In this document: piece by piece, positions 1 through 64,000 of the stretch
How positions within the stretch are numbered: the first letter of the stretch is position 1
Layout: every line of letters starts with the position of its first letter
Source: Mangrovicella endophytica
GTDB taxonomy: Bacteria; Pseudomonadota; Alphaproteobacteria; Rhizobiales; Rhizobiaceae
Direction: 5' to 3'
Length of the DNA: 64,000 nt
Assembly: GCF_002893625.1 (NCBI RefSeq)
Contig: NZ_PKMZ01000002.1
Span: forward strand, 558,001-622,000
Program-made: the position numbers and the translations under genes
The notes under the pieces: model-generated
Seen by the model: the letters and a program-made list of their open reading frames with translations, nothing else
Database searches by the model: none
What the model was told of the DNA's origin: nothing

Positions 1-1119
1 AACAATCGCGAGGGCCGTCGCGTCGCGGTCATCGTCAACGACATGAGCGAGGTGAACATCGACGCCGCGCTGGTCCGCGACGGCGGAGCGAACCTGTCGC
101 GCACCGAAGAGCAACTGGTCGAGATGACCAACGGCTGCATCTGCTGCACGCTGCGCGACGACCTCCTCAAGGAGGTTCGGCGGCTGTCGAGAGAAGGGCG
201 CTTCGACTATCTCCTGATCGAAGGCACCGGCATAGCGGAACCCTTGCCGGTCGCCGCGACCTTCGACTTCCGCGACGAGAACAACGAGAGCCTGTCGGAC
301 GTCGCCAGACTTGACACGATGGTGACGGTGGTCGACGCCGCGAACCTCCTCAAGGACTACGCCTCGCAGGACTTCCTGCGCGACCGCGGCGAGACTGCCG
401 GCGCCGGCGACGAGCGCGCCCTCGTGGATCTCCTCGTGGAGCAGATTGAGTTCGCCGACGTGGTCGTCCTGAACAAGGTCTCCGATACGCCTGCGTACGA
501 TCTGGATCTTGCCCGCAAAATCATTCGCTCGCTCAATCCAGACGCCGAACTGGTGGAAAGCGATTTCGGCAAGGTCCCGCTCGAGGCGGTCCTCGACACC
601 GGCCGCTTCGACTTCGAGAAGGCACAGCAGCATCCTCTGTGGTTCAAGGAGCTGAACGGCTTTAAGGATCATGTTCCCGAGACGGAGGAGTACGGCGTCC
701 GCTCCTTCGTCTACCGCGAGCGGCGGCCGTTCGACCCGGCGAAACTTGCGGCGTTCGTCAACAGGCCCTGGCCGGGCGTCGTGCGGGCGAAGGGCTTCTT
801 CTGGCTCGCCACGCGACCGTACCATGTCGGCGAGCTCAGCCAGGCGGGCGCCTTGGTTAGGACGGCGAAGCGCGGTCTCTGGTGGGCCTCGGTGCCGAAG
901 CACCAGTGGCCGGCCAATCCGGAATGGCGAGCGTCCATGAGGCCGTATCTGGATCCGGTCTGGGGCGATCGCCGGCAGGAGATCGTGTTCATCGGCTGCG
1001 ATCCGATGGACGAACAGCGGATCTGCGCCGAGTTGGACGAGTGCCTCGTTCCGGCCGATGGCTTCACGCCAGCGGCATGGACGCGGCTGCCCGACCCATT
1101 TGCAAGCTGGTCGAACTGA
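1..1119 (+). CDS. CobW/COG0523 GTP-binding metallochaperone, 5' truncated
   Basis: The reading frame is open from base 1, so the gene starts outside the window and its Walker A loop is not seen. Visible are the family's metal-binding GCICCTLRDDLL motif (CxCC), the LIEGTGIAEP switch segment, VTVVDAANL and an NKV guanine-specificity segment, followed by a CobW C-terminal domain from about residue 215 (RSFVYRERRPFDP, then GFFWLATRP, and WGDRRQEIVFIG near the end). Family members are GTPases that deliver zinc or cobalt to client metalloenzymes; the C-terminal pattern resembles the zinc-type YciC/ZigA group, but substrate metal is inference. An ATG at 43 is internal, not the start. The gene converges on phoX with a strong hairpin between them. 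Confidence 0.88.
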   Translation, partial: NNREGRRVAVIVNDMSEVNIDAALVRDGGANLSRTEEQLVEMTNGCICCTLRDDLLKEVRRLSREGRFDYLLIEGTGIAEPLPVAATFDFRDENNESLSDVARLDTMVTVVDAANLLKDYASQDFLRDRGETAGAGDERALVDLLVEQIEFADVVVLNKVSDTPAYDLDLARKIIRSLNPDAELVESDFGKVPLEAVLDTGRFDFEKAQQHPLWFKELNGFKDHVPETEEYGVRSFVYRERRPFDPAKLAAFVNRPWPGVVRAKGFFWLATRPYHVGELSQAGALVRTAKRGLWWASVPKHQWPANPEWRASMRPYLDPVWGDRRQEIVFIGCDPMDEQRICAELDECLVPADGFTPAAWTRLPDPFASWSN

Positions 1120-1205
1120 GCCGCTGCTGCGCTGGCGAGGAACGTCCCGCTAGCCGGGGCGTCTCGCTAGGAGTTTGTCGAACGGGGGTGATCCGACTGG
1201 CTGCC

Positions 1206-1240
1206 CACCCGCCGGCGGGAGGTTCTCCTGCCGGCGGGTG
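1206..1240. terminator. Bidirectional hairpin between cobW-type gene and phoX
   Basis: Inverted repeat with 11 perfectly paired outer bases (CACCCGCCGGC / GCCGGCGGGTG), five more inner pairs including one G-T wobble, and a 3-base loop. It lies between two convergent genes, so it can end transcription from both sides; no long T tract follows. Confidence 0.75.
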
Positions 1241-1250
1241 ACTGCTTATA

Positions 1251-3275
1251 TCAGGCGATCCGGCCGCCGCCCTGCTTGGTGATGGCGAGCACCGAGGGGC
1301 GCACCGGCATGTCGTCCCGGAAGTCGGGCCAGCGGGTCGACAGGTCCTCGTAGTAGGAAGGACGTCCAAAGCCGTCCCAGTCATCGCCCCCATCGCCAGG
1401 ATGCTGCACGGCGACGAAGGCCGTCTGCTCATCCGGCAGGATCAGCGGGCCGCACATCTCGGCGCCGACCGGCACCCGGAAGAACAGCTTCGACGTCCCG
1501 CGTGCATCGCCTTCGGTGTCCACCGCCCAGAGGCCGTCGGTGCGGCCGGTGTCCTTCGGCGAGTTGCCGTCGGTGGAAACCCAGAGGCGCCCGCTCGTGT
1601 CGACATGGCAGTTGTCCGGCATGCCGAACCAGCCATTCTTGGTGGTTTCGGTGGAGAAGGTCGCGCCGACCTCGGCAACCGACGGGTCGCCGCACTTCAG
1701 AAGCACCTCCCAGGTGCCGGTGGTCGCGGCGAAGTCACCGTCCTTCTCGGCAATCTCGATGATGTGGCCGAAGGCGTTCTTGGCACGCGGGTTGGCCGCG
1801 TCGACCTGCTCGTCCTTGCGCTTGGTGTTGTTGGTCAGCATCACGTAGACGCGGCCGGTCTTGCCGTCTGGGCCGATGTCTTCCGGGCGATCCATCGGAG
1901 TCGCTTCCAGTAGGTCGGCGGCACGGCGCGTCTCGATCAGCACGTCGGCCTGGCTGGCGAAGCCGTTCGCGTCGGTCAGCGGACCTTCGCCATGAACCAG
2001 CGGCAGCCAGGCGATCGTGCCGTCTTCCTCGAACTTGGCGACGTAGAGCGTGCCTTCGTCGAGGAGGTTCATGTTGGCGGCGCGGTCATCCGGATTGTAG
2101 GTGCCGGCCGTGACGAACTTGTAGACGTAGTCGAAGCGCTCGTCGTCGCCGAGATAGAAAACGACATGGCCGTTCTTCGACACGATGTTGTCGGCGCCCT
2201 CGTGCTTGAAGCGGCCGAGCGCGGTGCGCTTCTTCGGCGTGGAGTTCGGATCCTCCACGTCGACCTCGACCACCCAGCCGAAGCGGTTCGGCTCGTTCGG
2301 CTCCTTGGAGACGTCGAAGCGGTCGTGGAATTTGCCCCAGGCATAGGTGCTCTCGGGAATGCCCATGCGCTTGTAGTTCGCGGCCTCCGGGTGATCGGCG
2401 GGCAGCTCACCCATGAAGTAGCCGTGAACGTTCTCCTCGGCCATGATGTAGGTCCCCCAGGGCGTGACGCCGCCGGCGCAGTTGTTGACCGTGCCGAAGA
2501 CCTTGCGTCCGGTGCTGTCGGCAGAAGTCTTCAGGCGATCATGGCCGGCAGCCGGGCCGGTGAGTTCCATCTCGGTCATCGCGGTGATGCGGCGGTTCTT
2601 GGCGCCGTCGCGCACCACCTGCCATTTGCCGTCGACCTTGCGGATCTCGACGACGGTGCCGCCATGGGCCGCCATCTCGACATTGACTCGGTTCTCGTCG
2701 GCATCGGCCAGTTCGAGCTCGGCGACCGTCTTGGTCGGATCCTTCTCGTCAGGCTTCTGGACGACCTTGACGATGCCCGGGAACATCAGGTGCTCGTTCG
2801 TGTACTCGTGGTTGACCACGAGGTAGCCGTGCTCCGAGGAGCCGTCGATCGGGATGAAGCCGACATAGTCGTTGTTGTAGCCGAACTGACGCGCCTGCGC
2901 CTCTGGCGTCTGCTTGGTCGGGTCGAACTCAGGTGAATCCGGAAAGAGCGCGTCGCCCCAGCGCAGCAGCACGTCGGCGTCGTAGCCTTCGGCTACATGG
3001 TGGTGCGCATCGACTCCCGCTTCCACTTCCTTGAAGTCGAAGCGCGACGTGGCGCCCTGCGCACGAGCGTTGTCTGCCGTGATCAGCGCCAGCGGGCTGA
3101 CGGTGGCAGCGATCGCCGTGGCTGCCAGCGAGCCGCGCAGGAAGTTGCGGCGGGAGAAGCGTGCTGCGATGATTTCGCCCATCGTGCGGTTCGCGGTCGG
3201 GTTCAGACCCTCGCCGTCGGCATCTTCCAACTGGCTGGTGCGGAACGCCGCGCGCATGGAGGTGTGTTCGTTCAT
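1251..3275 (-). CDS. phoX: PhoX-family alkaline phosphatase (DUF839), Tat-exported
   Basis: A 674-residue protein of the PhoX family, which releases phosphate from organic phosphoesters outside the cytoplasm using calcium and iron cofactors (family knowledge). The N-terminus carries a twin-arginine signal (SRRNFLRGSLAATAIAA, about residues 42-60) after a leader that is long for a Tat substrate. The body has the expected PhoX segments, for example VNHEYTNEHLMFPG, GTVNNCAGGVTPWGTYIMAEEN and PDNCHVDTSGRLWVSTDGN. The length fits the family. A strong Pho box lies about 95-115 bases upstream, so PhoB control under phosphate starvation is likely. The gene is monocistronic, with a hairpin after the stop. 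Confidence 0.93.
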   Translation of the reverse strand: MNEHTSMRAAFRTSQLEDADGEGLNPTANRTMGEIIAARFSRRNFLRGSLAATAIAATVSPLALITADNARAQGATSRFDFKEVEAGVDAHHHVAEGYDADVLLRWGDALFPDSPEFDPTKQTPEAQARQFGYNNDYVGFIPIDGSSEHGYLVVNHEYTNEHLMFPGIVKVVQKPDEKDPTKTVAELELADADENRVNVEMAAHGGTVVEIRKVDGKWQVVRDGAKNRRITAMTEMELTGPAAGHDRLKTSADSTGRKVFGTVNNCAGGVTPWGTYIMAEENVHGYFMGELPADHPEAANYKRMGIPESTYAWGKFHDRFDVSKEPNEPNRFGWVVEVDVEDPNSTPKKRTALGRFKHEGADNIVSKNGHVVFYLGDDERFDYVYKFVTAGTYNPDDRAANMNLLDEGTLYVAKFEEDGTIAWLPLVHGEGPLTDANGFASQADVLIETRRAADLLEATPMDRPEDIGPDGKTGRVYVMLTNNTKRKDEQVDAANPRAKNAFGHIIEIAEKDGDFAATTGTWEVLLKCGDPSVAEVGATFSTETTKNGWFGMPDNCHVDTSGRLWVSTDGNSPKDTGRTDGLWAVDTEGDARGTSKLFFRVPVGAEMCGPLILPDEQTAFVAVQHPGDGGDDWDGFGRPSYYEDLSTRWPDFRDDMPVRPSVLAITKQGGGRIA

Positions 3276-3616
3276 GGGACCATCCTCGTCGAAGCGGAGA
3301 ATTGAAAACCGACGGAGAGGAGCCGTGAGGAGAACTCTCGAACGGTTCTAAAATCGTCTACTGTAACGATATAACAGCCATATGACAGGCCGCTGCGTCA
3401 GTCGTTCGTTGAGCTGTCGAGATGCACGCGGGGAGTGCTTGGGGGAGCGCATGGACGCAAGCATCCAGCGAAGATCGTGCTTCCTCGTCGCGCAGGCTGA
3501 CGACGATGCGGCAGATGTCAGCGCTTCGACAAGTGGCTAGGGAGTAGACAGAGACATCCAACCGGCTGCGTCTGCGGCAGCAGATCCATAAAAACTGTAG
3601 CGAATAACGGCTTGAA
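3276..3616. other. phoX upstream region
   Basis: 341 bases between phoX and tRNA-Val. It holds the Pho box and a short purine-rich leader before phoX with a GGAG-type ribosome site; I see no convincing gene. The 67-codon frame at 3358-3561 overlaps the Pho box, lacks a family signature and is not called. Confidence 0.6.
3371..3388 (-). promoter_or_regulatory. Pho box upstream of phoX
   Basis: On the minus strand the sequence reads CTGTCATATGGCTGTTAT: two heptamers (CTGTCAT and CTGTTAT) separated by 4 bases, matching the PhoB direct-repeat consensus of 7 + 4 spacing (first 7/7, second 6/7). A further half-site, CTGTAAC, lies on the opposite strand at 3361-3367. It is 96-113 bases upstream of the phoX start, fitting a PhoB-activated promoter. 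Confidence 0.85.
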
Positions 3617-3691
3617 TGGTGGGCGCGACAGGGATCGAACCTGTGACCCCCTCGGTGTGAACGAGGTGCTCTCCCGCTGAGCTACGCGCCC
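3617..3691 (-). tRNA. tRNA-Val (anticodon CAC)
   Basis: Read on the minus strand: 7-bp acceptor stem GGGCGCG/CGCGCCC, a D-arm with AGCTCAGCGGGAGAGC, an anticodon loop TTCACAC giving anticodon CAC (valine, GUG codons), a T-arm with GGTTCGATCC, discriminator A and an encoded CCA tail at 3617-3619. Total 75 bases. All conserved positions are intact. Such 3' ends are common integration sites, but no integrase lies beside it. Confidence 0.97.
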
Positions 3692-3971
3692 GATCGCGCC
3701 GGCAGCAAAGCCGTAGCGCGAGGTGCGGCGATATAAGGCGGGAGGACCGGCGCCGTCAACAGTGCGGCGCATCTTGATCGACTGTCCTGTTGCGGCCATG
3801 CCGGCGGCTGACCAGAGCGCCGCGGCTTTCTGCGCAACGTGATGTCTACGCTTGCCCGGCGGACGACCGTTGACCTAACGTCGCCTTCCCGCGGCGACCG
3901 GAGCGGCGGCACATCGTCCGCCTTGTCTTCAGCCGCAGACGCATGCCGCTATCGATGCCATCAATCCGAGC

Positions 3972-4685
3972 CTATCGCCGCATGAGCTGGTGCAGCAGCG
4001 CCCCCTTTAGCTCCGAATAGGTCTCGATCACGCGGCTTGCCTTGGCTCGCGCCTCGGCGTCGGGCGCATAGCCGAAGTCGATGAGGATGCTGGGGACGTC
4101 AAGCGCCAGGGCGGCGGCGACATCGGTCATCGTGTCGCCGATCATCACGCTCGTCGCCGCGGCCGCGCCAGCGCGCGCGATGGTGCCGCCGAGATGCATC
4201 GGGTCCGGCTTGCGGCCGCCGAAGGTGTCGGCCCCGCAGATCGTTGCGAACCGGTCCGCAAGGCCCAACTCTCCCAGGAGCTTGACGGCGAGATGCTCGT
4301 ACTTGTTGGTGCAGACCGCAAGCGTGAAGCCGTCACGCTCCAGCCGGTCCATTGCGGCGACGACGCCGTCAAAGGGCCTGGAGCGGACGCAGATATGCGC
4401 CTCGTAATGAGCGAGAAACCGCACCACCTGCTCGCCGAGTTCGTCGTCGCCAAGCGGACGGTCGACCCACTCATAGGCCTTGCGGATCATCACGCGGGCC
4501 CCGTGGCCGGCATGCGGGCGGATCAGCTCCAACGGCACCGGCGCCATGCCAACGGCAGCGAGGCAGTGGTCGAGGCTGGCCGAGAGATCCGGCGCGGTGT
4601 CGACCAGCGTTCCGTCGAGATCGAAGACGGCGAGCGGACGCGGTGGTGTTTCAGATCGTGCGGGCTGATCGAAGGATGGGCTCAT
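3972..4685 (-). CDS. gph: Phosphoglycolate phosphatase (HAD superfamily)
   Basis: HAD hydrolase of about 237 residues that dephosphorylates 2-phosphoglycolate, a by-product of DNA end repair and of Rubisco oxygenation. HAD motif I is [13 protein letters not shown], motif II is in LAVCTNK, the conserved lysine lies in GGRKPDP and motif IV in [12 protein letters not shown]; a helical cap lies between motifs I and II. I choose the ATG at 4685 (MSPSFDQP) because motif I then sits at the usual distance from the N-terminus; an in-frame ATG at 4736 would add 17 poorly conserved residues. Divergent from rpiA, whose start is 107 bases away. Other HAD substrates cannot be fully excluded. Confidence 0.9.
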
Positions 4686-4792
4686 CAGCCGGCTTTCGCC
4701 GCATTCGCGGCGTCGGTCAAGCAAGGCTCGCTTCATCGACAGGCTCTGCCTTTCACGCTATGGCCTGCCGCGAAGAGGCAGGAGCGGTGTGG

Positions 4793-5500
4793 ATGGCGAG
4801 CGCCAGTGAACTGAAGACCAGGGCGGCGGAAGCTGCCGTTGCCGAGGTCGAGAATGGGATGCGGCTCGGCATCGGCACCGGCTCGACGGCCGAGATCTTC
4901 GTGCGCAAGCTAGCCGAGCGGGTTTCGGGCGGGCTCGAGATCATCGGCGTCGCGACATCGGAACGCACCGAGCAGCTTTGTCGCAGCCTCGGCGTGCCCA
5001 CCGCCACCCTGGAGACGGTGCCCGAGCTCGATCTGACGATCGACGGCGCGGATGAGATCGATGGCGCGCTGTCGCTGATCAAGGGCGGCGGCGGGGCACT
5101 GCTGCGTGAGAAGATCGTGGCGGCCGCTTCGCGGCGCATGCTGGTGATCGCCGACGCCTCCAAGCGGGTCGAGGCGCTTGGCGCCTTTCCGCTGCCGATC
5201 GAGGTGAACGGCTTCGGGCTGATGGCGACCTTCCTGGCCATCCGCAAGGCCGGCGAGCGGCTCGGCCTCTCCGGCGACATCATCCTGCGCCGGCAGGGCG
5301 AGGAGCCTTACCTGACCGATGGCGGCCATCTCATCCTCGACGCATCTTTTGGCCGTATTCCGGATTCAGAAGCACTGTCCGGAGCCCTTCATGCCATTCC
5401 CGGCGTCGTCGAGCATGGCCTGTTCATCGGCATGGCCACGAGCGCGATCCTTGCCGGCGAAGGTGGGGTGGAGAGGCTGGATGCGCCGTCGCGTCGCTGA
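4793..5500 (+). CDS. rpiA: Ribose-5-phosphate isomerase A
   Basis: Interconverts ribose 5-phosphate and ribulose 5-phosphate in the non-oxidative pentose phosphate pathway. The RpiA signatures are all present: [12 protein letters not shown] near the N-terminus, [11 protein letters not shown] and [14 protein letters not shown] with the catalytic acid and base region. Starting at ATG 4793 ([15 protein letters not shown]) gives 235 residues, the family norm; the frame is open much further upstream but that part only mirrors gph on the other strand. Probably co-transcribed with the downstream DUF2059 gene, 119 bases away. Confidence 0.95.
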
Positions 5501-5619
5501 TGGTTTCGCGCCCGCCACGCCCGCTGGGCGCTCTTGCAAGGCCTGATATAAAGCCGTTACTCAGCGCAGCTTCGAGCGAGCGGCCGAAACGGTGTCACAC
5601 GAACGGAGAAGAAGCTCCC

Positions 5620-6177
5620 ATGATCCTCAGCCTCACGATGCGCCGCGGCGTCCTTGCCGCCGCCGCCCTCGGCCTTCTCTGGGCCGCGCCGGTGCAGGCG
5701 CAGGAGTTGAGCCCGGCGCATCTGACGGCAGCGCGTCAGGCCGTCGATTCCATCGATGCGACGGAGCAATTCGACAACATCCTCCTGAACGCGGCTACGC
5801 AGATCAAGGCGGAGCTGATCGTCAACAACCCCAATCTGCAGAGCCAGATCTCGGACATGGTGGACGAGGCCGCGCTGGCGCTGGCGCCCCGCCGCGGCGA
5901 TCTTGAGAACGAGATCGCCCGCGTCTATGCCAAGCTCTTTACCGAGCAGGAGCTGCGCGAGATCGCCGAGTTCTACAGTTCCGAGGCCGGGCAGAAGCTG
6001 ATCAAGCAGGGGCCGCTCGCAACCCGCGAGATGATGGCATCCGCCGACGTGTGGTCGAACGGCATCGTGCGTGACCTGAGGCAGGCGGCGATCGACGGCA
6101 TGCGCAAGCTTGCGCCCGAGGCTGCTGCCGCCAATGCTGCGCCGACCGGCCAGGGCACGGCTCCCGCTGGTCAGTGA
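5620..6177 (+). CDS. Secreted DUF2059-domain protein
   Basis: A 185-residue exported protein. A signal peptide is clear (basic MRRG, hydrophobic VLAAAALGLLWAA, cleavage after PVQAQ). The mature part is helical and ends with the DUF2059 core, including LFTEQELREIAEFYSSEAGQKL, followed by a low-complexity Ala/Thr/Gly tail. DUF2059 proteins are widespread periplasmic proteins of unknown function; no activity should be assumed. ATG 5620 is preceded by a GGAGAAGAAG ribosome site. A hairpin-TTTG terminator follows about 35 bases after the stop. Confidence 0.88.
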   Translation: MILSLTMRRGVLAAAALGLLWAAPVQAQELSPAHLTAARQAVDSIDATEQFDNILLNAATQIKAELIVNNPNLQSQISDMVDEAALALAPRRGDLENEIARVYAKLFTEQELREIAEFYSSEAGQKLIKQGPLATREMMASADVWSNGIVRDLRQAAIDGMRKLAPEAAAANAAPTGQGTAPAGQ

Positions 6178-6211
6178 GCGACCGGTCTCGCGCCGTCTGA
6201 GTATTCGAAAG

Positions 6212-6232
6212 CGGGCGGTCTTCGGGCCGCCC
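6212..6232 (+). terminator. Terminator after DUF2059 gene
   Basis: GGGCGGTC - TTCG - GGCCGCCC hairpin with a UUCG-type loop, followed by GTTTGTCTT. It separates the rpiA/DUF2059 unit from gor. Confidence 0.75.
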
Positions 6233-6270
6233 GTTTGTCTTCGTAGCGGGTTCATCCAAGGAGCGGCGCC

Positions 6271-7671
<1,401 letters not shown>

Positions 7672-7741
7672 CCGTCGCGGCTCGCCGGCAGGACGCAGTC
7701 CGCGGCTCGTGGGGCGGGCGGGTGAGGAGAGGCGCCGCGGC

Positions 7742-8398
7742 ATGCGGATCCACGACGATCATCCCGACCTCATGCATCTCGCCGCCGGCGGCAACGTGGT
7801 GGCTTATTTCGGCTACGGCTCGTTGGTGAACCGGCTGACGCTGCGCACCAAGTTCCTCGCCATACGGCGCGCCGAAGTGTCGGGGTGGCGGCGCTGCTGG
7901 ATCCCCAAAGCCGCCAATCCCGCGCTGGCGCTCCTGTCGGTGCGGCCGGAACCCGATCATGTGACGCAGGGCGTCGTCGTCTATGACCTCGCTGATCATC
8001 TGCCGTCGGTGGACGAGCGCGAGGCCGGCTACGCCAGGCGCATCGTCGATCTCGGCCGCATCGCGATCGACGGCGCGCCCGTGCATGACGTCCCGCTCTA
8101 CATCTACGAGGCCAATCGCGCGACGCAGGAGGCCGGCGGTGTTGGCGCGGCGATCCTGCAGTCCTATCTGGATGCCGTGCTGCAGGGCTTCCTGGCGCTT
8201 TACGGCGAGGCGGGCGTGCGACGCTTCGTGCAGGAGACCGCCGGCTTCGAGACCGATGTGGTGCGTGACCGTTCGGCGCCGCGCTACCCGCGCTCGGTGT
8301 CGCTGCAGCGCGGCGAGGCCGCGTTCTTCGACGCGCTTCTGGAGGCGCGTGGGGTGCGGTATGTCGAGCGCGAAGCTGGTGTATCCGCCAATGCTTAG
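7742..8398 (+). CDS. Gamma-glutamylcyclotransferase-like protein
   Basis: Predicted 218-residue protein with the GGCT-fold entry motif VAYFGYGSLVN and a later acidic patch VDEREAGYARRIV that would hold the catalytic glutamate. Family enzymes cyclise gamma-glutamyl peptides to 5-oxoproline; adjacency to gor makes a role in glutathione turnover plausible, but this is inference and the C-terminal half is poorly recognisable. ATG 7742 follows GAGGAGAGG with normal spacing; GTG 7709 is an alternative. It lies 70 bases after gor and may be in the same transcript. Confidence 0.7.
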   Translation: MRIHDDHPDLMHLAAGGNVVAYFGYGSLVNRLTLRTKFLAIRRAEVSGWRRCWIPKAANPALALLSVRPEPDHVTQGVVVYDLADHLPSVDEREAGYARRIVDLGRIAIDGAPVHDVPLYIYEANRATQEAGGVGAAILQSYLDAVLQGFLALYGEAGVRRFVQETAGFETDVVRDRSAPRYPRSVSLQRGEAAFFDALLEARGVRYVEREAGVSANA

Positions 8399-8542
8399 CG
8401 TGCTGCGTCATGGGTGACAAAACGCGACTTTGATGCTTAAAGGCGCGCAGCGCCGCTGCGGAAGGGCCGAACCATCGGGCCTCCGGCGATCCCGTCGACA
8501 ACAACCAACGACAGGGCGGGACGAGCGGTGAAGGAGACAGCC

Positions 8543-9922
8543 ATGGCCAAGAACTGGACGCCGCGGAGCTGGCGCGACAAGCCGATCGAGCAGGTTCCCG
8601 ATTTTCCGGACCTGTCGGTCCTGGAGGACACGGAGAAGAAGCTGGCGAGCTTCCCGCCGCTGGTTTTTGCCGGTGAGGCGCGCAAGCTGATGCGCAGCCT
8701 TGGCGAAGTGGCCGAGGGCCGCGCCTTCCTGCTTCAGGGCGGTGACTGCGCCGAAAGCTTCGCCGAACACGGCGCCGACAACATCCGCGACTTCTTCCGC
8801 GCCTTCCTGCAGATGGCCGTTGTCCTGACCTTCGGCGCCTCCTCGCCGGTGGTAAAGGTCGGTCGTATCGCCGGACAGTTCGCCAAGCCGCGCTCATCCA
8901 ATACCGAGACGAAGAACGGTGTGACGTTGCCGGCCTATCGCGGCGACATCATCAACGGCATCGAGTTCGACGAGGCGTCGCGCATCCCGAACCCGGAGCG
9001 CCAGCTCGAAGCTTATCGCCAGTCGGCGGCGACGCTGAACCTCCTGCGCGCCTTCGCGCAGGGCGACTACGCAAATCTGGAGAACGTCCACCAGTGGATG
9101 CTCGGCTTCATTTCCGGCAGCCCGCAAGGGGAGCGCTACGGGAAGCTCGCCGACCGCATTTCGGAGACGATGAACTTCATGCGGGCGATCGGAATCACCG
9201 CCGAGACGCACCCGGCCCTGCGCGTCACCGACTTCTTCACCAGCCACGAAGCGCTGCTTCTGGGCTATGAGGAGGCGCTGACGCGCGTCGATTCCACCTC
9301 CGGCGACTGGTACGCCACTTCCGGTCACATGATCTGGATCGGCGACCGCACCCGGCAGGAGGGCAATGCCCATGTGGAGTTCTGCCGCGGCATCAAGAAT
9401 CCGATCGGCCTCAAATGTGGACCGTCGATGGACACGGACGGGCTGCTGCGCCTGATCGACGCCCTCAATCCGGAGAACAAGGCGGGCCGGCTGACGCTGA
9501 TCACCCGCTTTGGCCACGAGAAGGTGCAGGCGCACCTGCCGCGGCTGATCCGGGCCGTGCAGAAGGAAGGCCGCAAGGTCGTCTGGTCATGCGATCCCAT
9601 GCACGGCAACACGATCACGGTGAACGACTACAAGACCCGGCCGTTCGAGCGGATCCTCGCCGAGGTGCAGCACTTCTTCGACGTGCACCAGGCGGAGGGC
9701 ACGCATGCCGGCGGCATCCATATCGAGATGACCGGCAAGGACGTGACGGAGTGCACCGGCGGCTCCCGACCGGTGCTCGCCGAGGATCTGTCGGATCGCT
9801 ACCACACGCATTGCGATCCGCGCCTCAACGCCAACCAGGCGCTAGAGCTGGCCTTCCTCGTTGCCGAGCTCCTAAAGAAGGACCTCGCCGCGCAGGCACC
9901 GCGGCAGGCCGCTAACTTCTGA
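8543..9922 (+). CDS. 3-deoxy-7-phosphoheptulonate synthase, class II
   Basis: First enzyme of the shikimate pathway: condenses phosphoenolpyruvate and erythrose 4-phosphate. The 459-residue length and the sequence fit the plant-type class II family, with N-terminal [38 protein letters not shown], metal/PEP-binding SCDPMHGNT and CTGGSRP near the end. ATG 8543 sits 7 bases after AAGGAG; an in-frame GTG at 8528 overlaps that ribosome site and is unlikely. Preceded by about 140 non-coding bases that should hold its promoter. Confidence 0.95.
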
Positions 9923-10006
9923 GTTGGCGGCGGCCGTCGGGCCGCCGTCGAGCTGCCGAGGCAGTGCGCCCGGATGCTGCGTCGCTGCGTGGCCCGCGCG
10001 AAAGAT

Positions 10007-10030
10007 CTGACGCAGTGAACGCTGCGTCAG
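10007..10030. repeat. Perfect 9-bp inverted repeat downstream of DAHP synthase
   Basis: CTGACGCAG - TGAACG - CTGCGTCAG. It lies about 85 bases after the DAHP synthase stop and about 100 bases before the dioxygenase gene. It may be a terminator stem or an operator; there is no T tract. A second GC hairpin (GGCGGC...GCCGCC) lies at 9926-9945. Confidence 0.55.
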
Positions 10031-10126
10031 GCGCGGGCTCGGCAGACGCATGACGCCCGCTATGGCACTCCTGACGCCGATCGCCGCCGTGATCTTGGAA
10101 GCGGCGGCCGGTGCCAGGAGGCTTCC

Positions 10127-10921
10127 ATGGCGGCGATGCCGACCCTCTTCATTTCGCATGGTTCGCCCGACATCGCGATCGCCGAAACACCGGCGGCCGA
10201 ATTCCTGACAACCCTGGCGCAGTCGCTGCCGCGGCCAGCCGCCATTGTCGTCGCGTCTGCGCATTTCGAGAGCAGCCGGGTGCTCGCAAGCGGCGATGCC
10301 CGGCCTGAAACGATCTACGACTTCGGCGGCTTCGATCCGCGCCTCTACCGGATGCGCTATGAGGCACCGGGCGAGCCGGCACTCGCGGCCGATATCGTGG
10401 CGCATCTGAGCGCCGCCGGCTTCGATGCATCCGTTGCAACAAACCGCGGCTACGACCACGGCACATGGGTGCCGCTGACGCTCGCCTTCCCGAAGGGCGA
10501 CATCCCCGTCGTGCAGGTCTCGATCGACCCGGCGCAAGGACCCGAGCACCATCTGCGGCTCGGCGCAGCGCTTGCCTATCTGCGGGAGCGCGGCGTCCTG
10601 ATCATCGGGTCAGGCTCCTTCACCCACAATCTGCGCGAGGCCTTCACCAATATCCGCGCCGGCCGCCGCAACGTGGAGACGCCTGCCTGGGTGTCCGGCT
10701 TTGTCGCCTGGATGAGCGGGCGTATCGAGGCGGGCGACCGCGCGGCCTTGGCCGACTATCGTCGGCTGGCGCCCTTCGCGCGCGAGAACCATCCGACCGA
10801 CGAGCACCTGATGCCGCTCTATGTGGCGATGGGGGCGGCGGGCGAGGGTGCGCGGGCGGAGCGCCTGCATGACAGCCGCGATTTCGGCGTGCTGGCCATG
10901 GAAGCCTACGCCTTCCACTGA
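10127..10921 (+). CDS. DODA-type extradiol ring-opening dioxygenase (LigB/YgiD-like)
   Basis: A 264-residue member of the class III extradiol dioxygenase superfamily, related to YgiD/4,5-DOPA dioxygenase. The metal ligands and catalytic histidines lie in FISHGSPD, SAHFES, YDHGTWVPL and IIGSGSFTHNL, all intact. The family cleaves catechol-type rings with Fe(II) or zinc; the physiological substrate of bacterial YgiD-like proteins is uncertain. ATG 10127 follows AGGAGG by 5 bases; a second ATG three codons later is possible. The stop is 3 bases from the end of the convergent DedA gene. Confidence 0.88.
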   Translation: MAAMPTLFISHGSPDIAIAETPAAEFLTTLAQSLPRPAAIVVASAHFESSRVLASGDARPETIYDFGGFDPRLYRMRYEAPGEPALAADIVAHLSAAGFDASVATNRGYDHGTWVPLTLAFPKGDIPVVQVSIDPAQGPEHHLRLGAALAYLRERGVLIIGSGSFTHNLREAFTNIRAGRRNVETPAWVSGFVAWMSGRIEAGDRAALADYRRLAPFARENHPTDEHLMPLYVAMGAAGEGARAERLHDSRDFGVLAMEAYAFH

Positions 10922-10924
10922 GCG

Positions 10925-11611
10925 CTATGCCTGCCGATCCCGGCGCTCGCTCGACCGGCGCGCTGTGCTCCGGATGCCGGCGAGTTCGCCGCGTTCGTCC
11001 CGCATGCGCTGCCGGCGGGCACGGAACCTGCAGGTCACATGACGTTGAAAGAGCGGTCCCCATTGCCGCCACGCGAACCAGAGCGTCAGCGCCACCGCAA
11101 CGACGCCGAGCGTGATGCCAATGCCCCGCTCGGCCGCTTCCAGCTGCGCGAAGACGCTGCCGATGGAGTAGCCGAAGACGTAGCCGAGCGTCGTGAAGAG
11201 ACCTGCCCAGATGCCGGCCCCGAGGAAGTTCAACACGACGAAGCGTGGAATGCTGATGCGCGACAGGCCGAGCGCGATCAAACCCGGCATGCGAAGGCCG
11301 TAGATGTAGCGGTTCACGATTACGAAGAAGGCCTGGTAGCGCTCGACGAGTCGAATCGCCTTGGCGAATTTTGGCTTCTGCCGCCAGCGCGACACCCAAC
11401 GATGGCCGGACCAGAATCGCGCGAACAGGAACACGGCGAGATCGCCGAAGAAGGAGCCGATGAAGGCAAGCGCCATCATCGTCTCCAGAGGATAGGCGCC
11501 CCGATAGGCCAGGAAGCCGCCGACGATCGCAAAGACCTCGCCCTCGAAGAACGTTCCGGCAAGAACGATCACCGGACCGAACTGCCCGATCAGACTGAGG
11601 ATCTCGTACAC
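10925..11611 (-). CDS. DedA-family membrane protein
   Basis: A DedA/SNARE-associated (VTT-domain) integral membrane protein of about 228 residues. The signature regions are EGEVFAIVGGFLAYRG, IGSFFGDLAVFLFAR and NRYIYGLRMPGLIALGLS, with a re-entrant-loop pattern and a basic C-terminus. Family members are implicated in lipid carrier recycling (undecaprenyl phosphate or phosphatidylethanolamine flipping) and envelope homeostasis. I choose GTG 11611 (VYEILSLIGQFGP) because GGGAGA lies 6 bases upstream; the frame is open to an ATG at 11746, but the added residues are basic and non-conserved. Confidence 0.88.
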   Translation of the reverse strand: MYEILSLIGQFGPVIVLAGTFFEGEVFAIVGGFLAYRGAYPLETMMALAFIGSFFGDLAVFLFARFWSGHRWVSRWRQKPKFAKAIRLVERYQAFFVIVNRYIYGLRMPGLIALGLSRISIPRFVVLNFLGAGIWAGLFTTLGYVFGYSIGSVFAQLEAAERGIGITLGVVAVALTLWFAWRQWGPLFQRHVTCRFRARRQRMRDERGELAGIRSTARRSSERRDRQA

Positions 11612-11835
11612 TGTGTCTCCCGGCGCATCAGGACCGTCCCTGGCGTGCCCATTCGTCTGGCTGCTGCGACCATTCGTCCAGCCGCGGCGGCGTTGTTGCA
11701 AAGTTTTGCGGCGCGAAAAAGGGGGGGCGTCGCTCGTGGTGAACAAGGTGGGATGCGCCGCCCGCGCTTGCCATGGCAGGGCCGCCGATTAGATCGAGCT
11801 CAGAACGGCGTCAGGCTTGGGGATCAAGAAGCGAT

Positions 11836-13512
11836 ATGACTGGAATGATCGGGGACAGCTTCAAGCTTGCCGTGGCACAGCTCAACCCGGTGGTCGGTGA
11901 CGTCGCCGGCAACCTTCAACTGGCGCGGCGGGCGCGGGAGCAGGCGGCGGCAGAGGGTGCCGACCTCGTACTCTTCACCGAGCTCTTCATCGCCGGCTAT
12001 CCGCCGGAAGATCTTGTCCTGAAGCCGGCCTTCGTCGAAGCCTGCATGGACGCCGTCGCACAGTTCGCGAAGGACACGGCGGACGGCGGCCCTGGCGCGA
12101 TCATCGGCTGTCCCTATCGCAACGCCGACGGCCTCTTCAACGCCGCGGCAGTCGTGGACGGCGGCGAGATCATCGCCTGGCGTTCCAAGGTCGACCTGCC
12201 GAACTACGGTGAGTTCGACGAAAAGCGCGTCTTCCAGGCCGGCGCCATGCCCGGGCCGGTCAGCTATCGCGGTTTGCGACTGGGGATTCCCGTCTGCGAG
12301 GACATCTGGGGCGATCTCGGCGTCTGCGAAACGCTCGCGGAATCGGGCGCGGAGATCCTCCTGTCGCCGAACGGGTCGCCCTACTACAAAGGCAAGATGG
12401 ACGTCCGCCACCAGGTGGTGCTGCGGCAGGTGATCGAGACCGATCTGCCGCTCGTCTATGCCAATGAGATGGGCGGGCAGGACGAGCTCCTGTTCGACGG
12501 AGCGTCGTTCGCCTTCAACGCCGACCGGAGTCTGGCCTTCCAGCTGCCCGAGTTCGAAACCGCAGTCGCCATCAGCGAGTGGAAGCGTGTCGACGGCCGC
12601 TGGCGGTGCGATGCGGGCGAGTTCGCGGCCATCCCCGAAGCTGAGGAGGCGGTATGGCGCGCCTGCATGGTGGGCCTCAGGGACTATGTCGACAAGAACC
12701 GCTTCAAGGGTGTCGTGCTCGGCCTCTCCGGCGGCATCGATTCGGCCGTCGTCGCCGCAATGGCCGTCGACGCATTCGGACCCGAGCGTGTCCATTGCGT
12801 CATGCTGCCCTATCGCTACACCGCGCAAACGAGCCTGGAAGATGCGGAAGCCTGTGCGCGGGCGCTGGGTGTTCGCTACGACATCGTCCCGATCATGGAG
12901 CCCGTCGAGGGCGTCAACACCGCTCTTGCCGGGCTGTTTGCCGGGCATGCCCTTGATATCACCGAGGAGAACATCCAGAGCCGCATCCGCGGCACCATCC
13001 TCATGGCTATCTCCAACAAGTTCGGCGCCATGGTCGTCACCACCGGCAACAAGAGCGAGATGTCGGTCGGCTATGCCACGCTCTACGGCGACATGAATGG
13101 TGGCTTCAACCCGCTGAAGGACCTCTACAAGACCGAGGTGTTCCGCCTCGCGCGCTGGCGTAACGAGCATCAGCCGAAGGGTGGCCTCGGACCCGCCGGC
13201 GAGGTCGTGCCGAACCGCATTATCGTCAAGCCGCCCTCGGCGGAGCTGCGCGAGGACCAGAAGGACGAGGATTCGCTGCCACCCTATGACGTCCTCGATG
13301 CCATCCTCGAGCATCTGGTCGAGCATGACGGCAGCATCGGCGAACTGGTGCGCCGTGGTTTCGACCGCGACACGGTCCGGCACATCGAGCGGCTGCTCTA
13401 TATCGCCGAATACAAGCGACGGCAGTCGGCGCCGGGCACCAAGGTGACCCGCAAGAATTTCGGCCGCGACCGCCGCTACCCCATGACCAACCGGTTCCGG
13501 CAGGGGGCGTGA
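11836..13512 (+). CDS. nadE: NAD+ synthase, glutamine-hydrolysing type
   Basis: Two-domain NadE of 558 residues. The N-terminal nitrilase domain (about 1-260) supplies ammonia from glutamine through a Glu-Lys-Cys triad seen in LFTELFIAGYPPEDL, WRSKVDLPNYGEFDE and PVCEDIWGDLG. The C-terminal adenylating domain has the pyrophosphatase loop LGLSGGIDSAVVAAMAV and TTGNKSEMSVGYATLYGD. It makes NAD from deamido-NAD in the cytoplasm. ATG 11836 (MTGMIGDSFKLAVAQ) gives the usual N-terminus; an in-frame ATG at 11773 would add 21 non-conserved residues. Confidence 0.96.
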   Translation: MTGMIGDSFKLAVAQLNPVVGDVAGNLQLARRAREQAAAEGADLVLFTELFIAGYPPEDLVLKPAFVEACMDAVAQFAKDTADGGPGAIIGCPYRNADGLFNAAAVVDGGEIIAWRSKVDLPNYGEFDEKRVFQAGAMPGPVSYRGLRLGIPVCEDIWGDLGVCETLAESGAEILLSPNGSPYYKGKMDVRHQVVLRQVIETDLPLVYANEMGGQDELLFDGASFAFNADRSLAFQLPEFETAVAISEWKRVDGRWRCDAGEFAAIPEAEEAVWRACMVGLRDYVDKNRFKGVVLGLSGGIDSAVVAAMAVDAFGPERVHCVMLPYRYTAQTSLEDAEACARALGVRYDIVPIMEPVEGVNTALAGLFAGHALDITEENIQSRIRGTILMAISNKFGAMVVTTGNKSEMSVGYATLYGDMNGGFNPLKDLYKTEVFRLARWRNEHQPKGGLGPAGEVVPNRIIVKPPSAELREDQKDEDSLPPYDVLDAILEHLVEHDGSIGELVRRGFDRDTVRHIERLLYIAEYKRRQSAPGTKVTRKNFGRDRRYPMTNRFRQGA

Positions 13513-13546
13513 TCCCAGAGGTCGGCAGCCCGTCCGCCTTGCCCAC

Positions 13547-13578
13547 AACTTCAGGAAGTTATACTTTGATATAACTTC
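13547..13578. promoter_or_regulatory. Palindromic operator upstream of mazEF-type pair
   Basis: Perfect inverted repeat GAAGTTATA (13555-13563), 6-base spacer, TATAACTTC (13570-13578). The left arm also pairs with an adjacent AACTTC at 13547-13552 across 2 bases, so the half-site AACTTC/GAAGTT occurs three times. It overlaps the AT-rich probable promoter 16 bases before the antitoxin start, as expected for an autoregulatory antitoxin site. Confidence 0.75.
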
Positions 13579-13593
13579 GAGGGAGGTACAGGC

Positions 13594-13854
13594 ATGGCGA
13601 CGTCACGCCTAAGGAAGGTCGGAGGGTCGGTGATGCTCGCCATCCCGCCCGCCTTGCTGGAGCAGGCGAAGCTCGGCGCATCCTCGCTCGTCGACATCTC
13701 GCTGGACGAAGCCTCCGGGAGTCTTTCCGTGAGGCCGGCCCGGAGGCGCTACAGCCTGGCCGAGCTGCTGGCTGAGAGCGAACCGGCGGGGGAGATGCCC
13801 GATGAGGATCGGTTGTGGCTCGATTCTCCCGCAGTCGGTTCTGAAGACATCTGA
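13594..13854 (+). CDS. MazE/ChpS-type antitoxin (AbrB-like)
   Basis: An 86-residue antitoxin candidate. The N-terminal half is a swapped-hairpin AbrB-like DNA-binding domain (RLRKVGGSVMLAIPPALLEQAKLG, VDISLDEASGSLSV); the acidic, less structured C-terminus (EMPDEDRLWLDSP) would neutralise the toxin. It is preceded by GAGGGAG at suitable spacing and followed 2 bases later by the toxin gene, giving the standard antitoxin-toxin order. It probably represses its own operon through the palindrome immediately upstream. The pair sits between the housekeeping genes nadE and gltX. Confidence 0.87.
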   Translation: MATSRLRKVGGSVMLAIPPALLEQAKLGASSLVDISLDEASGSLSVRPARRRYSLAELLAESEPAGEMPDEDRLWLDSPAVGSEDI

Positions 13855-13856
13855 GC

Positions 13857-14189
13857 ATGCGGCGCGGCGAGATCTGGCATATCGACCTGGACCCGACACT
13901 CGGGACAGAGCAGCGCGGCAGGCGCTACGTCATGATCGTCTCGGCGGACGCCTTCAACAAGGCCGTGGGCCGCGCTGTGGTGGCGCCGATCCGCAGCGGC
14001 GGGGGGCAGTCCCGTCACAGAGGCTTTGCCGTGACGCTTTCGGGCGCGGGCACCAACGCGACCGGTGTGATCCTATGCGACCAGATCCGGACCGTCGATC
14101 TGCGCGCTCGCAACGGAAAACGCTCCGAAGCGGCGCCCGACTTCATCGTCGACGAAGTCTTGGCTCGGATCGCCGCGATTTTCGAGTAA
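13857..14189 (+). CDS. MazF/ChpB/PemK-type endoribonuclease toxin
   Basis: A 110-residue toxin of the PemK/MazF fold. The typical N-terminus [28 protein letters not shown] contains the conserved GE.W...LDP.GTEQ.G.R motif and its catalytic arginine; [14 protein letters not shown] near residues 80-94 matches the conserved second block. MazF-type toxins cut mRNA at short sequences and are held inactive by the antitoxin. The gene is full length with no frameshift, so it looks functional. Its target sequence cannot be told from sequence. Confidence 0.92.
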
Positions 14190-14250
14190 GGGTGACGGCA
14201 GGAATCGAGCTCGCCGCTTGCGGGCTGCAGAAAGAGGTTCGCCCGACGCG

Positions 14251-15624
14251 ATGATCGTCACCGTCCGCTTCGCGCCGTCACCGACCGGCTATCTCCATAT
14301 CGGCAATCTGCGCACGGCGCTGTTCAACTGGCTGTTCGCGAAAGCTGAGGGCGGCCAGTTCGTGCTGCGCTACGACGACACCGACCGCGAGCGCTCGCGG
14401 CAGGAATATGCCGATGCCATCCGGGAGGATCTTGCCTGGATCGGCATCCAGCCCGACGCGGTGCTGCGGCAGTCCGACCGCATCGCTCTTTACGATGCGG
14501 CGGCGGAGCGACTGAAGGCGGCGGGGCTCCTTTATCCCTGCTACGAGACAACCGACGAGCTGGACCGCCGCCGCAAGCGGGCTGCGGCCCGCAACCTGCC
14601 GCCGGTCTATGGCCGCGAAGCCCTGCGGCTGACTGCCGAGGAAAAGGCGGCTCTGGAGACCGAGGGCCGTCGGCCGCACTGGCGCTTTCTCCTGCCGAAT
14701 TTTGACGACGATCCGTTCAAGACCCGTCGCACCGAGGTCGCGTGGACCGATCTCGTGCGCGGCGAGCAGGTCGTCGACCTCGCCTCGCTGTCTGATCCTG
14801 TGCTGGTGCGCGAGGACGGCAGCGTCCTCTACACCTTCTGCTCCGTCGTCGATGATGGCGACAGCGGCATCACCCATGTGATCCGCGGCGACGACCACGT
14901 CACCAACACCGGTGTCCAGATGGCGATCTTCCAGGCTCTCGGCATACCGGCGCCGGCCTTCGGCCACCACAATCTGCTGACGACACTCAGCGGCGAGGGC
15001 CTCTCCAAGCGCAGCGGAGCTCTGTCGCTCCGCTCGCTGCGCGAGGATGGCTACGAGGCGATGGCGGTGGCGTCGCTGGCAACGCTTGTGGGTCTGCCGG
15101 GTTCGGTCGATGCCATGGCGGATCTCGAAAGCCTCGGGGCGCGCGTGGACCTCACGAAGATCTCGCCATCGGCCTCGAAGTTCGATCCGGCCGAGCTCGA
15201 CCGGCTGAATGCCGAGCTCGTCCACGCCAAGCCCTATGGAGCGGTCGCCGAGGCGCTGGCGGCGCTGGACGTGCCCGAGCCCAAAGCGGAGGCGTTCTGG
15301 CTGGCGGTGCGCGGCAATTGCGAGCGCGTCGGCGAAGCGGCGCTCTGGCGCGACGTCGTTTTCGGCGCGCCAGCCTCTGCAGCCGAGCTGTCGGAGGAGG
15401 ATCGGGCGTTTGTCAACGCAGCCTTCGACCTCCTGCCGGACGATCCCTGGGACGGGACGACCTGGAAGCGCTGGACGGACGCAGCCAAGGCTGCGAGCGG
15501 ACGAAAAGGCCGCGCGCTGTTCATGCCCCTGCGCCTCGCACTCACAGGCCTCGATCACGGCCCGGAGATGGGTGCGCTGCTGCCGCTGATGGGCCGCGAG
15601 CGGGTGATCTCCCGCCGCCCCTGA
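14251..15624 (+). CDS. gltX: Glutamyl-tRNA synthetase
   Basis: Class I aminoacyl-tRNA synthetase of 457 residues. HIGH-type motif is [22 protein letters not shown] and the KMSKS-type loop is [13 protein letters not shown]; catalytic-domain segments [14 protein letters not shown] and [16 protein letters not shown] are intact. The C-terminal anticodon-binding domain is present. Alphaproteobacteria usually carry two GltX copies, one of which may charge tRNA-Gln for later transamidation; which one this is cannot be decided here. The start at ATG 14251 places the PSPTG motif at the normal position. Convergent with the malic enzyme gene. Confidence 0.95.
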
Positions 15625-15634
15625 GGCTTCCCCT

Positions 15635-15672
15635 CATCGTCCGCCGCCAGCAGTCAGCCGCGGCGGACGATG
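15635..15672. terminator. Bidirectional terminator between gltX and malic enzyme
   Basis: Perfect 13-bp inverted repeat, CATCGTCCGCCGC (15635-15647) and GCGGCGGACGATG (15660-15672), with a 12-base loop, located between the two convergent stops. It has no T tract but is the strongest hairpin in the area. Confidence 0.75.
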
Positions 15673-15680
15673 CTGTAGCC

Positions 15681-17987
15681 TCAGCTGCCGCGCTGGACGG
15701 CTTCGGCGACGGCGATAGCCGCGATGTTGACGATGCCGCGCGAGGTGACCGACGGCGTCACGATGTGCGCCGGCGACGCCGTGCCGAGGAGGATCGGCCC
15801 GACATGCAGCGCTTCCGTCATCGCCTTCACGACGTTGAGGGTGATGTTGGCGGCGTCGAGGTTCGGGAAGATCAGGAGGTTCGCCTCGCCGGTGAGCGCC
15901 GACGTCGGCATGGCTCGTGCACGGATCGGCTCGTTCAGCGCGGCATCGCCATGCATCTCGCCATCGATCTCGAAATCGGGCGAAGCCTTGCGGATCAGGG
16001 CCAGCGCCTGCCGGAGCTTGCGGGTCGCCTCGGTGTCGTCGCTGCCGAAGTTGGAGTGGGAGACGAGAGCGGCCTTGGGTTCGATGCCGAAGCGTCGGAT
16101 TTCGGTCGCCGCAAGACCAGTCATCTCGGCGAGATCCTCAGCGGTCGGATCGCGCTGGACGTAGGTGTCGAGCAGGAACTTGGTGCCCTGCGAGGCGATC
16201 AGCACGCTTAGCGCCGCGAATTTGGTGACGCCGGGCGCAAAGCCGATCACCTGCTTGATGTGGCGCACGTGCTGGACGTACTTGCCCTCGAGGCCGCAGA
16301 TCAGTGCATCGGCTTCGCCGCGGGCGACGGAGATCGCCCCGATCACCGTCGTGTTGGTGCGCACGATGGTGCGGGCGGTATCGGGATTGACGCCCTTGCG
16401 GCCGACCTTCTCGAAATAGTGGTCGACATAGTCGCGGTAGCGCGGATCGTCTTCCGGATTGACCACCTCGAAGTCCGTGCCCGGCCGGATGCGCAAACCA
16501 TAGCGCTCCAGACGCGTCGCGATAACGCTCGGGCGACCGACGAGGATCGGCGTGCAGAGTTTCTCCTCCAGCATCACCTGCGCCGCCCGCAGGACGCGCT
16601 CGTCTTCGCCATCCGAGAAGATGACCCGCTTGCCGGAACTGCGGGCGATCGAGAAGATCGGCTTCATCATCAGGCCGGAGCGGAAGACGAAGCGGTTCAG
16701 CCGGTCGACATAGGCGTCCATGTCGGTGATCGGCCGGGTCGCGACGCCGGTCCTCTCCGCCGCTTCGGCCACCGCCGGCGCGATCTTCAGGATCAGCCGG
16801 GGGTCAAAGGGCGAGGGGATGAGATAGTCCGGTCCGAAGATCGGCGTTTCCGAGCCGTAGGCCTTTGCCGCGACTTCGGACACCTCTTCGCGCGCGAGCG
16901 CCGCGATGGCGTCGACGGCGGCGACCTTCATCTCCTCGTTGATCGAGGTTGCACCGCAGTCGAGCGCGCCGCGGAAGATGAAGGGGAAGCAGATGACGTT
17001 GTTGACCTGGTTCGGGAAGTCCGAGCGCCCGGTGCAGATGAGGGCATCGGGACGGATGGCGCGCGCCAGCTGCGGCATGATCTCCGGCGTGGGGTTGGCG
17101 AGCGCAAGGATCAGCGGCTTTGGTGCCATCTTCTCCAGAAGTTCGGGCTTCAGGACGCCGCCGGCCGACAGGCCGAGGAAGATGTCGGCCCCTTCGATCG
17201 CCTCGGCGAGCGTGCGCTGCTCGGTGGCGCGCGCATAGACCGCCATCCAGCGGTCCATCCGCGCCTGACGCCCCTCATAGACGACGCCGTCGATGTCCGT
17301 GCAGGTGATGTTCTCGACGCGCGCGCCGAGCTGGACGAGAAGGTTGAGGCAGGCGAGCGCAGCGGCGCCGGCGCCGGATGTCACGATCTTGACGTCCTCG
17401 ATGCGCTTGCCGGCGAGAAGCAGACCGTTGCGGACCGCCGCCGCGACGATGATCGCCGTGCCATGCTGGTCGTCATGAAAGACGGGGATGCCCATGCGGG
17501 CGCGCAGCCGCTCCTCGACCTCGAAGCACTCCGGTGCCTTGATGTCTTCCAGGTTGATGCCGCCGAAGGTCGGCTCCAGCGCCGCGACGACGTCGACGAG
17601 GCGGTCGATCTCCTTGGCATCTACCTCGATGTCGAAGACGTCGATGTCGGCGAACTTCTTGAAGAGCACCGCCTTGCCCTCCATCACCGGCTTGGAGGCG
17701 AGCGGACCGATATCGCCGAGGCCGAGAACGGCCGTGCCGTTGGAGACCACGGCGACGAGGTTGGCGCGGCTTGTGTAGTCCGCCGCGAGCGACGGGTCGG
17801 CGGCAATCTTGCGGCAGGGCTCGGCAACGCCGGGCGAATAGGCGAGCGCGAGGTCGCGCTGATTGCCGAGCGGCTTGGTCGGCTGGATCGCAAGCTTACC
17901 GGGCTTTGGGTGCCGATGATAGAACAGCGCCTGCTCGTCGAGATCGTGCATCCTCTGGCGGGCCTTCTGGTCGTCGCTTTCGGACAT
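15681..17987 (-). CDS. maeB: Malic enzyme-phosphotransacetylase chimera (NADP-dependent type)
   Basis: A 768-residue protein: an N-terminal malic enzyme (about 1-430) that oxidatively decarboxylates malate to pyruvate, joined to a phosphotransacetylase-like C-terminal domain (about 440-768). Visible motifs include [44 protein letters not shown] and nucleotide-binding [16 protein letters not shown]. The C-terminal domain in such chimeras is regulatory rather than a proven enzyme (family knowledge). Rhizobia carry NAD- and NADP-preferring versions (Dme, Tme); which this is cannot be read from sequence. ATG 17987 follows GAGGAGAGAG. Confidence 0.92.
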
Positions 17988-18216
17988 GCTCTCTCCTCGA
18001 TCTGCTGGACCAGCCAACAGCATATTGGCTTTGTGCTGGCACGAGCGTGACGGCGGTAAGCGCCTAACGGGCGCAACACGGCGGCCGTGCCGTCCCTCCG
18101 CTGACGCGACTAAGAATCGCCCGTTGGTCTAGAGCCTTTTGCCGCGAGGTGGAAGCACTCCAATCGTGCCAACTCCGTGCTGCGACAGCGAGTTACCCCG
18201 CTCAGAGGGACCCATC

Positions 18217-18234
18217 CCGTCATACGGGTGCAAC
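18217..18234 (+). promoter_or_regulatory. Candidate weak Pho box upstream of plcP
   Basis: CCGTCAT - ACGG - GTGCAAC: two heptamers with the correct 4-base spacer, 6/7 and about 5/7 matches to CTGTCAT/CTGTAAC, 49 bases before the plcP start. GATAGA, a poor -10 match, lies 10 bases downstream. Suggestive only, weaker than the phoX site. Confidence 0.4.
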
Positions 18235-18282
18235 AGGAATCAGCGATAGACGGGGAACAGCCAGCCAGGAGGCAGTTCGCCC

Positions 18283-19125
18283 ATGCCGCTGACGCACCCA
18301 TCGACGCCGCCGCGGCACGTGCGGACGCTCTTCATCTCAGACGTGCACCTGGGATCACGCGCGGCGAAGGCCGCCATGCTGATCGAGTTCCTGCGCGTCC
18401 ACGACGCCGAGACGATCTATCTCGTTGGCGACATCGTCGACGGCTGGCGGCTCCGCCGCTCCTGGCATTGGCCGCAGCTGCATAACGACGTTGTGCAGAA
18501 ACTCCTGCGCAAAGCGCGCAAGGGCACGCGGATCATCTACATCCCAGGCAATCACGACGAGTTCCTGCGCGATTTTCCGGGCCAGCACTTCGGGGGCATC
18601 GAGGTGCGGCTGACAGATGTTCATGAAACCGCCGACGGCAAGCGCCTGCTGGTGATGCATGGCGACGAGTTCGACGTCGTCGTCCGCAATGCCCGGCTGA
18701 TCGCCTATCTCGGCGATTGGGCCTATGACGCGGCGATCGCGATCAACAGCGTCTTCAACCTCTTTCGCCGAAGGCTCGGCTTTCCCTACTGGTCGTTCTC
18801 TTCCTGGGCGAAGCTGAAGGTGAAGAACGCCGTCTCCTTCATCGGTGCCTTCGAGAGCGCGCTGGCTGCCGAGGCGGCACGGCGCGACTGCGACGGTGTC
18901 GTCTGCGGCCATATTCATCACGCCCAGATCGCCGAGCGCGCCGGCATCCTCTACGTCAACAGCGGCGACTGGGTGGAGAGCTGCACGGCCATTGCTGAGC
19001 ATCATGACGGCTCGCTGGAGCTGATCGCCTGGACGGATGCCGCAGCCGCTGCACCCCGCCAGGCCGATACGGCCGCTCCCGAGGAGATGGTGCCCGTCGT
19101 CCTGAGCGATCTGGAGGCGGCGTGA
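18283..19125 (+). CDS. plcP: PlcP-like metallophosphoesterase (phospholipid-degrading phospholipase C)
   Basis: A calcineurin-like phosphoesterase of 280 residues with all metal-binding motifs: TLFISDVHLGS, YLVGDIVDGW, YIPGNHDEF, LVMHGDEFD and VVCGHIHHAQI. It is often labelled LpxH-like (UDP-2,3-diacylglucosamine hydrolase). However, immediate coupling to an Agt-type lipid glycosyltransferase is the signature of PlcP, which in Sinorhizobium and marine bacteria hydrolyses phosphatidylcholine/-ethanolamine to diacylglycerol under phosphate starvation. Overlaps agt by 4 bases, so both are made from one transcript. PlcP assignment rests on context and family knowledge; an LpxH-like lipid A role remains the alternative. 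Confidence 0.78.
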   Translation: MPLTHPSTPPRHVRTLFISDVHLGSRAAKAAMLIEFLRVHDAETIYLVGDIVDGWRLRRSWHWPQLHNDVVQKLLRKARKGTRIIYIPGNHDEFLRDFPGQHFGGIEVRLTDVHETADGKRLLVMHGDEFDVVVRNARLIAYLGDWAYDAAIAINSVFNLFRRRLGFPYWSFSSWAKLKVKNAVSFIGAFESALAAEAARRDCDGVVCGHIHHAQIAERAGILYVNSGDWVESCTAIAEHHDGSLELIAWTDAAAAAPRQADTAAPEEMVPVVLSDLEAA

Positions 19126-20156
19126 TGCGGATCCTGATCGCGACGGACGCCTGGCATCCGCAGGTCAACGGGGTCGTCCGGACGCTGGCAGCGCTGGTCG
19201 ACGAACTGCGCCGGCGCGGCATCGAGGTCATGATCCTCTCGCCCGCCGATTTCCGCACGGTGCGCTGCCCGACCTATCCAGAGATTCGACTGGCGCTGGC
19301 GACAGGCGCTCGTATCGAGACGCTCCTGCGGGAGTTCGATCCGCAGGCCCTGCATATCGCCACGGAGGGACCGATCGGCCTGCAGCTCCGCCAGGTGGCG
19401 CTGCGACTGGGACTGCCCTTCACCACCAGCTTCCACACCCGGTTCCCCGAATATCTGCGCCGCCGTGTGCCGGTTCCGGAAAGCCTGACCTATGCCTGGC
19501 TGCGGCGCTTCCATGCGCCGGCGGCCGCCTGTCTGGTGCCGACCGAGGATGTGCGAACCGATCTGGCACAGCGCGGCTTCCGCAACCTGATGACCTGGAC
19601 ACGGGGCGTTGACCCCACGCTGTTCCGGCCGCTGCCGAAGCTGGATCTCGGCCTGAAGGGGCCGGTCTTCATGACAGTGTCGCGGATCGCGCCGGAGAAG
19701 GGGGTCGAGACCTTCCTCGACCTCGATCTTCCCGGCTCCAAGCTCGTGGTCGGCGCCGGCCCGAGCCTACCGGCGCTGCGCCGGCGCTATCCCGAGGTCT
19801 GCTTCGTCGGCAGCCAGAGCGGCGAGATGCTGACGCGCCACTACGCCTCTGGCGACGTCTTCGTCTTTCCCTCTCGCACCGACACCTTCGGCGTGGTGCT
19901 GCTGGAGGCACTGGCCTGCGGGCTGCCGGTCGCGGCCTTCCCGGAACCCGGCCCGCTGGCCGTGCTTGCCGGCTCCGAGGCGGGCGTCGTGTCGGACGAT
20001 CTGAGGCTCGCCTGCCTTGCGGCGCTCGGCGTCTCCCGCGAGGCGGCGCTGACGCGCAGCCAGGACTTTACCTGGAGCGCCTGTGCCGACGTCTTCCTGT
20101 CGACACTGGCGCCGTATGGCAAAGTCGCAGCGGAGCGGATGTCCTGGGCAGCGTGA
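19122..20156 (+). CDS. agt: Agt-like GT4 glycosyltransferase for diacylglycerol glycolipids
   Basis: GT-B family 4 glycosyltransferase, 344 residues, with N-terminal ATDAWHPQVNGVVRTL and C-terminal donor-binding DVFVFPSRTDTFGVVLLEALACGLPV (EX7E-like). In Agrobacterium, the Agt enzyme encoded next to plcP transfers glucose or glucuronate onto diacylglycerol to form phosphorus-free membrane lipids. Here PlcP would supply diacylglycerol and this enzyme would glycosylate it, replacing phospholipids when phosphate is scarce. The ATG overlaps the plcP stop. Function beyond the GT4 fold is inferred from gene pairing. Confidence 0.8.
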   Translation: MMRILIATDAWHPQVNGVVRTLAALVDELRRRGIEVMILSPADFRTVRCPTYPEIRLALATGARIETLLREFDPQALHIATEGPIGLQLRQVALRLGLPFTTSFHTRFPEYLRRRVPVPESLTYAWLRRFHAPAAACLVPTEDVRTDLAQRGFRNLMTWTRGVDPTLFRPLPKLDLGLKGPVFMTVSRIAPEKGVETFLDLDLPGSKLVVGAGPSLPALRRRYPEVCFVGSQSGEMLTRHYASGDVFVFPSRTDTFGVVLLEALACGLPVAAFPEPGPLAVLAGSEAGVVSDDLRLACLAALGVSREAALTRSQDFTWSACADVFLSTLAPYGKVAAERMSWAA

Positions 20157-20210
20157 CAAAGGCAGCAGCCGTTTTGCGAGCGCCTCGGACGTTTGCCTCC
20201 ATGGATCTAG

Positions 20211-21206
20211 CTAACCCCAGAGCGCGCGTGTCGGCGGCGCTACCGTGGCACCGGCATAGACGAGGCCGCCGGGACGATCGTGCCTGAGGAGCAGCGGCCC
20301 GTCGAGGTCGATGACCTCGGCGCCTTGCGCCAGCAGCACCGCGGGCGCCATGGCGAGCGACGTCGCCACCATACAGCCGACCATGACCCCGAAGCCGTGC
20401 AGCCGGGCCTGCCGCACCAGCTCCATCGCTTCGGTGAGGCCACCGGTCTTGTCGAGCTTTACGTTCACGAAGTCGTAGCGGCCGACGAGTCCGGCAAGGT
20501 CCGCCGTGGCATGCAGCGATTCGTCGGCGCAGACCGGCACCGGGCGCGGCATGCGGGCAAGGATCGAATCGGCACCGGCGGGCAGGGGCTGCTCCACCAG
20601 CGCGACGCCGGCCGCGGCGGCCGCCAGCATGTTCGGCCGGATCGTCTCGTCGGTCCAACCTTCATTGGCGTCGATGATCAGCCGCGCCGCTGGCGCGGCC
20701 GTTCGAACTGCCGCGATGCGCGCGGCGTCGAGCCCGTCGCCACCGCCGACCTTCACCTTCAGGAGAGGGTGACGCGCCGCGGCGTCTGCGGCGGCCCGCG
20801 CCATGCCGTCGGCGTCGCCGAGCGAGATCGTGTAGGCGGTGAGAAGCGGCCGAGGATCGGGCGTGCCGAGGCTAGCAAGGATGTCGACGCTGCCGGACTT
20901 GGCATCGAGGTCCCACAGCGCGCAGTCGACGGCATTGCGAGCCGCGCCGGCCGGCAGACGCTGCTGCAGCTCATCACGGCCGATACCGCTCTCCAGCGCC
21001 TCGCGGATGCTCTCGATGGCAGCGACGACACTGTCGACGCTCTCGCCATAGCGTGCATAGGGCACGCACTCGCCGCGTCCGGCATGCGCATCCGCCTCGA
21101 TCGTGCAGACCACCACGACGGCTTCCGTCTTGGCGCCGCGCGCGATCACGAATTCGGCGGCGAGCGGAAAGCGCTCCACTGTGACTGAAACACGACGCAA
21201 CATCAA
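20211..21206 (-). CDS. dgcA: Enolase-superfamily dipeptide epimerase / N-acetyl-D-Glu racemase-like
   Basis: A 331-residue member of the muconate lactonising subgroup. Catalytic lysine motif LLKVKVG, metal ligands in LIIDANEGW, LVEQPLP and VCADES, and the second lysine in FVNVKLDKTGGL are all present. The sequence type matches L-Ala-D/L-Glu epimerases (murein peptide recycling) and the related proteobacterial DgcA group, which racemises N-acetyl-glutamate. I cannot distinguish these without a specificity-level comparison, so the symbol is tentative. Divergent from the Mla operon; it converges on agt. Confidence 0.82.
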   Translation of the reverse strand: MMLRRVSVTVERFPLAAEFVIARGAKTEAVVVVCTIEADAHAGRGECVPYARYGESVDSVVAAIESIREALESGIGRDELQQRLPAGAARNAVDCALWDLDAKSGSVDILASLGTPDPRPLLTAYTISLGDADGMARAAADAAARHPLLKVKVGGGDGLDAARIAAVRTAAPAARLIIDANEGWTDETIRPNMLAAAAAGVALVEQPLPAGADSILARMPRPVPVCADESLHATADLAGLVGRYDFVNVKLDKTGGLTEAMELVRQARLHGFGVMVGCMVATSLAMAPAVLLAQGAEVIDLDGPLLLRHDRPGGLVYAGATVAPPTRALWG

Positions 21207-21343
21207 AAAACCTTTCGTGGCGGCGAATTAGTGTGCTCTCGCCATGACATTGGCGGGTCGGGCCGTTAACGATTTGAAGTCTGCGGCCGACCGGCGTTTT
21301 CCGCAGCTTTCGAGCGCCTCCGAATCAAGGTCAAGTCTGCCGC

Positions 21344-22531
21344 ATGCTGGACACCGCACAAGCCGAGGCCATGGTCGACGGCGTCGCGCAGCCTTCGGCT
21401 GCGCCGCGCCTCGAGGCCGAAAAGGCCGACGGTGGTCTCGTGCTGAAGCTTGGCGGCGACTGGCTGGCCCGCACGATCGGATCGGTCGAGGCTCTTGTCG
21501 ATGAAACCGCCAGCGCCGAGCTCGGACGGTCCGTCACCATGGACATGAGCGGCGTCGGCAAGGTGGACACCTCCGGTGCCTTCCTGATCGAGCGGCTGTC
21601 CACTGCGTTGAAGGCGCGCGATGTGGAGACGACGCTGGTCGGCGTCGAAGCCAAGGACGAGGCGCTGTTCGAGGCGGTGCGGCGTGCGTTGGCGCGCGAG
21701 CGGCCGGAACCTGTCACCGTCCGACAGTCCAGGGTCATCGCCGGCCTCGATTGGCTCGGCAGAAGCGTCGTCGGGATGAAGGACGAGATCATTGCCGGTC
21801 TCAACATCATCGGCGGCTCGATCTATGGCGCCGGCCGCCGGCTCACCGGCAAGACGCAGGTGCGGCCCGCCGCGATCTTCAACCAGATCGACCAGATGGG
21901 TGTGCGGGCCGTCCCGATCATCCTTCTGATGTCCTTCCTGATCGGCGGCATCATCGCGCAGCAGGGCGCCTTCCAGCTTCGCCGCTTTGGCGGAGAGGTC
22001 TATGCCGTGAACCTCGTCGGCATTCTGGTGCTGCGCGAGATCGGCGTGCTGTTGACCGCGATCATGATCGCCGGCCGCTCGGGGAGCGCCATCACCGCCG
22101 AGATCGGCTCGATGAAGATGCGCGAGGAGGTCGACGCGCTGCACGTCATCGGGCTCAACCCGATCGGCGTCCTCGTCTTCCCGCGTCTCGTCGCCCTGAC
22201 GATCGCGCTGCCGCTGCTCTCGTTCATATCGAATCTGGCAGCCCTAGGCGGCGCCATGCTGACGCTGAAGCTTTATTCCGGCATCACGCCGGTGAACTTC
22301 GTCAACAACCTGCAATCCTCCGTCGACCTCTTCACCATCTTCTCCGGACTGATCAAGGCGCCGTTCATGGCGATCGTCATCGGCCTCATCGCCTCGCTCG
22401 AGGGCATGAAGGTCGGCGGCAGCGCCGAGAGCCTCGGCCTCCACGTCACCGCCTCGGTGGTGAAATCGATCTTCCTTGTCATCCTCATGGACGGCATTTT
22501 CGCGATTTTCTATGCCTCACTCGGACTCTGA
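21344..22531 (+). CDS. mlaE: MlaE-family lipid ABC permease with N-terminal STAS domain
   Basis: A 395-residue fusion. Residues about 25-120 form a STAS-like domain (GGDWLARTIGSVEALVDE, VTMDMSGVGKVDTSGAFLIE), which in the E. coli system is the separate MlaB protein. The rest is an MlaE/TTG2 permease with several membrane segments and the conserved REIGVLLTAIMIAGRSGSAI...EIGSMKMREEVDAL coupling region. It is the membrane part of an importer or exporter moving phospholipids between inner and outer membrane. First gene of a four-gene operon; the next ORF overlaps it by 20 bases. Confidence 0.92.
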   Translation: MLDTAQAEAMVDGVAQPSAAPRLEAEKADGGLVLKLGGDWLARTIGSVEALVDETASAELGRSVTMDMSGVGKVDTSGAFLIERLSTALKARDVETTLVGVEAKDEALFEAVRRALARERPEPVTVRQSRVIAGLDWLGRSVVGMKDEIIAGLNIIGGSIYGAGRRLTGKTQVRPAAIFNQIDQMGVRAVPIILLMSFLIGGIIAQQGAFQLRRFGGEVYAVNLVGILVLREIGVLLTAIMIAGRSGSAITAEIGSMKMREEVDALHVIGLNPIGVLVFPRLVALTIALPLLSFISNLAALGGAMLTLKLYSGITPVNFVNNLQSSVDLFTIFSGLIKAPFMAIVIGLIASLEGMKVGGSAESLGLHVTASVVKSIFLVILMDGIFAIFYASLGL

Positions 22532-23363
22532 ACCACGCCCCGCCGCGGATGGCGCCCGCCGTAAACGAAGCGGCGGCGACGTCATCATCAGCGCCCGCGA
22601 CGTCACGGTCGAGTTCGGATCGAAGACCGTGCTGGACGGGCTGTCGCTCGACGTGCGCCGCGGCGAAATCCTTGGCTTCGTCGGCGCGTCGGGCACCGGC
22701 AAGTCGGTGCTGCTGCGCACCATCCTCGGGCTCAACGCCAAGAAGAGCGGCACGATCGAGGTCTTCGGCATCGACTACGAGAAGGCCGACGACGACGAGC
22801 GTCTCTCGGTCGAGCAGCGCTGGGGCGTGCTCTTCCAACATGGTGCCCTGTTCTCCTCGCTGACGGTGCTGGAGAACATCGAGGTGCCGATGCGCGAATA
22901 TCTCGATCTGTCGCCGTCGCTGATGCACGAACTGGCGCGGCTGAAGATCGACCTCGTCGGGCTGCAGCCGGACGCCGCCGACAAATACCCGGCCGAGCTC
23001 TCGGGCGGCATGATCAAGCGCGCGGCCCTGGCGCGGGCGCTGGCGCTCGATCCCGACATCGTCTTCCTCGATGAGCCGACCTCGGGTCTCGACCCGATCG
23101 GTGCAGCGGAATTCGACGAATTGATCATGACGCTGCGCGACACGCTCGGGCTCACCGTCTACATGGTGACACACGATCTCGACAGCCTCTACACCGCCTG
23201 CGATCGCATCGCAGTGCTCGGCCAGAAGCGTGTCCTCGTAGAGGGCTCGCTGGACGAGCTGCTCGCCTTCGACGATCCGTGGGTGCGTTCGTACTTCCAC
23301 GGCAAGCGGGCCCGCAGCATCGACGTCACTGAAATGAACCAGCCGCCGCAAGGAGTCGCTTGA
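22512..23363 (+). CDS. mlaF: MlaF-type ABC transporter ATPase
   Basis: ATP-binding subunit of the Mla-like transporter, 283 residues. Walker A is GASGTGKSV, the signature is ELSGGMIKRAAL, Walker B with catalytic glutamate is DIVFLDEPTSGLDPIG, and the switch histidine is in VTHDL. The residues around the signature (GGMIKR) are typical of the MlaF group. ATG 22512 lies inside the end of mlaE, and its stop overlaps the ATG of the MCE gene (TGATG), showing translational coupling along the operon. Confidence 0.94.
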   Translation: MPHSDSEPRPAADGARRKRSGGDVIISARDVTVEFGSKTVLDGLSLDVRRGEILGFVGASGTGKSVLLRTILGLNAKKSGTIEVFGIDYEKADDDERLSVEQRWGVLFQHGALFSSLTVLENIEVPMREYLDLSPSLMHELARLKIDLVGLQPDAADKYPAELSGGMIKRAALARALALDPDIVFLDEPTSGLDPIGAAEFDELIMTLRDTLGLTVYMVTHDLDSLYTACDRIAVLGQKRVLVEGSLDELLAFDDPWVRSYFHGKRARSIDVTEMNQPPQGVA

Positions 23364-25276
23364 TGGAAACCAAGGCGAACTACGTCCGCGTCGGCATCTT
23401 CACGCTCATCGTGCTCGTTCTGACCTTCGGCTTCACCTACTGGATGGTGTTCCAGGCCGACGGCAACGATCGCGTCCCGCTGCTCGTGCGCATCGAGGGA
23501 TCGGTCACGGGGCTGCAGCAGGGCAGCCAGGTGCTCTTCAACGGCCTTCCGGTCGGCACCGTGACATCGCTGCGCATCGACAAGAACGATCCCAAGGTCG
23601 TGGTCGCCACGACGGCGGTCGATCCCGGCATTCCGATCCGGACCTCCACCAGCGCCAATATCGGCTTCCAGGGCCTGACCGGCTACGCCTTCGTCGAACT
23701 GAAGGGCGGCGACGTGGACGATCCCAATATTCTTGAGGTCAGCCGCGAGCAGGGAACCGTGCCGGTCATCACCGCCAATCCCTCCGACGTGACCGACATC
23801 CTGGCAACGGCGCGCGACATCGCAGAGCGCGCCAACAACATCCTTGCCCAGTTCGAGGGGATCGTCACCTCGGCGGGCCCGGATGTTCGCACCACCGTCG
23901 CCAACGTCGCCCAGACCTCGCGCAACGTCGAGACCTTCACCGCCAGCCTTGCTGCCAATTCGGACGGTGTGGACGCCTTCCTGAAGAACCTCTCCGAGCT
24001 TGCCGTCACCGTGAGGAACGTCGCCGAACGGCTGCCGGGCACGGTTGACGCGGTCACCCGTGTTGTCGAGGCGATCGACCCGGCCGCCGTGTCCACCACG
24101 GTGGCCAATGTCGCGGCGACGACGGACGCGATCCGAGCCCAGTCCGGCCGGATTGGGGAAGTCATGGACAATGTTGTGACGGCAGCGCGCAGCGTCGGCT
24201 CGATCGGCGACGCGGTGGCTCGCAACCAGGCCGGCATCGACCAGTTCCTCGGCAATATCGGTCCCATCTCCGAGACGGCAAAGAGCGTGGCGGCCAATCT
24301 CGACACGACGCTCAGCTCGGCCAGCACGGTGATCGCGGCCGTCGATCCTGCTCAGATTTCGTCCACCATCCGCAATATCGCTGATGTGAGTTCGACGATC
24401 AGCAGCCAGCGGGAGGCGATCGGCGACGTCATCACCAATGCCTCCGGCGCGACCAAGAACCTGAACGAACTGACGGCGACGCTGTCCGCCAATCGTGACA
24501 ACATCAACAGCTTCATGGCGAGCCTCGGCCCGATCGCGGAGAATGCCAGCCAGGCCAGCACGCGCCTCAACGAGGTGCTGGATCAGGCGAACCAACTCGT
24601 CGCCTCGATCGACCGCAACCGAGTGAATGCGGTGATCGGCAACATCGACGACCTCACCGCGGCCCTGCGGGAGAAACGCACGGAAATCCAGTCGATCATC
24701 GACGGTGTCGATTCGACGGTGCTGACGCTCGACTCGACGCTGCGCGGCTTCAACGGCACGCGGCAGCGCGTCGATGCGCTGCTCGAGAGCGTCGATGCGC
24801 AGAAGGTGAACGGCGCCGTCGACGACGTGTCCCGTGCCGCTAACTCCATCGCCAGCATCACCGACGACATTGGGCGCCGGCGCGACGACATCAATGCGAT
24901 CATCACCAACGTTCAGGAGACGAGCGCCAAGATCAACGCCGCCTCGAGCCGCATCGACGGGCTGCTCGTCTCGGTCGACAAGATGTTGAACAGCCCGGAC
25001 GGGCAGAGCCTGACCAAGGAAGCCCGCGACACGCTGACAGCCATCCGCGAGACGGCGTTGTCGATCAAGGCGCAGGTCGGGCCGATTGGTACCAATCTGC
25101 AGAACTTTTCCGGTCAGGGCCTGCAGGAAGTCCGCGGGCTGGTGCGCAGCGTGACGCGCTCCGTCGAGCGTATCGAGGGTGCCGTGACGGACTTCTCCGA
25201 GAATCCGAGCAGGCTGATCTATGGCAGCGGCGGCAGCGGCGAGGTCAAGGAATTCAACGGGCGGACGCGGCGATGA
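23363..25276 (+). CDS. mlaD: MlaD/MCE-domain substrate-binding protein with long helical tail
   Basis: A 637-residue membrane-anchored protein. One N-terminal membrane segment (about 8-28), then a single MCE domain (about 40-120: VTGLQQGSQVLFNGLPVGTV...TGYAFVELKGG), then roughly 480 residues of repetitive helical sequence with repeated VDxxxVxxxIxNI-type phrases and Asn/Asp-rich turns. MCE proteins shuttle lipids across the periplasm as hexamers. The tail could form a long coiled tube or needle as in larger MCE proteins; this is inference. It is far longer than E. coli MlaD (about 180 residues). Confidence 0.92.
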   Translation: METKANYVRVGIFTLIVLVLTFGFTYWMVFQADGNDRVPLLVRIEGSVTGLQQGSQVLFNGLPVGTVTSLRIDKNDPKVVVATTAVDPGIPIRTSTSANIGFQGLTGYAFVELKGGDVDDPNILEVSREQGTVPVITANPSDVTDILATARDIAERANNILAQFEGIVTSAGPDVRTTVANVAQTSRNVETFTASLAANSDGVDAFLKNLSELAVTVRNVAERLPGTVDAVTRVVEAIDPAAVSTTVANVAATTDAIRAQSGRIGEVMDNVVTAARSVGSIGDAVARNQAGIDQFLGNIGPISETAKSVAANLDTTLSSASTVIAAVDPAQISSTIRNIADVSSTISSQREAIGDVITNASGATKNLNELTATLSANRDNINSFMASLGPIAENASQASTRLNEVLDQANQLVASIDRNRVNAVIGNIDDLTAALREKRTEIQSIIDGVDSTVLTLDSTLRGFNGTRQRVDALLESVDAQKVNGAVDDVSRAANSIASITDDIGRRRDDINAIITNVQETSAKINAASSRIDGLLVSVDKMLNSPDGQSLTKEARDTLTAIRETALSIKAQVGPIGTNLQNFSGQGLQEVRGLVRSVTRSVERIEGAVTDFSENPSRLIYGSGGSGEVKEFNGRTRR

Positions 25277-25953
25277 GGGCGCGGCGCCTGGACGGACCTC
25301 AAGCGATCAACTTCGGATGTGATGCCGAAAAGGCAAAGATGACAGTGCAAAGGGTGAAGCGGATCATGCAGCCTGGCATGAAGGGGATTGTCGCTGGACT
25401 GCTGGCGCTGGGACTGGCCTCCTGTGCCAGCGGACCCGCTCCTGACACGTACGACATCGCGGCACCGAAGGTCGGGGCGAGTGCCCGTGGCAACTCGCGC
25501 GCGCAGGTGCTGATCCCGGAGCCGACGGCGATCAAGGCGCTCGACAGCGACAAGATCGTGGTCAAGCCGACCCCCTATACGGTGGAGAACCTCGGCAAGA
25601 GCCAGTGGAGCGACCGGCTGCCGAGGATGGTGCAGCTGCGCCTTCTCCAGGCCTTCGAGAACACCGGCCGGATCGGCGCCGTCGGCGTGCCCGGTCAAGG
25701 TCTTGCGATCGATTACCAGCTGGTGATGGAGATCCGGCGCTTCGAGATCGCCGCAGGCGGCGCGAACAGCGCGGTCGTCGAGATCTCGGTGAAGGCCCTC
25801 AACGACCGCAACGGAACAGTCGTCAAGACCCGTATCTTCAAGGACGAGGTGCCGGTGTCCGCCGCTTCCAACGCCGATTATGTGACGGCGTTGAATCGCG
25901 CCTTCGAGCGCGTCTCAAGCGACATCGTCAGCTGGACGCTGGGACTGATCTGA
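25273..25953 (+). CDS. ABC-type transport auxiliary lipoprotein (PqiC/MlaD-partner type)
   Basis: Last gene of the Mla-like operon. A lipoprotein signal with lipobox LGLASC is clear; the mature part has the ABC-auxiliary fold, seen in QVLIPEPTAIKALDSDKIVVKP, WSDRLPRMVQLRLLQAFENTG and DYVTALNRAFERVSSDIVSW. Such lipoproteins probably anchor the system at the outer membrane. The ATG at 25273 overlaps the upstream stop (ATGA) and gives 226 residues, but ATG 25339 or 25378 (MKGIVAGLLALGLASC) would leave a normal-length signal peptide, so the start is uncertain. Confidence 0.85.
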   Translation: MRARRLDGPQAINFGCDAEKAKMTVQRVKRIMQPGMKGIVAGLLALGLASCASGPAPDTYDIAAPKVGASARGNSRAQVLIPEPTAIKALDSDKIVVKPTPYTVENLGKSQWSDRLPRMVQLRLLQAFENTGRIGAVGVPGQGLAIDYQLVMEIRRFEIAAGGANSAVVEISVKALNDRNGTVVKTRIFKDEVPVSAASNADYVTALNRAFERVSSDIVSWTLGLI

Positions 25954-25970
25954 TCCAGCTCGTCGCAGGC

Positions 25971-25991
25971 GGGCCGGTTCCAATCCGGCCC
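25971..25991. terminator. Hairpin between Mla operon and LprI-like gene
   Basis: Perfect 7-bp stem GGGCCGG / CCGGCCC with a 7-base loop between two convergent genes. It likely ends transcription in both directions. Confidence 0.65.
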
Positions 25992-25999
25992 TCGGCACT

Positions 26000-26503
26000 T
26001 CAGTACTGATCGTCGCCGAGATCGATGGCACGCGTCGCCGTCATCTCGAGCTGGCAGGCCGAGGCAACGTTGGTGCGGATCGTCCCATCCTTGGCAACTT
26101 CGTAGAGGCGGTCGCACTCGGCGTCGCGATATGCGATCCAGGCTCGCTGCGCCTTGACGAGATCGTCGGCCGCGACCGCGCTTTCATCATCAGCGGCCTT
26201 GCGATCGGCGTCGATCTCCTTGGCCGTCTCCAGCGTCGTGGCATAGCGCTCGTTCAAAAGGACGTCCCAAGCCTCGGTCTCGCTCCCCAAGCAGGCGTCG
26301 ACACCCTGCGTTGACGAGCCGTCCGGCTCATCCTGGCATGGATTCGAGACGATCCCGATGCAGCTGCGGGGATCGTCCGCGGCCGTCTCCAGACATTGTC
26401 TCACCGTCGCAAGCGTCTTTGCCGCATCGCTTTCGGCTGCCAGTGCCGCATCGCCCGAAACGACAAGACAGGCCGCGGCGATGATGAGGACGAGTTCGCG
26501 CAC
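26000..26503 (-). CDS. LprI-like secreted protein (DUF1311)
   Basis: About 167 residues with a signal peptide (VRELVLIIAAACLVVSGDAALA). The mature part has the DUF1311/LprI pattern, with cysteine-containing SCIGIVSNPCQD, ACLGSETEAWDVLLNERY and the characteristic QRAWIAYRDAECD. Family members include lysozyme-inhibitor-like proteins, but most have no proven function. I choose GTG 26503 because GGAG lies 8 bases upstream and the signal peptide then starts immediately; the frame is open to 26605 with non-conserved sequence. Confidence 0.82.
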   Translation of the reverse strand: MRELVLIIAAACLVVSGDAALAAESDAAKTLATVRQCLETAADDPRSCIGIVSNPCQDEPDGSSTQGVDACLGSETEAWDVLLNERYATTLETAKEIDADRKAADDESAVAADDLVKAQRAWIAYRDAECDRLYEVAKDGTIRTNVASACQLEMTATRAIDLGDDQY

Positions 26504-26627
26504 GATGACAACTCCGCAGGGAACGACAGGCGGCCAATCTGACGCGCATCCCTGATACCCGCAAGATGCCGGAGACTGGCCGGCTCTCTGCCGAACCAGC
26601 TCCATGCTGCCATCACGGAAACGAAAA

Positions 26628-26651
26628 GGGGCGGCTCTGGAGAGCCGCCCC
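26628..26651 (-). terminator. Rho-independent terminator of the giant gene
   Basis: Perfect 11-bp stem GGGGCGGCTCT / AGAGCCGCCCC with a 2-base separation. Read on the minus strand it is followed by TTTTCGTTT. It lies about 30 bases after the stop of the 2613-residue gene. Confidence 0.88.
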
Positions 26652-26679
26652 TACATTCGTCCAGCGATGGTTCGAGCCG

Positions 26680-29600
26680 TCAGGCGTCGAAGCGGCCCGA
26701 CGCATGCGCCAGCATGGTGTAGACCTTGCCGGTATCGGAGGTGAGGTAGGTCCGCGTCAGCGCGTTATCGGGATCCTTGCGGGCGACATCGGATAGCAGC
26801 ATCTCGAAGTCTGAGATGTAGCGGTCCACCGCGCCCCGGAACTCGCCGTCGCGCTGGTACTTGCGGCGGATCTCGTCGAAGGTCTGCTGCCCCTTCATCG
26901 TATAGAGGCGGCGGGTGAAGACGTTGCGCTCGCCACGCCGGTAGCGATCCCAAAGCTCCACCGAGGCATTGTGATCGATCGCCCGGGCGATATCCACCGA
27001 CAATGAGTTCAGCGATTCCACGACGTGGTCCGGCGAGCGATCCGCCGGAGGCTGGGCCGCCGGTGCGGCAGGCGCTGCCGCCTGACGCGGCTGCGGAGCC
27101 GCCGGTGCCGTGCGCTCGGCGGCCTCGGCCTCCTCGCGAGAGGCGCGCCGCAGCAGATCCGACACCCATCCGCCGCCGCGAGCACCGCCGGCATCGCCGG
27201 TGGTGCGGCTCGGCGCCGGAGCGGAAGCCGGAGCGGGCGCCTCGGCCCGCCGCTCGACCGGCGCGGCCGGACGCGGCTGCTGCAAGGCCGTCGGACGCTC
27301 AGGTCCGTAGCTGGAGCGCATGTCGCGGGCAAGATTGCCGTCGGTCATCATCGACCCGGCAATGCGCGCCTGGTCCTCGCTGTCTTCATCCTCGAAGACC
27401 TCCGGGACGCGCGCCTCGCTGCGGAAGGGTTCCTGCCGCTCCGGCCGCTGTGGTGCGAGGCTGCGGGCGGTGTCGGCATAAGACCGCGGCTGTGCGGCCG
27501 TCGCACGAACTTCGGCCCGGGCACGTGGCGCTTCCGACGCCGTACGCCGCTGGCCGATGTCGAAGGCGCGCCCGGACTGGGAAACGACTTCCGACAGGTC
27601 GCGGAGCGCCCGGATCTGGTCGGACACCGCACGACGCATCGCCTCGGCGCTTTCGCGCGTCTCCTCCGGCAGCTCGAAGACGCCACGCTTGATCTCGCCG
27701 CGGGTCTCGTCGAGCTCCTTGCGGATTTCGCCGGCCATGCGGCGCAGCTCGTCCGTCGCGCCTTCGAAGCGGGCGGTCGCATCCTCGACCACGGCCTGGA
27801 TCGCCTCGCGGATCTCGGTGGCGGTGGCGCGCGAGCGCTCCTCCACTTCGTCGAGCTGCTTGCCGGTTTCGCCGAGCGAGGAGCCGATCTCCGTCGACAG
27901 CTGCGAGGACAGAAGACGCGAGCGCTGCTCGGTGCGGTCGAAGAGGCCGGTAATGACCTCCTCGAAGGAGTGCATCAGAGCGCCGATCTCTTCGGAGCGC
28001 TGCACCAGGCCGGTGGAGAGCTCCTCCAGGCTGCCGCGGCGCTCTTCCAGGCTGGTCTGCAGGTTCGACTGTGCCGACTCCAGGAGACCCGCCGCGTCGG
28101 TGAGCGTCGCGCCGTGCTGCTGGAACTTGTCCGCCATGGCCGCGACCTTAGAGAAGGCACTGCTAGCGAGCTGATCCAGCTTGCTGATGTTGCCATCAAG
28201 AAGGCGGGAGGTCAGCGAGATCGAGTTCGATGCCTGCTCCGCGCCCTCGGTGAAGCGTGTGCTGGCATCGCGCAGCGTCGTGTCGATGGCGCCGAGATTG
28301 CCCGCCGCCTCCTCGACAAGGCCGCGAAGCGAACTCGTCGACTGCGATAGGCGGCCGATCAGCGTGTTGACGTTGCGCGACAGCTCGTCACGCATTTCGG
28401 CAACGGCGCCGATGGCGACGGAGGTCTTGTCGTCGAGAGCGGTCAGGATGTCGGCCGAGGACTGGCCGAGCACCTCGACGGTTTCGTTGGCACGGCGGGT
28501 GAGCGCCGACAGGATCGCGGCGTTCTCCGTGCGCAGCCGCTCGGCGACGAGGCGTGAGCTCTCCTCGATGCGCACGACGGCGTCCGCGCCGCTCTGCGCA
28601 AGGCGGTCGACCACCGGCCGAGCCTCCTCGTCCAGAAGGCGGCTGATCTCGGCGCTGCGCCCGGCGAGCATCTCGTTGAGCTCGCGGGTACGGGCATCTA
28701 GATCCTCGGAGAGCGAACGTGTGCTCGCGGCGATCTCGCGCTCCGACTGGGAGACGCGGCCGGCGATCTCGTCACCAAAGGATCCGACGCTCTCCAGAAG
28801 CTGCTCGCGGGCACGGTCAGCCTCGACACGCATCGTGCCCTGGACACGCGCCAGCTGGTCGGCGACCTCGCCGGCCTGCTCGAAGATCGCTTCGCGGGCA
28901 CGGTCGGCCTCGACGCGGATCGTGCCCGGCACGAGCGCCAGCTGGTTGGCGACTTCGCCCGCCTGCTCGATGATCGCTTCACGGGCGCGGTGTGCCTCGG
29001 AGCGGATCGTGTCGGGCACCAGCGCCAGCTGGTTGGCGACCTCGCCGGCCTGCTCGATGATCGCTTCACGGGCGCGGCCGGCCTCGGAGCGGATCGTTTC
29101 AGGCACGAGCGCTAGCTGGTTGGCGACCTCGCCGGCCTGCTCGATGATCGCCTCGCGAGCGCGTTCGACCTCGGAGCGGATGGTGACCGGCACCCGGGCC
29201 AGCTGGTCGGCGACCTCGCCGGTCTGTGCCAGGATCGCATCGCGGGCCCTGTCAGCCTCGACGCGGATGGTGCTCGGCACCCCGGCGAGTTGATTGGCGA
29301 CCTCGCCGGCCTGCTCGATCATCGCTTCGCGCGCGCGCTCGGCGTCGCGCAGCAGAACTTCCGATGCGCCGGAGACATCGCTGCGCAGCCGATCGGCGAC
29401 GCCGACCAGTTCATTGCGCAGCGTATCGGAGGCGCCGGAGACTTCCTGCCGGATTGCCGCGGCAGCCTCTTCCAGGTCGCGCCGGAGCGTCACGGAGGAG
29501 GAGCCGAGCAGATCGGCAAGCTGCGTCGACACGCCGGACAAGCCGTCGGCGAAACGGCTCGCCCGCTCCTCCAGCGTACCGGCGGCACGATCGGCCTCGT

Positions 29601-32600
29601 CGCGCATGCGGAGCGCCGCATCGGAGAGGAGCGCTGCAAAGCCGTCGGTGTTTTCGCCCAGCACCGAACGGACCTCGTCGGTACGGTCGCGCAGCAATGC
29701 TGCGGCGGCCTCCACCTGAGTCGCGATGGCGCCGGCGTCCGCCATGAACTGCTCGCGGGACGTATGACCGGCATTGCGCAGGCGGTCCGCCGCTTCGGCG
29801 AACTGCGCACCGAGCGCCTCCGACTGGCGGGCGAGCTCCTGGCGCGCCTCGTCGGCATCAGCGCGCAGGCGGCCGCCGAATTCGTTGAAGCCGCCGGCAA
29901 AATCCTCGACCAGAGAGCCGAGACGCTCGCGTGCCGCCTCGACCTCACTGCGCATCAGCATCGCCGCGCCGCTGAGACGATCGGCAAAGGCCGCGCCGTC
30001 GCCGGCGAGATCGCCACGCACCTGATCCGCCTCGCGGCGCATCAGACCGGCGACCTCGGCGAGTTCGGTGACGAAGTCGCGGGCGATCGCGGTAAGGCGT
30101 TCGCGCGCCTGATCGGCCTCCGAGCGCAGCGCCAGCGAGGCGCCGCCGATCTGGCTGACGAAGGTGGAGCCTTCGGCAGCGATGCCGCCGCGGGCCTCTT
30201 CGGCTTCCTTGCGCATCTGTGCCGACATGCGGCGGATGCTGTCTGCGAGACCCTCGGCATCGGTGGTGAAGCGCATGTGCGACTGGTCGGCGATGGTGCG
30301 GATGACGTCCGCCGCCTTGCCGATGCTCTCGGCAATGTGCTCGCCCTCTTCGGACAGATCGCCTCGGGCGCGTTCGGCGCGCGCGGTGAGATCGCCGGCG
30401 ATCGCCTGCAGGCGTTCCGACAGGCGCTCGGCCTCCGCGGCGATGCGCGAGCGTGCATCCTCGCCGGCCCGTTCGAACAGCGAGCCGAGACCGGCAACGC
30501 TCGCCGCGATCTTGCGGCTCTCGTTCTCCAGCGCGCGGCGGGCCTCCTCGGCCTCGCCGGCCATGGAAGCAGTGACGGTCGCGATCGTCTGGCGCAGCGT
30601 ATCGGCAATGGCGGCCGTGCGCTTGTTCAGCGTCGTGTCGACATTGCCAAGGCCCCGCTCCAGCGCGACCGAGATTGCGGTGGTGCGCTGATCGAATGCC
30701 TCGGTGAGAGCCGACGTGCCGGTCGACAGCGTCTCGGCCAGTTCGTCGCGGCGCAGCTCCAGCGTGCGGCTGACGCCGCCGACGCTTTGCTCCATTGCCC
30801 GGCGAACGTCGTCGGCGCGGTCCTCAAGCGTCGCGGCAGCCGAGCGAGCGGCTTCGTCGATGATGCCGGCGAGGCTGTCGCGGCGCTCTTCCAGGGCGGC
30901 GGCGAGGCGCAGATCGGCCTCGAACAGCGCATCCGAGATGCCGGCGACGCGCTCGTCCATGACCTCGGCGATCGAGAGGCGGCCGCGCTGCAACTCCTCG
31001 CCGATGCGGGCGGTGCGCTCGTCGAGCCCGTTGAGAAGGCTGTTGTCGGCACCATCCACCACGCCGTGGAGCACCTGCATGCGCTGGTCGAGACCATCGA
31101 GAAGGACGCTGCGCGCTTCCTCGATCATGGCCCGCAGATCCTCCGCGCGCGTCTGGAGACCATCGCCCAGAGCGCCGGTGCGCTCGCCCAGCTCAGTGGC
31201 CAGGCGGTCGATGCGCTCGTCGATGGAGGACAGAAGGCCGGCACGGGTGTCGTCAACCATGGAGCGGATGAGGGTCGCGCGGCGATCCATCTCTTCCGTG
31301 AGATCGGCCGTGCGACGGTCGAGGTCGCCGACGACGAGGTCGCGCGAGCTTTCAACAGCCTCGCGCAGGGTGACGATGCGCGCCGCCAGCTCGTCCGTCA
31401 CGCGGCCGACCGCGTCGTCGAAGCCGCCGGAGATGCCGGCGAACTGATCGGCAAGGCCGCTCGACAGGAGCGCGCCGCGCTCGTCGAGGGCCCGGATCAG
31501 ACCGCCCGTCCGCTCATCGACGTCGTCGACAAGGCGATTGGTGCGTTCATCGAGCCCGCCGAGCAACTGTGCCGAGCGCTGGTCGACCGCATCACCGAGG
31601 ACGCCGGCGCGCTCCGAGAGGAGGCGGCCGATCGCATCAATGCGCCGGTCGATGCCGTTGATGAGGTCGTCACGGCCTTCCTCAACCAGCGCGGCCATCG
31701 CGGCCTTGCGCTCGTCGAGGAGGCTGGCAAGGCTGCCGACGGCCTCGTTCATGCCGACCTGGATCGAGCCTTCGGCGCCGCCGAGCAGCATCTGCAGCCG
31801 CTCGACATTCTCGTCGATGGCGCGCGTGATGGCGTTGCCGCGTTCGTCGAGGCTGCCGAGAAGGTTCTGGTGCGAGAAGGCCAGGGCCGCCTCGATATCG
31901 TCCGAACGGCCGGCCAGCGTTCCATCGAGGCCGGCGAGCTGACCCTCGATCGTGGTGATGAAGCGTTCGGTACCGGCGGCCACGGCTTCCTCGATGCCGC
32001 GCTGACGGGCATCCAGAAGTTCGGTCAGCCGTCCGAGCGTATCGCCCAAACCGGTTTCGAGACGCTCGGCGCGCTCGCTGAGCGCCGTGATGCGGTCGGC
32101 CGTCGCCGCTTCCAGGCTGCCGAGGCGGCCGTCGAGCGTTTCGGTGATGTCGCGGCCGCGCTCATCCATGACGTTTCGGAACAGCGTGATGCGATCGTCC
32201 AAGGCCGAGCGGACGTCGGCGGAACGGGCGTCGAGCATGTCGACGATGTCGCGGCCACGCTCGTCCATGAGGCTGCGGAACAGCGTGATCCGCTCGTCGA
32301 GGGACGCGCGAATATCGGCCGCGCGGCTATCGAGCGTTTCGGTGATGTCACGGCCGCTCTCGTCCATGAGGCCGCGGAACAGCGTGATGCGATCATCGAG
32401 CGTCGCGCGGATATCCGCCGTGCGGGCGTCGAGCGTCGTCGCAGCATTCTGCAGCGCATCGGCTGCCGTCAGAGCAAGATCGGACTGGCCGGTGGCAAAA
32501 GCCTGACCGATCTCGCGGGTGCGGTCCGAGAGGGTGCGGGCGAATTCCAGCGAACGCTGCTGCAGCGCCTCGGTGATGCGGTCGGTGGATCGGTCGATGG

Positions 32601-34521
32601 CCGATGCCCGGCTGTCAATGGCGGAAACGAGGGCGCCGCCGCGCTCCGTCAGCGCCGTTTCCAGCGACTGGAGCTTGCTGTCGAGACCGCCGATCGCGTC
32701 GGAGCCGGTGTCGGACAGGAGGCGCGACACGCGTTCGCCGCGCTCCTCAAGCCCCTCGAGCAAGCGCGAGCCTTCCAGCTCCAGCGTGATCGCGCGGCTA
32801 TCCACTGCCTCCGAAAGGCCGGCCAGGAAGGCGCCATTGCGCGCTTCGAAGGCCTGCAGCCGGTCGTCCAGCGTGCCGCTGAGGCGCTCAAGGAACAGGC
32901 GGCCGTCCTCGTCGAGACTGCGGCTGCGCGTGTCGAGCGCCTCAGTGATGGCGCGGCCCGTGTCGTGCAGGCGTGTTTCGAGCTCGGCGGCGAGCTGCTG
33001 AACGCCATCGGTGGTCAGCTGCAGCCGCTCGGCTGCCGTATCGGCGGATCCGGCGATGCGCGCGATCAGCGCCTCGCTGCTGGCCTGCAGCCGCTCGTCG
33101 GCCTCACGGCTGCGGGCCTCGAACAGAGCGACCAGGCTCTCGCTGCGCTCGCCATAAGAGCGCGCCAACTCATCGCCGCGCTCGGCGAGAAGGGCGTTGA
33201 AGCGGTGGGAAGCATCCTCGATGCGCTGCAGGATCTGCTCGGAGGCCTGGTCGACATCGGCGACCAGGCGCTGATGCGAGCCGACGACCGACGAGCGCAG
33301 GCGCTCGGCATGTGACAGCATCGCCTCGCGCTCGCTGCCGAGATCGCGCACCAGGGCGCGGATCTTCACCTCGTTGTCGGCATAGGCGCGTTCGAGAGCG
33401 GCGACTTCGGAATGAACGATCGACTCCAGCTCGGAGGTGCGGCCGAGCGCACGCTCGACGCCTTCGCCAAGCGCGGCGACCTCGCGGCGGATCGCCTGGC
33501 CGACGCTCATCACGCGCTCGGTTGCGACGGATTCCGGCTCGGCAAGACGCAGCGCCACCTCCGCCATGGAACGGCTCATCAGCCGGAGATCGGCGGAGCG
33601 GCGGATCATCACGGCGAAGGCAAAGATCAGCATCACCGGCACGGCCGCTGTCGCAGCCAGAAGCGCGGCATCGAAGGCCGTGTCGGCATCCGACAGGTTC
33701 TGCGGCAGGTCGATGAGGTCCATGCCCCAGAGGCTGGCAGCAGCCCAACCGACAAGAGCGATCCAGCTGACGGACACGCCGAGCGCAATCCAGATGGGCG
33801 TGCGCGAGGCGCGGCGCGACAAGAGCGCCTGCGCCATCACCGAGGTGCGGCGCTGCTCGTCATTGGCCGCCTGCTGGCGGCGGGCACGCGCATCGGCCTC
33901 CGAGGCGGGGCCGTTCGCGGCTGCGGGCGCCGCCGCCGGCGCGGCAGACGGACCACGGGCATTGGCGGCATTGGCACCAAGGCCGGGCAGGGGCTGGGTG
34001 GTAGCGCGGCCCTCGCCGATGAACGGGTTGGCGGAGGGCGCCGAAGCCGTAGAGGCGGCAGCCTGTGCGGCCGCCGCTGCCGCCGCGACGCCGGTAAAGG
34101 CGCCGCCGGCCGGCGCGAACACCGGGCCGGTCGTGCCGGTGCCGAGCACACGCTCGGGCACGGCCTCGTATTCGGTCTGGGCAACGGCATGTGGAACCGC
34201 GCCGGCGCTGGCCGAGGCGGCGAGCGCCTCGTCCTCCATCAAGGCCGCGGCGATCGCATCGGCTGCCTCATCGCCGGCCATCTCCTCGCGCAGCGTGTCG
34301 GCCGCTTCCTCGACGCGCCGATCGAAGTCCTCGAAGGCGAAGTCGATCTCGATGTCGTCGGGCGTCAGGCTTTCGGTCTCGATGTGCCCCGCCGCGGAAC
34401 CCTCGGCGGTCGCCATCGGCGGCTCGCCGGTTTCTTCGTCCAGAAAGTCGATCTTCAGAGCTTCCTCGAGCTCGCTGACCGCATCGTCGGAGAGAAGATC
34501 GTTTGTCTTGGTCTTCGCCAT
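26680..34521 (-). CDS. gpr: Giant coiled, membrane-anchored protein, GPR/RgsE-like growth-pole ring protein
   Basis: A 2613-residue protein. Order: acidic cytoplasmic N-terminus with Pro/Ala-rich linker (1-235); two membrane segments (about 242-264 WIALGVSVSWIALVGWAAASLW and 281-303); about 2000 residues of apolipoprotein-like amphipathic helix with LDER/RxD phrases; a Pro/Ala/Arg-rich linker; and a conserved compact C-terminus of about 120 residues (VESLNSLSVDIARAIDH, LWDRYRRGERNVFTRRLYT). Three exact-length 33-residue repeats (700-798) and six 29-residue repeats (1729-1902) are embedded. This architecture matches the GROWTH POLE RING protein of Agrobacterium and RgsE of Sinorhizobium, which organise unipolar growth. 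Identification is by architecture, not alignment. It is monocistronic, with a good terminator. Confidence 0.8.
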   Translation of the reverse strand: MAKTKTNDLLSDDAVSELEEALKIDFLDEETGEPPMATAEGSAAGHIETESLTPDDIEIDFAFEDFDRRVEEAADTLREEMAGDEAADAIAAALMEDEALAASASAGAVPHAVAQTEYEAVPERVLGTGTTGPVFAPAGGAFTGVAAAAAAAQAAASTASAPSANPFIGEGRATTQPLPGLGANAANARGPSAAPAAAPAAANGPASEADARARRQQAANDEQRRTSVMAQALLSRRASRTPIWIALGVSVSWIALVGWAAASLWGMDLIDLPQNLSDADTAFDAALLAATAAVPVMLIFAFAVMIRRSADLRLMSRSMAEVALRLAEPESVATERVMSVGQAIRREVAALGEGVERALGRTSELESIVHSEVAALERAYADNEVKIRALVRDLGSEREAMLSHAERLRSSVVGSHQRLVADVDQASEQILQRIEDASHRFNALLAERGDELARSYGERSESLVALFEARSREADERLQASSEALIARIAGSADTAAERLQLTTDGVQQLAAELETRLHDTGRAITEALDTRSRSLDEDGRLFLERLSGTLDDRLQAFEARNGAFLAGLSEAVDSRAITLELEGSRLLEGLEERGERVSRLLSDTGSDAIGGLDSKLQSLETALTERGGALVSAIDSRASAIDRSTDRITEALQQRSLEFARTLSDRTREIGQAFATGQSDLALTAADALQNAATTLDARTADIRATLDDRITLFRGLMDESGRDITETLDSRAADIRASLDERITLFRSLMDERGRDIVDMLDARSADVRSALDDRITLFRNVMDERGRDITETLDGRLGSLEAATADRITALSERAERLETGLGDTLGRLTELLDARQRGIEEAVAAGTERFITTIEGQLAGLDGTLAGRSDDIEAALAFSHQNLLGSLDERGNAITRAIDENVERLQMLLGGAEGSIQVGMNEAVGSLASLLDERKAAMAALVEEGRDDLINGIDRRIDAIGRLLSERAGVLGDAVDQRSAQLLGGLDERTNRLVDDVDERTGGLIRALDERGALLSSGLADQFAGISGGFDDAVGRVTDELAARIVTLREAVESSRDLVVGDLDRRTADLTEEMDRRATLIRSMVDDTRAGLLSSIDERIDRLATELGERTGALGDGLQTRAEDLRAMIEEARSVLLDGLDQRMQVLHGVVDGADNSLLNGLDERTARIGEELQRGRLSIAEVMDERVAGISDALFEADLRLAAALEERRDSLAGIIDEAARSAAATLEDRADDVRRAMEQSVGGVSRTLELRRDELAETLSTGTSALTEAFDQRTTAISVALERGLGNVDTTLNKRTAAIADTLRQTIATVTASMAGEAEEARRALENESRKIAASVAGLGSLFERAGEDARSRIAAEAERLSERLQAIAGDLTARAERARGDLSEEGEHIAESIGKAADVIRTIADQSHMRFTTDAEGLADSIRRMSAQMRKEAEEARGGIAAEGSTFVSQIGGASLALRSEADQARERLTAIARDFVTELAEVAGLMRREADQVRGDLAGDGAAFADRLSGAAMLMRSEVEAARERLGSLVEDFAGGFNEFGGRLRADADEARQELARQSEALGAQFAEAADRLRNAGHTSREQFMADAGAIATQVEAAAALLRDRTDEVRSVLGENTDGFAALLSDAALRMRDEADRAAGTLEERASRFADGLSGVSTQLADLLGSSSVTLRRDLEEAAAAIRQEVSGASDTLRNELVGVADRLRSDVSGASEVLLRDAERAREAMIEQAGEVANQLAGVPSTIRVEADRARDAILAQTGEVADQLARVPVTIRSEVERAREAIIEQAGEVANQLALVPETIRSEAGRAREAIIEQAGEVANQLALVPDTIRSEAHRAREAIIEQAGEVANQLALVPGTIRVEADRAREAIFEQAGEVADQLARVQGTMRVEADRAREQLLESVGSFGDEIAGRVSQSEREIAASTRSLSEDLDARTRELNEMLAGRSAEISRLLDEEARPVVDRLAQSGADAVVRIEESSRLVAERLRTENAAILSALTRRANETVEVLGQSSADILTALDDKTSVAIGAVAEMRDELSRNVNTLIGRLSQSTSSLRGLVEEAAGNLGAIDTTLRDASTRFTEGAEQASNSISLTSRLLDGNISKLDQLASSAFSKVAAMADKFQQHGATLTDAAGLLESAQSNLQTSLEERRGSLEELSTGLVQRSEEIGALMHSFEEVITGLFDRTEQRSRLLSSQLSTEIGSSLGETGKQLDEVEERSRATATEIREAIQAVVEDATARFEGATDELRRMAGEIRKELDETRGEIKRGVFELPEETRESAEAMRRAVSDQIRALRDLSEVVSQSGRAFDIGQRRTASEAPRARAEVRATAAQPRSYADTARSLAPQRPERQEPFRSEARVPEVFEDEDSEDQARIAGSMMTDGNLARDMRSSYGPERPTALQQPRPAAPVERRAEAPAPASAPAPSRTTGDAGGARGGGWVSDLLRRASREEAEAAERTAPAAPQPRQAAAPAAPAAQPPADRSPDHVVESLNSLSVDIARAIDHNASVELWDRYRRGERNVFTRRLYTMKGQQTFDEIRRKYQRDGEFRGAVDRYISDFEMLLSDVARKDPDNALTRTYLTSDTGKVYTMLAHASGRFDA
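28816..29337 (-). repeat. Six tandem 87-bp repeats inside the giant gene
   Basis: Encodes six consecutive 29-residue units beginning RAREAIIEQAGEVANQLA; units 3, 4 and 5 are nearly identical and a seventh begins and diverges. The exact 87-base period keeps the frame, so units could be gained or lost by recombination without disrupting the protein. Confidence 0.9.
32128..32424 (-). repeat. Three tandem 99-bp repeats inside the giant gene
   Basis: Encodes three 33-residue units of the form R(T/A/S)AD(I/V)R.(T/S/A)LD(D/E)RITLFR, then (G/S/N)(L/V)MDE(S/R)GRDI. Spacing is exactly 99 bases. These are distinct from the 29-residue array and show a second independent duplication within the helical region. 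Confidence 0.85.
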
Positions 34522-34957
34522 ATCGCCGTCGAGCCTCGATACTCGTTACTTCGGACCACGTCCGCTGAGGTTCATCTTCGCCGCCATCGTGCCTGCGGCG
34601 AAAACGGGGTCATGGTCGGTACCGGCAATCCTGGATGAATCGATGGCCGGCACTTTCGCACTGAACATGCTAGTTAGGGGGGCGATCGAAAGAAACCGTA
34701 AAACCGCCCGATCCTTACAAGTTTAAACATAAGGTTAACGATAGCGGCGGAAAGTCGCGGATTTGCGAGCGCTATCCCCTATAGGACAGGGGTTGCACGA
34801 TCGGCAGACTCGTTAACGCCGATGCCGGTCGACGCAATCCTGTGCGACGCCTCAACCAATCCTACACCAAGCTTCGCCATGATCGAAGTGGATTGGTCTT
34901 ACTGTGTCCACAACTCGGACGGACAGAGAGGCCAGAAACGATCTGAGGCGGTGTTGC
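34522..34957. other. Divergent intergenic region, giant gene / Hpt gene
   Basis: 436 bases. It must hold the promoters of both divergent genes. An AT-rich segment lies at 34719-34742 (with TTAA at 34723 and 34735), and there is a short CCCCT...AGGGG inverted repeat near 34775-34792. No gene is convincing; the forward frame 33437-34726 is a shadow of the giant gene. Confidence 0.5.
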
Positions 34958-35320
34958 ATGGCGGTTGCGGCAGTTGAGAGCGATTATCCGGACGCAGCGG
35001 CCGAGGCCGGGCCGTCCCGGGCCCGGCCAGTGGATCTCGTGCATCTGGCCCGTCAAAGCTATGGCGACCGGACGCTGGAGCGCGACGTTCTTGCAATCCT
35101 CTCGCGCCAGATCGCCGCGGCCGCGCCGCGGCTCGCTCTCGTCAACCCCGATGAGAGGCGCCAGATCGCCCACAAGCTGCGCGGTGCGGCCCTGAGTGTC
35201 GGCGCCTTTCCGCTGGCCGACGCCGCCGACGACGTGGAGAGCATGCCGGACGATGCAGCCGCTCTGCTGGCGCTGATCGGCGAGATCGACCGCACGCGCC
35301 GCTTCATCGAGAACCTTTAG
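34958..35320 (+). CDS. Small Hpt-domain phosphotransfer protein
   Basis: A 120-residue, single-domain histidine phosphotransfer protein. The Hpt motif is QIAHKLRGAALSVGAFPLAD with the phosphorylatable histidine at about residue 72, followed by helix DAADDVESM. Such orphan Hpt proteins pass phosphoryl groups between receiver domains of hybrid kinases and response regulators. No kinase is adjacent; the nearest hybrid kinase in the window is CckA, whose usual partner is ChpT, a different fold. ATG 34958 follows GAGG at about 9 bases; GTG 34904 is an alternative. It is divergent from the GPR-like gene. Confidence 0.82.
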   Translation: MAVAAVESDYPDAAAEAGPSRARPVDLVHLARQSYGDRTLERDVLAILSRQIAAAAPRLALVNPDERRQIAHKLRGAALSVGAFPLADAADDVESMPDDAAALLALIGEIDRTRRFIENL

Positions 35321-35464
35321 GACCCTCACATAGAAGGCTTCGGGCACGGCGCACATGACTGTGCCGGCTGCATCCGACGTCGCGGGCGCCTGAAGCCGCT
35401 GCCGCCCAGCTTTGTGTATTGGTGAGACTGGCGGACCCGCTTGCTGCCCTGATCCGGTTGACTT

Positions 35465-35492
35465 CGCCCCGGCTATGTCCATAACCGGGGCG
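35465..35492. terminator. Hairpin before the ferredoxin gene
   Basis: CGCCCCGG ... CCGGGGCG, 8-bp perfect arms with a 12-base partly self-pairing loop, between the Hpt gene and the ferredoxin gene. Probably ends the Hpt transcript, without a T tract. Confidence 0.5.
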
Positions 35493-35539
35493 CCGGCACC
35501 TTCCGCCGGCGAGCTTCCCCAGCCGAAGTCTTTTCCGCG

Positions 35540-35860
35540 ATGACCCAGATCACCTTCGTCGCCTTCGACGGGACCCGCTACGACATCGATGCGCAGAACG
35601 GTTCCACGGCTATGGAAAACGCCGTGCGCAACGCCGTTCCCGGTATCGACGCCGAATGCGGCGGCGCCTGTGCCTGCGCGACCTGCCACGTCTATGTCGG
35701 GGAGGAGTGGAAGGAGATCGTCGGCGAGCCGGAGCCGATGGAGGAGGACATGCTGGACTTCGCCTATGACGTCCGCCCGAACTCCCGCCTGTCCTGCCAG
35801 ATCAAGATCCGGGACGAGCTCGACGGGCTCGTCATGACTGTGCCCGAGCGGCAGAGCTGA
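35540..35860 (+). CDS. 2Fe-2S ferredoxin, adrenodoxin type
   Basis: A 106-residue plant/adrenodoxin-fold ferredoxin. The cluster ligands appear as C-x5-C-x2-C in [19 protein letters not shown] and a fourth cysteine in SRLSCQIKI. Length and the [18 protein letters not shown] block match the adrenodoxin-like group used in iron-sulfur cluster assembly or P450 electron transfer. It is followed 162 bases later by a ferredoxin-NADP reductase gene, which could keep it reduced. No isc genes are nearby. Confidence 0.93.
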
Positions 35861-36007
35861 CGGGGCCGTTCTTCGAAGCAGCGGCCTCACGCAAACCTAA
35901 ACTCCGGCACCTGCGAGATTTGGATCGGCTTGGCTCGAACTAAGACCGCTGACGGGGGATGCCTCTGGCGCATGGTTCGCCCCGCCGGCTTGGCGCCGGC
36001 GTTGTAG

Positions 36008-37045
<1,038 letters not shown>

Positions 37046-37092
37046 GGGTAGGGCGCCGATCTATGCTCGGCTGCGCCGCGCAGCTGAAGCCC

Positions 37093-37743
37093 CTACTTGC
37101 GGCGGCCTGACGCGGGCGTTTCCTTGGCGGCCGCGCCGGCCGCCTCGCTTTGTGCGAGCGCGGCTTCGAAGGCGCGGCGCAGGCGGTCGTTGATCTCGCG
37201 CGCCTCCACGGCATCGAAGCGGATCTGCGCCTGATCGTGATCGGCGATGTAGCGGGCGGTGACCGCCCCGACGGTCTCTTGCATCGTCTCACAGTCGCGC
37301 TCGGCGCTGAGGTTGCGGATGGCGCTCTCCATCTTCTTCAGCCACAGCCGCGCGATGGCGCCGTGCTCCGCCTCGTGCCGGCGGATGTCGTTCTCCAGCG
37401 TCTTCCAGATCAGCGCCATTCGCTTCGACGGTTTGCGAGAGGGGCGCCAGCGCGGCAACGTGACGGTCAAGTCGAGCTTCAACGCGGCCGTATCGACGGC
37501 GCAGCCTGCCGGGACGGTGCGGTAGGTGACGCGGCCGGAGAAGGTCACCTGAGTCGTGCCGGGATGATGCAGGCCGGTCTCCGCCACCAATGGTCCGCTG
37601 CGGCTGAGGTCGCGGTCGAGTTCCTCCGGCGTTGAGCCGCGTATGGTGAAGTACTTCACCTGCTCGTTGACGCTCGCCGCACCGGCCGGTCCGGCGATCA
37701 GGAGCGTCAGGGCGGCAAAGGCGGCGCAACGACGTTTCTGCAT
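37093..37743 (-). CDS. Secreted DUF922 protein with HExxH-like motif
   Basis: About 216 residues with a signal peptide (MQKRRCAAFAALTLLIAGPAGA). The mature part fits DUF922, with YFTIRGSTPEELDRDLSRSGP, TFSGRVTYRT and a putative zinc-binding HEAEH in DIRRHEAEHGAIARLW. The family is predicted to be a zinc-dependent protease, but this is not proven. The true start is ATG 37743; the frame is open upstream to 38826 only as a mirror of folP. The Ala/Glu-rich C-terminal tail is not conserved. Confidence 0.85.
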   Translation of the reverse strand: MQKRRCAAFAALTLLIAGPAGAASVNEQVKYFTIRGSTPEELDRDLSRSGPLVAETGLHHPGTTQVTFSGRVTYRTVPAGCAVDTAALKLDLTVTLPRWRPSRKPSKRMALIWKTLENDIRRHEAEHGAIARLWLKKMESAIRNLSAERDCETMQETVGAVTARYIADHDQAQIRFDAVEAREINDRLRRAFEAALAQSEAAGAAAKETPASGRRK

Positions 37744-37920
37744 GCCGGTCTCCGGAGCTGCTGAGACGGTGAACCTAGCGCAAGCCGCGCTAATAATCCG
37801 TACCCGTATGTCGTTTAACGAAAATGGGATTCGCCGACGGCGTCGATCCCGCCTGCGCACAAAGGCTCGGTTGCGCTGAAAGAGGCGAATGCCTAAGCCG
37901 GCACAAACGGGAGATTGCCG

Positions 37921-38775
37921 ATGATCGAGCCGCGCGGCGGACGGTGGAGAGTGGCGCATGGCCGGGTGCTGGAACTCGGCTCCAACGCCACGATCATGGG
38001 CATCCTGAACATCACGCCGGACAGTTTTTCCGACGGCGGACGCTACCGCAACGTCGACGCGGCTGTCGTGGCGGCGATCGCTATGGTGGGCGAGGGTGCT
38101 CAGATCATCGACGTCGGCGGCGAATCGACCCGGCCCGGCGCAACGCCGATCGAGCCAGCGGAGGAGCAGCGGCGCATCCTGCCGGTCATCGAGGCGCTGG
38201 CGGCTGCGTCCGACTGCCTGATCTCCGTCGACACCTACCGCTCGGAGACGGCGCGGCTTGGCGTGGCAGCCGGCGCCCACATCGTCAACGACGTGTTCGG
38301 CGCGCAGAAGGATACCGCCATCGCACGGGTCGCCGCCGAGACCGGGGCCGGGCTCGTGCTGATGCACACCGGCCGCGAGCGGGAGAAAGTCGCTGATGTC
38401 ATCGAGGATCAGCACCTGTTTCTCGAACGCTCGCTGACAATCGCCCGCGAGGCCGGCGTTCCCGACGAGGCCATCGTGCTCGATCCGGGCTTCGGCTTCG
38501 AGAAGAACGGGCGCGAGAACCTGGCGCTGCTTGCGCGCCTGGGCGAGCTGCAGAGTTTTGGCTATCCGATGCTGGTTGGAACCTCGCGCAAGCGCTTCGT
38601 GCGGGGCGCGATCGGTCGCGAGGATCCGGAACCCGATATCGCGACGGCCGCGACCAGCGTGCTGATGCGCGAGCGCGGCGCCGACATCTTCCGCGTCCAC
38701 AACGTGTCCGCCAACCGGGACGCTCTCGCGATCGCCGACGCGATGATGGCGGCCATGCGCAGCCCCGCGCCGTGA
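37921..38775 (+). CDS. folP: Dihydropteroate synthase
   Basis: Condenses 6-hydroxymethyl-dihydropterin pyrophosphate with 4-aminobenzoate in folate synthesis; the target of sulfonamides. Motifs: MGILNITPDSFSDGG, IIDVGGESTRPGA, the ISVDTYRSE segment, VLDPGFGFEKN and VGTSRKRFV. It has 284 residues, normal for the family. ATG 37921 follows GGGAG. It overlaps folK by 4 bases, forming a two-gene unit. Confidence 0.97.
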   Translation: MIEPRGGRWRVAHGRVLELGSNATIMGILNITPDSFSDGGRYRNVDAAVVAAIAMVGEGAQIIDVGGESTRPGATPIEPAEEQRRILPVIEALAAASDCLISVDTYRSETARLGVAAGAHIVNDVFGAQKDTAIARVAAETGAGLVLMHTGREREKVADVIEDQHLFLERSLTIAREAGVPDEAIVLDPGFGFEKNGRENLALLARLGELQSFGYPMLVGTSRKRFVRGAIGREDPEPDIATAATSVLMRERGADIFRVHNVSANRDALAIADAMMAAMRSPAP

Positions 38776-39281
38776 CGAGGCGCGCCTATCTCGGGCTCGG
38801 CGGCAATCTGGGTGATCCCGCCGCATCGATGGCGACGGCCCTGCAGGCGATCGACGCGCGGATGGATGCGGAGGTTGCGGCGGTGTCGCGTCTCTACCGG
38901 ACGCCGCCCTGGGGCGTGACGGACCAGCCGGACTTCATCAACGCCTGCGCCGCGGTCGACACGGACCTCTCGGCACTGGCGCTGCTCGATCTTTGCCTGT
39001 CGCTGGAGTTGACGCTGAAGCGCGAGCGGCGCCTGCGATGGGGCCCGCGTACGGTCGACATCGACCTCCTCGACTATGCCGGCGAGATCTGGACAAGCGA
39101 TCGTCTTACGCTGCCGCATCCCAGGATCGCCGAGCGCGCCTTCGTACTGGTGCCGCTGGCGGAGATCGCGCCGGATCTTCCGATCGAAGGCGCGACGGTG
39201 TCGGAATGGCTGGAACGCGTTGACGCCAGCACCATCCAGCCCGTCAGTGCGGATGGAAGCTGGTGGCGGACGGCCGGCTGA
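38772..39281 (+). CDS. folK: HPPK, hydroxymethyldihydropterin pyrophosphokinase
   Basis: The 169-residue enzyme that pyrophosphorylates 6-hydroxymethyl-dihydropterin just before the FolP step. Diagnostic segments: AYLGLGGNLGDP, YRTPPWGVTDQPDFINA and RWGPRTVDIDLLDY, with the conserved PHPRIAERAFVLVPLAEIAP. The start is a GTG that overlaps the folP stop (GTGA). folB, often located between these two genes in relatives, is absent here. Confidence 0.96.
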   Translation: MTRRAYLGLGGNLGDPAASMATALQAIDARMDAEVAAVSRLYRTPPWGVTDQPDFINACAAVDTDLSALALLDLCLSLELTLKRERRLRWGPRTVDIDLLDYAGEIWTSDRLTLPHPRIAERAFVLVPLAEIAPDLPIEGATVSEWLERVDASTIQPVSADGSWWRTAG

Positions 39282-39293
39282 CCGGCCGCCCCG

Positions 39294-39310
39294 GCTCGAA
39301 AGCGAGCTTT
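39294..39310 (+). terminator. Short terminator after folK
   Basis: GCTCG - AAAG - CGAGC stem-loop followed by TTT, 12 bases after the folK stop. A second GC stem (CGGCCGG/CCGGCCG) overlaps the folK stop at 39271-39288. Confidence 0.5.
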
Positions 39311-39313
39311 GGA

Positions 39314-39850
39314 CTACTCGGACAGCGCGGTCTGACGGACGAGGCCCTGGCTGCGCTTCAGGTTCATGCCGATGACCGGAACGAGGTCGCCGGCCACGCG
39401 CACCGAGACGGTGATGTTCATGGCGTTGTTGTCGTCGAGGCGGGCGACCATAGCACCCTTCAGCTGCTTACGGTCGAGCCCGACCACCATGCGGTTGCGG
39501 TCGACGGCACCGGAAACGATGTCGAGGCCCTTGCCCTTGGCGCCGTCCTGGAACGCACCGGTATAGCTGGAGCCGCTGCGTACCACCTCGGCCCGCATCT
39601 TCTGGGAAAAGAGGCCGACGCGGCAGGAGCCGTCGAGCGCCATGCCAGTCTTCGTCTGATGGCTGGAGCCGTCGAAGTCGCAGACGAACTTGGTGCCCTT
39701 GTACTTGCCCGCGACGATCTCGCCGGGGCCTGTCCAGTGGCCGGAGACGGAGCGGAAGAAAGCCTCGTCGGATTCGGCGGCGGCGGGGGTCGCAACGGCG
39801 CAGCCCGCCGCAAGAGCAAAGCCTATACCGGCTGACAGCACTCGGATCAT
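39314..39850 (-). CDS. Secreted small protein, W-G-G beta-barrel-like
   Basis: A 178-residue exported protein with signal peptide (VLSAGIGFALAAGCAVATPAAA). The mature region begins SVSGHWTGPGEIV and continues with KFVCDFDGSS, LDGSCRVGLFSQ and SYTGAF, a pattern of short strands with W-x-G-x-G and two cysteines. It resembles the secreted protein at 63022-63531 in layout. No family function is known to me; a lipid- or ligand-binding barrel is a guess. It converges on folK. Confidence 0.75.
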   Translation of the reverse strand: MIRVLSAGIGFALAAGCAVATPAAAESDEAFFRSVSGHWTGPGEIVAGKYKGTKFVCDFDGSSHQTKTGMALDGSCRVGLFSQKMRAEVVRSGSSYTGAFQDGAKGKGLDIVSGAVDRNRMVVGLDRKQLKGAMVARLDDNNAMNITVSVRVAGDLVPVIGMNLKRSQGLVRQTALSE

Positions 39851-39911
39851 GACGAACCTTTCCGGGGCGAAGGGCTGGCGAAATCAACGCCTTCTTTATC
39901 GCTCGGATCGG

Positions 39912-41051
39912 TTAACGCGCCCTTTCCGCGGCGCTGCGACGTCGCTCCGCCTCAACTTCGGCGGGGCTGCGCGTGCCGGGACGGCGCAGTCCGGCGACAG
40001 TCGAAAGATCACCGATGAAGTCGCCGACGCTCGGACGGCGCAGGCGCAGGAAGGGCAGCGGGCGGCAGAGATCCATGGCCGACAGGCCGATCCGCGCGGT
40101 CAGAAGACCGTTGACGACGCCCTCGCCAAGCCGCGCCGACAGCTTCGCTGCGAGGCCGTGGCCGACCACCTGCTGCACCAGCCCGTCTCCCAGGGCGATG
40201 GAGCCGGTGACGGCAAGATGCGCCACGACGTTGCGCACGAGGCGCAGGAGCCCGATCGTGCCGGGCCGGGCGCCGTAGAGCTCCGACATCAGCCGGATCA
40301 GCCGGACGGTCTCGAAGAGGACATAGGCGATATCGACGAGCGCCTTCGGACTGGCGGCCGTGACCACCGACACTCGCTTGGAGGAAGCGAGCACCAGCGC
40401 CCGCGCCTTGATGTCCAGCGGAGCCAGGAGCTCAGCCTCGGCAATGGCGATCATGTCGCGGCCGTCGATCACCTCCTTCTCGAGGCCCGCGACGCGCGCG
40501 CGCGCCTCCGCCGTCTCCGGCCGCGTGGCCAGAAGGGCGGCAAGGCCCGTCACCGTGCGCCGCGCGCCATCCAGCGAGTCGGCCTCATAGGCGGCGAGCC
40601 CTTCGCGGCGCTCGCGATCAACGGCGGCCAGGCGCATCAAGGCCATGGTCTCGCGGGTGACGATGCCGATGGCGGCGAGCGCCAGCAGCACGGCCAGCGC
40701 GACGGCAACCCAGCCGAGCCACTCTGCCCGCGCGAAGAGGTCGCGGGTGAGCGCATCAACGGCAAGGCCGATGGCCAGCGAGATGAGGGCGCCGAGCGCT
40801 CCGACGAACAGCTTGCCGAAGGAAAAGCCGCGGCGGCGCGTCACGACGACCGGATCGGCGGCCGGGTCGAGCGCGACGAGATCGGCCTGGTCGATGGCAT
40901 CCTCGGGATCGAGTTCCAGCGCCGCGACATCCTCGATGGCGCGGGGCTGGCGTGGCTCTGCCATAGGCGCCGCGGCTTCAGGCTTGCCCGTGCCGAGCCG
41001 ATAAGCGCCCGGGCGCCGGCTGCTGGGCGGGAAGGGCGGCTCGTCGCTCAT
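39912..41051 (-). CDS. ycjF: YcjF-family membrane protein (DUF697/TIGR01620)
   Basis: A 379-residue protein with an acidic/proline-rich cytoplasmic start, two adjacent membrane segments (about 78-105 and 112-135), a helical middle and a DUF697 C-terminal part (ASPKALVDIAYVLFETVRLI, NGLLTARIGLSAMDLCRPLPF). In Enterobacteria and rhizobia it is always beside ycjX; a stress or envelope role has been suggested, without a defined mechanism. It overlaps the upstream ycjX by 4 bases. Confidence 0.88.
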   Translation of the reverse strand: MSDEPPFPPSSRRPGAYRLGTGKPEAAAPMAEPRQPRAIEDVAALELDPEDAIDQADLVALDPAADPVVVTRRRGFSFGKLFVGALGALISLAIGLAVDALTRDLFARAEWLGWVAVALAVLLALAAIGIVTRETMALMRLAAVDRERREGLAAYEADSLDGARRTVTGLAALLATRPETAEARARVAGLEKEVIDGRDMIAIAEAELLAPLDIKARALVLASSKRVSVVTAASPKALVDIAYVLFETVRLIRLMSELYGARPGTIGLLRLVRNVVAHLAVTGSIALGDGLVQQVVGHGLAAKLSARLGEGVVNGLLTARIGLSAMDLCRPLPFLRLRRPSVGDFIGDLSTVAGLRRPGTRSPAEVEAERRRSAAERAR

Positions 41052-42496
41052 GCCAGCCTGTCTCCGAGAAGGAACTGCAGCGCCCGGTCCAGCCGGATAT
41101 GCGGCAGGGAGAGCGTCAGTCCCTCTGCCGTACGCTCCAGCCGCGGCGGCTGGAACCGTACGAAGCTGATCGGGTCGAGACGTGCCGTCCCGTCCGCGAA
41201 TAGTTTTGCCGGATCAGCCGGAAGGTCGCCCGGGAAGATGGCTGTTTCGGTCCGCCCGTCGAAGCGGTCGGCGCCGATCGTCTCGCCCTGCATGGGCGTC
41301 CCGACGATGACGGGCAGGGTATCGCCGCGATCCTCGACGCTGGCCTCGCGCGTCGCGCGGATCGCCGCGAGCGCGATCACCTCCGTCTTCGCGCCGGAAA
41401 AGTCGGCCCGCCTGATGGCGTCATCCATCAGGCGCCGCACGATCGCCTCCAGCCGGCGGTGGCTTTCGCGGTGGAGATGGTCCGCCTTGGTCGCGGCGAT
41501 GAGGATGCGGTCGATGCGCCGCGTCAGGAACGAGGCGAGCCAGCTGGCGCGGCCGGGCCGGAAGGCCGTGAGGATGTCGGCCAGCGCATTTTCGAGATCG
41601 CGCACAGCTTCGGGGCCGGCGTTCAGAGCTTGAAGCGCGTCCACCAGGATGATCTGGCGGTCGAGGCGGGCGAAGTGATCGCGGAAGAAGGGTTTGACGA
41701 CGACGCTCTTGTACGCCTCGTAGCGCCGCTGGAAGACGGCGGCGAGCGAACCCTTCGGATAGCTCCGGTTCGGCTCGACCGGCAGCGGGGCAAAGGTGAG
41801 GGCGGGCGAGCCCTCCAGATCGCCCGGCATCAGGAAACGGCCAGGCGGCAGCGTCGACAGGGCCGTACGATCCCTGCGGCAAGCATTGAGATAGGCCGTG
41901 AACGCAGCCGCCAGCGCTTGTGCCGCAGTCTCCTGCAGCGGAGCCGCGATATCGATCGCAGCCAGTGCCGAGAGGTAGCCCGCGGCGAGGGCATCACGGC
42001 CGGGGCGTCGGGCGCGCTCCAGCGCCTCGGTGGAGAAGGTCGCGAAATCTTTCTCCAGAAGCGGCAAGTCCAGCAGCCACTCGCCAGGATAGTCGACGAT
42101 GTCGATCGACAGACGCCCGGCGGAAAACAGCCGTGACCAGCCGGAGGCGGACTGGAACTCCACGGTCAGCCGCAGCTCCGAGATCGCCCGCGTCGACTGC
42201 GGCCAGGCGCGTTCCTCCAGGATGGTGCGGATGTGATCCTCGTACTGGAACCGCGGCACCGCGTCGTCCGGCTGCTCCTCCAGCCGGCTGCCTGCGATGC
42301 GCCCGCTCGCCTGCGCCTCGAACAGCGGCAGCCGGCCGCCATGCAGGAGATTGTGGACAAGCGCGGTGATGAAGACCGTCTTGCCGGCCCGGGCGAGACC
42401 GGTAACCCCGAGCCTCATCGTCGGCTGGAAGAGGCCGGCGGTGCGGTCGGTGAAGGTGCCAAGGGCGAGCAGGGCCTCGTCGGCGATCGAAGTCAT
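41048..42496 (-). CDS. ycjX: YcjX-family P-loop GTPase-like protein (DUF463)
   Basis: A 482-residue protein with a Walker A loop LGVTGLARAGKTVFITALVHNLL, a D-x-x-G-like switch in IDIVDYPGEWLLDLPLL and a late guanine-specificity candidate ATKADHLH. The YcjX family is a stress-linked GTPase group of uncertain target. It is the first gene of the ycjX-ycjF pair, which overlaps by 4 bases; a SixA-like phosphatase gene lies upstream on the same strand 97 bases away. Confidence 0.9.
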   Translation of the reverse strand: MTSIADEALLALGTFTDRTAGLFQPTMRLGVTGLARAGKTVFITALVHNLLHGGRLPLFEAQASGRIAGSRLEEQPDDAVPRFQYEDHIRTILEERAWPQSTRAISELRLTVEFQSASGWSRLFSAGRLSIDIVDYPGEWLLDLPLLEKDFATFSTEALERARRPGRDALAAGYLSALAAIDIAAPLQETAAQALAAAFTAYLNACRRDRTALSTLPPGRFLMPGDLEGSPALTFAPLPVEPNRSYPKGSLAAVFQRRYEAYKSVVVKPFFRDHFARLDRQIILVDALQALNAGPEAVRDLENALADILTAFRPGRASWLASFLTRRIDRILIAATKADHLHRESHRRLEAIVRRLMDDAIRRADFSGAKTEVIALAAIRATREASVEDRGDTLPVIVGTPMQGETIGADRFDGRTETAIFPGDLPADPAKLFADGTARLDPISFVRFQPPRLERTAEGLTLSLPHIRLDRALQFLLGDRLA

Positions 42497-42593
42497 GGTA
42501 CCCAGGCGTCAGAGCAGGATAGGGGGCGGTCAGAGCCGCCGAGGCAGTTGCGGGACGATATAGGTTCGCACAGCGCCCGCCGTAAGAGACGTC

Positions 42594-43124
42594 CTATGCG
42601 GAGGCATCCGGCACGAGGAAGTGCGTCAGCGTGCCTTTGCCGTGCGCAATGTCGGCGAGACATCCATGAAAGCTGATGACGGCAAGGGCGCATGTGGGGA
42701 AGCCGCCGCGCAGCCGCGCGCAGAGCGATGGATCGCCGCCCCCCACGAGGGTGAGGGCCAATTCTTCGACGGCGGGGTTGTGCCCGATCACCATGAGGGA
42801 GGCGGCGCCCTGCTGTGCCCGTGCCTGCGCGAGGTAGACATCGGGACCGCCGGCATAGAGCGCCTCGCAGAACTCGATCGGCATATCGGCTGGCAGCGCG
42901 GCTCGGATGCCGTCCAGCGTCTCGCGCGTCCGCCGGGCGCTCGAGCAGAGCACCCGGTCGGCCGTCAACTGATGCACGCCAAGAGTGTCCGAGAGCTGCA
43001 CGGCGTCGGCGCGGCCACGATCATCGAGCGCCCGGTCGAAGTCGCGCGCGCCCGGTGACGGCCACGCGGCATGGGCGTGCCGAAGCACGAGAAGGCGGCA
43101 GGAGGAGGTCGGGTCCATCGCCAA
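42594..43124 (-). CDS. SixA-type histidine phosphatase
   Basis: A 176-residue histidine phosphatase-superfamily protein. The catalytic RHG-like motif is LLVLRHAHAAW, the second arginine is in SSARRTRETL, and the C-terminal catalytic histidine is in MVIGHNPAVEEL. SixA removes phosphate from Hpt-type histidines in E. coli, so a regulatory role is possible, with an Hpt protein encoded 7 kb away, but the partner is unknown. A start at MDPTSS, two codons in, is equally likely. Confidence 0.87.
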   Translation of the reverse strand: MAMDPTSSCRLLVLRHAHAAWPSPGARDFDRALDDRGRADAVQLSDTLGVHQLTADRVLCSSARRTRETLDGIRAALPADMPIEFCEALYAGGPDVYLAQARAQQGAASLMVIGHNPAVEELALTLVGGGDPSLCARLRGGFPTCALAVISFHGCLADIAHGKGTLTHFLVPDASA

Positions 43125-43343
43125 GGGGTAGGCGCAAAGGTGACGTCGGGCAATGCCGCTGAAGGTGGAGCAGCGAGGCGAAGCCGGCGCATGGCTGGCG
43201 CAACCTTACATGCCTATGAGTCAGGCGGAACATTGTACGGGATCAGCGCAAACTGCATCCCGATGGTGCAATGCAAAAAATTAACGAGCGAAGTCAGCGT
43301 GTTAGGGACGAGGATCAAGAGCTTATAACAATCTTGAATCCGC

Positions 43344-43372
43344 TTGTTCCCGTTTCGAACCGCCGGTATAAG
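43344..43372 (+). promoter_or_regulatory. Predicted sigma70-type promoter of dksA
   Basis: TTGTTC, 17-base spacer, TATAAG, 28 bases before the dksA ATG. Spacing is ideal and both hexamers are close to consensus. Seen in sequence only. Confidence 0.55.
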
Positions 43373-43400
43373 CTCGCCCCATCGGCGATGGAGATGCGTG

Positions 43401-43817
43401 ATGAGTGAAACTCTGCATATCGATGCCCCCCTTCCCGACGATGGCCCTTTCATGAACGATCGGCAGCGGGACTATTTCCGCCGCAAGCTTCTGGCATGGA
43501 AGGCGGAAATACTGCGGGAGTCGCGCGAAACGCTCGATGCCCTCGCCAACGACAATTCCAACCTCGCCGACCTCGCCGACAGGGCCTCGTCCGAAACGGA
43601 TCGGGCGATCGAACTGCGGGCGCGCGATCGCCAGCGCAAGCTGATCTCCAAGATCGACTCGGCACTGGAGCGTATCCAGGACGGCTCCTACGGTTATTGC
43701 GAGGAAACGGGTGAGCCGATCAGCCTGAAGCGTCTCGACGCTCGGCCGATCGCCACGCTCTCGCTGGAGGCGCAGGAGCGTCACGAGCGGCGCGAGAAGG
43801 TTTATCGCGACGAATAG
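43401..43817 (+). CDS. dksA: RNA polymerase-binding transcription factor DksA, alphaproteobacterial type
   Basis: A 138-residue DksA. The coiled-coil tip D-x-x-D-x-A is present as DLADRASSETD, so ppGpp-dependent action in the RNA polymerase secondary channel is expected. The zinc-finger region reads YGYCEETGEPISLKRLDARP...TLSLEA: only the first of the four zinc cysteines remains, as in other Rhizobiales. ATG 43401 fits; the frame is open from 43344 with non-conserved residues. A strong terminator follows the stop. Confidence 0.95.
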   Translation: MSETLHIDAPLPDDGPFMNDRQRDYFRRKLLAWKAEILRESRETLDALANDNSNLADLADRASSETDRAIELRARDRQRKLISKIDSALERIQDGSYGYCEETGEPISLKRLDARPIATLSLEAQERHERREKVYRDE

Positions 43818-43848
43818 GCCGTCGGCCTGTCTCAGCCAGAATTGTAGA

Positions 43849-43871
43849 GGGTCGCTTCGGCGGCCCTTTTT
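43849..43871 (+). terminator. Rho-independent terminator after dksA
   Basis: GGGTCGC - TTCG - GCGGCCC (one G-T pair) directly followed by TTTTT, 31 bases after the dksA stop. Confidence 0.92.
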
Positions 43872-44267
43872 CGTCTGGATTGCCGTATTCGTCCCGGCGG
43901 CGGGCAGCGGGCCCGGCCGGCCTCGATATGCCTGAGCGGCCAATCAGCCGCCGCCTCGAAAGGCTTTTCCGGCACGTGGAGCTTGCGCGGCGACCACGTC
44001 GTGAGCTGGCCTGCTTGCCAAGTCGAATCCGCCGGCCGTCTCAAGTGATTGAGCGAACGGCATCTTCCAAGTTTGACCCACGGTCGCATCGAGACGATGC
44101 CGCAGATATTGGCTATCGCCTGCCTCCGGCATTCGGGTCTGAGAACCTGAGTCCGCCCGAGCGGCGAATCTCTTGATGCTGCTAGCACTTCCGAAATCGG
44201 AGGTGCCGGCGCCGGCACCGGCGTTGCCTTCCTCCCGCGCAGGCAGTCGCGCCAAGCGCCGCGACGA
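43872..44267. other. Gap between dksA and the FliO-domain gene
   Basis: 396 bases without a supported gene. Two overlapping opposite frames (43880-44176 plus, 43832-44218 minus) have no recognisable domain or ribosome site. A perfect 18-base palindrome, GGTGCCGGCGCCGGCACC, lies at 44202-44219, downstream of the FliO-domain gene, and may form its terminator. Confidence 0.5.
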
Positions 44268-45986
44268 TCAGCGCTCCGGCGGCCGGCGGCTGAACTCGCT
44301 GAGGAACTGCTCCATCTCCTGCTCCAAACTCATCGCCACAGGCGGCTTTGCCTCCGGCAAGGGCGATGACGGGGCAAAGCCGAGATCGCCGGCGGCTGGC
44401 GACGGAGCTTCGTCCAAGTCACTATTCTCGGCTGCCCGAATGTTGCTATCGGCGTCGAGCTCAGCAGAGAGGATGTCCTCGAGGCTCGGCTCGGCGCTGG
44501 CCTCGTTCGGTGCCGACTGCAACTGCGGCTGCAAGGCCGGCTGCGCCGCAACGGGGATGGCCGCTACAGGTACAGCCGCAGCAACGGCAGGCGCTGCGAC
44601 AGAGGCGCGCGGATCCTCGGCTGGTGCTGCGGGTTCGAAGGTGGAGCGGCGGTTCTGGATGGTGCTGGCGAAGCTGCGGACCGAGAGCGGCTGACGCCCC
44701 TCGGCATCGCGGTCGACCGGGATCGCCGGCGCCGCCTGCGGCACGAAAGGCCTGATTCCAACAGCCGGTGCCGGCTGCTCAGGCGCCAAGGGTGAGCCGG
44801 GGGCCGCGGCGGCAGCCGTAGCGGGCGGCGGCGATGCCTCGCTTGGCGCGGTGCGCATCGTCGGGAAGACGGGCATCGCGACGGCCGGCGGGTCACGGCG
44901 CACGGTCGTCGGCCCTGCGCTCGCGGGCGCCGACGGTGCAACGGGCGTATCAGCCTGGGGCCGCGCGGGAAGCGTCGGCGTTGCCATGGAACGCGGTGGA
45001 CCGGCCGGCGGCGCGACGGGCGGGACAGTGCTTCGCCCGGACGGCATCGGCGGCGTCCGACGCTGCGGCTCGCCGGCTGTTGCCACGGACGGTGCTCGAC
45101 GCTCGCCGGCCATGGCGCTGCGCACGATGTCGGCCGGGTCGATCGAGGGCGCCGCCGGCCGCTGCGGCGGAACGGCTTCGCGGCGCGGGGCCGCCGCTGC
45201 CGGCGGTACGGCGGCGATCGGTCCATCCTGTGCCGGCGACACAACCGGCGCCGCCTGGCGCGGTTGGAAGGAGCGATCGGCAACGGGTGCGACCGGCGGT
45301 GCAACGGCCGGAATCGGAGCGGGCGCGGGTGAAACAGCCGGCGCTGCGACCGCGACCGGTGCCGGAGCCGCGGCGGGCACCGGTGCCGCCGGCGGTACGG
45401 CGCGATCCTCAGCCCGCGTCGTCAGCTCAGAGTTTGCTTCAGTCTGCACCGGCTGCTGGACCGCTTGCGACGGCTTGGCCTGCACGACGGGCACTTCGAT
45501 GGCTGGAGCCACGAACGCGACACCGGGTGCGACCGCCGGCGCGACACTCGGCGCCGTGCGGGGCGGGGCGGCGACCGGTCGCTCCTGCTGCTGTGAGGCC
45601 ATGATGCGGTCGAGGATGGCGTTGTTCTCAAAATCCTCGGCGCCGAGCTCCGCGATGCCCGCCTCATGGCGGGGACGTGCAGCCGCCGGAACCCGCAGGA
45701 TGCCGGATTCGACCACGAGATCATTGCCGCCGCCGATCAGGATGAGGTGCTCGACCTCGTCGCGCCGGACCAGCACCAGCTTGCGCTTCTGATCGACGCC
45801 GGCGACGTCCATGACAGCCAGCCGAGGCGCTCGGCCTTTGGCGCGCATACCTATGGAGCCGCCAAAGGCCTTGCGGGCGAGCGTGATCATCAGCATCGCC
45901 AGGGCGATCACGATCACCGCTGCGATCGCGACCCATACGATCGGCGCGAGGCTTTCCCCCACCAGATCGACCAGCCATTGCGGCAT
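44268..45986 (-). CDS. FliO-domain membrane protein with long Pro/Ala-rich tail
   Basis: A 572-residue protein. One N-terminal membrane helix (about 15-37, IVWVAIAAVIVIALAMLMITLA) precedes a short basic FliO-like domain (RLAVMDVAGVDQKRKLVLVRRDEVEHLILIGGGNDLVVE). The remaining ~440 residues are Pro/Ala-rich and disordered, ending in a short acidic helical segment (LEQEMEQFLSEFSRR). FliO assists flagellar export assembly, but no flagellar gene is nearby, and the dksA-cckA context is conserved in Rhizobiales. A flagellar role is therefore doubtful. Divergent from cckA. Confidence 0.8.
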   Translation of the reverse strand: MPQWLVDLVGESLAPIVWVAIAAVIVIALAMLMITLARKAFGGSIGMRAKGRAPRLAVMDVAGVDQKRKLVLVRRDEVEHLILIGGGNDLVVESGILRVPAAARPRHEAGIAELGAEDFENNAILDRIMASQQQERPVAAPPRTAPSVAPAVAPGVAFVAPAIEVPVVQAKPSQAVQQPVQTEANSELTTRAEDRAVPPAAPVPAAAPAPVAVAAPAVSPAPAPIPAVAPPVAPVADRSFQPRQAAPVVSPAQDGPIAAVPPAAAAPRREAVPPQRPAAPSIDPADIVRSAMAGERRAPSVATAGEPQRRTPPMPSGRSTVPPVAPPAGPPRSMATPTLPARPQADTPVAPSAPASAGPTTVRRDPPAVAMPVFPTMRTAPSEASPPPATAAAAAPGSPLAPEQPAPAVGIRPFVPQAAPAIPVDRDAEGRQPLSVRSFASTIQNRRSTFEPAAPAEDPRASVAAPAVAAAVPVAAIPVAAQPALQPQLQSAPNEASAEPSLEDILSAELDADSNIRAAENSDLDEAPSPAAGDLGFAPSSPLPEAKPPVAMSLEQEMEQFLSEFSRRPPER

Positions 45987-46237
45987 TCTGTGCTCCTGTC
46001 GATGATGTTCCAGCGCGCCGACCGCACCATGAATGCGGTAAGCACCAAAAGATGGCGCAAACGCCCGGCGGCAAGGGCGGCGCCAGCCTCGCCCCTCATA
46101 TCCGCTTAATCATGTCGCACGAAGCTACGCCAGGCAATTTCGGCAATCGGCCGCTCCGACGCCCTGATCGGCAGCTACAGGGCCGCCTCTCGCCATTGCA
46201 TGGCTTTTAATTCACAATCGCGGCCGCTGGCGGAGTA

Positions 46238-48778
46238 ATGCGAATCATGACGGACGGAGCGAGCGTGGCGACGCCCGACAAGCCCTTCATCGACCGGAGC
46301 GCGAATGCGGCCGGAGTCCGCCGGCTGCTGATGCTGGGAGGATCGTTGATCCTTCTCGCGGCGCTTCTGGCGCTGTTCGGCCATGCCTACGGGCTGGCAG
46401 CACTTTTGACGATCTTCGCCGCACTCGCGGTCATCGGCATCGCGTCGATCTTCGCGTTCGCGCTTGGGGTCGTCCAGCTGAGCGTACGCTCATCGGACAA
46501 GTCCGTGACCGGCGACATCGTCGATTCCATGGCGACCGGGACGCTCGTTGTCGATCGCAAGGGGCGTATCATCTACGCCAACCGGGCCTATGGCGAGATC
46601 ACCGGGGCCGGCGGCGCCGACGACGTGAAGACGCTGGAGCGCCTGCTCGGCCGCGATGCCGAGGCGTCCGAAGCCATCTACAAGCTCGCCAATCTCGCGC
46701 GTGAAAACCAGGCGGGACAGGAGGAGTTTCGCCTTGCCCGCGGCCTGGCCGGCCGGGGTACGCCGCATTGGTACCGGATCTCGGTGCGGCCGTTGCGCAA
46801 CGCCAACGCGCATCTGCAGGCCTGGCAGATCGCCGACATCAGCAGCGAACGGCAGGAGCAGGAAAGCTCCTTTCGCGAACTGCAGCATGCGATCGACTAC
46901 CTCGACCACTCGCCCGCGGGCTTCTTCGCCGCGGACGAGTCCCTGCAGATCGCGTATCTCAATGCCACGCTCGCCAACTGGCTCGGCATCGACCTCGTCT
47001 CCTTCAAGCCATACGAGCGCTCCGTCCTCGACTTCGTGGCGGACGGTTCGCGGGCGCTCTTGAAGGCCGCAGCGAGCGCCGAGGCCGCTGCCGACCAGCC
47101 GGTGCTCGACATCGACCTTGTCACCAGCGCCGGGCAGATCCTGCCCGTCCGCCTCCTGCGCAACGGCGAACGCGGTCGCGACGGCACCGCCGGGCTCAGC
47201 CGCACGCTCGTCCTCCATCGCAGCGTCGACAGCGACGGCACCGGGCCGGTGGATGCCGCCGAGGTGCGCTTCACACGTTTCTTCAATTCCTCCCCGATGG
47301 CGATCGCCGCCATCGACGGGCAGGGGCGTGCGACCCGAGCCAACGCCGCCTTCGCGCGGCTGCTTGGGCCCGCCGCGGCGGCCGGTACGCAGCCCCTGTC
47401 GGAGTGCCTGCGTGAGGACAGCCGCGAGGCGCTGCGCCACGCACTGGAAGCCGCGCTCCGCCGCCAGCCGAACATCCCGGCCGTCGATGCCGAGACGGCC
47501 GGCGAGCCGCAGCGCACGCTGCGCCTGTATGTCAACGGCATCGGCGACGTCTCCGACAGCTCGGAGGAGGCGGTGATCCTCTACGGCGTCGACATCACTG
47601 ACCAGCGCGCCCTTGAAGAGCAGTTTGCCAAGAGCCAGCGCATGCAGGCGATCGGCAATCTCGCCGGCGGCATCGCGCACGACTTCAACAACGTCTTGAC
47701 CATCATCACCGCGTCGGTCGACTTCCTGCTGCTCAACCACCGCACCGGCGATCCGTCCTTCCAGGACCTTCTGCTGATCAAGCAGAGTGCCAACCGGGCC
47801 GCCTCGCTGGTCCGCCAGCTGCTGGCCTATTCGCGCCGCCAGACCATGCGGCCGAAGATGCTGAACCTGACCGACGTCATCGCCGACATGCATCTTCTGC
47901 TGAAGCGGATCTCGGGCGATCTCGCCAAGCTGGAGCGCCACCACAGCCGCGATCTATGGCCGGTGATGGCCGATATCGGCCAGTTCGAGCAGGTGATCAC
48001 CAATCTCGTGCAGAATGCGCGCGACGCCATGACCGATGGCGGCACGATCACCATCTCGACCCGCAACGTCCCGGCGGCGGAAGCCGTCAGCTTCGGCTAT
48101 GCCGAGCTGACCGAGGGCGACTACGTGCTGGTCGAGGTCGCCGACACGGGGTCCGGCATGCCGGCCGACGTCGTGGAGCGGATCTTCGAGCCCTTCTTCA
48201 CCACCAAGGAGATCGGCAAGGGCACCGGGCTCGGCCTCTCCATGGTCTATGGCATCGTCAAACAGTCCGGCGGCTACATCTTCGTGGAATCGAAGCCCGG
48301 CAGCGGCACGACCTTCCGCATCTTCCTGCCGCGCCATGTGCCGGTGGAGAGCGCCGCGCCCCGCGTCGAGACCGGATCACCGACTGCGAGCGCCAAGACG
48401 GATCTCTCCGGCACCGCCTCGATCCTTCTCGTCGAGGACGAGGATCACGTGCGCGCCGGCAATGTCCGTGCGCTCAAGATGCGCGGCTACGAGGTGCACG
48501 AGGCCTCGTCCGGCGTCGAGGCGCTGGAGGTGATGGAGGAACTCGAGGGCAAGATCGACCTTGTCGTCTCGGACGTCGTGATGCCTGAGATGGACGGGCC
48601 GACGCTCCTGCGCGAAATGCGCAAGACGCGGCCGGACCTGAAGTTCATCTTCGTTTCCGGCTATGCCGAGGAGGCTTTTGCCAAGAACCTGCCGGAGGGC
48701 GAGAAGTTCGGCTTCCTCGCTAAGCCCTTCTCGCTGCGTGACCTTGCCGTGTCGGTGAAGGACATGCTGGACGAGTAG
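46238..48778 (+). CDS. cckA: Cell-cycle hybrid histidine kinase CckA
   Basis: An 846-residue membrane-bound hybrid kinase. It has two membrane helices (about 27-75), then PAS-type sensor regions, a HisKA domain with phosphorylatable His481 in [16 protein letters not shown], an ATPase domain with [10 protein letters not shown] and [18 protein letters not shown], and a C-terminal receiver with Asp779 in [13 protein letters not shown]. CckA sends phosphate via ChpT to CtrA and CpdR, controlling division and polarity in alphaproteobacteria. The sequence follows the family throughout. ATG 46238 follows GGCGGAG closely; ATG 46247 is an alternative. Confidence 0.96.
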
Positions 48779-48804
48779 GCTCTAAGGTCGGGCCGCTGCA
48801 ACGT

Positions 48805-48840
48805 CGCGGCCGCGGCCTCATGGTCGAGGCGGCGGCCGCG
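48805..48840. terminator. Bidirectional hairpin between cckA and psuG
   Basis: CGCGGCCGC (48805-48813) pairs with GCGGCCGCG (48832-48840). Inside, GCCTC pairs with GAGGC after one G-G mismatch, leaving a 6-base loop. Located between the two convergent stops. Confidence 0.7.
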
Positions 48841-48875
48841 TCGTCCCAGGCCGCCCCGGCGCAGTCGAGGCTTGG

Positions 48876-49802
48876 TCAGGAGACCCGTTGCGCGGCCTTC
48901 AACGCCACCGCGATCTCCGCCGCCAGCCTGGCGTTCGATTCCACCAGCGCGATGTTGGCGACGAGCGAGCGGCCGCCGCTGAGCTCGAACATCTTCGACA
49001 GGAGATAGGGCGTGACCGCCTTGCCGGTGATGCCGTCTTCTTCGGCTGCCCTCAGAGCCGAGGCGATCCAGCCGTCGATCGTCTCGCGTCCGATCTCGGC
49101 TTCGGCTGGAATGGGATTGGCGATCAGCATGCCGCCGGGAATGCCCAGCGCTTCGCGCGCGGCCTGGAAGGCGGCGATCTCGCCGGCGCTGTCGAGCCGC
49201 AGCGGCGCCGTCAGTCCGGAGGAGCGCGACCAGAAGGCGGGGAACTCGGCCGTGCCGTGCCCGACGACCGGAACACCTTTGGTCTCCAGGACTTCCAGCG
49301 TCTTGCTCAGATCCAGAATCGCCTTGGCGCCGGCGCAGACGACGATCACGGCCGTGCGCGCCAACTCCTCCAGATCGGCCGAGATGTCGAAGCTCGTCTC
49401 GGCGCCGCGGTGGACGCCGCCAATGCCGCCCGTCGCGAAGACGCCAATGCCCGCGGCTGCGGCCGCCAGCATTGTCGCGGCGACCGTGGTCGAACCGGTC
49501 CGGCCGGTCGCAATCGCGAAGGCGAGGTCGGCGCGCGAAAGCTTCATCGCGCCGCTGCTTCGCGCCAGGCTTTCAAGATCGGCAGGGTCGAGGCCGATGC
49601 GCAGCGTGCCGTCTAGAACGGCGATCGTCGCCGGCACCGCGCTCGCCTCGGTGATGATCGCCTCGACACGCTGCGCCATACGCAGATTGTCCGGCCAGGG
49701 CATGCCATGCGTGATGATGGTCGATTCGAGCGCGACGATCGGGCGCCCGGCGGCAAGCGCGGCCGCGACGGCGGCGGAGGGGCGGAAGGCGGGTTCGGCC
49801 AT
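48876..49802 (-). CDS. psuG: Pseudouridine-5'-phosphate glycosidase
   Basis: A 308-residue enzyme that splits pseudouridine 5'-phosphate to uracil and ribose 5-phosphate. Key segments: IVALESTIITHGMPWPDNLRMA, the ATGRTGSTTVAATM region, and VFATGGIGGVHRGAE holding active-site residues. It is 11 bases downstream of psuK on the same strand, completing the two-step pathway that recycles pseudouridine from RNA turnover. Confidence 0.95.
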   Translation of the reverse strand: MAEPAFRPSAAVAAALAAGRPIVALESTIITHGMPWPDNLRMAQRVEAIITEASAVPATIAVLDGTLRIGLDPADLESLARSSGAMKLSRADLAFAIATGRTGSTTVAATMLAAAAAGIGVFATGGIGGVHRGAETSFDISADLEELARTAVIVVCAGAKAILDLSKTLEVLETKGVPVVGHGTAEFPAFWSRSSGLTAPLRLDSAGEIAAFQAAREALGIPGGMLIANPIPAEAEIGRETIDGWIASALRAAEEDGITGKAVTPYLLSKMFELSGGRSLVANIALVESNARLAAEIAVALKAAQRVS

Positions 49803-49813
49803 GGTGCGGGACC

Positions 49814-50797
49814 TTATGTGATGCGCCGCGGCTGCGGCATTTGGCCGACGAGCGCTGCGATCTGCGTCTCGAAGTCGTGGGGCGGAAACGAGGCGGGCGC
49901 GGTGATCCGCAGTGCCGCTGCGGCCTGGCCGCGCTGCACTGCCGACAGGAGCGACTCGCCCGAAAGGATGGCGTGGAATGCGACGCCGGCCAGCGTATCG
50001 CCAGCGCCGGTGACGTCCACGGGTGAAACTGCTGGCGGCGACTGCCGGTAGACCCCGCCGCCGTCGAGGATCGCGGCGTCGTGCGGACCATCTGTGATGA
50101 CGGCCGCCTTCAAGCCGACCGCGGCAAGCCCGCCCGCCAGCGCGCCGACATCGGTCAATGCTCCGTCGCGACCATGGGCCTCTGTCTCCAGCGAATCGAG
50201 CAGTGCCGAGGCTTCGGCCTTCGATAGGAAAGCGACGGACAGGAACGGCAGGATGCCGCCCAGCCGAGGCGCCTTCGCCGGTGAAACACCGATGGCGGCG
50301 ATCGGCCGTCCATCGGCCAGGGCGGCGAGGTGGCGCAGGCCGCTCTCCGGCAGATTGGCATCGACGAGCAGGGCGTCGGCTTTTGCCGCCAGATCCCGAA
50401 AATGCTTCCGGGACAGGGCGCGTGCCGTGAGGAGATCATAGAGGCCCATATCGGCAACGCCGACGATGAGTTCGCCGTCGCAGTCCAGGACGGCCGTGTA
50501 ACTCGGCGTCCGGCGGTCCAGCCAGACGACCCCCGCGTCGATCATGCCCGCCCGCGCGATGGCAACGGCGACCTCGTTGCCGGCCGTATCACCGCCGCGC
50601 GCGCCGACGACGTGCACTATTCCGCCGAGAGCGCTCATCGAGAGGGCTGCATTGAAGCCGCCGCCGCCGATCCGCTGAGAGCTTGTGCCGGGGTTCGACG
50701 CGCCTGGCGTGGCCGGCGCGGAGGTGCGGCAGATGGTGTCGCGATGCGCACCGCCGACCACCACGATCTCGAACTGGCTTTCGCTCTGCTCGTTCAT
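49814..50797 (-). CDS. psuK: Pseudouridine kinase (PfkB family)
   Basis: A 327-residue PfkB-type sugar kinase. N-terminal GGAHRDTICR and GGGGFNAALSMSALGG, and the C-terminal catalytic signature VDVTGAGDTLAGVAFHAIL with the catalytic aspartate. The direct pairing with psuG identifies the likely substrate as pseudouridine. The start, ATG 50797, lies close to the divergent recA promoter. Confidence 0.92.
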   Translation of the reverse strand: MNEQSESQFEIVVVGGAHRDTICRTSAPATPGASNPGTSSQRIGGGGFNAALSMSALGGIVHVVGARGGDTAGNEVAVAIARAGMIDAGVVWLDRRTPSYTAVLDCDGELIVGVADMGLYDLLTARALSRKHFRDLAAKADALLVDANLPESGLRHLAALADGRPIAAIGVSPAKAPRLGGILPFLSVAFLSKAEASALLDSLETEAHGRDGALTDVGALAGGLAAVGLKAAVITDGPHDAAILDGGGVYRQSPPAVSPVDVTGAGDTLAGVAFHAILSGESLLSAVQRGQAAAALRITAPASFPPHDFETQIAALVGQMPQPRRIT

Positions 50798-50872
50798 CCC
50801 GCGTTAACCCTTCGACGCGGCGGCGAATGCATCGAATCGGCCAGCGAAGCTAGAACAAAACGCTATCATGAC

Positions 50873-50901
50873 TTGCAGGACGAGAACAAAAGAGGTACAT
50901 A
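50873..50901 (+). promoter_or_regulatory. recA promoter with overlapping LexA (SOS) box
   Basis: TTGCAG, 17-base spacer, TACATA. Within the spacer and -10 lies GAACAAAAGAGGTAC (50884-50898), which matches the alphaproteobacterial SOS box GAAC-N7-GAAC at 7 of 8 positions. A LexA dimer bound there would block the promoter. Confidence 0.72.
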
Positions 50902-50956
50902 GAAATCCCCGGCGTGATTGCGCCCATTCCCAACGCGTGGAATAAGGTCCCAGCCC

Positions 50957-52030
<1,074 letters not shown>

Positions 52031-52096
52031 CCGGATCGAATGAGAGTGGCTGGTGCACTGACGGGCACCAAACGCTTCAGTTCGGAATGTCGCGGA

Positions 52097-52122
52097 GGGC
52101 GGTGCGTGGAAGCGTGCCGCCC
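52097..52122 (+). terminator. Terminator after recA
   Basis: GGGCGG ... CCGCCC stem (with extra inner pairing TGCG/CGTG imperfect) followed by TTCGGCTTTT, 66 bases after the recA stop. Confidence 0.65.
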
Positions 52123-52276
52123 TTCGGCTTTTCGGACATGGCTTGTTTCGGCGCGGGTTGACGGCCGCAAGATGGACAGGGTCCGGACGCCCCGCTAAAA
52201 GCGGCTCGCCAGCGCAGCGGACCTTTCGGCACCTCGCGCACGGCCTGTTTTCCAAAGCGGTCCAAAAGGTTGCTTC

Positions 52277-54931
52277 ATGAGTGGCGTGAACGACATCCGG
52301 TCGGCGTTTCTGCAGTTCTTCGCCAAGAACGGCCACGAGGCCGTTGCCTCATCGCCTCTGGTGCCGCGCAACGACCCCACATTGATGTTCACCAATGCCG
52401 GCATGGTCCAGTTCAAGAACGTCTTCACGGGTCTTGAGAGCCGTCCCTATTCGCGCGCCGCGACGTCGCAGAAGTGCGTGCGCGCCGGCGGCAAGCACAA
52501 CGATCTCGACAATGTCGGCTACACCGCCCGGCATCACACCTTCTTCGAGATGCTCGGCAACTTCTCCTTCGGCGACTATTTTAAGGAGCACGCGATCGAG
52601 CTGGCCTGGAACCTCCTGACCAAGGAGTTCAGGCTGCCGCAGGAGAAGCTGCTCGTCACCGTCTACCATGATGACGACGATGCGGCCTCGCTCTGGAAGC
52701 GCATCGCCGGCCTGTCCGACGACCGCATCATCCGCATCGCCACCTCCGACAACTTCTGGCAGATGGGCGATACCGGCCCCTGCGGCCCGTGTTCCGAGAT
52801 CTTCTATGATCACGGTGAGGGCATCTATGGCGGCCCTCCGGGCAGCCCCGAGGAAGATGGCGACCGCTTCATCGAGATCTGGAACCTCGTCTTCATGCAG
52901 TTCGAGCAGATCGAGCCGGGCAACCGGGTTCCGCTGCCGCGACCTTCGATCGACACCGGCATGGGCCTCGAGCGCGTTGCTGCCGTGCTGCAGGGCGTCC
53001 ACGACAATTACGACATCGATCTTTTCCGCACGCTGATCCGCGCCTCCGAGGAGCTGATCGGCGTTGATGCCGTCGGCGAGCGCCGCGCGAGCCACCGCGT
53101 CATTGCCGACCATCTGCGCGCAACCGCCTTCCTGATTGCCGACGGCGTTCTGCCCTCCAATGAGGGCCGCGGCTATGTGCTCCGGCGCATCATGCGGCGC
53201 GCCATGCGCCATGCGCGCCTTCTCGGTGCGCGCGAGCCGATCCTCTACCGCCTGCTGCCGACCCTGGTTGGCGAGATGGGCCGCGCCTATCCTGAGCTGG
53301 CACGTGCCGAGGCGCTGATCTCCGAGACGCTGAAGCTGGAGGAGAAGCGGTTCCTGCAGACGCTGGATCGCGGCCTCTCGCTCCTCGCCGATGCCACCGA
53401 GGGCATGGATGCCGGTGCCAAGCTTTCGGGTGAGACGGCCTTCAAGCTTTATGACACCTACGGCTTCCCTCTGGACCTGACGCAGGACGCCCTGCGCCAG
53501 CGCGGCATCGAGGTGGACACGCAAGGCTTCAATGCCGCGATGGAGCGCCAGAAGGCGGAGGCGCGCGCAAGCTGGGCCGGCTCCGGTGAGGCCGCGTCTG
53601 ACACGATCTGGTTCGGCATCCGTGAGCGGGCCGGCGCGACGGAGTTCCTCGGCTACGACACCGAGCAGGCGGAGGGCGCCGTCCTGGCCATCGTCAGGGA
53701 CGGCGTCGAGGTCGATACAGCTCAGACGGGCGAGGAGGTGGCGCTGGTCCTCAACCAGACGCCGTTCTACGCCGAATCCGGCGGGCAGCTCGGCGATACT
53801 GGCACGATGCGGGGCGACGGCGTGGTGGTGACGATCACCGACACGCAGAAGGCGGCCGACGGGTTGTTCATCCACAAGGGCCGCGTGGCCGAGGGCACGC
53901 TGCGCAAGGGTGCTGCACTGGAGCTGAGCGTCGACCATACACGGCGCAGCCGCATCCGCGCCAACCACTCGGCGACCCATCTTCTCCATGAGGGCTTGCG
54001 CGAGGTCCTCGGAAGCCATGTCGCCCAGAAGGGCTCGATGGTGTCGCCGGAGCGTCTGCGCTTCGACTTCTCCCACCCCAAGCCAATCGAGGCGGGCGAG
54101 CTCGCCGAAGTCGAGCGGCTGGCGAACGGCATCATTCGGCAGAATGCCGCCGTCGAGACGCGCCTGATGGCCGTCGATGACGCGATCGCGTCCGGCGCCA
54201 TGGCGCTGTTTGGCGAAAAGTATGGCGACGAGGTCCGAGTCGTCTCGATGGGCATGGCGGAGGAGGGCGAGAAGGCCGGCCGCTCCTATTCCGTGGAACT
54301 GTGCGGTGGCACCCATGTGCGCGCCACCGGCGATATCGGCCTTGTCCATGTGCTGAGCGAGAGCGCGGTCGGCGCTGGCGTGCGGCGCATCGAGGCGCTG
54401 ACTGGCGACGCGGCGCGCGCCTACTTCCTCGAACAGGAAGCGCGGGTGCGCCGTATGGCGGCGGCGCTGAAGGTCGGGCCGGCCGAGGTGGCGGACCGGC
54501 TGGACGCCATCGTCGAGGAGCGCCGGCGGCTCGAGCGTGAGCTTGCCGATGCCCGCCGCAAGCTGGCTCTGGCAGGGCCGGCAGGCGGTGGCGACGCCGG
54601 GGCGAAGACCGTGAACGGCGTGAGCTTCCTCGGCCGCGTGCTCGACGGTGTGCCGGGCAAGGACCTGAAGGGCATGGTCGACGAGGCGATGGCCGGCCTG
54701 TCCTCGGGCGTCGTGGCTTATGCCGGTGTTGCCGAGGGCAAGGCGAGCGTAGTCGTGGCCGTCAGCAAGGACCTGACCGGCCGTTTCGATGCCGTGCAGC
54801 TCGTGCGTGCGGCAAGCGGCGCCATCGGCGGCAAGGGCGGTGGCGGACGTCCCGACATGGCGCAGGCGGGCGGGCCCGATGGCGACAAGGCGGCGGAGGC
54901 GATCGCGACGGTGGAGAAGGCGCTCGCCTGA
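52277..54931 (+). CDS. alaS: Alanyl-tRNA synthetase
   Basis: An 884-residue class II synthetase. Catalytic motifs: [14 protein letters not shown] (with [11 protein letters not shown]), [23 protein letters not shown] and [15 protein letters not shown]. The editing domain has HSATHLLHE and CGGTHV zinc ligands. The C-terminal part is long, with the helical DARRKLALA region and a Gly-rich C-Ala domain ([16 protein letters not shown]). Synteny with recA upstream and icd downstream is conserved in Rhizobiales. About 246 non-coding bases separate it from recA. Confidence 0.98.
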
Positions 54932-55002
54932 TCGAAGGGCGGGCGGCGGGGATCATCCCGCCGCGGTCATCTTTTCCGGCGCCGTCTGAAACGACATCAT
55001 GA

Positions 55003-55030
55003 AAAAGCCCGGCGCATCGGCCGGGCTTTT
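55003..55030. terminator. Bidirectional terminator between alaS and icd
   Basis: AAAAGCCCGGC - GCATCG - GCCGGGCTTTT, a perfect 11-bp stem with A and T tracts on either side. It can end both convergent transcripts. A second stem CGGCGGG/CCCGCCG lies just before at 54947-54965. Confidence 0.93.
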
Positions 55031-55057
55031 CTTTGTCTGCGGTGGCGATAGCCGCCG

Positions 55058-56272
55058 TCAGGCGGCCATCGCCTTCTGGAGGTTCTCGTCGATCTTGTCG
55101 AGGAAACCCGTGGTGGACAGCCAGGGCTGATCCGGACCGATGAGGAGGGCGAGATCCTTGGTCATGTGACCAGCCTCGACGGTCTCGACGCAGACGCGCT
55201 CCAGGGTCTCGGCAAAGCGCTTCAGCTCGGCATTGCTGTCGAGCTTGGCACGGTGGGAGAGGCCGCGCGTCCAGGCGAAGATCGACGCGATCGAGTTGGT
55301 CGAGGTCTCCTGGCCCTTCTGATGCTGGCGATAGTGGCGGGTGACGGTGCCGTGCGCGGCTTCCGCCTCGACGGTCTGGCCGTCCGGCGTCAGCAGCACC
55401 GAGGTCATCAAGCCGAGCGAGCCGAAACCCTGCGCCACGGTATCGGACTGCACGTCGCCGTCGTAGTTCTTGCAGGCCCAGACATAGCCGCCGGACCACT
55501 TCAGCGCCGAGGCGACCATGTCGTCGATCAGGCGATGCTCGTAGGTGATCTTGGCCGCCTTGAAGCGGTCCTCGAACTCGGCCTCGTAGACTTCCTGGAA
55601 GATATCCTTGAAGCGGCCGTCATAGGCCTTGAGGATGGTGTTCTTGGTGGAGAGATAGACCGGATAGCCGCGCTGCAGGCCGTAGTTCATCGAGGCGCGT
55701 GCAAACTCGCGGATCGACTCATCCAGATTGTACATGCCCATAGCGACGCCGGACGACGGCGCGTCGAAAACCTCGTGCTCGATGGTGTTGCCGTCCTCGC
55801 CGACGAACTTGATCGACAGCTTGCCCTTGCCCGGGAACTTGAAATCGGTCGCCTTGTACTGGTCGCCGAAAGCGTGGCGGCCGACGATGATCGGCTTCGT
55901 CCAGCCCGGCACCAGGCGCGGCACGTTGCGGCAGATGATTGGCTCACGGAAGATGACGCCGCCGAGGATGTTGCGGATCGTGCCGTTCGGCGACTTCCAC
56001 ATCTTCTTGAGGCCAAATTCCTCGACACGGGCTTCGTCCGGGGTGATCGTGGCGCATTTTACGCCGACGCCGTACTTCTTTATGGCGTTCGCCGCATCCA
56101 CCGTCACCTGATCGTTGGTGGCGTCGCGGTTCTCCATCCCGAGATCGTAGTAGTGAAGATCGATGTCGAGGTAGGGGTGGATCAGCTTGTCCTTGATGAA
56201 CTGCCAGATGATCCGGGTCATTTCGTCGCCGTCGAGTTCCACAACCGGGTTGTCGACCTTGATTTTCGCCAT
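55058..56272 (-). CDS. icd: NADP-dependent isocitrate dehydrogenase
   Basis: TCA-cycle enzyme converting isocitrate to 2-oxoglutarate. The 404-residue length and sequence belong to the eukaryote-like NADP-IDH group found in Rhizobiales ([62 protein letters not shown]). ATG 56272 (MAKIKVDNP) gives the family start; the frame upstream to 56317 adds 15 non-conserved residues. It marks the left border of the accessory region that follows. Confidence 0.97.
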
Positions 56273-56583
56273 GGACAATGCCTCGATTCTCAGCGACGGG
56301 CGCCGCATCTGCTTCACGGAAGGTTCGCGGCCCTATAGCACCCCGGGCTGGAGAGGCAAAGCAGGTGCGCGCTCCCCGTGCCGTTTCCGCATGGTCCGGA
56401 ATCATGCGATGATCGCCTTCGAAGATGTTCAGTGGTTCCGACGTCACGCCGCCTGTTGCGGTCGGCAGCTTCCGCAACGAGCGAGCCGGCGACTGCCACG
56501 ACATCTTCAACAGAACTGTTGCGGTCCTCTGACGGCCAGTCAGAGAAACCATTGACGATGCGACCACTTTCAAGGTTGCCGCT
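56273..56583. other. Gap between icd and methyltransferase gene
   Basis: 311 bases between divergently oriented genes. It contains inverted repeat GTTGCGG...CCGCAAC (about 56455-56477) and the operator-like palindrome at 56527-56545. No gene is supported. It should hold the icd promoter. Confidence 0.5.
56527..56545. promoter_or_regulatory. Operator-like palindrome before the methyltransferase gene
   Basis: CTCTGAC - GGCCA - GTCAGAG: perfect 7-bp arms around 5 bases, 39 bases before the start codon. Seen in sequence; function unknown. Confidence 0.4.
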
Positions 56584-57354
56584 ATGAGACATCTGCATGC
56601 ACTGCTTTTGAATTTGGCAGGGAGAGGTCGTCGTTTACAGCAAAGGAGGTTGAGCCGAGCCGAAGCCGAGACGCTGTCCCCGGGCGCTGACCACTATGCA
56701 GCCTATGTCGGGCCGCCGACGGAGTGGGACCTCATGGGTGCCACGCAATTCCGGCTGTTGTGCGCGCTGGGCCTGCGCGATCATCACAAGGTGCTGGACG
56801 TGGGATGCGGGTCATTGCGGGGCGGGCGGTTTCTGCTGCTCTACCTCGATAGAGGCAACTACTACGGCATTGAGCCGAACCGCTGGCTGATCGACGACGT
56901 CGTCGCGCGTGAATTGGGCGAGGAGCTCATTCGGCTGCGGGCACCCCGCTTTTCCAGCCGGAACGATTTTGATCCTTCCGAATTCGGCACTGCATTCGAC
57001 TTCGTCATCGCGCAGTCGATCTTCTCGCATGCGGGCCCGGACATCATCCTGCCTGCGCTGCGGAACCTGGGACGCTTCCTGCGACCTGGCGGGCTGATCC
57101 TCGCCACTTTCATCCACCGCGAGACTAATCGCGAGATGCCCGAAGAAGCGCCGGGCTGGACCTATCCCGGCTGCACGACCTACTCGGCGCCTCGGATCCT
57201 GGAGCTTCTAGGGCAGGCCGGGATGATCGGACGGATGCTGCCCTGGTATCATCCGCGCCAGAGTTGGTACGCGATCGCCTCACGTCACGAGGACATTCCT
57301 CCGGAAGAATTCGACGTGCACCTTTCGGGTCAGGTCCGGAGTGGCTTTGAGTAG
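56584..57354 (+). CDS. Class I SAM-dependent methyltransferase
   Basis: A 256-residue Rossmann-fold methyltransferase. Motif I is VLDVGCGSLRGGRFLLLYLD, the acidic loop NYYGIEPNRWLIDD follows, then DFVIAQSIFSHAG and LRPGGLILATF. A helical N-terminus (RGRRLQQRRLSRAEAETLSPGADHYAAYVGPPTEWDLMG) is probably substrate-facing. The substrate is unknown; similar proteins occur near sulfotransferase and glycan genes, and here it heads an accessory region with a glycosyltransferase-sulfotransferase fusion. The ribosome site is weak (AAGG). Confidence 0.85.
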   Translation: MRHLHALLLNLAGRGRRLQQRRLSRAEAETLSPGADHYAAYVGPPTEWDLMGATQFRLLCALGLRDHHKVLDVGCGSLRGGRFLLLYLDRGNYYGIEPNRWLIDDVVARELGEELIRLRAPRFSSRNDFDPSEFGTAFDFVIAQSIFSHAGPDIILPALRNLGRFLRPGGLILATFIHRETNREMPEEAPGWTYPGCTTYSAPRILELLGQAGMIGRMLPWYHPRQSWYAIASRHEDIPPEEFDVHLSGQVRSGFE

Positions 57355-57405
57355 GGCGAGCTTCGGCCTGGTAATGGCACGAGGCAACGGCCAAGCATCG
57401 AACAT

Positions 57406-57436
57406 CTGCCGGCAGGTCTTGTGGACCTGCCGGCAG
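57406..57436. terminator. Strong hairpin between methyltransferase and beta-helix genes
   Basis: Perfect 13-bp arms CTGCCGGCAGGTC / GACCTGCCGGCAG with a 5-base loop, placed between two convergent genes. Confidence 0.75.
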
Positions 57437-57442
57437 CAGGGA

Positions 57443-58414
57443 TCAGCGCTGCGCGACCGGGGTCGGGGCGACGCCGTCAGACGTATTGGCGTTCACCTGG
57501 TTGGTGCCGTAGGAGTAGATGGTGCCTCCCGAAGCCGTCTGCAGGCCGGTGCCGTTGTTGGTAACCGACGAACGTCCGATCAGGATCGCGGAGTTTGCGC
57601 CGACGGAGCGGACGCCTTCACCGGCATTGTTGGCAACGAGCACCCCATCCAGCATCATCCTGACGACGCCAGTTCCGGCGATTGCCGTAAAGCCATGGAA
57701 TGGCGCATCGCTCGTCGAACTGTTCCGGATGCTGACGTCGACGTCACCGGTTGTTCCCGACGAGTCGGCCCGGACCCCGACGACGTTGTTCGAGAAGACC
57801 GTGTTGGCGACGGTCACCTGCGCGGCCGCACTTCCCGTAGGCGCGATCTGAAGCCCCGCCCCGTTCGTCGAGCTGCCATTGTTCGTGATCGTGCTGTTGG
57901 CCAGCGTCAGCCTGGCCGTCCCCGTGGAGTTGTTGACGAAAACGCCGAAGCCGTTAGGCGCGTCACCTTTGAAGCCGTTGATCGTCACTCTGTCGACGAG
58001 AACGGAGTTTGCCTGGAGATAGCGGATGCCGTTCAGGCCAGGGGCTGTTACCGGGGCGCCGTTGATGGAAATGCCACGCAGCACGACGTTGATGTCAGCG
58101 CCATTGACGATGATGCCATTGGTGGCTGAGGAGAGTGCTGACCCGAAGGTGCCACTGCAGTCGATCGTGATCGACTTGGTGATGGTGACGGTGCCGTAGC
58201 CGGCGGGATCGAGGCAGTTGATCTCGCCGCTTGCAGCCGTCTTGGAGATGGCGCCGGCAAAGGTCTTGCAGGGCGCGGTGCGGCTGCAAGGATTGACGTC
58301 ATCACCGACGCCGGACACCCAGGTACGGGTGGCCTGCGCGGAGGCCTGGCCCACGAAGGCGCCGACCAACAGCGGCGCAGCCAGGAGAGCCGCGACCAAG
58401 TTGAGCTTTTTCAT
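57443..58414 (-). CDS. Secreted right-handed beta-helix protein
   Basis: A 323-residue exported protein with signal peptide (KLNLVAALLAAPLLVGAFVGQASA). The mature part starts TWVSGVGDDVNPCSRTAPCKTFAGAI, has a cysteine-bracketed ITIDCSGTFG segment, and continues as short repeated strands rich in Asn, Val, Ser and Gly (NGFGVFVNNS, LANSTITNNGSS, NTVFSNNVVGVR), the pattern of a parallel beta-helix. Related proteins are common in Rhizobiales and Bradyrhizobium without known activity; no lyase active site is recognisable. A surface-adhesion or polysaccharide-binding role is a guess. Confidence 0.82.
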   Translation of the reverse strand: MKKLNLVAALLAAPLLVGAFVGQASAQATRTWVSGVGDDVNPCSRTAPCKTFAGAISKTAASGEINCLDPAGYGTVTITKSITIDCSGTFGSALSSATNGIIVNGADINVVLRGISINGAPVTAPGLNGIRYLQANSVLVDRVTINGFKGDAPNGFGVFVNNSTGTARLTLANSTITNNGSSTNGAGLQIAPTGSAAAQVTVANTVFSNNVVGVRADSSGTTGDVDVSIRNSSTSDAPFHGFTAIAGTGVVRMMLDGVLVANNAGEGVRSVGANSAILIGRSSVTNNGTGLQTASGGTIYSYGTNQVNANTSDGVAPTPVAQR

Positions 58415-58848
58415 GTGTGATCTCCGTCTTTGCGACCGGATGTCGATGTTCCGGTGCGTTGCGGAGCCACTATCGGGCGATGTGAGAGGAAGAGGAAAAC
58501 TTTCCTACAAGCTTTCGAGTTGAACAGAAAGTGATCGACGGTGAGCGACGATCACGCGTCTTTGCTTGCACCCAGCCGGGGATGACCTGCTACGCCCAGT
58601 GGCCTGCTCTTCTCAGGCCTGAAATATCTCCCCTATGGGACACACCGGAATTGGATGTAGTGACGGTTTTCCTGAGTGGGTTATGATCTTGGCACCGTGC
58701 CGTCGCCGTAGAACATTTCAGATATCTGGATGATCAAGCGCCGCAGATGTGCCGCCGCCGGACTGCCGATCGACTTGATCAGCCGACACGCCTATCGAGA
58801 TCTGAGACGAAGATAATGCCGCCGCGCAGAAATTACACATGAGTAGCA
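58415..58848. other. 434-base gap upstream of the glycosyltransferase-sulfotransferase gene
   Basis: Noticeably less GC-rich than the surroundings. It contains the beta-helix promoter region, an inverted repeat GGCCTG-CTCTTCT-CAGGCC at about 58602-58620, and the integrase-like scrap at 58730-58816. No intact gene is supported. Confidence 0.5.
58730..58816 (+). pseudogene. Possible tyrosine-recombinase fragment
   Basis: A 28-codon frame, MIKRRRCAAAGLPIDLISRH followed by AYRD and an arginine-rich end. This resembles the segment of tyrosine recombinases that leads into the catalytic H-x-x-R (MIRRR.AAAGI.TKI..HTFRATG). The remainder of the domain is missing and the catalytic residues are not intact. 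A short match can arise by chance, so this is tentative. Confidence 0.3.
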
Positions 58849-60600
58849 ATGTCTGACCTCGTCATACGGTTTTCTTGCGTTGTCGACGAGGATCCAATCT
58901 TCACGACCCAGGCATTTCGCTGGGTCCGTAGCCTCATCGAACTGGGTCGTGTTTCTCCTCAGGACATTGCGGTTCATTATGTATTGGGCACTGATCGTGT
59001 TCGTCTGGCGGAAGTCTTCGAGCCTCTGTGCGTTTCTCTGTTCCCCGTGAGTCGGATGTCATGGCGGTTGCCTCACTTGAACAAGCTCGCTCAGTTGCAG
59101 TCCCTCTTCCTGCGGGATGCGGACCTCGCAGTCCTGTGTGACTGCGACACGTTCTTCCTATCCGATCCTCGTCCGTACCTTGTGAAAGATCAGCTGGCGG
59201 CGGCCGTGGTCGATCTGTCGAACCCGCCTCTTGTCATCTGGGACGAATTGCTCCGGCGGGCCGGCCTGACCAAGGGGCGGCCGGACGTCAGGACCGGCTC
59301 TTCGGATGCTCCGACGATCTTCGAGAATAGGAATGGCGGGATTTACGTCTTCCCCGGAAAGCGGTTGGGAGAGATCGACGAGGCTTGGCGCAAGTGGGTC
59401 GCATGGCTCGACGGCCAGGGCGACATTCTCGGGCATTTCACGTTTCACACCGACCAGATCGCGTTCGCGCTTGCCTGTCTCGACAACGACTTGCAGCCCC
59501 GTATCCTGCCGAAAAGCTTGAACTTTCCGACACATCTGCCGCCGGAACATGTCGGCGACGGAGCGCCGATCGTGCTGCATTATCATCGTCATGTCGACAA
59601 GCGGGGCGCTCTCCGGCCGCTCGGGCAGCCAACGGTGGATCGGGCGATTGCATTTGCCAATTCAGTCCTCGCCAAACCGGCGTTGATCCAGCGCAAGCAG
59701 CGCCTGGTCCTCCATGTCGGCCTCCCCAAAACTGGAACGAGCGCGTTGCAGCGCTGGTGCGGGGACAACGCCACAGAGCTTCTTGCACATGGGATCAGGT
59801 ATCCTGAACCCAGCAGCTTGACAGCGATGCCCAAGCACCAGTTCCTGGTGGACGATCTGAAGTCAGGGCGTTTCGATCGGACGGCGAAGGCCATTGCCGA
59901 GAGCCGCGCGGGCAACGGCTCGGATTGCGTCATCCTGAGCACCGAGGGCCTGACCAATCACCTCTACGACTTCCGTCCGGCGGCCTTGAAGACTCTGCGC
60001 GAACTGCTGGAGCCCTTCGAGACAACGATATTCCTGGTCCATCGAGACCTCGAGGACTGGCTGCGGTCGTACCACAAGCAATGCGAGATCAATCCGCGCA
60101 TTCCGATCTACAGCTACGGTCTCGGCCTCGATCTGCGGGAGTTCCGGGAACTTCCACGCGTCAAGAAATTGATGAACATCCAGAACCTTGTCGCGGACTG
60201 TGCGGCCGCTTATGGCTCGGCCAAGGTCGTTGCCGCCGAATTCGACACTGACTGGACCGGGCAGTTCTTCTCCTTGTGCGGGTATAGTCCGGTGGGAGGC
60301 AGCGAATTGCCGCGCGCCAATGAAAGCGTACCGGACTGGGTTTTTCAGGCCGTGCTGCGTCTCAACCGGCTCGGCCTGTCCGACGAGGCGCGGAGCGCCT
60401 GGATGGGCACTCTGCAGCGTTTTGCCCGGTCTCGGCATTCCGGATTGATGGCCTTCGAAGCGAAGTCGAGCGCCGAAAGGCTGTGGCGTCAGCTAGACCC
60501 TGCACTCATCGGCGTAGTCTCAGCGCCCGACGAGCGCTGGACAGGCTATGGTGACATGGTGCTGCGGCTGCTTCAAGAGGTTTCCGAGAAGAGCGTTTGA
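58849..60600 (+). CDS. Glycosyltransferase-sulfotransferase fusion protein
   Basis: A 583-residue two-domain protein. Residues about 1-275 look like a GT-A glycosyltransferase: DxD in AVLCDCDTFFLSDPRPYL, NGGIYVFPG, a donor-site FHTDQIAFALACLD and a late VLHYHRHVDKRG. Residues about 285-583 are a P-loop sulfotransferase-like domain with the PAPS-binding loop LHVGLPKTGTSALQRW and a 3'-phosphate-binding FLVHRDLEDWLRSYHKQ. It could add a sugar to a surface glycan and sulfate it. The exact acceptor is unknown. The ribosome site is poor, and the codon use is less GC-biased than in neighbours. Confidence 0.82.
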   Translation: MSDLVIRFSCVVDEDPIFTTQAFRWVRSLIELGRVSPQDIAVHYVLGTDRVRLAEVFEPLCVSLFPVSRMSWRLPHLNKLAQLQSLFLRDADLAVLCDCDTFFLSDPRPYLVKDQLAAAVVDLSNPPLVIWDELLRRAGLTKGRPDVRTGSSDAPTIFENRNGGIYVFPGKRLGEIDEAWRKWVAWLDGQGDILGHFTFHTDQIAFALACLDNDLQPRILPKSLNFPTHLPPEHVGDGAPIVLHYHRHVDKRGALRPLGQPTVDRAIAFANSVLAKPALIQRKQRLVLHVGLPKTGTSALQRWCGDNATELLAHGIRYPEPSSLTAMPKHQFLVDDLKSGRFDRTAKAIAESRAGNGSDCVILSTEGLTNHLYDFRPAALKTLRELLEPFETTIFLVHRDLEDWLRSYHKQCEINPRIPIYSYGLGLDLREFRELPRVKKLMNIQNLVADCAAAYGSAKVVAAEFDTDWTGQFFSLCGYSPVGGSELPRANESVPDWVFQAVLRLNRLGLSDEARSAWMGTLQRFARSRHSGLMAFEAKSSAERLWRQLDPALIGVVSAPDERWTGYGDMVLRLLQEVSEKSV

Positions 60601-60630
60601 CGTGCGCGCGCCTTGCGACCACGCGCACGT
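60600..60630. terminator. Hairpin between fusion gene and tail-collar gene
   Basis: Perfect 9-bp arms ACGTGCGCG / CGCGCACGT with a 13-base loop, between two convergent genes. Confidence 0.6.
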
Positions 60631-60646
60631 CGAAGTCGGGCGCTTC

Positions 60647-61249
60647 TTATGGACGGGGCGGGTAAATGCCCTCGAGAGCAATACACCACGTCATCGCGAG
60701 GTAGGGACCGCGATGCTGGACGGGCTGGCTGCCGCCTGTCTGAGCGATCATGTCAGCCGCCATGGTGCGATTGGCTGGCCCATTGTGATAGACGTCGTCG
60801 TCGCCCACACCGCCACCGAGATAGCGGCCCTGCGGCCCGCCCTGATCCGCGGTTGCGTTAGTCGCGTTCACCACATGCGAGTGCGAAGGCATCTGCGCCG
60901 TAGTGAGGGTGAAGCTTTCCTGGCCCCCAATTTGGCCCAAGGCGTAAGTCGAAAGACCAGGACCTGTACCAGCGAAGATCGGCGCGCGGCCGCGCAGATC
61001 AGGAAGGGCGAAGGTCGACGTTCCGTTGCCGCCGTAGGTCGTTCCCAAAAGCGAGAACAACGCCGTATTGGATGCTATCGAGAGAATCGAGCCATCGGCG
61101 TTGGCCCAGCCCCTCGGACAGAAATTGCCGCCGAAGAGCATAGCCTGCCCGACAAAGGGCTCGGCCTGTGCCGAAGCGGTCGAGGTGCCGGCAATCGTTG
61201 CGAGAAGAGTGCATGAGAGAGCGAGCGAGTTCTTCGTGAGCCTGCGCAC
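60647..61249 (-). CDS. Exported phage tail-collar-domain protein
   Basis: A 200-residue protein with a signal peptide (LTKNSLALSCTLLATIAGTSTASA) and a phage Tail Collar domain: EPFVGQAMLFGGNFCPRGWANADGSILSIASNTALFSLLGTTYGGNGTSTFALPDLRGR, then GQIGGQESFTLTTAQMPSHSHVV, GRY and LAMTWCIALEGIYP. Such proteins (MdpB-like) have been found outside phages as secreted proteins. The start is taken at GTG 61249 because GGAGG lies 6 bases upstream; a TTG at 61276 is poorer. No other phage gene is present. Confidence 0.85.
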   Translation of the reverse strand: MRRLTKNSLALSCTLLATIAGTSTASAQAEPFVGQAMLFGGNFCPRGWANADGSILSIASNTALFSLLGTTYGGNGTSTFALPDLRGRAPIFAGTGPGLSTYALGQIGGQESFTLTTAQMPSHSHVVNATNATADQGGPQGRYLGGGVGDDDVYHNGPANRTMAADMIAQTGGSQPVQHRGPYLAMTWCIALEGIYPPRP

Positions 61250-61442
61250 CTTTGTCCTCCGTAAGGTGTGTCCCAACTGACAGCACCCTCACCGTAGAGA
61301 ACCGCTCAAGGTTGTAAATAGACACCCGTTCTTATCAGCTGCCTGTCTCCGCTTCCATGCGACAGTTGGCGGAGAGATGCTTCAATTCATGGGCTGGATA
61401 TGGCACGGAGCGCGCTGAACATCCCTCTAAAGGCATGAAGAG

Positions 61443-62216
61443 ATGATAGGAACGGATGGCGATCAGCTGGTCGCGGCAGGCGGGCCGGCGATCATCCTGG
61501 TCGAGCCGCAACTCGGCGAGAATATCGGCATGGTGGCGCGGGCCATGGCCAATTTCGGCCTTGAGGACCTGCGTCTCGTCAATCCGCGTGACGGCTGGCC
61601 GAGCGAGAAAGCTCGCGCGGCAGCGTCCCGGGCCGACCATGTGATCGATGCTGTGCGCCTGTTCGGCTCCGTCGAGGAGGCCGTTGCCGATCTGACCTAT
61701 GTCCTCGCCACGACGGCGCGCTCGCGCGACAGCCAGAAGCCGGTACGAGGTCCGAAGTCGGCATGTGCGCAGCTGCGCGGACGGATCACGGCTGGGCAGC
61801 CGACCGGCATCCTTTTCGGACGCGAGCGTTTCGGCCTGTCGAACGAGGAAGTCGGATTGGCCGACGAGATCGTCACCTTCCCCGTCAATCCAGCCTTTGC
61901 CTCGCTCAACATCGCGCAGGCAGTGCTTCTGATGAGCTACGAGTGGATGCAATCGAGCTCGGACGACGCGGAAACGCCGCGCTTTGCTCCAATTGAGGCG
62001 GATCCTGCGGAGAAAGGCGACCTGCATCGTCTGCTGGATCACACCGAAGTGCTGCTGGACCGCCTCGGCTACTTCCGCCCGCCGGAACGGCGGGTCGCCC
62101 TCTCGGAAAAGCTGCGCACGACCCTGACCAAAGCCAATTTCAGCCGCATGGAGGTGCACGCGCTGCATGGCGTCCTGCGTCATGTAGAACATCGCCTTGA
62201 CGGAGACGGCGAGTGA
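61443..62216 (+). CDS. trmJ: tRNA (cytidine/uridine-2'-O-)-methyltransferase TrmJ
   Basis: A 257-residue SPOUT methyltransferase with a trefoil-knot SAM site. N-terminal [22 protein letters not shown]; motif 2 [16 protein letters not shown]; motif 3 [19 protein letters not shown]. TrmJ methylates the ribose at position 32 of several tRNAs. It overlaps murI by 4 bases. This gene marks the right border of the accessory region. Confidence 0.93.
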
Positions 62217-63019
62217 GCGCCTCTGGCGGAAAGACGGAAGGACGTCCGGTCCTGATGCTGGACAGCGGGGTCGGGGGCCTGACGGTGCTGCGCGAGGCGC
62301 GCGTGCTGATGCCGGATCGTCGCTTCGTCTACGTGGCCGACGATGCGGGCTTTCCGTATGGCGGCTGGGAAGAGGCGGCGCTGCGCGAGCGGCTGGTCGA
62401 ACTCTTCGGCAAGCTCATCGCGGAGCATCGACCCGCGATCTGCGTCGTTGCCTGCAACACGGCATCCACGCTGGCGCTGGATGCGCTGCGCGCCGCCTAT
62501 CCCGACATGCCCTTCGTCGGCACGGTGCCAGCCATCAAGCCGGCCGCGGAACGGACCCGGTCGGGCCTCGTGTCGGTTCTGGCGACGCCCGGCACAGTCA
62601 AGCGGCAATACACCAGGGATCTCATCGAGAAGTGGGCCGGGCGCTGCAGCGTCAACCTCGTTGCCAGTGTGAACCTCGCCAGCCTCGCCGAGGACTACAT
62701 GCGGCATGGCTTCGTGGACGAGGCCGCCGTGAAGGCCGGGATCGAACCCTGCTTTATCGAGGTGGACGGCCGGCGCACCGATATCGTGGTGCTGGCCTGC
62801 ACGCACTATCCGTTCCTGGTGAACCGCATGCGCAAGATGGCGCCCTGGCCGGTGGACTGGCTCGATCCGGCGGAGGCGATCGCGCGGCGCGCCCTGTCCC
62901 TGCTGCCGGCTCCAGGCGAGTTGGGGCAACCGCAGGGCCGGGACCTTGCCATTCTTACCGGCGGTGCGCCGGATGCGGTCACGCGCCGATTGATGCAGGG
63001 TTTCGGACTCTCGACCTGA
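62213..63019 (+). CDS. murI: Glutamate racemase
   Basis: A 268-residue cofactor-independent racemase that supplies D-glutamate for peptidoglycan. Both catalytic cysteines are present, in VVACNTAST and [10 protein letters not shown], with the entry motif [11 protein letters not shown]. The GTG start overlaps the trmJ stop (GTGA), so the two are translationally coupled. The convergent neighbour ends 2 bases after its stop. Confidence 0.96.
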
Positions 63020-63021
63020 GT

Positions 63022-63531
63022 TCAGCCTGCGGAAAAGCTGATGTTCGAGGTCTGCTTGTCGGACCCGTCGACCTTGTCGGTCACGACCATCGAGAATTGG
63101 CCGTTGCCGGCATTTCGGATCACCATCGTCGCAGCCCTGTCGCCATAGGCCGGCACAGGATAGGTGATCGTCAGCACGAGTGCGTCGCCCTGCTGCTCGC
63201 CCGAGACCTTGGCCGCGCCCTTGGTCGAACCTGTATAGCTGCCTGAAAATCGTCCGGATGCGGGATCGTAGCGGATGTCGGCGCCAATCCGGCGCGTGAA
63301 GATGATGGCGGCGCGGCACTGTCCGGTGATGGAGACCTGGTTGGGAGACGGCCGACTCCCGGCGACCTCGCAAGAAACGCGCCGGGGCGCGGAATCCACA
63401 TCGCGTTGCACCGTGCCGGTGCCGCTCCAGCTGCCGTCAAAGCGTTGAAGGAAGCTACCGTCGGCAGACGCCGCGCTTGGAGCGCACAACGCGATGGCGA
63501 GGAGTGATAGGCCGAGATGTCTGGAATGCAT
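63022..63531 (-). CDS. Secreted small protein, W-G-G beta-barrel-like (second copy of layout)
   Basis: About 169 residues with signal peptide (HLGLSLLAIALCAPSAASA). The mature region starts FDGSWSGTGTVQRD, then RRVSCEVAG, ITGQCRAAIIFTRRIGADIRY, GSYTGSTKG and a C-terminal strand-rich part. It shares the W-x-G-x-G start, the two-cysteine pattern (VSC...GQCR) and overall size with the protein at 39314-39850, so both probably belong to one uncharacterised secreted family. ATG 63531 is chosen over the upstream in-frame ATG at 63564 because it begins the signal peptide. Confidence 0.78.
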   Translation of the reverse strand: MHSRHLGLSLLAIALCAPSAASADGSFLQRFDGSWSGTGTVQRDVDSAPRRVSCEVAGSRPSPNQVSITGQCRAAIIFTRRIGADIRYDPASGRFSGSYTGSTKGAAKVSGEQQGDALVLTITYPVPAYGDRAATMVIRNAGNGQFSMVVTDKVDGSDKQTSNISFSAG

Positions 63532-63637
63532 GGAGTTCCATTCCGAAGGATGATCATCTCGCAAGGAACGTCCGGAGATCGTCGAACGTTCGCCGGATGA
63601 AGATCAACTCGCCGGCACGTCCCGGTCTGGAGCGGTC

Positions 63638-63796
63638 ATGGACCTCATTCGTATCCTCCTGTCGATCCTGTTGCCGCCGCTCGGCGTCTTCATGCAGGTC
63701 GGCTTCGGCAAACATTTCTGGATCAACATCATCCTGACGCTGCTCGGCTACTTCCCGGGCGTCATCCATGCGGTCTGGGTGATCGCCAAGTACTAG
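63638..63796 (+). CDS. Pmp3/YqaE-family small membrane protein
   Basis: A 52-residue protein made of two membrane segments: MDLIRILLSILLPPLGVFMQ, then GFGKHFWINIILTLLGYFPGVIHAVWVIAKY. The pattern (PP.GVF...G....F..N..LT.LGY.PG..HA.WV) is diagnostic of the Pmp3/UPF0057 family, which occurs from bacteria to plants and is linked to membrane potential and salt or stress tolerance. A terminator with five Ts follows about 54 bases after the stop. Confidence 0.93.
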   Translation: MDLIRILLSILLPPLGVFMQVGFGKHFWINIILTLLGYFPGVIHAVWVIAKY

Positions 63797-63849
63797 GCGG
63801 CGACAGCCGGGTTGACATGCCAGTGTCATCTGCCTAAGCACTGCGTCAG

Positions 63850-63877
63850 CCGGCGGAAGCAATTCCAGCCGGTTTTT
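63850..63877 (+). terminator. Terminator after the Pmp3-like gene
   Basis: Stem CCGGC-GGAA / TTCC-A-GCCGG with a 4-base loop and a single bulged A, followed by TTTTT. Confidence 0.85.
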
Positions 63878-63903
63878 GACGTGTCCCGTGGACGGAGCGC
63901 CTC

Positions 63904-64000
63904 GTGCATCCTTCGTCCTGTCAGCTGGCCGAGGCGCCGGCAGAGGAGGGCGCGTTTCCCAAGCCGCCCGCGTATCACGACGATATGCCGGGCCATCCTG
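63904..64000 (+). CDS. Possible start of a further gene, 3' truncated
   Basis: GTG 63904, preceded by CGGAG at 7-bases spacing, opens a frame to the window edge (VHPSSCQLAEAPAEEGAFPK, then PPAYHDDMPGHP). No domain is recognisable from 32 codons. Other frames here are also open, so this is tentative. Confidence 0.3.
   Translation, partial: MHPSSCQLAEAPAEEGAFPKPPAYHDDMPGHP

Follow-up and report, generated by a model that had tools for sequence, protein, structure and literature searches.

The window, i.e., the whole stretch of 64,000 nucleotides of Mangrovicella endophytica DNA that was analyzed, carries genes in the order alaS (named by eye), icd, a methyltransferase, a 323-aa protein, the fusion considered here, a tail-collar protein, trmJ and murI. 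The fusion sits among housekeeping genes, outside any glycan cluster. Its reading frame (58849-60600, plus strand) has no internal stops, and its highest 19-residue Kyte-Doolittle mean was 1.13, i.e., a transmembrane segment is absent. The linker between its two domains appears to be short, at roughly ten residues as judged from the alignment. Other frames overlapping 58849-60600 were taken as shadow frames, judged by overlap. Scans returned two promoter-like sites (0.7 expected) and no terminator (2.3 expected). The features referred to below are as follows.

58849..60600, plus strand: fusion coding sequence, 583 aa, an open reading frame whose ATG start lines up across the four full-length relatives
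58849..59682, plus strand: putative N-terminal GT-A-like (perhaps GT8-like) glycosyltransferase domain (N-domain), residues 1-278
59080..59085, plus strand: Asn78-Lys79, invariant in all five N-domains of a five-sequence alignment
59137..59151, plus strand: CDCDT, residues 97-101, with the DxD formed by Asp98 and Asp100
59326..59340, plus strand: NRNGG, residues 160-164, collinear with the NAG of a GT8 protein
59452..59457, plus strand: Asp202-Gln203, collinear with the DQ of a GT8 protein
59578..59586, plus strand: His244-Tyr-His246 (HYH), possible third metal ligand
59698..60597, plus strand: C-terminal PAPS-sulfotransferase-like domain (C-domain), residues 284-583
59725..59757, plus strand: PKTGTSALQRW, residues 293-303, putative 5'-phosphosulfate loop with Lys294
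59836..59838, plus strand: His330 (KHQF), candidate catalytic base, invariant in seven of seven sulfotransferase domains
59944..59946, plus strand: Glu366 (TEGL), candidate catalytic base, invariant in seven of seven sulfotransferase domains
60043..60069, plus strand: Arg399 to Ser407, putative 3'-phosphate site R-x7-S
60647..61276, minus strand: tail-collar-domain protein (PF07484), apparently secreted, convergent neighbor of the fusion

Elsewhere in the window, a 2613-aa frame on the minus strand (26680-34521) matched apolipoprotein-type profiles and is possibly a long helical or coiled-coil protein.

The initial annotation had placed a DxD in the N-terminal half and PKTGTSALQRW in the C-terminal half of one chain, and both lie at those positions. 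A search for the same fusion elsewhere recovered full-length relatives in two genomes of one genus of the same family (G031 and G129, 61% identity each) and in Aquisalinus flavus (52% identity; NZ_CP042288.1, a 3.1-Mb chromosome record). Because the frame is full length and open in four genomes, the fusion is neither a chance frame nor an assembly error. Separate genes for each half do exist elsewhere, as would suit a sequencing error that merged two genes, but with four open fusions, one of them in the Aquisalinus chromosome record, and with both halves under purifying selection, we regard the chance of such an artefact, or of a chance frame, as practically negligible; alignment of the four open full-length fusions led us to discard it.

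The fusion is rare. Full-length copies were found in at least 3 of 199 family genomes, at least 1 of 385 class genomes and at least 1 of 398 phylum genomes, the single class and phylum copies being that of M. endophytica itself; these counts are lower bounds, few candidates having been scored per genome. A further genome collection returned two loci, one of which was the full-length relative in Aquisalinus flavus. Searches with the N-domain matched 7 of 394 family genomes (the three with fusions, G027, G1172, G1218 and a weak match in G1128), 2 of 240 genomes of the class (M. endophytica and a weak match in G384) and, in the family of a further genome, G729, 2 of 198 (G729 and G994). The G027 copy, represented by two fragments that each lie near a contig start and continue into unrelated sequence, with a trmJ-like gene downstream of one of them, looks broken, although assembly breaks may explain it instead. 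No relative was found among the viral contigs and phages searched. The plasmids searched held no fusion, and 16 plasmid records matched the sulfotransferase half only.

Both halves are under purifying selection. By the Nei-Gojobori method, dN was 0.14-0.49, dS 0.54-1.88 and dN/dS 0.19-0.31 over six pairs and two halves. For G031 versus G129, dN and dS were 0.142 and 0.75 in the N half and 0.146 and 0.54 in the C half; in the remaining five pairs dN was 0.33-0.49 and dS 1.17-1.88, which is near saturation. The identities of the N and C halves differed by no more than 3 points in five of the six pairs; in the other, the window versus Aquisalinus flavus, they were 48% and 58%, respectively. The DxD, Lys294, Glu366, Arg399 and Ser407 were invariant in all four full-length fusions, as were the DxD and PKTGTSALQRW motifs taken together.

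The loop in the C-domain is presumably not a canonical Walker A. Judged on sequence alone, Lys294 and Arg399 were present in seven of seven sulfotransferase domains and Ser407 in six of seven, with Ala in G729. In the available parts of PMC11625862, a 5'-phosphosulfate loop with a conserved Lys (or Arg) and a 3'-phosphate consensus RXXXDXXXS are described for sulfotransferases, and the Lys294 loop and R-x7-S site agree with that description. The best Pfam match of the C half was to Sulfotransfer_4 (E 0.042, 14.1 bits against a cut-off of 22.8), and no Pfam or NCBIfam sulfotransferase family scored above cut-off; because of this, we claim for the C-domain only that it would work like a sulfotransferase, outside any Pfam sulfotransferase family. 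The same paper, in those parts, describes Pfam profiles as biased against detecting bacterial polysaccharide sulfotransferases. When compared using hhalign, the C half scored 99.5% against four stand-alone relatives in M. endophytica (three of which were scanned against Pfam, with no match), 47.8% against a set of Pfam-recognized sulfotransferases, confined to 44 columns around the P-loop, and 0.3% against APS kinase. The C-domain profile failed to find the sulfotransferase parts of either the G631 protein or the 1745-aa chain described below. The group to which the C-domain belongs also includes single-domain genes in Paracoccus, G612, G816 and G729. Its assignment as a predicted sulfotransferase is fairly firm.

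The assignment of the N-domain draws on signals that are concordant but weak. The DxD was present in all ten aligned N-domains, and Asn162, Gly164, Asp202 and Gln203 were invariant across the five-sequence alignment. HYH, whose role as a metal ligand we have carried over by assumption from GT8 enzymes, occurred in seven of the ten, being missing from the split-pair genes (see below) and G1128. Against six GT8 proteins (6 of 20 loci; of the eight chosen, L098 and L101 had no usable frame, and L104 was trimmed to 167 aa), hhalign gave 39.3% (E 3.1e-4) with seven N-domains and 43.3% (E 2.4e-4) with ten, with DxD, NxG, DQ and Leu...Asn collinear between the two profiles. The Glyco_tranf_2_4 (GT2-type) set climbed from 11.5% with seven N-domains to 50.0% with ten, and because it then scored above GT8, membership of GT8 in particular is not settled. 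A GT2 set scored 0.7% and 2.3%, and sets that are not glycosyltransferases (methyltransferase, sulfotransferases, APS kinase, RecA, Icd, TrmJ and MurI) scored 0.6% or less in both runs. There was no Pfam or NCBIfam match over cut-off, and none to any Pfam glycosyltransferase family; Pfam Glyco_transf_8 in particular gave no match above cut-off, and for this reason we call the domain GT8-like rather than a GT8 member. In the M. endophytica genome as a whole, PF01501 gave one weak, below-cut-off site, on contig C12.

The single protein and four profiles, each searched against PDB sequences, gave nothing below E 0.1. AlphaFold models, built from two sequences (the window and Aquisalinus flavus), were of low confidence, with pLDDT values of 41.5 for the full length and 48.9 for the N half. 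With the full-length model, the first 30 Foldseek rows consisted entirely of glycogenin or LgtC entries (E 5.5e-3 to 2.5e-2), many for one and the same protein; the N-half model gave a mixed list led by GMPPA/GMPPB, O-mannose GlcNAc-transferase and glycogenin. No match to either of these poor models reached E 0.001, and in VIA-align a universal stress protein (Z 8.4) and a galactosyltransferase (8.3) ranked equally. Because both models are poor, the glycosyltransferase call rests on the motifs and the weak matches. They suggest that the N-domain is a glycosyltransferase, GT-A-like and perhaps GT8-like. The two-domain chain claimed in the initial annotation stands as far as its signature residues, the purifying selection and the split pair are concerned, but the low-confidence models do not confirm two complete domains, and no Pfam glycosyltransferase family matched.

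In G1172 and G1218, two genomes of one genus of the same family, the halves are adjacent same-strand genes that keep the order of the fusion. In G1172 (L128, minus strand) an N-domain gene of 313 aa (6375-5434) is followed after 13 bases by a sulfotransferase gene of 297 aa (5420-4527); behind these lie a gene matching Sulfotransfer_3 weakly (E 0.012) and then a GT2 gene. By BLASTP, its N gene was 26% identical to the window N half over 242 columns (E 6e-24), and its C gene 41% identical to the window C half over 274 (E 4e-61). The same pair, also 13 bases apart, occurs in G1218 (L129), with 93% identity to G1172 in the N gene (310 aa) and 92% in the first 275 aa of the C gene. The last 24 residues of the G1218 sulfotransferase match in another frame (L129:4840-4911), which may reflect a frameshift close to the end of the gene. 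Because the halves adjoin as separate genes in these related bacteria, the sugar and sulfate steps may be performed together. In a midpoint-rooted sulfotransferase tree of 17 rows, the four fusions formed one clade (98/96), with a stand-alone Paracoccus gene next (89/80; a long branch whose place is unsure) and the split pair and G729 within the enclosing starred set (98/97). With such rooting, the tree suggests, without proving, that unfused genes came first. A tree of N-domains did not settle the order of fused and unfused forms.

The N-domain appears to take different modifying partners. In G729 (L063:8618-10177) it is fused to a methyltransferase domain (Methyltransf_23, 1e-10), and that contig also carries, at another position, a relative of the C half. 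In G631 (L067) an N-domain relative is fused to a different Pfam sulfotransferase (Sulfotransfer_3, 3e-17), surrounded by GT1-, GT2- and Wzt-type ABC genes. In G994 (L083:2594-3466) it is a separate gene between two GT2-type (Glyco_tranf_2_4) genes, one of which has a weak methyltransferase match. When compared with the N-domains of the fusions and G729 using hhalign, the G994 and G631 domains scored 97.6% (E 4.5e-12, 232 columns). Two other candidates were set aside. A 327-aa neighbor at L130 was sulfotransferase-like by eye and was matched by neither Pfam nor the sulfotransferase profile. On L002, a metagenome contig labeled Bordetella parapertussis, a sulfotransferase-like part (E 1e-16) is followed by a DxD-like stretch that matched neither Pfam nor the N-domain profile, and the reading of this as a fusion was dropped.

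The genes around the fusions were compared using lists of open reading frames (length limits of 150 or 180 aa) and were, in the relatives, mostly named by eye. In G031 and G129 the fusion lies between an alaS-like and a collar-type gene, and neither a methyltransferase nor icd intervenes; in Aquisalinus flavus a dnaX-like gene precedes the fusion, which is followed by ybaB- and recR-like genes. The nearby methyltransferase (56584-57354), which had been suggested to act on the same glycan, does not adjoin the fusion in the three other fusion loci, so that the proposed link found no support. Compared with the methyltransferase domain fused to the N-domain in G729, it showed 30% identity over a short stretch of 57 aa, a weak match (E 0.011). 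Between it and the fusion lies an apparently secreted 323-aa protein (57443-58414, minus strand) with no Pfam match, and none was found beside the fusion among the frames listed for G031 and G129. A similar collar-type gene, recognized by eye, is convergent with the fusion in both G031 and G129, and on the basis of this gene order it is the collar-type gene, not the methyltransferase, that is the conserved neighbor within the family. The tail-collar protein is a possible partner of the fusion.

Elsewhere in the M. endophytica genome, on contig C33 (L078:2488-12494), genes resembling cysD, cysNC and cysQ precede one for a 1745-aa chain. The N-terminus of this chain is Sulfotransfer_3-like (25.8 bits against a cut-off of 27), and the chain also has WbsX, GT1 and GT2 domains; after it come an epimerase and, at a greater distance, a stand-alone sulfotransferase relative. 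This is likely to be a sulfated-glycan locus. The cys-like genes are of the PAPS-making kind, so that the cell would have a supply of PAPS. Five sulfotransferase relatives besides the fusion were listed in this genome. One lies just past the end of the window, after an rpsD-like gene (L093:3586-4818, equivalent to 64585-65817 in window numbering). APS kinase was above cut-off in all six genomes searched, which is weak support because it was also common in control genomes (11 of 14).

We consider it fairly probable that the fusion is a soluble, cytosolic, bifunctional glycosyltransferase-sulfotransferase carrying out both steps on one glycan. We infer that both halves are catalytic and act on the same glycan. 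The N-domain would transfer a sugar from a nucleotide-sugar donor to a glycan intermediate with the help of a metal bound at the DxD, and the C-domain would next transfer sulfate from PAPS to that sugar or to an adjacent one, with Lys294 steadying the leaving phosphate and Arg399 and Ser407 holding the 3'-phosphate. With the domains linked, a given residue would be both added and sulfated by a single unit. The probable acceptor is a surface-polysaccharide intermediate linked to lipid, or a glycolipid intermediate.

Other readings of the chain differ in what they ask of the N-domain and of the acceptor. The weakness of the glycosyltransferase assignment, and the lack of HYH in the split-pair N-domains and in G1128, would both fit a chain in which only the sulfotransferase is catalytic, the N-domain being a degenerate GT-A-like module that binds and presents a glycan or nucleotide-sugar acceptor. 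We think this unlikely, because the DxD is found in ten of ten N-domains, the Asn-Lys, Asn-x-Gly and Asp-Gln pairs are invariant in the five aligned, the two halves are about equally well conserved in five of six pairs, and in G994 the N-domain stands as a separate gene between glycosyltransferase genes. Alternatively, both domains might be active on different acceptors, with the fusion tying their expression together, e.g., for one multiply decorated glycan. The variety of N-domain partners (the methyltransferase of G729 and the different sulfotransferase of G631) speaks for this, but the short linker and the same gene order in the split pair suggest close physical work, without proving a shared acceptor, and separate acceptors seem to us quite unlikely.

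That the acceptor is instead a protein, which would receive its sugar and sulfate ahead of export, we consider very improbable; the convergent tail-collar protein might be such an acceptor. A collar-type gene does adjoin the fusion in all three family genomes found with it, and in G1172 an apparently secreted protein of 370 aa is encoded next to the N gene. However, Aquisalinus flavus has no collar gene beside its fusion, the collar and fusion genes are convergent and do not form one operon, and the 370-aa protein has no Pfam match. In our judgment, the chain is a real, rare and conserved fusion, and most likely a coupled sugar-and-sulfate transferase.

A coupled transferase of this kind might also serve to cap glycans, an idea that we hold only tentatively: it would add a specific sugar and sulfate it at once, so marking or ending a surface glycan, and would have arisen by fusion of adjacent genes and then spread to housekeeping loci as a cassette of one gene, i.e., beside alaS in one family and between dnaX- and ybaB-like genes in Aquisalinus. 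If so, a bacterium could gain a sulfated cell-surface cap with one gene. A chain with its own sugar transferase would indicate which residue is likely to be sulfated, and donor, acceptor and position would be testable with one recombinant protein, which might in addition find use in the preparation of sulfated glycans.

The initial annotation, which ranked this fusion as the most promising undescribed enzyme of the window, overstated its uniqueness. Other glycosyltransferase-sulfotransferase chains occur in G099, in G631 and on a plasmid of Leisingera, and M. endophytica itself has one whose sulfotransferase match is below cut-off. The frame in G099, a genome of the same family, has capsule-synthesis, GT2 and sulfotransferase parts (916 aa within the stretch examined), and in Gemmobacter fulvus a GT2 gene and a sulfotransferase-like gene overlap by 4 bases. 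No bacterial glycosyltransferase-sulfotransferase chain was described among the open-access PMC matches listed, subscription papers and preprints being outside that scope, nor was one found in the accessible portions of PMC4483657, PMC4558948, PMC11766843, PMC11641403, PMC10117803, PMC13390465 and PMC11625862. The capsule papers on Cobetia and Vibrio (PMC11766843, PMC11641403), in those portions, describe clusters in which sulfotransferase, glycosyltransferase and PAPS genes occur together, and the second states that little is known of bacterial sulfotransferases acting on polysaccharide sugars. The kinds of domain are known or nearly so; for their combination with this N-domain, the open-access literature searched gave no description.

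A known chain close to it in plan is WP_259973151.1 (782 aa) of the Leisingera caerulea plasmid NZ_CP081076.1, annotated as glycosyltransferase family 2 and carrying a sulfotransferase domain; four further Leisingera plasmid rows share this annotation, one record having been examined. Like the fusion, it has a glycosyltransferase followed by a relative of the same sulfotransferase (whole-protein E 2e-24, residues 378-657), but it has a GT2 domain in place of the N-domain, and its gene lies beside other glycan genes. The N-domain shares with the retaining GT8 glycosyltransferases (glycogenin, LgtC; PF01501) the order of DxD, NxG, DQ and Leu...Asn, and differs from them in having no Pfam GT8 match. 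The C-domain shares the loop lysine, R-x7-S and, as candidate catalytic residues, the conserved Glu and His with PAPS-dependent polysaccharide sulfotransferases (Sulfotransfer_1/3/4), and differs in falling below every Pfam cut-off. In NDST (N-deacetylase/N-sulfotransferase), as described in the accessible text of PMC10864358, the partner is a deacetylase rather than a putative glycosyltransferase, and the likeness drawn is one of concept: there too, a single chain carries out both the sulfation of a glycan and a second change to that glycan.
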